This document shows positions 1 to 19,188 of a stretch of 19,188 nt of DNA, in pieces. Every line of letters begins with the position of its first letter. Positions within the stretch are counted from its first letter, which is position 1. Below the pieces are notes generated by a model, which worked only from the letters and a program-made list of their open reading frames with translations, had not been told where the DNA came from and did not search any database. Source of the stretch: Candidatus Delongbacteria bacterium. GTDB lineage: Bacteria > UBA4055. Position numbers and translations under genes: made by a program. The DNA lies in assembly GCA_016937995.1 (NCBI GenBank), contig JAFGVM010000032.1, positions 1 to 19,188 of the forward strand. The letters run 5' to 3'.

Positions 1-200
1 ACTTACCAGGTTAGAAGCATCGAAAGATACTTTGTGAGAACCTTTAGAAAGGTTTCCGTCAACCAGTTTAGCAACAGTTCTACCCATTACATCATAAACC
101 ACAAGAGAAGTTTTAGCTTCGTTTGCAATTGTGAAATTGATAGTAGTTGTCGGGTTGAAAGGGTTTGGATAGTTCTGTTCAAGTGAAGTTGTTAAAGGCA
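1..200 (-). repeat. Near-identical copy of the sorting-domain coding segment (copy in paralog A)
   Basis: Bases 1-180 match bases 3782-3961 with only 7 mismatches by direct comparison. Similarity falls off around bases 181-240 (11 mismatches in 60) and the flanking gene bodies are much more divergent. Six of the 7 differences are silent; one changes Thr to Ala after the VMGR arginine. Confidence 0.9.
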
Positions 201-3200
201 TATTATTCTCTTCAATACCTGTAGCTTCACCAAGTACCGCTCTCAAGTGATAGTTCGTTCCAGCATAAACTCCCCAAGTCCATGTTCCGTCACCATTGTA
301 AATACCGTCAAATGATCTGTTATATGCAGGAGTTCCAGTTTCACCAGTGTCTTCCTGAGTAGAGTAAACAGTACCATATTCTGAAGAGTATCCGATCCAG
401 AAATCACCATATACTCTTAATGCTTCTGATCTAAGATCGATCATTGTCATTGCACTGGTATTGACCAGTGTATTTGCTTCAGGAGTAACGTCAAAAGGAG
501 TTATAACTTCAACCCCAGGTTGACCTGTTCCGTCATCCTGCCATATACGAACCGTCATATCGTCAGAAATATGACCACTTTGATCAGCATAATTTCTCAG
601 CAATAAGTAAGTAAGATCAGCTGCATAAGTTGTAGTTGCATCTGTTCCTGGAACAGTGATCCTTACAGCTTTTGCATCACCGTTCTCAGTGGTGTTGTAG
701 TAACTAACAATACCTTTTTCATAGAACATATGCTGACCTGCAATGTAGGTGTAGTGATCAGAGTAACCGGAGTTACTTCCTGCAGAACCGTCAACTGCGT
801 TGAACCAGAAATCTACCTGAGATCCAGATGATTGTGCAGGAATAGTATAATCCCAGATGTTATCAGCGCCTGAGTAAGTTGCTGCAACAGTTTGTTCTGC
901 TCCACCGTCAACAGTATAAATAACGTCAACTGATACAACGTCAGAAACATCAAATGTTTCCATCTGACCAATATAATCACCTATAGTTCCCTCATAAAAT
1001 GCCGGTGCATAAGGATCAGTGTTGAAAGTAGGTGCTGCAATATCATTGTTGTATGTTTTCATCTCGATATCGTCGATATACATACCTTCAGTATTATATC
1101 CTTCATCACTCTGGAACAGGAATCTGAAAGAAACCTGATCTTTCCCTGCAAATCCGTCCATAGAAATGAATTCTTCATGCCAACCGACACCCTCACCATT
1201 CCAGGTCTTTAATCTTATCCATGTCATTCCATTATCAGGTGTTCCTTCAAAATACATATAGTCGAAACCACCTTCAAGGTCATATTTACACCAGAAAGAA
1301 ATACTTCCACCAAAATAACCTGACCAGTCCATTATATTAGACCACATCACAAATGAAGAATGGTTATCAGGATAATTTCCACCAGGGCTCTCAGTCAATG
1401 CATGAGTTGCTGAAGTGTATTCACCTTCTTCAACTATAGCCCAGTTACCATTTGAACCCCAGTTGCTATAACCGGATTCAAAATCTTCAAAAAATTCAAT
1501 TTGTCCGTCAAGCCATCTAACTTCGTAGTAATCAGAAGTCATGAAGTTTCCTTCAGCATCTCCTACAGTAAAAGCAACTTCACCGTGAAGTACTTCAACT
1601 GATTCTGCAGGGATAGTTCCCACGTATGTATAATCGTTAATTTTTGAAGGTGTCATTGCAAAATCATACTGAGTGACCCAACCGTCGTTACTATATGAAC
1701 CATTGCATGAAGAAATAGCTGATTCATCAGAGAATGCAATCTCAAGATTCATATCTGAACCTATAAATACGTCAGTTCCTGTAACATATTTGAAAAGCGC
1801 AGGTGCTGTATCGAGAACGAATTCAATATTATAGTCCATTGTTGTATCACTTAATCCACCCAGATCAGTAAGATCAAAGTTGATAGTTCCTGAAGCAACA
1901 GCAGCTTGAGCAGGAATTGTAGCTGTCCAATACTCAGTTACACCTTTAGATTGAGCAAAGTCAATGTCAACAACAGTTGTACCACCGTCAAATGTATAAT
2001 GACCCACAACTGTATCAACACCAGTCATGTCAGTGATCTCAAGATTCAGAACCATATCATTATTAAGGTAAGCACCTATTGTTGGAGAAAGCGCTTCATT
2101 TCCAACAATAGATGAGATAGATGGTGCTTCATAGTCATACATAACAGTAATATCATCAATATACCATTGACATCCGTAATCACCTGTATAATGGAATCCT
2201 ATTTGAATGTCCTGACCTGCATAAGCAGCTAAAGTAGCTGATCTAAAGTACCAGTCACCGTCAATAAGTGTTGCAACGAAAGTAGGATCCTCTGACCAGA
2301 TAATATCGAAAGTTGTTCCACCGTCAACTGAAACGCCGATCTCATTGATACCGTTCATATATTGTGTCCAGTAAACAGCTTCCCAGAAGCTTAAAGTTGC
2401 AGAAGGAAGTGCAGGTACTGAGATCAACGGAGTGATCAACCAGTCATCCTGAGTTCCACTGTCATCCATGTGTGAAGCTGATTTTGCACCACCGTGAGCA
2501 AATCCACCTGTAAGTGGTGTGCCTTCAACCCATCCAGCTCCAACTGTATTTAAAGTCCAACCTACAGGAGGGAATGAAGCATTTTCAAAATCTTCTACGA
2601 ACATAGGAGTATCTTTAGACCATAACAGGTCAAAATTTTCTGACCATGCAGAGTTTGCTTGATCATCCTCCATAAAAAATTTAACAATTCCCACAGTACC
2701 GTCTGACTGAGCAGGAATAGTACCTGTAAAGACATAATTTGTCTTTGAAACATTCATATTGAAATCAACCCATGTTGTACCACCATCTAGAGAATATTGC
2801 GCAGCCATAGGAGAAGTTACAGCGTTCTGATCCTGAACAGTTAATGAAAGATCCATTTGTGCATCCTGGAATACTTCAGTTCCTGTCAAAGTTCTAGCAA
2901 GTGGAGGGAACATGTCTGTGCCTACATAAGGTTCCAGTTGTACATAGTAAAAATTTTCTAAATATGCCATTGCACCATCAATATCATCCTGTTGTAAAAT
3001 CCAGCCTCCAGCTCCGTTACTTAAATAACTGTGAGAGGGTACTGCACCTGTGTCAGGTGCGAATTGCCTTGGATAGCTTCCCATTGTAGGTGTTACTGAC
3101 AACCAGAAATCATCAGCTAAAAGAATTGGAGCAGGAGGAAATGCTTCATTAACCTGATCATCATAAGACATTAGCTCCCCTGAATCCCAAAGTACGGTTA

Positions 3201-3492
3201 CTCCATCTTTAGCATATATTTTGTAAGTGTAACCAAATCCTGCATCTGCAAAACTGGCATCGACACCATGCAGGTACACCGGATATTCAAGATCAAAATC
3301 ATCTACATTGTATAACGTAGCTCTTTCCATTGGTTCAGGTAAAAGCCATCCTGAACTAGTATTAGGATAAGTGTACCAGACAGTATCCTTACTTGCAGTT
3401 TGCGGTCTAGTAATATTTTCTTTTGAATACCATTCCGCTGCAAAGATACCTGTTGCAAGAAGTACAAGTATCAATGTCATCAATTTTTTCAT
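1..3492 (-). CDS. Large secreted multidomain adhesin-like protein with type IX sorting domain (paralog A, 3' end cut by window edge)
   Basis: The reading frame is open from an ATG at 3492 to the window edge, giving 1164 residues. By comparison with the neighbouring paralog only about 22 residues and the stop are missing. A strong ribosome site (GGAGGAAA) precedes the ATG. Residues 1-19 are a signal peptide (MKKLMTLILVLLATG start). Next comes a beta-rich region, then an Ig-like repeat. A cleaved-adhesin/choice-of-anchor-J type jelly roll follows at about 294-452 (FEDFEN-like start, DDWLITPLI, YIDDI). Two more Ig-like repeats lead to a second jelly roll at about 665-816 (EDFESG start, MYIDDIE end), then a further Ig-like domain and a beta domain. 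The type IX sorting domain starts at about 1097 (QNYPNPFNP). No catalytic motif is visible. The likely role is a surface or matrix protein; the actual ligand is unknown. Its body is clearly divergent from the next gene, yet its 3' end is almost identical in DNA. Confidence 0.9.
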   Translation of the reverse strand, partial: MKKLMTLILVLLATGIFAAEWYSKENITRPQTASKDTVWYTYPNTSSGWLLPEPMERATLYNVDDFDLEYPVYLHGVDASFADAGFGYTYKIYAKDGVTVLWDSGELMSYDDQVNEAFPPAPILLADDFWLSVTPTMGSYPRQFAPDTGAVPSHSYLSNGAGGWILQQDDIDGAMAYLENFYYVQLEPYVGTDMFPPLARTLTGTEVFQDAQMDLSLTVQDQNAVTSPMAAQYSLDGGTTWVDFNMNVSKTNYVFTGTIPAQSDGTVGIVKFFMEDDQANSAWSENFDLLWSKDTPMFVEDFENASFPPVGWTLNTVGAGWVEGTPLTGGFAHGGAKSASHMDDSGTQDDWLITPLISVPALPSATLSFWEAVYWTQYMNGINEIGVSVDGGTTFDIIWSEDPTFVATLIDGDWYFRSATLAAYAGQDIQIGFHYTGDYGCQWYIDDITVMYDYEAPSISSIVGNEALSPTIGAYLNNDMVLNLEITDMTGVDTVVGHYTFDGGTTVVDIDFAQSKGVTEYWTATIPAQAAVASGTINFDLTDLGGLSDTTMDYNIEFVLDTAPALFKYVTGTDVFIGSDMNLEIAFSDESAISSCNGSYSNDGWVTQYDFAMTPSKINDYTYVGTIPAESVEVLHGEVAFTVGDAEGNFMTSDYYEVRWLDGQIEFFEDFESGYSNWGSNGNWAIVEEGEYTSATHALTESPGGNYPDNHSSFVMWSNIMDWSGYFGGSISFWCKYDLEGGFDYMYFEGTPDNGMTWIRLKTWNGEGVGWHEEFISMDGFAGKDQVSFRFLFQSDEGYNTEGMYIDDIEMKTYNNDIAAPTFNTDPYAPAFYEGTIGDYIGQMETFDVSDVVSVDVIYTVDGGAEQTVAATYSGADNIWDYTIPAQSSGSQVDFWFNAVDGSAGSNSGYSDHYTYIAGQHMFYEKGIVSYYNTTENGDAKAVRITVPGTDATTTYAADLTYLLLRNYADQSGHISDDMTVRIWQDDGTGQPGVEVITPFDVTPEANTLVNTSAMTMIDLRSEALRVYGDFWIGYSSEYGTVYSTQEDTGETGTPAYNRSFDGIYNGDGTWTWGVYAGTNYHLRAVLGEATGIEENNMPLTTSLEQNYPNPFNPTTTINFTIANEAKTSLVVYDVMGRTVAKLVDGNLSKGSHKVSFDASNLVS

Positions 3493-3656
3493 TCGATTTC
3501 CTCCGTTAAATTAAAATTAGTTCAATTCCTCAACAGCCACAATTTGTACATTATAAGCAAATTATTGTAAATAAAATATGTTATTGCTCACAAGTCTATT
3601 TGTAACAGGATAGATAAAATAACAAAATATTCCTTTTATGTAAAGTTATTTTTAAA
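3493..3656 (-). promoter_or_regulatory. Intergenic leader and candidate promoter of paralog A
   Basis: This AT-rich gap holds no gene. On the minus strand a TTTACA box (3639-3644) lies 17 bases upstream of TATTTT (3616-3621), a plausible sigma-70 pair giving a leader of about 118 bases. A perfect TATAAT also occurs at 3550-3555 but has no good -35 partner at 16-18 bases. In such AT-rich DNA either could be chance. Confidence 0.3.
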
Positions 3657-3689
3657 AATAAAAAAAGCCCGACAAGTATGCCGGGCTTT
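3657..3689 (-). terminator. Rho-independent terminator of paralog B
   Basis: On the minus strand, AAAGCCCG pairs with CGGGCTTT (8-bp stem, 10-base loop), followed by a run of seven T and further T-rich sequence. It begins about 24 bases after the stop codon of the gene ending at 3713. It separates transcription of the two paralogs. Confidence 0.85.
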
Positions 3690-3712
3690 AAGTTTAAGAA
3701 AATGTTGTGAAA

Positions 3713-6700
3713 TTATTTGATAAGCATCATTTTCTTAGTTTGGTTCACGTTACCTGATTTAAGATTATAGTAGTATACACCACTTACCAGATTAGAAGCA
3801 TCGAAAGATACTTTGTGAGAACCTTTGGAAAGGTTTCCGTCAACCAGTTTAGCAACAGCTCTACCCATTACATCATAAACTACAAGAGAAGTCTTAGCTT
3901 CATTTGCAATTGTGAAATTGATAGTAGTTGTCGGGTTGAAAGGGTTTGGATAGTTCTGCTCTAAAGAAGTAGTTAAAGGCATATTACCTTCTTCAATACC
4001 TGTTGCTTCACCTAGAACAGCTCTAAAGTGTAAATTGTAACCGTCTTTCAAAGTCCAATTCCATGTTCCGTCACCGTTGTCAGATCCAACATAAGATCTC
4101 TGATAAGCTGTAGTTCCTTCATCAGCCGCAACTTCCTCAGTAGAATGTACAATACCACTTGCAGGTGCAGAGAACCCAATCCAGAAATCCCCGTATACTG
4201 TCAGAGCTTCAGACCTGATATCAAGCATTGACATTGCACTTTGCTTTAATGCATTTGCTTCAGGTGTATGTGTGAAAGGAGTTAATACTTCAATACCTGG
4301 GAGACCAGCGTCATCCTGCCATACACGTACAGTCATGTCATCTGAAGAAAGACTTGTGTCTGCATAATTTCTTAACAGTAGGTAAACAAGGTCAGCACTG
4401 TATGTGTTCGAAGCATCTGTTCCAGGAACAGTAACTTTTACAGCGAAAGCATCACCATCTTCAACTGAGTTACGGTATGTAACGACAGGAGTATCATATA
4501 CTTGGTGATCACCTGCTATAATAGTATAAACATCCGTTGAAAGTTCTTCATTTAAGTTAGTGGAAGCATCCTGAGCCCAGAATGAATAGTCGATAACAGC
4601 ACCTGGGGCTTGTGCAGGAATAGTGAACTCCCACTGATTACCAGATACAAAAGTAGCTGCAATATCTGTTTGTGGAACTCCGTCAACCGAATAAACAACT
4701 CCAACTGCATTTACTCCGGAATTATCAAGTACATCAACGTTGTTTGTGTAAGCATATAACGAACCTTGATAAAAATCAGGTTTGTAAGGTGAATAAACAG
4801 TCAGAGGTGCAGCGTGATCTATGTTATAAGTAATGAGTGATATGTCATCAATGTACATACCATTTGCCTCATAACCACCATCAGCTTCAAAACGGAATCT
4901 AAAATTGAATGTACCACCTACGAAAGCATCAAGAGAAATTTTTTCTTCGTGCCAATCTATGCCTTCATCGTCCCAAGATCTAAGGTTAGTCCATGTAGTG
5001 CCGCCGTCTGTAGTTACATCAAAGTACATATAGTCAAAACCGTGCTCAATGTCATATTTACACCAGAAAGACATTTTAGCACCGAAATAAGAAGACCAGT
5101 CTCTATCGGCAGCTAAACTTACAGACGAAATTTCATCAGCTACATAATCTCCTCCAGGGCTTTCAGTCAATGCATGTGTAGCTGAAGTATACTCGCCTTC
5201 TTCTACCACAGCCCAGTTTCCGCCAAGATTCCAGTTTGTATCTCCAGATTCAAAATCTTCGAAAAATTCAACCTGGCCATCTTTCCACTGAACAGTATAT
5301 TTGGCAGTCGTTAATATATTATTTTCTGCATCAATTATAGTGAAATAGACTTGTCCATCTAAAACTTCTGCAGATTCTGCAGGAATTGTTCCTTCGTAAG
5401 TGTACTGATGAACTTTAGAAGGTGTCAGTTCAAACGAATAATTATCAAATATGTAATTATCCTTGCTAAAATAACCACCAACGGATGTAATAGCAGATTC
5501 ATCTGTAAAAGCTACAGTCAAATTCATAGGACTTCCTACGAAAGCTTCAGTTCCGGTGACATAACCAAATATTGGATCTGTAGTATCTTTAACAAAATCA
5601 ATATTATAATCAGGTGTTGTTATAGATAAACCACCAATATCAGTAAGGTCAAAATTTATTGTTCCTGTTGCTTCTGCAGCCATAGCAGGAATAGTTCCAG
5701 TCCATTCTTCTGTACCTTTAGCCTGAGCAAAATTAAGGTCAACTACAGTAGTTCCACCATCAAATGAATAATGGCCAACAACTGTTGCAACTCCTGAAAG
5801 GTCAAATACATCAAGATTTAGTACCATATCATTATTAAGATATGCACCAACTAAAGAATCCGAGTCAAACAATACAGTATTACCCATTATATCTTCTAAA
5901 ACTGGGGCTTCGTAGTCATAAAGAATAGCTATGTCATCAATGGTCCAGATGTCTTCGTAATCTCCAACGAAACGGAAACCGATATAAACATCCTGGCCCA
6001 TGTAAGCCATAAGAGATAAAGTCATATACTCCCAAACTCTTCCTACACCGGTAGGTCCGCCATCAGGATGACCTGTATAAATTACATCCCATGTAGCCAA
6101 ATCAGTTGAAACCGCCACCTCATGATAACCTGATACAACATAGTTCAACCAGTTACCGTACTGCCAGAAAGTCAGCGTAGATGGATTAGCAGCAGGTAGA
6201 GACACAAGAGGACTTATCAACCAGTCATCCTGAGGACCTGAGTCATCAAGGTGAGTTGCTGATTTTGATCCTGTATGAACTGCATCCCCGTTAGTTACGA
6301 CACCTTCGATAAATCCGGCACCGGTTGTATTTAATGTCCAGCCATTTGCAGGGAAAACCACATTTTCAAATCCTTCGAATAAGACAGGGTTATCCTTATC
6401 CCAGCTGATTTCAAAATCGTCAGATGTTGAAGTGTGCCCTAAAGCATCTTCCATGTTAAATCTTACAGCACCTACAGTTCCGTCAGGTTGTCCAGGTATG
6501 GTTCCAGAATAAACGTAAGTACTTTTTGTAGCATTTAGTGTGAAGGAAGCTGAAGTTCCCCAGTTGTCAAAAGAATAATCACCTGTTACGCTTGCGATCG
6601 CACTTTGATCCATTACTCTGATTGAAACAGTTGCATCTTTGTCCATGAAAGTTTCATTTCCAAGGATACCTCTTGCAGTTGGTGGATAAAGGTCAGTACC

Positions 6701-7234
6701 TGTATGAGGTGCAAGGTCGAATACTACTGAATGGTTATAAGCTCCACCATAAAGATAAGACCAAGCCCCTGCAGTTCCCAGGTAGCTATGTCCGCCAACT
6801 CCATCTCCTGCATCAAAAATTGAACCGGGAGCTCCATCAGCTTGAGGTACTAAAGCTACCCAAAAGTCATCTGCTAATACCAGAGGTGCGTCGAGAACTG
6901 TAACATGCCATCCCTGTATAGATAGTGAATCTGCTGTACTTGCTAGCAATGTTGAACCGTCCTTGTCGTAAATGTTATAGTGATAAGTGGCACCTGCTGC
7001 ATCGTATAGATACCATTGAATACGGCTGAATTCGATTGGATATTCCAATCCGAAATCGTCAGCATCAATGTAAACTGCTCTCTCTCCTGGATCATCATAA
7101 ACATAGTATGAGGTACCGTAATAACCGTACCAATCCTTTGTTGCAGGTCGATCCTGCACATCATTGATCTTTTTCATATCAGCCATTAAGCTAACTGACA
7201 GAATGACAAGAATCAATGTCATGAGTTTTTTCAT
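3713..7234 (-). CDS. Large secreted multidomain adhesin-like protein with type IX sorting domain (paralog B)
   Basis: This 1173-residue protein starts at an ATG preceded by a near-perfect ribosome site (GAGGAGA). Residues 1-19 form a signal peptide. A beta-rich region reaches about 180, then an Ig-like repeat (about 186-280). A cleaved-adhesin/choice-of-anchor-J jelly roll follows at about 283-440 (FEGFENVVFP, DDWLISPLV, WTIDDIAI). Two Ig-like repeats (each ending in a GTIPA-type strand) come next. A second jelly roll lies at about 656-803 (EFFEDFESG, GMYIDDIS), followed by another Ig-like domain, a further beta domain (about 900-1080) and the type IX sorting domain (1085-1173, NYPNPFNP; ends KKMMLIK). 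No enzymatic motif is seen. Domain order matches paralog A throughout, so the pair arose by tandem duplication. It is predicted to be exported by Sec, then across the outer membrane by the type IX system. Adhesion or matrix function is inferred from the domains only. Confidence 0.92.
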   Translation of the reverse strand: MKKLMTLILVILSVSLMADMKKINDVQDRPATKDWYGYYGTSYYVYDDPGERAVYIDADDFGLEYPIEFSRIQWYLYDAAGATYHYNIYDKDGSTLLASTADSLSIQGWHVTVLDAPLVLADDFWVALVPQADGAPGSIFDAGDGVGGHSYLGTAGAWSYLYGGAYNHSVVFDLAPHTGTDLYPPTARGILGNETFMDKDATVSIRVMDQSAIASVTGDYSFDNWGTSASFTLNATKSTYVYSGTIPGQPDGTVGAVRFNMEDALGHTSTSDDFEISWDKDNPVLFEGFENVVFPANGWTLNTTGAGFIEGVVTNGDAVHTGSKSATHLDDSGPQDDWLISPLVSLPAANPSTLTFWQYGNWLNYVVSGYHEVAVSTDLATWDVIYTGHPDGGPTGVGRVWEYMTLSLMAYMGQDVYIGFRFVGDYEDIWTIDDIAILYDYEAPVLEDIMGNTVLFDSDSLVGAYLNNDMVLNLDVFDLSGVATVVGHYSFDGGTTVVDLNFAQAKGTEEWTGTIPAMAAEATGTINFDLTDIGGLSITTPDYNIDFVKDTTDPIFGYVTGTEAFVGSPMNLTVAFTDESAITSVGGYFSKDNYIFDNYSFELTPSKVHQYTYEGTIPAESAEVLDGQVYFTIIDAENNILTTAKYTVQWKDGQVEFFEDFESGDTNWNLGGNWAVVEEGEYTSATHALTESPGGDYVADEISSVSLAADRDWSSYFGAKMSFWCKYDIEHGFDYMYFDVTTDGGTTWTNLRSWDDEGIDWHEEKISLDAFVGGTFNFRFRFEADGGYEANGMYIDDISLITYNIDHAAPLTVYSPYKPDFYQGSLYAYTNNVDVLDNSGVNAVGVVYSVDGVPQTDIAATFVSGNQWEFTIPAQAPGAVIDYSFWAQDASTNLNEELSTDVYTIIAGDHQVYDTPVVTYRNSVEDGDAFAVKVTVPGTDASNTYSADLVYLLLRNYADTSLSSDDMTVRVWQDDAGLPGIEVLTPFTHTPEANALKQSAMSMLDIRSEALTVYGDFWIGFSAPASGIVHSTEEVAADEGTTAYQRSYVGSDNGDGTWNWTLKDGYNLHFRAVLGEATGIEEGNMPLTTSLEQNYPNPFNPTTTINFTIANEAKTSLVVYDVMGRAVAKLVDGNLSKGSHKVSFDASNLVSGVYYYNLKSGNVNQTKKMMLIK
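3782..3981 (-). repeat. Near-identical copy of the sorting-domain coding segment (copy in paralog B)
   Basis: This is the partner of bases 1-200. Identity is about 96% over the first 180 bases, then drops sharply. The paralogous sorting domains of the other two cargo genes in this window share only short motifs with it, so the similarity is not simply what the domain requires. Confidence 0.9.
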
Positions 7235-7305
7235 TTTGTTCTCCTCAATTTATTTAGGTTTACACTCTTTTTCTTTTATGTTGAGTCATTCTATAATTTA
7301 AGAAA

Positions 7306-7327
7306 GCACTAACGAAATAGATAGTGC
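7306..7327 (-). other. Short inverted repeat in the leader of paralog B
   Basis: GCACTA and TAGTGC form perfect 6-base arms around a 10-base loop. The element lies between the candidate promoter and the start codon of paralog B, so it would be in its leader RNA. It may be an RNA stem or a protein site; it has no T run, so it is not a classical terminator. Short arms make chance possible. Confidence 0.3.
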
Positions 7328-7360
7328 ATTAATCATATTCATGACTTTGGCGTAAATATT

Positions 7361-7389
7361 AATTTAACTAACCAACAGCCCTAAGTCAA
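7361..7389 (-). promoter_or_regulatory. Candidate sigma-70 promoter of paralog B
   Basis: On the minus strand, TTGACT (7384-7389) is separated by exactly 17 bases from TAAATT (7361-7366). The implied start near 7354 gives a leader of about 120 bases. It sits just after the stop of the aconitase-family gene, so the adhesin-like gene would be transcribed independently of the upstream operon. Confidence 0.45.
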
Positions 7390-7410
7390 CAAAAAAACAT
7401 TTAAATAAGT

Positions 7411-8637
7411 TTACAACTCTCCTTTGATTGCAGCTAATGCACTTGTTACCGGAGAAGCTAAATAAACTTTGCCTTTTCCCTGTTTTCCAGGGAAATTTCT
7501 GTTGCCTGTCGATATTGTAATTTCACCCTCTCCGTTCATTCCTACCTGCCCTGATGCACAACCGGCACATCCCGGGTTGGATACAAGAGCTCCTGCATTA
7601 AAGAAAATTTCCAGCAAACCGTTTTTTAAACATTTTTCATAATCATCTCTGGTAGCCGGAACAATTTTTAAAATTATACCTTTAGCAACTTTTTTGTCTT
7701 TCAAGATATCAGCAACTATTTTTAGATCCTCATAAGTTCCGTTAGTACATGAACCAATGAAACAAGAATCGACCTTCAATCCTTTTAAACTTTCAACATC
7801 TACAACATCGTGAGGTGCACCCGGTTTAGATATCTGAGGTTTAAGATCACTGACATCAAAATTAAATTCCTGAGAATATCCTGCGTCGGGGTCAGCATAG
7901 ACAGGTGTGTAATCAACGTCTTTATAAAAATCAAGAACTTCGTTAGTAGGCGGGATCAAACCGATAATTCCACCCATTTCTGTGACCATAGATGATAATG
8001 TTATTCTTTCCGCCAGAGTTAAATTTTCAATTGTTTCGCCGTAGAATTCTATTGATTTCTGCAGAACATTTCTTTTCTTCAGTTCTCTTACAAGGAAAAG
8101 TGTCAGATCTTTGGCATATGTACCTTCAGGTAATTTCCCGGTTACAGTAACTTTACTTGATTCAGGCACTTTCCACCAGTTCTTACCGGTTTTAAAAGAA
8201 AAAGCAGTATCAATATCCCCGGTTCCCTGACCGAATGCTCCGATCGCTCCGAGGATATTAAAATGCGAATCAGTGTTTATGGAAATCGAACCCGGATAAG
8301 CAAACTTACGGTATATCATCAGATGCGATCCAATTCCTTCTGTGATATCATAAAGATCGACGTTGTTATGTTTTGCGAAGTTCCTGCAAATTTGTTGATT
8401 TTGGGCGTATTTCGGATCTGAACCAGTAGGGTTTACATCGAATGTGAACATCGTATTTCCCGGTGCATTGCTTATATAATCACCTTCGTAGTTCTCATTC
8501 AGGTTCTTAACAACATTTGCCCCTCCAAAATCCCTTGCTGCTCTGTTAGTTATATTTATCCAAATAATATCATTTGGTTTTACATCGTGACTTTCAGAAT
8601 TATTCATGAAAATCTTTTCGATCATTGTTTTACCCAT
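7411..8637 (-). CDS. Aconitase / 3-isopropylmalate dehydratase large-subunit family protein
   Basis: This 408-residue protein has the length of the single large subunit of isopropylmalate isomerase or homoaconitase types. The family interconverts hydroxy-acids by dehydration and rehydration using a 4Fe-4S cluster. The three expected cluster cysteines are present: Cys297 in GSCTNG, and Cys357 and Cys360 in PGCAGC. The DSH motif (after AYPGSISINT), an upstream His105 and NRNFPGKQG near the end are also recognisable. Two sites differ from the classic pattern: the DH pair of aconitase reads Asp67-Val68, and the last arginine of NRNFxGR is lysine. The substrate therefore cannot be named. The ATG at 8637 is chosen because GAGGTGA lies 5 bases before it; a GTG at 8646 falls inside that ribosome site. 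No small subunit gene follows: the next gene is the adhesin-like protein. It is probably the last gene of an operon with the FAD and MerR genes. Confidence 0.85.
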   Translation of the reverse strand: MGKTMIEKIFMNNSESHDVKPNDIIWINITNRAARDFGGANVVKNLNENYEGDYISNAPGNTMFTFDVNPTGSDPKYAQNQQICRNFAKHNNVDLYDITEGIGSHLMIYRKFAYPGSISINTDSHFNILGAIGAFGQGTGDIDTAFSFKTGKNWWKVPESSKVTVTGKLPEGTYAKDLTLFLVRELKKRNVLQKSIEFYGETIENLTLAERITLSSMVTEMGGIIGLIPPTNEVLDFYKDVDYTPVYADPDAGYSQEFNFDVSDLKPQISKPGAPHDVVDVESLKGLKVDSCFIGSCTNGTYEDLKIVADILKDKKVAKGIILKIVPATRDDYEKCLKNGLLEIFFNAGALVSNPGCAGCASGQVGMNGEGEITISTGNRNFPGKQGKGKVYLASPVTSALAAIKGEL

Positions 8638-8685
8638 CAAGTTCACCTCTATTTTAATTCACATATTTCAATTGTAACTACAAAT

Positions 8686-9384
8686 TTAAATCAATACATC
8701 ATTCGGGTCAATTTCTTTTTTTATTCTGCTTACAAGAGCATATTCGTTCTCAGTAAAAATACTGTAGTCAGTCTTTGTGATCTTATCAGGAGTAAAAAAA
8801 TATTTTTCACTTGAGTTAAGCTTCATAAGCACAGACGTGATCACACCAAATTTTCCGAAGCTTCCGATCATAAATTGAGAAAGATCATAACCGGAAACAT
8901 TTTTAAGAGTTTTACAACCGTATTTAATTATATCACCAGTGGGAGAAACAAATTCAATTCCTTTAAAATAAGTTGCAGCAGAGGAAAATGAATTTAAAGT
9001 GGAAAGTATACCACCAATAGTTCTCCCGCAGTTTTTATCATGAAGCAAAGGAAAATACATAGACCTTTCGTTCAGATCATTGAACAGTTTACTCCATATC
9101 AAACCGGATTGAACGTTAATAAAAAAATTATCAATGTCTATTTCAATTATGTTGTTCAGTTTTATTGTGGATAGGTACAAAACATTATCTGACTTTGAGG
9201 AACTCAGGTCAGTACTTCCACTGCCTACAATCTGTATATTAAAAAGAAATTTATTGGCCAGTTTGACCAGAGATGATACTGTACTAGTATCGGTAGGATA
9301 AGCAATGAAATAATCATTAAAAGTTTTATAGTTTTTATGCTCGAGTACAGCTACGATCTTTTCCTGGTTCTTTTTGTTAAGCAT
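8686..9384 (-). CDS. Short FAD-binding protein, GlcD/GlcE-like (FAD_binding_4) lacking the oxidase C-terminal domain
   Basis: This 232-residue protein carries the FAD-binding fold of the glycolate oxidase/vanillyl-alcohol oxidase superfamily. Visible markers are VGSGST in the early pyrophosphate-binding region, GRTIGGILST in the middle, then SPTGDIIKYG, SGYDLSQFMIGSFGKFGVIT. This core ends near residue 190. The usual substrate-capping domain of 150 or more residues is missing. Instead the chain ends within about 40 residues in a tail, RIKKEIDPNDVLI, that resembles the extreme C-terminus of GlcD/GlcE proteins (rlk..fDP...l). This looks like an internal loss of the cap domain, not a simple truncation. 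It starts 8 bases after the MerR stop, with no clear ribosome site, suggesting translational coupling. It is probably cytoplasmic; whether it is an active oxidoreductase or a subunit of a larger enzyme is unknown. Confidence 0.8.
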   Translation of the reverse strand: MLNKKNQEKIVAVLEHKNYKTFNDYFIAYPTDTSTVSSLVKLANKFLFNIQIVGSGSTDLSSSKSDNVLYLSTIKLNNIIEIDIDNFFINVQSGLIWSKLFNDLNERSMYFPLLHDKNCGRTIGGILSTLNSFSSAATYFKGIEFVSPTGDIIKYGCKTLKNVSGYDLSQFMIGSFGKFGVITSVLMKLNSSEKYFFTPDKITKTDYSIFTENEYALVSRIKKEIDPNDVLI

Positions 9385-9392
9385 AGGTATTT

Positions 9393-9770
9393 TTATTGGA
9401 TAGATTTTAAAATAGTTCTGATTTTATCGATGGATGATAAAATATCTTCAACCGGTAAATTCATTTTTTTTGAAATTGAAAACTTAATTGCTTTTGAAAG
9501 CTCTTCAACTGATAGTTCCGGTTTCCATTCTACGAGTACTTCTCTAGCAGAATTTATTGATAATTCATCATCTTTCAGAAGTTTTTTTATTTGATATAAT
9601 GTCTGTATGTCAGTGTTACTGAATTTTCTTTTTGCGGTTTTGTTCTTTTTCTTTGGTTTTAGCTCAGAGAACTGTTTTTCCCAATATCTTATAGTCGATT
9701 GATTAATGTCCAATATCTCAGCAACTTCACTTATGGAGTAGTATAATCGGTCTTTACTTAAATTTATCAT
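9393..9770 (-). CDS. MerR-family transcriptional regulator
   Basis: This 125-residue protein begins with the winged-helix DNA-binding domain typical of MerR proteins: YYSISEVAEILDI, then STIRYWEKQF (recognition helix) and a basic wing KPKKKNKTAKRKFS. It continues with the helix DIQTLYQIKKLLKDD and a short helical C-terminal part. Small MerR proteins of this exact form are common in Bacteroidetes and relatives. There are no cysteines for metal binding and no large effector domain, so the signal cannot be guessed. It is the first gene of the run with the FAD-binding and aconitase-family genes. No clear ribosome site precedes the ATG. It may control its own promoter through the inverted repeat at 9838-9855. 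Confidence 0.88.
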   Translation of the reverse strand: MINLSKDRLYYSISEVAEILDINQSTIRYWEKQFSELKPKKKNKTAKRKFSNTDIQTLYQIKKLLKDDELSINSAREVLVEWKPELSVEELSKAIKFSISKKMNLPVEDILSSIDKIRTILKSIQ

Positions 9771-9831
9771 GTGATGTTATGAATATTTAGTTATTTTTGG
9801 TTTCGATACGGAGCTCACTTCCAACGAAAAC

Positions 9832-9860
9832 AATATATTTAACAAAGCGGTTAAAGTCAA
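9832..9860 (-). promoter_or_regulatory. Candidate sigma-70 promoter of the MerR-FAD-aconitase operon
   Basis: On the minus strand, TTGACT (9855-9860; five of six consensus bases) is followed after exactly 17 bases by TATATT (9832-9837; five of six). The implied transcript starts near 9825, giving a leader of about 55 bases before the MerR start codon. It is one of the clearest promoters in the window. Confidence 0.6.
9838..9855 (-). promoter_or_regulatory. Candidate MerR operator within the promoter spacer
   Basis: TTTAAC-CGCTTT-GTTAAA (minus strand) is a perfect inverted repeat with 6-base arms and a 6-base centre. It fills the spacer between the -35 and -10 boxes, which is where MerR-family proteins classically bind. 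The spacer is 17 bases, not the 19-20 typical of MerR-activated promoters, so repression or simple autoregulation is more likely than twist activation. Binding is inferred. Confidence 0.45.
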
Positions 9861-9948
9861 CATTGAATATATAAAAAACCGGGTGTTCAAAGTCATAAAA
9901 TCAAAGATATAATGATTCCGTTTGTGAAATTCCTATTCTTAGAATGAT

Positions 9949-11106
9949 TTAACTTTTGTGATGTGAGTCTAGGAAATTAGTAACCAGTTCATCAAACTTA
10001 TTTGCAGAAGAAGAAATATCAATAAGTGAAGCAAGTATTTTTGTATTTGATGATAAGGTTTCTCTTAACGGTTTAAAATTTGAGGCAAAACTTAAAAGAT
10101 CGGCAAGTGATTTTGCTGAAATATCGGAAGTCCTTCCCACATTATATTCCTTACAATAGTGTTCGATATCACCACAATTGGTAGAAAGAACAGGAGTGTT
10201 CATTTGCATTGCCTCCCAGAATACTACAGGCATTCCTTCACTTCGTGAACTTATTACTAGATAATCAGCTTTCTTTAATTCCTCTGATATCACATCCTGA
10301 CCCTTCTGCCCAAGAAATTTCACTTTTGTTGTCAAATTGTTAGAATTTACAAATAGTTCAAGTTCTTCTTTCATCGATCCGTCACCGATGAAATATAAAG
10401 TAAAATCTTTGATCCCTGAAAGAAGTAGAGCTTCCAGTAAGATATCAGGCCCTTTTACCTGTTCAAGTCTTCCAATGAATAAAATTTTAAAAGTACTGGT
10501 AACTGTATAATTTGAAACCGGGTTCGGTAATTTTCTGTTCGTAAAAAGAATTGCCGGATCAACTGCATACTTATCCTTAATAACTCTTTTCATTTGAAAA
10601 TTATTTGTAAAAACAATATCAGCTTGTTTTAGCACTTTTTTAATCAACTTTGAGATAAAAAGTTTATTTCCATAAACGTTAATATCAGATCCCAGAGCCC
10701 ATACTCCAAATGGAATGTTATGCTTTTTTGCTATTCTGCTCACTATGTATCCGCTCGGAACTACCCATGGTGCAAAAATGAAATCATACTTTTCAGTCTT
10801 AAGATGTTTGTCCAATAAAATTTTACCGTTCCTGAAAAGAGAGAAGAGTGATCTAATATCACTGAATTTAGAGAGTTTAAATTCAGCTAACCTTTTTTTA
10901 CCGCCATTCCATTCATAATGAAATATATCATAAATGAATTTTTTTTGATAAGACAGGTCATAATTGACTTCCATTTTAGGAGTGAATATTGTGATCTTAT
11001 AGTCAGAGTAACTCAAATGTTTGACGAAATCATATAAAAAATTTCCGATCAGATCATTTTCATCTGATGGAAAGCAATGTGTGTAGATAAGAAGTTTTTT
11101 AATCAT
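9949..11106 (-). CDS. Glycosyltransferase family 4 (GT-B fold)
   Basis: The 385-residue protein has the two Rossmann-like halves of GT-B enzymes. The N-terminal half starts LLIYTHCFPSDEND with an acceptor-side loop, and FAPWVVPSGYI and GVWALGSDINVYG follow. The C-terminal half has IGRLEQVKGPDILLEAL (about residue 211), a YFIGDGS strand, and the E-x7-E donor-binding motif in SEGMPVVFWEAM (about 291-299). It transfers a nucleotide-activated sugar, probably in polysaccharide or surface glycan synthesis; donor and acceptor are unknown. There is no signal peptide or membrane helix, so it acts at the cytoplasmic face. It begins 22 bases after the stop of the GT2 gene on the same strand, so the two are likely co-transcribed. 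No clear ribosome site precedes its ATG, and I see no terminator after it. Confidence 0.9.
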   Translation of the reverse strand: MIKKLLIYTHCFPSDENDLIGNFLYDFVKHLSYSDYKITIFTPKMEVNYDLSYQKKFIYDIFHYEWNGGKKRLAEFKLSKFSDIRSLFSLFRNGKILLDKHLKTEKYDFIFAPWVVPSGYIVSRIAKKHNIPFGVWALGSDINVYGNKLFISKLIKKVLKQADIVFTNNFQMKRVIKDKYAVDPAILFTNRKLPNPVSNYTVTSTFKILFIGRLEQVKGPDILLEALLLSGIKDFTLYFIGDGSMKEELELFVNSNNLTTKVKFLGQKGQDVISEELKKADYLVISSRSEGMPVVFWEAMQMNTPVLSTNCGDIEHYCKEYNVGRTSDISAKSLADLLSFASNFKPLRETLSSNTKILASLIDISSSANKFDELVTNFLDSHHKS

Positions 11107-11128
11107 CGGGAAAATTATAGTAATAAAG

Positions 11129-12073
11129 TTACTTTTGATCTTTATTTTTAAGATCTTTTAGGTTCTTTTTTAAATTTTCTATCTCGGACTTCATTGAAAC
11201 AACTAACTCAGCAAGGAAACCAGTTACGAATAACTGCAATCCGGCAATGATCAGAGTAGTAAATAAAGTGAACAGAGGTCTTATCTGAGTTTCTGTTGCA
11301 AAATAATAAATTGCCAAAAAAACCAGGCCGGCAAAACCTGTTATCATAGCGAGTGATCCAATCAAAGAAAAAAACTGCATAGGTTTGGTACCGAAAAGCA
11401 TGTTGAATTTGACAACAAGAACATCAATAATAGATTTAGGGAACCTCATAAACCCGAATTTTGACTTTCCGGATCTTCTCGGGTACCAGTTTGTTTTAAC
11501 TTCCCCTATCTTATAACCTTTATCAGCTGCCATCATTACAATAAAACGATGCCAGTCGGATCTTAATTCTATATCTTCAAGAACTTCTCTTCTGAATCCT
11601 TTTATCCAGTTCATGTCATGGATATTAACATCGAAAAGTGATTTTGAAACTACATTATATATCTTTGAAGCCAACAACTTACCATCATCTCTTCCTTGCC
11701 TCCATCCTGCAACAAGGTCAAGACCGTCATTCAATTTTTCTATCAGTTTAGGAATATCTTCTTCAGGATCACTTTCGAGATCAGCAGGCAAAAAAAGGAT
11801 ATATTCACCTTTACATTCAGCGAAACCGCTTCTCATTGTTTCTGTTAATCCGAGATTTTTTTTATGAGAGATAATCTTTAAATATCCGTATTTCTTCGAA
11901 GCTTTGACAAGTTCATCGAGAGTTCCGTCAGTTGAACCATCATTAACAATGATCAATTCGAACTTGTTTAATGTGTTAACCTTGATCACGTTATCGATCT
12001 TTTCCACAAGTTCTTTAATATTTCCCTGCTCATTATATGCAGGAATAAAAATCGATACCAGTCTTTCAGCCAT
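11129..12073 (-). CDS. Glycosyltransferase family 2, polyprenyl-phosphate sugar transferase-like, membrane-anchored
   Basis: This is a GT-A enzyme of about 314 residues. The start IFIPAYNEQGNI, the VNDGSTDGT motif, and LPADLESDP (DxD-like metal/nucleotide site) mark the catalytic domain. NWIKGFRREVL and KTNWYPRRSGKSKFGF are typical of the dolichyl/undecaprenyl-phosphate mannosyl- or glucosyltransferase branch. Two hydrophobic helices follow (about residues 235-258 and 268-293), and the chain ends in a charged coiled segment, KSEIENLKKNLKDLKNK. It would load a sugar onto a polyprenyl carrier at the inner membrane. The start at 12073 is preferred because AGGT lies 7 bases before it; a second ATG two codons upstream (12079) is too close to that site. 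A weak TATAGT (12106-12111) may be its -10 box. Confidence 0.88.
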   Translation of the reverse strand: MAERLVSIFIPAYNEQGNIKELVEKIDNVIKVNTLNKFELIIVNDGSTDGTLDELVKASKKYGYLKIISHKKNLGLTETMRSGFAECKGEYILFLPADLESDPEEDIPKLIEKLNDGLDLVAGWRQGRDDGKLLASKIYNVVSKSLFDVNIHDMNWIKGFRREVLEDIELRSDWHRFIVMMAADKGYKIGEVKTNWYPRRSGKSKFGFMRFPKSIIDVLVVKFNMLFGTKPMQFFSLIGSLAMITGFAGLVFLAIYYFATETQIRPLFTLFTTLIIAGLQLFVTGFLAELVVSMKSEIENLKKNLKDLKNKDQK

Positions 12074-12189
12074 TGCCATTACCTGTGATATTTATTCTTC
12101 AAAACACTATAAGTTAATGATTAGCTACAGATAAAACAACACAAAAATTAGCGGTCGTTCTGGTGCAATAATTAATATGAGTTTTAACA

Positions 12190-12218
12190 TTGTCTAACTC
12201 AAAAATAGTTGTTATATT
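12190..12218 (+). promoter_or_regulatory. Candidate sigma-70 promoter of the C25 protease gene
   Basis: TTGTCT (12190-12195) and TATATT (12213-12218) are separated by exactly 17 bases. The implied start near 12225 gives a leader of about 36 bases with a GGGGAG ribosome site just before the ATG. The gap is shared with the divergent glycosyltransferase gene. Confidence 0.5.
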
Positions 12219-12260
12219 AAAAACCGTAAAAAGAACAAACTCATTCTCAGGGGAGAGATT

Positions 12261-15200
12261 ATGAAGAAAACAATTGCATTCATGACCATTTTAGCCTTAT
12301 TCATGTTTGTATATTCAAAAAATGTTTCGATAAAACCGGAAGCTAATCATGATTATAAAATTGTTTCTGATGATGATTCGAAGCTTAAGTTAATATTTGA
12401 TGTTTCAAGTATTGATGTTAGTTATATTGATACCGGATCAGGTAATTTTTCGAAATTAGATCTGGGCAAAGGATATTTCACCGGAGAAGTTGGCAGGGCT
12501 TCACTTCCTGTTTTTAGAAATCTGATCGAAATCCCTTATGACTCTGAACCGGAAGTTACAGTATTAAGTTTTAATGAGAAGATTTACAGTCTGGAAGAAC
12601 TAGGAATTGAATACAGGATAATACCTTCCCAACCGAAATATTCTAAGTCATCTTTAGAGTCTGATAGGAAATTCGTAATTGATAATGAATTTTACAAAAC
12701 AAATGATTTTACAGAGAATGTTATAGCTAAAGTGAGTAAGAGTGGAGTAATGAGAGGTGTTGGTGTCGCGAATCTGGAAATTGCACCTTTTTCATACAAT
12801 CCTGTAACAGATCAAGTTAAAATTTTATCTGACATTGTAGTTGAAGTTAATTACAACAGCCATTCTACCAGCGAGAAAAGAGCTGAAGAGTATTCCCCGT
12901 TCTTTGAAAAACAGTACAGAAGTTTGATAAACTATGTTCCGATCTCTCCTAAAGCAGATCTTTCAGTTTATCCGGTTACTTATTTACTGGTTGCAAGTGA
13001 TCAACTATTTGGAAATTCAAAATTACAGGAATTTATAGACTGGAAAAAAGAGAAAGGATATAATGTTGTAGCCAACTACGTAAGTTCAACTGCGACTACC
13101 TCAAATATTGACACATGGATAGAGGATCAATATAACAATCTGGATCCAAAACCAACTTTTATACTTATCGTAGGAGATGAGGATGGAAGCTACAAAGTAG
13201 CTACTGAAATGTCACCGGCATTAGGTGCCACAGGAGCTGTTAGTGTTTCCGACCTGATGTACTCAGTAATCGGTCCTACCGGAACAAGCAATAGAATACC
13301 TTCAATGTACATTGGACGTTTTTCAGTACAAACACTGGGTGATCTCGATGCTCAGGTGGATAAAACTATCTGGTACGAAAAGACACAATTTACTTCAGGA
13401 GCAGACCTTAGTTATCTTAGTAATGTAATGGGTGTTGCCGGTGTGGATGCAGGATATGCTGCCAGCTATGGCAATCCACAGATCAGATACGGTATGACAT
13501 ATTATTTCAATACTAACTACAGAATACCGCTGGATGGATCAAAATCAAATATTACTGGAATATCATATCTTTATCCGGCTTCTGATGCTGCCGGTGTGAA
13601 CACTGAGATTATAACTCATGTGTCGAATGGTTTAGCATTTTATAACTATACTGCTCACGGATACAATGGTGGATTTGCTGATCCAAGTTTTTCAATTGCT
13701 AATGTCAACAGTCTTACAAATACAGGTGAGTATCCTTTAGTTGTAGGTAATTGCTGTCTGACGGGTTCTTTTGGAGATCTAGAATGTTTTGGAGAATCAT
13801 GGCTGAATGCTCCAGACAAGGGTGGAATCGGATTTATAGGTGCTTCAATGTCAACATACTGGGACGAGGATCTTGCAATGGGAGTTGGAGAGGCTGCAGT
13901 CGGCGATATTACACCGGCTTTATCACAGGATAAACCCGGAATGTATGACGGTGTAATGATGATGGATTATCCTACCCAGGGAGCTGTGAAATTTGCTGGT
14001 TTAATGGCCGTCGAGACACTGGGTGGATCTTATGTTAGTTCTTATTGGTCATCTTATCATTTGTTCGGAGATCCTTCTCTGATGGTATACTATGGTGTTC
14101 CGGGTGATAATACTGTGGGGCATTTACCGACAGTTGATCCGGGGGCAACAACCTATCAAATTACAGCTTTAAAAGGCTCTTATGTAGCAATGTCAGATGA
14201 TTCAGGAATACTTCATGGAGCAGGTATTGTCGGCGAAACAGGAAGTATTACATTGAATATTGAACCTTTTGTTTCAGGTAATGCTCATTTAGTGGTCACA
14301 TCACAATTTAAAAAACCATATTTCGAAGATATTACGATAGCAGCATTAACAGGTCCTTATGTGACCGTTAATGATTATGTGATAAATGGAAATGTTTTCG
14401 GAACAACAGGAACAGCAGATATTGAGTTGAAAAATGTAGGTATCCTCAACTCTGATAACATAGTAGTAACAGCCAGTACCGAGAATACTAACATTACTTT
14501 ATTAGATGATACTGAGAACTATAGTAATTTGGCACCTGACGGAACGCTAAATATTCAGGATTGTATTTCTTTTGAAATAGATCCGAATATTTCTGATCAG
14601 GAGGAGGTTACAATAGATTTAAGTATAACGGATGACTATACAAAAAGCACATATCCAGGATCTATAAGTTTTCTTGCTTCTGCACCAAAATTGGTCATTG
14701 GAAGAACTCTTCCGGCTGGTGTGATAGACCCCGGAGACACTGCTATAATTACATTTAATGTTGCAAACACAGGAAGTGCTGATATTGATGATATGACTGT
14801 TGAGTTGATAGAAACAAACGGAATGATAGTGTCTATCACTGATCCTGTCAATGTTACTCAAATTCTGTCAGGCGGAAATACCAATGTGGAATTCACATGT
14901 GATTTCGATTCTGAGATCCCAAATACTACAACCGCATATTTTACTTTGAAGATCACAAGTTCAAACGGTTATCTGAAAGAAGACCCGTTCCAGGTAGTAT
15001 TAGGAATGACAGAAGATTTTGAAACAGGCGATTTTACAGCTAATGAATGGACTCAGATAGGGAATGCATCCTGGGTTATAGATAGCTCGGTATTCTATGA
15101 TGGTGCTTATTCTTCAAGATCAGGTGATATTTCTGATAATCAGTATTCAAGAATGTCATTAACATTTGATTTCCCTGAAGGTGGAAGCATCAGCTTTTAC

Positions 15201-15713
15201 AAGATGATATCTTCTGAACCGGGTTATGATTTTTTAAGATTCTACATCGATGGAGTTATGCAGGATTACTGGAGTGGAACTTTGGGTTGGACTAAAGTGT
15301 CATATGTTATTCCTGAAGGAACTCATGATCTTCACTGGCAATATGACAAAGATGTGAGTGCTTCTATAGGAAGTGATTGCGGCTGGGTCGATAATATTCT
15401 TGTAAGCGGAGCGACATCAGGTATAGAAACGTATTCTGATAATATGCCGAATGAATGTAAATTGTATCAAAATTATCCTAATCCATTTAATCCGGTCACA
15501 GAAATTAATTTCTACATTGATAATGAAAGTGAAGTACATCTTTCTGTCTTTAATTCTTCTGGTCAGCTGGTTAAGGAATTGGTGAATGAAAAATTGGATA
15601 AGGGGATTCACATGACTAAATTCAATGCAAATGACCTGAACAGCGGAGTTTATTTTTACATTCTGCAAGTTGAAGATCAGAAATTAAGCAAAAAAATGCT
15701 TCTGATTAAATAA
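12261..15713 (+). CDS. Secreted gingipain-like C25 cysteine protease with type IX sorting domain
   Basis: The 1150-residue preproprotein starts with a signal peptide (1-19). A C25 propeptide of about 200 residues follows, with the GRASLPVFRNLIEIPYD stretch. The catalytic domain runs from about 235 (YPVTYLLVASDQLF) to about 610 (HLFGDPSLMVYYG). The catalytic His is 466 in NYTAHG and the nucleophile is most likely Cys499 in GNCCLTGSFGD; Cys498 is adjacent. A gingipain-type Ig-like domain follows (about 620-700), then CARDB-like beta domains, a jelly roll (about 918-1050, EDFETGDF to WVDNILVSG) and the type IX sorting domain from about 1068 (YQNYPNPFNP to KKMLLIK). Substrate specificity (Arg or Lys) cannot be read. 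It would be secreted by Sec and type IX and anchored or released extracellularly. A good ribosome site (GGGGAG) precedes the start. It stands alone between a promoter and a terminator. Confidence 0.93.
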   Translation: MKKTIAFMTILALFMFVYSKNVSIKPEANHDYKIVSDDDSKLKLIFDVSSIDVSYIDTGSGNFSKLDLGKGYFTGEVGRASLPVFRNLIEIPYDSEPEVTVLSFNEKIYSLEELGIEYRIIPSQPKYSKSSLESDRKFVIDNEFYKTNDFTENVIAKVSKSGVMRGVGVANLEIAPFSYNPVTDQVKILSDIVVEVNYNSHSTSEKRAEEYSPFFEKQYRSLINYVPISPKADLSVYPVTYLLVASDQLFGNSKLQEFIDWKKEKGYNVVANYVSSTATTSNIDTWIEDQYNNLDPKPTFILIVGDEDGSYKVATEMSPALGATGAVSVSDLMYSVIGPTGTSNRIPSMYIGRFSVQTLGDLDAQVDKTIWYEKTQFTSGADLSYLSNVMGVAGVDAGYAASYGNPQIRYGMTYYFNTNYRIPLDGSKSNITGISYLYPASDAAGVNTEIITHVSNGLAFYNYTAHGYNGGFADPSFSIANVNSLTNTGEYPLVVGNCCLTGSFGDLECFGESWLNAPDKGGIGFIGASMSTYWDEDLAMGVGEAAVGDITPALSQDKPGMYDGVMMMDYPTQGAVKFAGLMAVETLGGSYVSSYWSSYHLFGDPSLMVYYGVPGDNTVGHLPTVDPGATTYQITALKGSYVAMSDDSGILHGAGIVGETGSITLNIEPFVSGNAHLVVTSQFKKPYFEDITIAALTGPYVTVNDYVINGNVFGTTGTADIELKNVGILNSDNIVVTASTENTNITLLDDTENYSNLAPDGTLNIQDCISFEIDPNISDQEEVTIDLSITDDYTKSTYPGSISFLASAPKLVIGRTLPAGVIDPGDTAIITFNVANTGSADIDDMTVELIETNGMIVSITDPVNVTQILSGGNTNVEFTCDFDSEIPNTTTAYFTLKITSSNGYLKEDPFQVVLGMTEDFETGDFTANEWTQIGNASWVIDSSVFYDGAYSSRSGDISDNQYSRMSLTFDFPEGGSISFYKMISSEPGYDFLRFYIDGVMQDYWSGTLGWTKVSYVIPEGTHDLHWQYDKDVSASIGSDCGWVDNILVSGATSGIETYSDNMPNECKLYQNYPNPFNPVTEINFYIDNESEVHLSVFNSSGQLVKELVNEKLDKGIHMTKFNANDLNSGVYFYILQVEDQKLSKKMLLIK

Positions 15714-15745
15714 TTCGTATAAAAATCCATATTTTTAAGTTTGAT

Positions 15746-15777
15746 AAAAAGGCTGTTTATTTTAACAGCCTTTTTTT
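15746..15777 (+). terminator. Strong rho-independent terminator after the C25 protease gene
   Basis: GGCTGTT (15751-15757) pairs with AACAGCC (15764-15770) around a 6-base loop, extended by AAAAA/TTTTT pairs and followed by a run of T. It lies about 35 bases after the protease stop. The A run before the stem could make it work from the other strand too, but no minus-strand gene reads into it. Confidence 0.9.
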
Positions 15778-15782
15778 ATTTA

Positions 15783-15811
15783 TTGAAATTCCGGGTTTGA
15801 TACAGTATCTT
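15783..15811 (+). promoter_or_regulatory. Candidate sigma-70 promoter of trmB
   Basis: TTGAAA (15783-15788) and TATCTT (15806-15811) are 17 bases apart. The implied start near 15818 precedes the ATG at 15838 by about 20 bases and would exclude the possible TTG start at 15811 from the message. Confidence 0.45.
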
Positions 15812-15837
15812 TGGACAAAAAAATTAAAGGATCGGTT

Positions 15838-16503
15838 ATGTGGTTGTCTTTGGAAGATTATTTAAAGAAAATCAACTCAGACAGTGAGAAATATTATGAG
15901 TTCAATGAAAATATACTGAAAGTCACAACAGAAATTCTTCCTCTCAATTTTAAGGAAATATTTAATAATGAAAATAAAATACTGAAATTTGAGATAGGTT
16001 TCGGGAATGGGGATTCGCTAATAAAGCTTGCGTTACAGAATCCTGAGATTAATTACTTTGGTATCGACAGGAAGATGGACCGCATCAGGACAGCTTTGAG
16101 TAAGCTGAATAACAAAGAAAAGATATCTAATCTTCAGATAGCACGGTTCGGAACTGATTATCTGCTTTCTATGATCCCCGAAAACAGTTTTCATGAAATA
16201 ATTATGAACTTTCCTGATCCATGGCCAAAGAAAAAGCATCATAAGAACAGAACAGTAAATGACGAATTTATTGCTGTTATACACAAACTGTTAAAAAATG
16301 ATGGTATTTTCAGATTTTCCTCAGATCATGTAGACTACTCTTTTCAAGTCATCGATCTTTTTAACAGAACTGAGCTTTTTAAAAATATCTATCATCCTGC
16401 ACACTACAGAACTGAGGTGAATAACAGGATCGAGACACAATTTGAAAAGCATAAAAAAAGAGAAGGCTTCACGATCCATCATATGAAATATTTAAAAGTA
16501 TAA
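15838..16503 (+). CDS. trmB: tRNA (guanine-N7-)-methyltransferase
   Basis: The 221-residue protein methylates N7 of guanine 46 in the variable loop of tRNAs, using S-adenosylmethionine. The SAM-binding motif FEIGFGNGDSL lies near residue 52, followed by an acidic strand end FGIDRKMDR. The family hallmark FPDPWPKKKHHKNR starts near 125 (PDPWPKKRHxKRR type), and the later EFI and TxFExK segments (ETQFEKHKKREG) match TrmB. The ATG at 15838 is chosen because AAAGGA lies 6 bases upstream; an in-frame TTG at 15811 would add nine residues (MDKKIKGSV) but has no ribosome site and overlaps the promoter -10 box. It is a housekeeping gene between two sets of secreted-protein genes and converges on the next gene with only 12 bases between stops, with no obvious terminator. 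Confidence 0.95.
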   Translation: MWLSLEDYLKKINSDSEKYYEFNENILKVTTEILPLNFKEIFNNENKILKFEIGFGNGDSLIKLALQNPEINYFGIDRKMDRIRTALSKLNNKEKISNLQIARFGTDYLLSMIPENSFHEIIMNFPDPWPKKKHHKNRTVNDEFIAVIHKLLKNDGIFRFSSDHVDYSFQVIDLFNRTELFKNIYHPAHYRTEVNNRIETQFEKHKKREGFTIHHMKYLKV

Positions 16504-16515
16504 GTTTTAGACGGA

Positions 16516-17565
16516 TCATTTTAATGTCTTTGTTTCACCTATACCTATATGAATGAATTCTTCATCCACCAATCCATGCCTGATCTTAGCTGACTTCAGA
16601 TCTCTAACAGGCTCATCTATCCCTTCAGATGAAAGCTTAAATGTTCCCCAGTGACCTGCAATTGAAAATTTTGAATTGATCTCTTTGTGGATCAAAACAG
16701 CCTCTTCAGGATTAACATGCATATCTTTCATGAACCATCTAGGTTTATATGCTCCTATTGGTATCAAAGCAAGATCAAAGCTCTTGAATTTTTCACCTAT
16801 TTCTCTGAACTGAACATCATTGTAACCGGTATCCCCTCCAAACCAGAACATAATATCATCAATTATTACGGCATAACTGCACCATAGAGTTTTATTCCTT
16901 CCCCATGGTTTTCTTCCGGAAAAGTGCTGAGTTGGAGTTGCGGTAACATTAATGTTTTCAGATTCATAATTTCCGTACCAGTCTAGTTCAATTATGTTCT
17001 CATCAAAAATATCAAGATCAAGGAAAAAAGCTTTTAATCCAAGTGGTACGATCCATTTTGTTCTGTTATTAATCCATTTCACAAAATTAATATCCAAATG
17101 ATCATAGTGATCATGAGAGATCAAAACAATATCTATAGCTGGAAGATGTTCTTTGTTGATACCGGGAGGATGCACTCTCTCCGGTCCGGCAAATGAGACC
17201 GGTGAGGCTCTGTGAGAAAACACAGGGTCAGTAAGAATGTTTATACCGTTCTTTTGCACAAGAAAAGAAGAATTGCCTATCCATGTAACTTTTAAATTAC
17301 TATCGGGTATGTTTATTACTGAACTATCTGCAACATTGAACGGTACTTTATCATAATTCCCTTCCCACTCAATTCTTTCATCATCAAAATGCATTTTGAA
17401 CACATCAGTAATACCTTTCTCGATCTTATGATCAAGATAAGGATTTATGAATGAATTTTTCCCGTAATGCATAGGTTTATTTTCTTTTTTAAACATGGGG
17501 TTAGTACATGAAAAAAAAATTAATGTTAGAATTGAAAAATAAATATGCTTCATTGACACATTCAT
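16516..17565 (-). CDS. Lipoprotein metallo-beta-lactamase-fold hydrolase, NAPE-PLD/UlaG-like
   Basis: The 349-residue protein begins with a hydrophobic signal ending in IFFSC, so Cys20 is the likely lipidated residue after signal peptidase II cleavage (lipobox is not ideal: Phe at -3). The metal site is complete: H-x-H-x-D-H at 151-156 (SHDHYDHLD), an upstream WIGNSSFLV and TDPVFSHRASP, TPTQHFSGRKPWGRN, the GGDTGY aspartate and the AGHWGTF histidine. The FAGPERVHPPG and QHFSGR...LWCSY segments match the NAPE-PLD branch, whose animal members hydrolyse N-acyl phosphatidylethanolamines as phosphodiesterases. Bacterial members are mostly uncharacterised, and other lactone or phosphodiester substrates are possible. 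It starts 2 bases after the stop of the amidohydrolase gene, with a poor ribosome site, so translation is probably coupled. A second possible start is Met5. Confidence 0.85.
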   Translation of the reverse strand: MNVSMKHIYFSILTLIFFSCTNPMFKKENKPMHYGKNSFINPYLDHKIEKGITDVFKMHFDDERIEWEGNYDKVPFNVADSSVINIPDSNLKVTWIGNSSFLVQKNGINILTDPVFSHRASPVSFAGPERVHPPGINKEHLPAIDIVLISHDHYDHLDINFVKWINNRTKWIVPLGLKAFFLDLDIFDENIIELDWYGNYESENINVTATPTQHFSGRKPWGRNKTLWCSYAVIIDDIMFWFGGDTGYNDVQFREIGEKFKSFDLALIPIGAYKPRWFMKDMHVNPEEAVLIHKEINSKFSIAGHWGTFKLSSEGIDEPVRDLKSAKIRHGLVDEEFIHIGIGETKTLK

Positions 17566-17567
17566 TA

Positions 17568-19094
17568 TTACTTTATTAACACGATCTTTTTTATATCACT
17601 GCTATTAACTCCGTTCAAAACAACATAATATATCCCAGACATAAATTTACTTCCATCGAACGTGAATTTACTGATCCCTTTTTTAAGATCACCTTTAAAA
17701 ATTTCTTTGACTATACATCCTTTTGTGTTATACACAGACAAACTGTATTCTTCAGCTATCAATATCTGGATATCCAAAATGATTACAGGATTGAAAGGGT
17801 TAGGATACGCAGAAATCAGACCTGTAGAATTCGTAATATTTTGGTTTATACCTGAACTTGCAAAAAGCTCATCCAGATTAAATTCAATAGGATCGGTCAG
17901 ATGTCCCGGAGTTGTATCAGTAGCTATTGATATATTGAATTTTCTCAGAGAAGGTATGAACTGAATAGTATGTATAGTTCCACTGTGCCCGGATGCAGCA
18001 CAAAGAACTTCTCTGTTTCTTTTTATCGTAAATTCTGTAGAATTTGCCATTGAATCAACCAAATTGTCATATCTGTAGCAGTAGATCGGATCATACAGTT
18101 TTCTATGATGATTCGTAGTTATTATATTAGTGCCTATATCAGGATCATTGTCAGATATATCTCTGTAAACTGCACCGAGTTCATTATTAACTTCAATAGC
18201 AATAGGTCCTGTTTTAGATGAAGCGGTTGAGGTAGTTTCGATGATATAAGAATCGCTTCTGTTCTTTACACTTACTGCATAGAAAACATCTAAAGGGTTA
18301 CATTCATTATCCTCGTTATAATCAACAGCTTCAACTCCGTTCCTGATAGTCAGATGCATAGGGTGATAGGGTGGACCTGAAGTCGTAGATTCATAGTTGC
18401 CGACATTGTGGAAAGCGCATAGACCAGACTCGTTTAATATGGACATACCACCCATCATTCCTGCAAAACCGAAAAGAACAAAATTCTGTTCATCATCAAA
18501 AGTATCTACTTTGTGAACAACCATGATCTGATTTCTGATCAGAACTGGGTCAGGAGTCCAGTCAAGATGTCTAGTTATCACTGTTTCACCTAAAAGTTCA
18601 GGATCATTCAAAGTAGCATCTCCATAGCTGGTCAGGGATGAACACCCCATTGACATTGGAAATTTAAGGTTATGTTCTTTTTTAGAAAATATTCTCATAT
18701 CCACATAAGCATTGGCAAAAAGAATATCAGTGGAATCTAGGTCTCTGCCTATGACATCCGAATAAATTGATATTCCTGCTTCTTTCATACCGTTGATTAT
18801 GCCTGATGCTTCGGTTAGATATTTATCTTCGACAGAGAAATTATTCATGAAAATATTATGGTAATAATTATATAGGGATCCATTGTTATAAAAAATATTC
18901 GCAAGGTAGTAGTTTATAGCTACATCTTTGATCTGCTCTCCTGCATAATAACCGTATCCCAATCCTCTTTCATAGTGATCTCCCTCTACAAATATTACTT
19001 TCAGTTTTTTTACGGTTAAACTGTCACCAGCAGGTATCTGTGAAAATAATATCGTATTCAACAAAAGACATGTAACAATTAATAATTTATTCAT
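17568..19094 (-). CDS. Secreted Ntn-type cysteine amidohydrolase (C45/acyltransferase-like) with type IX sorting domain
   Basis: The 508-residue protein has a signal peptide (1-19, ending FSQ) and the N-terminal segment of C45/isopenicillin-N acyltransferase-type proteins: VEGDHYERGLGYGYYAGEQ. The likely self-cleavage site is Gly150-Cys151 in SMGCSSLTSYGD, exposing Cys151 as the N-terminal nucleophile. ITRHLDWTPDP and a Gly/Met-rich FAGMMGGMSILNESGLCAFHN stretch follow, as in this family. The last 80 residues form a type IX sorting domain (SAYPNPFNP to KKIVLIK). It should hydrolyse or transfer an amide-linked acyl group outside the cell; the substrate is unknown. The ATG at 19094 is preferred because GGAG lies 6 bases upstream; an ATG at 19115 would prepend seven residues and lies before that site. 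It overlaps the upstream frame by 8 bases and is coupled to the lipoprotein hydrolase downstream. Confidence 0.85.
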   Translation of the reverse strand: MNKLLIVTCLLLNTILFSQIPAGDSLTVKKLKVIFVEGDHYERGLGYGYYAGEQIKDVAINYYLANIFYNNGSLYNYYHNIFMNNFSVEDKYLTEASGIINGMKEAGISIYSDVIGRDLDSTDILFANAYVDMRIFSKKEHNLKFPMSMGCSSLTSYGDATLNDPELLGETVITRHLDWTPDPVLIRNQIMVVHKVDTFDDEQNFVLFGFAGMMGGMSILNESGLCAFHNVGNYESTTSGPPYHPMHLTIRNGVEAVDYNEDNECNPLDVFYAVSVKNRSDSYIIETTSTASSKTGPIAIEVNNELGAVYRDISDNDPDIGTNIITTNHHRKLYDPIYCYRYDNLVDSMANSTEFTIKRNREVLCAASGHSGTIHTIQFIPSLRKFNISIATDTTPGHLTDPIEFNLDELFASSGINQNITNSTGLISAYPNPFNPVIILDIQILIAEEYSLSVYNTKGCIVKEIFKGDLKKGISKFTFDGSKFMSGIYYVVLNGVNSSDIKKIVLIK

Positions 19095-19188
19095 TTTTAA
19101 CTCCGTACAATTCATTTACTAATATATTGATCTTGTTTTTCAATTCAGTATCTGCAGTATTTGAAGATAATATTTTATTTACATACAA
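19087..19188 (-). CDS. C-terminal end of an unknown upstream gene (5' end outside the window)
   Basis: A frame stays open from the window edge for 33 residues and stops at a TAA (19087-19089), overlapping the start of the amidohydrolase in an AATGAATAA arrangement. The fragment ends NKINILVNELYGVKNE, a charged helical tail with no recognisable motif. The overlap and the same strand suggest it is the upstream gene of the same operon. The short length makes the coding call tentative. Confidence 0.5.
   Translation of the reverse strand: MYVNKILSSNTADTELKNKINILVNELYGVKNE

What the first reader, a model, noticed from the sequence alone, without database searches (positions are those of the whole stretch)
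16516..19094. Coupled NAPE-PLD-like lipoprotein and secreted Ntn amidohydrolase: possible N-acyl-lipid processing cassette
The two genes are translationally coupled (2-base gap) and both products are predicted to be outside the cytoplasm, one by lipidation and one by type IX secretion. In animals NAPE-PLD makes N-acylethanolamines, and an Ntn cysteine amidase (NAAA, whose fold is related to this family) hydrolyses them. A bacterial pair would be a surface pathway that releases and degrades N-acyl lipids or similar amides. The substrates are my inference; each family has other activities.
Basis: partly seen in the sequence, partly recalled or inferred. Interest (0 to 1): 0.65.

Follow-up and report, generated by a model that had tools for sequence, protein, structure and literature searches.

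The report
Unconserved pair of two known hydrolases
Two real enzyme genes lie side by side here, one resembling the animal lipid enzyme NAPE-PLD and one a secreted self-cutting amidase, but they are neighbours in no other genome searched, so the idea of a shared lipid pathway has no support beyond this one arrangement.

Summary
16516-17565 (-) encodes a lipoprotein-like metallo-beta-lactamase-fold protein that is a clear relative of human NAPE-PLD (PDB 4qn9, E 7e-67, about 43% identity, all seven metal ligands kept). 17568-19094 (-) encodes a T9SS-tailed cysteine Ntn hydrolase. The two are 2 bases apart.

The second protein sits closest to isopenicillin N acyltransferase (MEROPS C45; Z 35.9), not NAAA/acid ceramidase (C89; Z about 26-27), though it shares their catalytic Cys, Arg, Asp, Asn, Arg set, invariant in 46 sequences.

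None of 45 homologous Ntn loci carries a NAPE-PLD-like gene in its flanks. Of 47 other Ntn-bearing genomes, 4 have one anywhere, none nearby. In 386 genomes the two genes co-occur at the chance rate (Fisher p 0.69). Relatives in the window's own phylum have one gene or the other, never both. NAPE-PLD-like genes elsewhere have unrelated neighbours.

Most likely these are two separately distributed extracytoplasmic hydrolases that happen to share an operon in one lineage. Both belong to known kinds. The widespread, uncharacterised T9SS-secreted C45-like family is the more interesting part.

The parts
16516..17565 (-). NAPE-PLD-like metallo-beta-lactamase-fold protein, 349 aa, putative lipoprotein
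   Evidence: Pfam Lactamase_B_2 E 1.7e-36; human NAPE-PLD E 7e-67; AlphaFold model best match 4qn9, E 1.7e-33, 41% id
17098..17115 (-). HDHYDH metal-binding motif, residues 151-156 of the MBL protein
   Evidence: H151, H153, D155, H156 invariant in the 11-sequence alignment
17568..19094 (-). Secreted C45-like cysteine Ntn hydrolase proenzyme with T9SS tail, 508 aa
   Evidence: NF040521 C45_proenzyme E 3.6e-13 (below the curated cut-off for this member, matched by all 42 members scanned, best 4.8e-32); AlphaFold pLDDT 91.1; best fold 2x1c Z 35.9
18642..18644 (-). Cys151, predicted nucleophile; predicted autocleavage between Gly150 and Cys151
   Evidence: invariant 46/46; aligned with the first residue of mature NAAA, acid ceramidase and penicillin V acylase chains
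18561..18572 (-). Arg175-x-x-Asp178, likely counterpart of Arg159/Asp162 of acid ceramidase
   Evidence: invariant 46/46; roles of Arg159/Asp162 from PMC5915598; correspondence by motif order and spacing
18072..18113 (-). Asn328 to Arg341, likely counterpart of Asn320/Arg333 of acid ceramidase (same 13-residue spacing)
   Evidence: invariant 46/46; PMC5915598
17580..17807 (-). T9SS C-terminal sorting domain, residues 430-505 of the Ntn protein
   Evidence: PF18962 33.2 bits, TIGR04183 29.2 bits
19087..19188 (-). 3' end of an upstream ORF cut by the contig end, overlapping the Ntn start codon
   Evidence: 33 open codons ending in a stop that overlaps the start of the Ntn gene; the contig ends at 19188

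Best explanation
Two independently distributed extracytoplasmic hydrolases that share an operon in this one lineage and probably act separately. The lipoprotein is a NAPE-PLD-family metallo-phosphodiesterase: a two-metal site (H151, H153, D155, H156, H214, D245, H305) activates water to cut a phosphodiester, most plausibly in a modified phospholipid at the envelope. The T9SS-exported protein is a C45-like proenzyme: it cuts itself before Cys151, and the freed Cys151, helped by Arg175, Asp178, Asn328 and Arg341, then hydrolyses or transfers an acyl group on an extracellular amide or peptide. Shown: the families, the conserved catalytic residues, the fold of the predicted models, and the lack of linkage elsewhere. 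Inferred: export, autocleavage and both substrates.
For: None of 45 Ntn loci from other genomes has a NAPE-PLD-like gene in its flanks; 37 of 45 have over 1.7 kb downstream and 31 have ample sequence on both sides. Only 4 of 47 Ntn-bearing genomes have a NAPE-PLD-like gene (E<=1e-10), none in the fetched Ntn loci. In 386 genomes MBL occurs in 62, Ntn in 12, both in 3 including the window's own; Fisher p 0.69 without own. In the window's phylum MBL (E<=1e-20) is in G004, G007 and G011 and the Ntn domain in G009. The closest NAPE-PLD-like loci have unrelated neighbours: 58 neighbour proteins, no family in more than 3. Catalytic sets.
Against: The genes are 2 bases apart on one strand in an apparent operon, which usually reflects co-expression. 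Searches covered species-level genomes only, many of them incomplete MAGs; metagenome contigs could not be scanned.
Confidence: 0.68

Rival explanations
1. A surface N-acyl-lipid pathway: the lipoprotein releases N-acylethanolamine from N-acyl-PE, and the secreted Ntn enzyme splits it into fatty acid and ethanolamine.
For: Strong relation to human NAPE-PLD with all metal ligands and the GAYxPRWFM segment; Ntn fold shared with NAAA and acid ceramidase, with the same kind of catalytic residues; 2-bp spacing.
Against: The pair is found nowhere else and co-occurrence is at chance. The Ntn protein's nearest fold is isopenicillin N acyltransferase, not NAAA. No evidence of N-acyl-PE in this organism.
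Confidence: 0.1
2. The lipoprotein is a NAPE-PLD-family hydrolase of a substrate other than N-acyl-PE (another phosphodiester, a lactone or a cyclic nucleotide), and the Ntn enzyme is a peptide or beta-lactam-type acylase; both serve scavenging or detoxification.
For: Fold neighbours of the MBL model below NAPE-PLD include other metallo-hydrolases such as an isothiocyanate hydrolase and a cAMP-bound protein. The C45 profile is named for acyltransferases and hydrolases alike.
Against: The next PDB matches fall to about 14-24% identity and much weaker E-values than NAPE-PLD.
Confidence: 0.2
3. The adjacency is an assembly or binning artefact.
For: The genome is a fragmented assembly of 99 contigs and the contig ends 94 bases beyond the Ntn start codon.
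Against: Both ORFs are intact, composition is even across the junction, and a chimeric join giving a 2-bp operon-like spacing is unlikely.
Confidence: 0.02

Closest known systems
Human NAPE-PLD (PDB 4qn9)
   Same: About 43% identity over 109-386 of the human protein, all seven metal ligands, GAYxPRWFM segment and the following His
   Different: Window protein is a putative bacterial lipoprotein; the residue before the conserved His (human KYQH) is Met instead of Gln; other bacterial relatives are more similar to human (52.7% for L095)
Isopenicillin N acyltransferase, MEROPS C45 (PDB 2x1c)
   Same: Best fold match, Z 35.9, rmsd 2.8 over 321 residues, model residues 31-414 covered
   Different: 15% identity; the window protein has an export signal and a T9SS tail
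NAAA and acid ceramidase, MEROPS C89 (PDB 6dxw, 5u81)
   Same: Z 26.5 and 26.9 over about 311 residues; Cys151 aligns with the nucleophile; Cys, Arg, Asp, Asn, Arg set shared by motif order and spacing
   Different: 11-13% identity and lower Z than C45

Membership tests
NAPE-PLD family (MBL fold) | HxHxDH plus His, Asp, His metal ligands | tested here: met
   H151 H153 D155 H156 H214 D245 H305, aligned with human NAPE-PLD
NAPE-PLD family (MBL fold) | Sequence and fold closest to NAPE-PLD among solved structures | tested here: met
   E 7e-67; Foldseek E 1.7e-33 against 8e-17 for the next protein
NAPE-PLD family (MBL fold) | Hydrolysis of N-acyl-PE | not testable with these tools
   needs an assay
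MEROPS C45 (isopenicillin N acyltransferase-like) | Match to the C45 proenzyme profile | tested here: inconclusive
   Window member 49.6 bits, below the curated 85; all 42 family members match, best E 4.8e-32; Pfam AAT in 3 of 42
MEROPS C45 (isopenicillin N acyltransferase-like) | Ntn fold with internal Cys nucleophile after a pro-segment | tested here: met
   2x1c Z 35.9; Cys151 invariant
MEROPS C45 (isopenicillin N acyltransferase-like) | Autoproteolysis at the nucleophile | not testable with these tools
   needs protein
MEROPS C89 (NAAA, acid ceramidase) | Sequence-level similarity to NAAA or acid ceramidase | tested here: inconclusive
   Profile search of solved structures gave no NAAA or acid ceramidase; its significant hits were all to the T9SS tail region; fold related but weaker than C45
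T9SS cargo | C-terminal sorting domain above curated cut-off | tested here: met
   PF18962 33.2 vs 27, TIGR04183 29.2 vs 23
Conserved two-gene cassette | Adjacency in other genomes | tested here: not met
   0 of 45 loci; 0 adjacent among 47 genomes

The most novel reading that the evidence does not exclude
A lineage-specific operon in which a NAPE-PLD-type lipoprotein and a T9SS-secreted C45-like amidase act in sequence on N-acylated envelope or host lipids, a bacterial parallel of the animal NAPE-PLD/NAAA route built from a different Ntn branch.
Probability: 0.08. Interest if true: 0.6.

Novelty: new member of a known kind. Interest (0 to 1): 0.2.

Why it matters
It removes a tempting pathway claim that rested on one gene adjacency, and points to a better target: a T9SS-secreted C45-like Ntn hydrolase family spread across Cloacimonadota, Bacteroidales, Ignavibacteria and related groups, with an invariant catalytic set and no described substrate in the sources searched. 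If the pair did work together it would be a bacterial counterpart of endocannabinoid-type lipid turnover.

Tried and rejected
Conserved neighbourhood of the Ntn gene: none beyond close relatives (a TPR-like ORF upstream in five Cloacimonadota loci). Continuation of the contig past 19188: the end sequence occurs once in the assembly, so the upstream gene could not be recovered. Conserved neighbours of NAPE-PLD-like genes: none. One bacterial NAPE-PLD-like gene (L095) lies beside gamma-glutamyltranspeptidase and an asparaginase-2, both Ntn enzymes of other families; considered as support for an MBL-Ntn link and set aside as a single case. Literature searches found no described bacterial NAPE-PLD activity or T9SS C45 enzyme in the open library; absence there is weak evidence. 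The primary paper on the NAPE-PLD structure is not held, so the roles of the human residues rest on alignment and general knowledge.

Full report
Observation. Both genes exist as described on the minus strand, 2 bases apart. The Ntn ORF has two possible starts, 19094 and 19115; the first puts the signal-like sequence at the N terminus. An upstream ORF, of which only the last 33 codons lie on the contig, ends inside the first codons of the Ntn gene, and the contig ends at 19188. So an operon of at least three genes is likely, and the finding describes only its last two.

NAPE-PLD-like protein. It matches Pfam Lactamase_B_2 (E 1.7e-36) and, among solved structures, human NAPE-PLD far above anything else (E 7e-67 against 0.004 for the next). 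The AlphaFold model (pLDDT 78.8) finds 4qn9 at 41% identity. The ligand set H151, H153, D155, H156, H214, D245, H305 aligns with the human protein and is invariant among eleven homologues. This is a broad bacterial family: 62 of 386 genomes have a match at E<=1e-35, and some bacterial proteins are closer to human NAPE-PLD (52.7%, L095) than the window protein is (43.4%). The similarity therefore says phosphodiesterase of this family, and does not single out N-acyl-PE as substrate.

Ntn protein. A single-sequence search of solved structures gave nothing significant, and a profile search gave significant hits only to the sorting domain. The NCBIfam C45 proenzyme model matches below its cut-off here, but it matches all 42 family members scanned, best 4.8e-32; T9SS tails are found in 32-33 of 42. 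The AlphaFold model is confident (pLDDT 91.1). Its best fold match is isopenicillin N acyltransferase (Z 35.9, rmsd 2.8, 321 residues), followed by acid ceramidase (26.9), NAAA precursor (26.5) and the 66.3 kDa protein PLBD2 (25.6). In the rows for mature enzymes the alignment starts at Cys151 opposite the first residue of the catalytic chain: 126 in human NAAA, 143 in acid ceramidase, 1 in penicillin V acylase. Cys151, Arg175, Asp178, Asn328 and Arg341 are invariant in 46 of 46 sequences, as are Arg251, Glu255, Glu301 and Arg311. Acid ceramidase uses Cys143, Arg159, Asp162, Asn320 and Arg333 (PMC5915598); the Asn-to-Arg spacing of 13 is the same. The class is thus well supported. The branch is C45-like rather than the NAAA branch C89.

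Linkage. A scan of GTDB species genomes gave 45 loci of the Ntn family, in Cloacimonadota, Bacteroidales, Ignavibacteria, KSB1, a Delongbacteria MAG and others. None has a NAPE-PLD-like gene in the fetched flanks. Of 45 loci counted, 37 have more than 1.7 kb downstream, and 31 have enough on both sides. Searching 47 whole Ntn-bearing genomes found a NAPE-PLD-like gene in 4, none of them in the fetched Ntn loci. In 386 genomes, MBL was in 62, Ntn in 12 and both in 3 including the window's own, the other two on different contigs; Fisher p is 0.69 with the own genome left out. In the 13 genomes of the window's phylum the two genes occur in different genomes, and the MBL homologues there lack the GAYxPRWFM segment seen in the window and human proteins, so the window's copy may have been acquired separately; that is inference. 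From the MBL side, 58 neighbouring proteins of homologues show no recurrent family.

Judgement. The most economical account is two separate exported hydrolases that share an operon in one lineage. Limits: many genomes are incomplete MAGs, metagenome contigs could not be scanned, records very near the window's own genome may be left out by the tool, and substrate cannot be settled by sequence.

Noticed in passing
window 19087-19188 (-): The 3' end of an upstream ORF overlaps the Ntn start codon and is cut by the contig end, so the operon has at least one more gene.
   Followed up: partly
L095:634-4032: In genome G192 a NAPE-PLD-like lipoprotein gene is followed within a few bases by gamma-glutamyltranspeptidase and flanked by a divergent asparaginase-2 gene, both Ntn hydrolases of other families.
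   Followed up: partly
L085:3731-8858 and L025: A KSB1 genome carries at least three tandem copies of the Ntn family with an added N-terminal domain.
   Followed up: no
L082:1634-5649: Two identical inverted copies of the Ntn gene on a 7.3 kb contig, probably a palindromic assembly artefact.
   Followed up: no
L049, L050, L051, L052, L055: In five Cloacimonadota loci the Ntn gene directly follows a TPR-like ORF, with the ORFs abutting or overlapping by a few bases.
   Followed up: partly
window 12261-15713 (+): Gingipain-like C25 peptidase with propeptide and T9SS tail.
   Followed up: no
window 8686-9384 (-): A 232 aa FAD-binding protein that matches only the N-terminal part of the glycolate oxidase GlcD model.
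   Followed up: no
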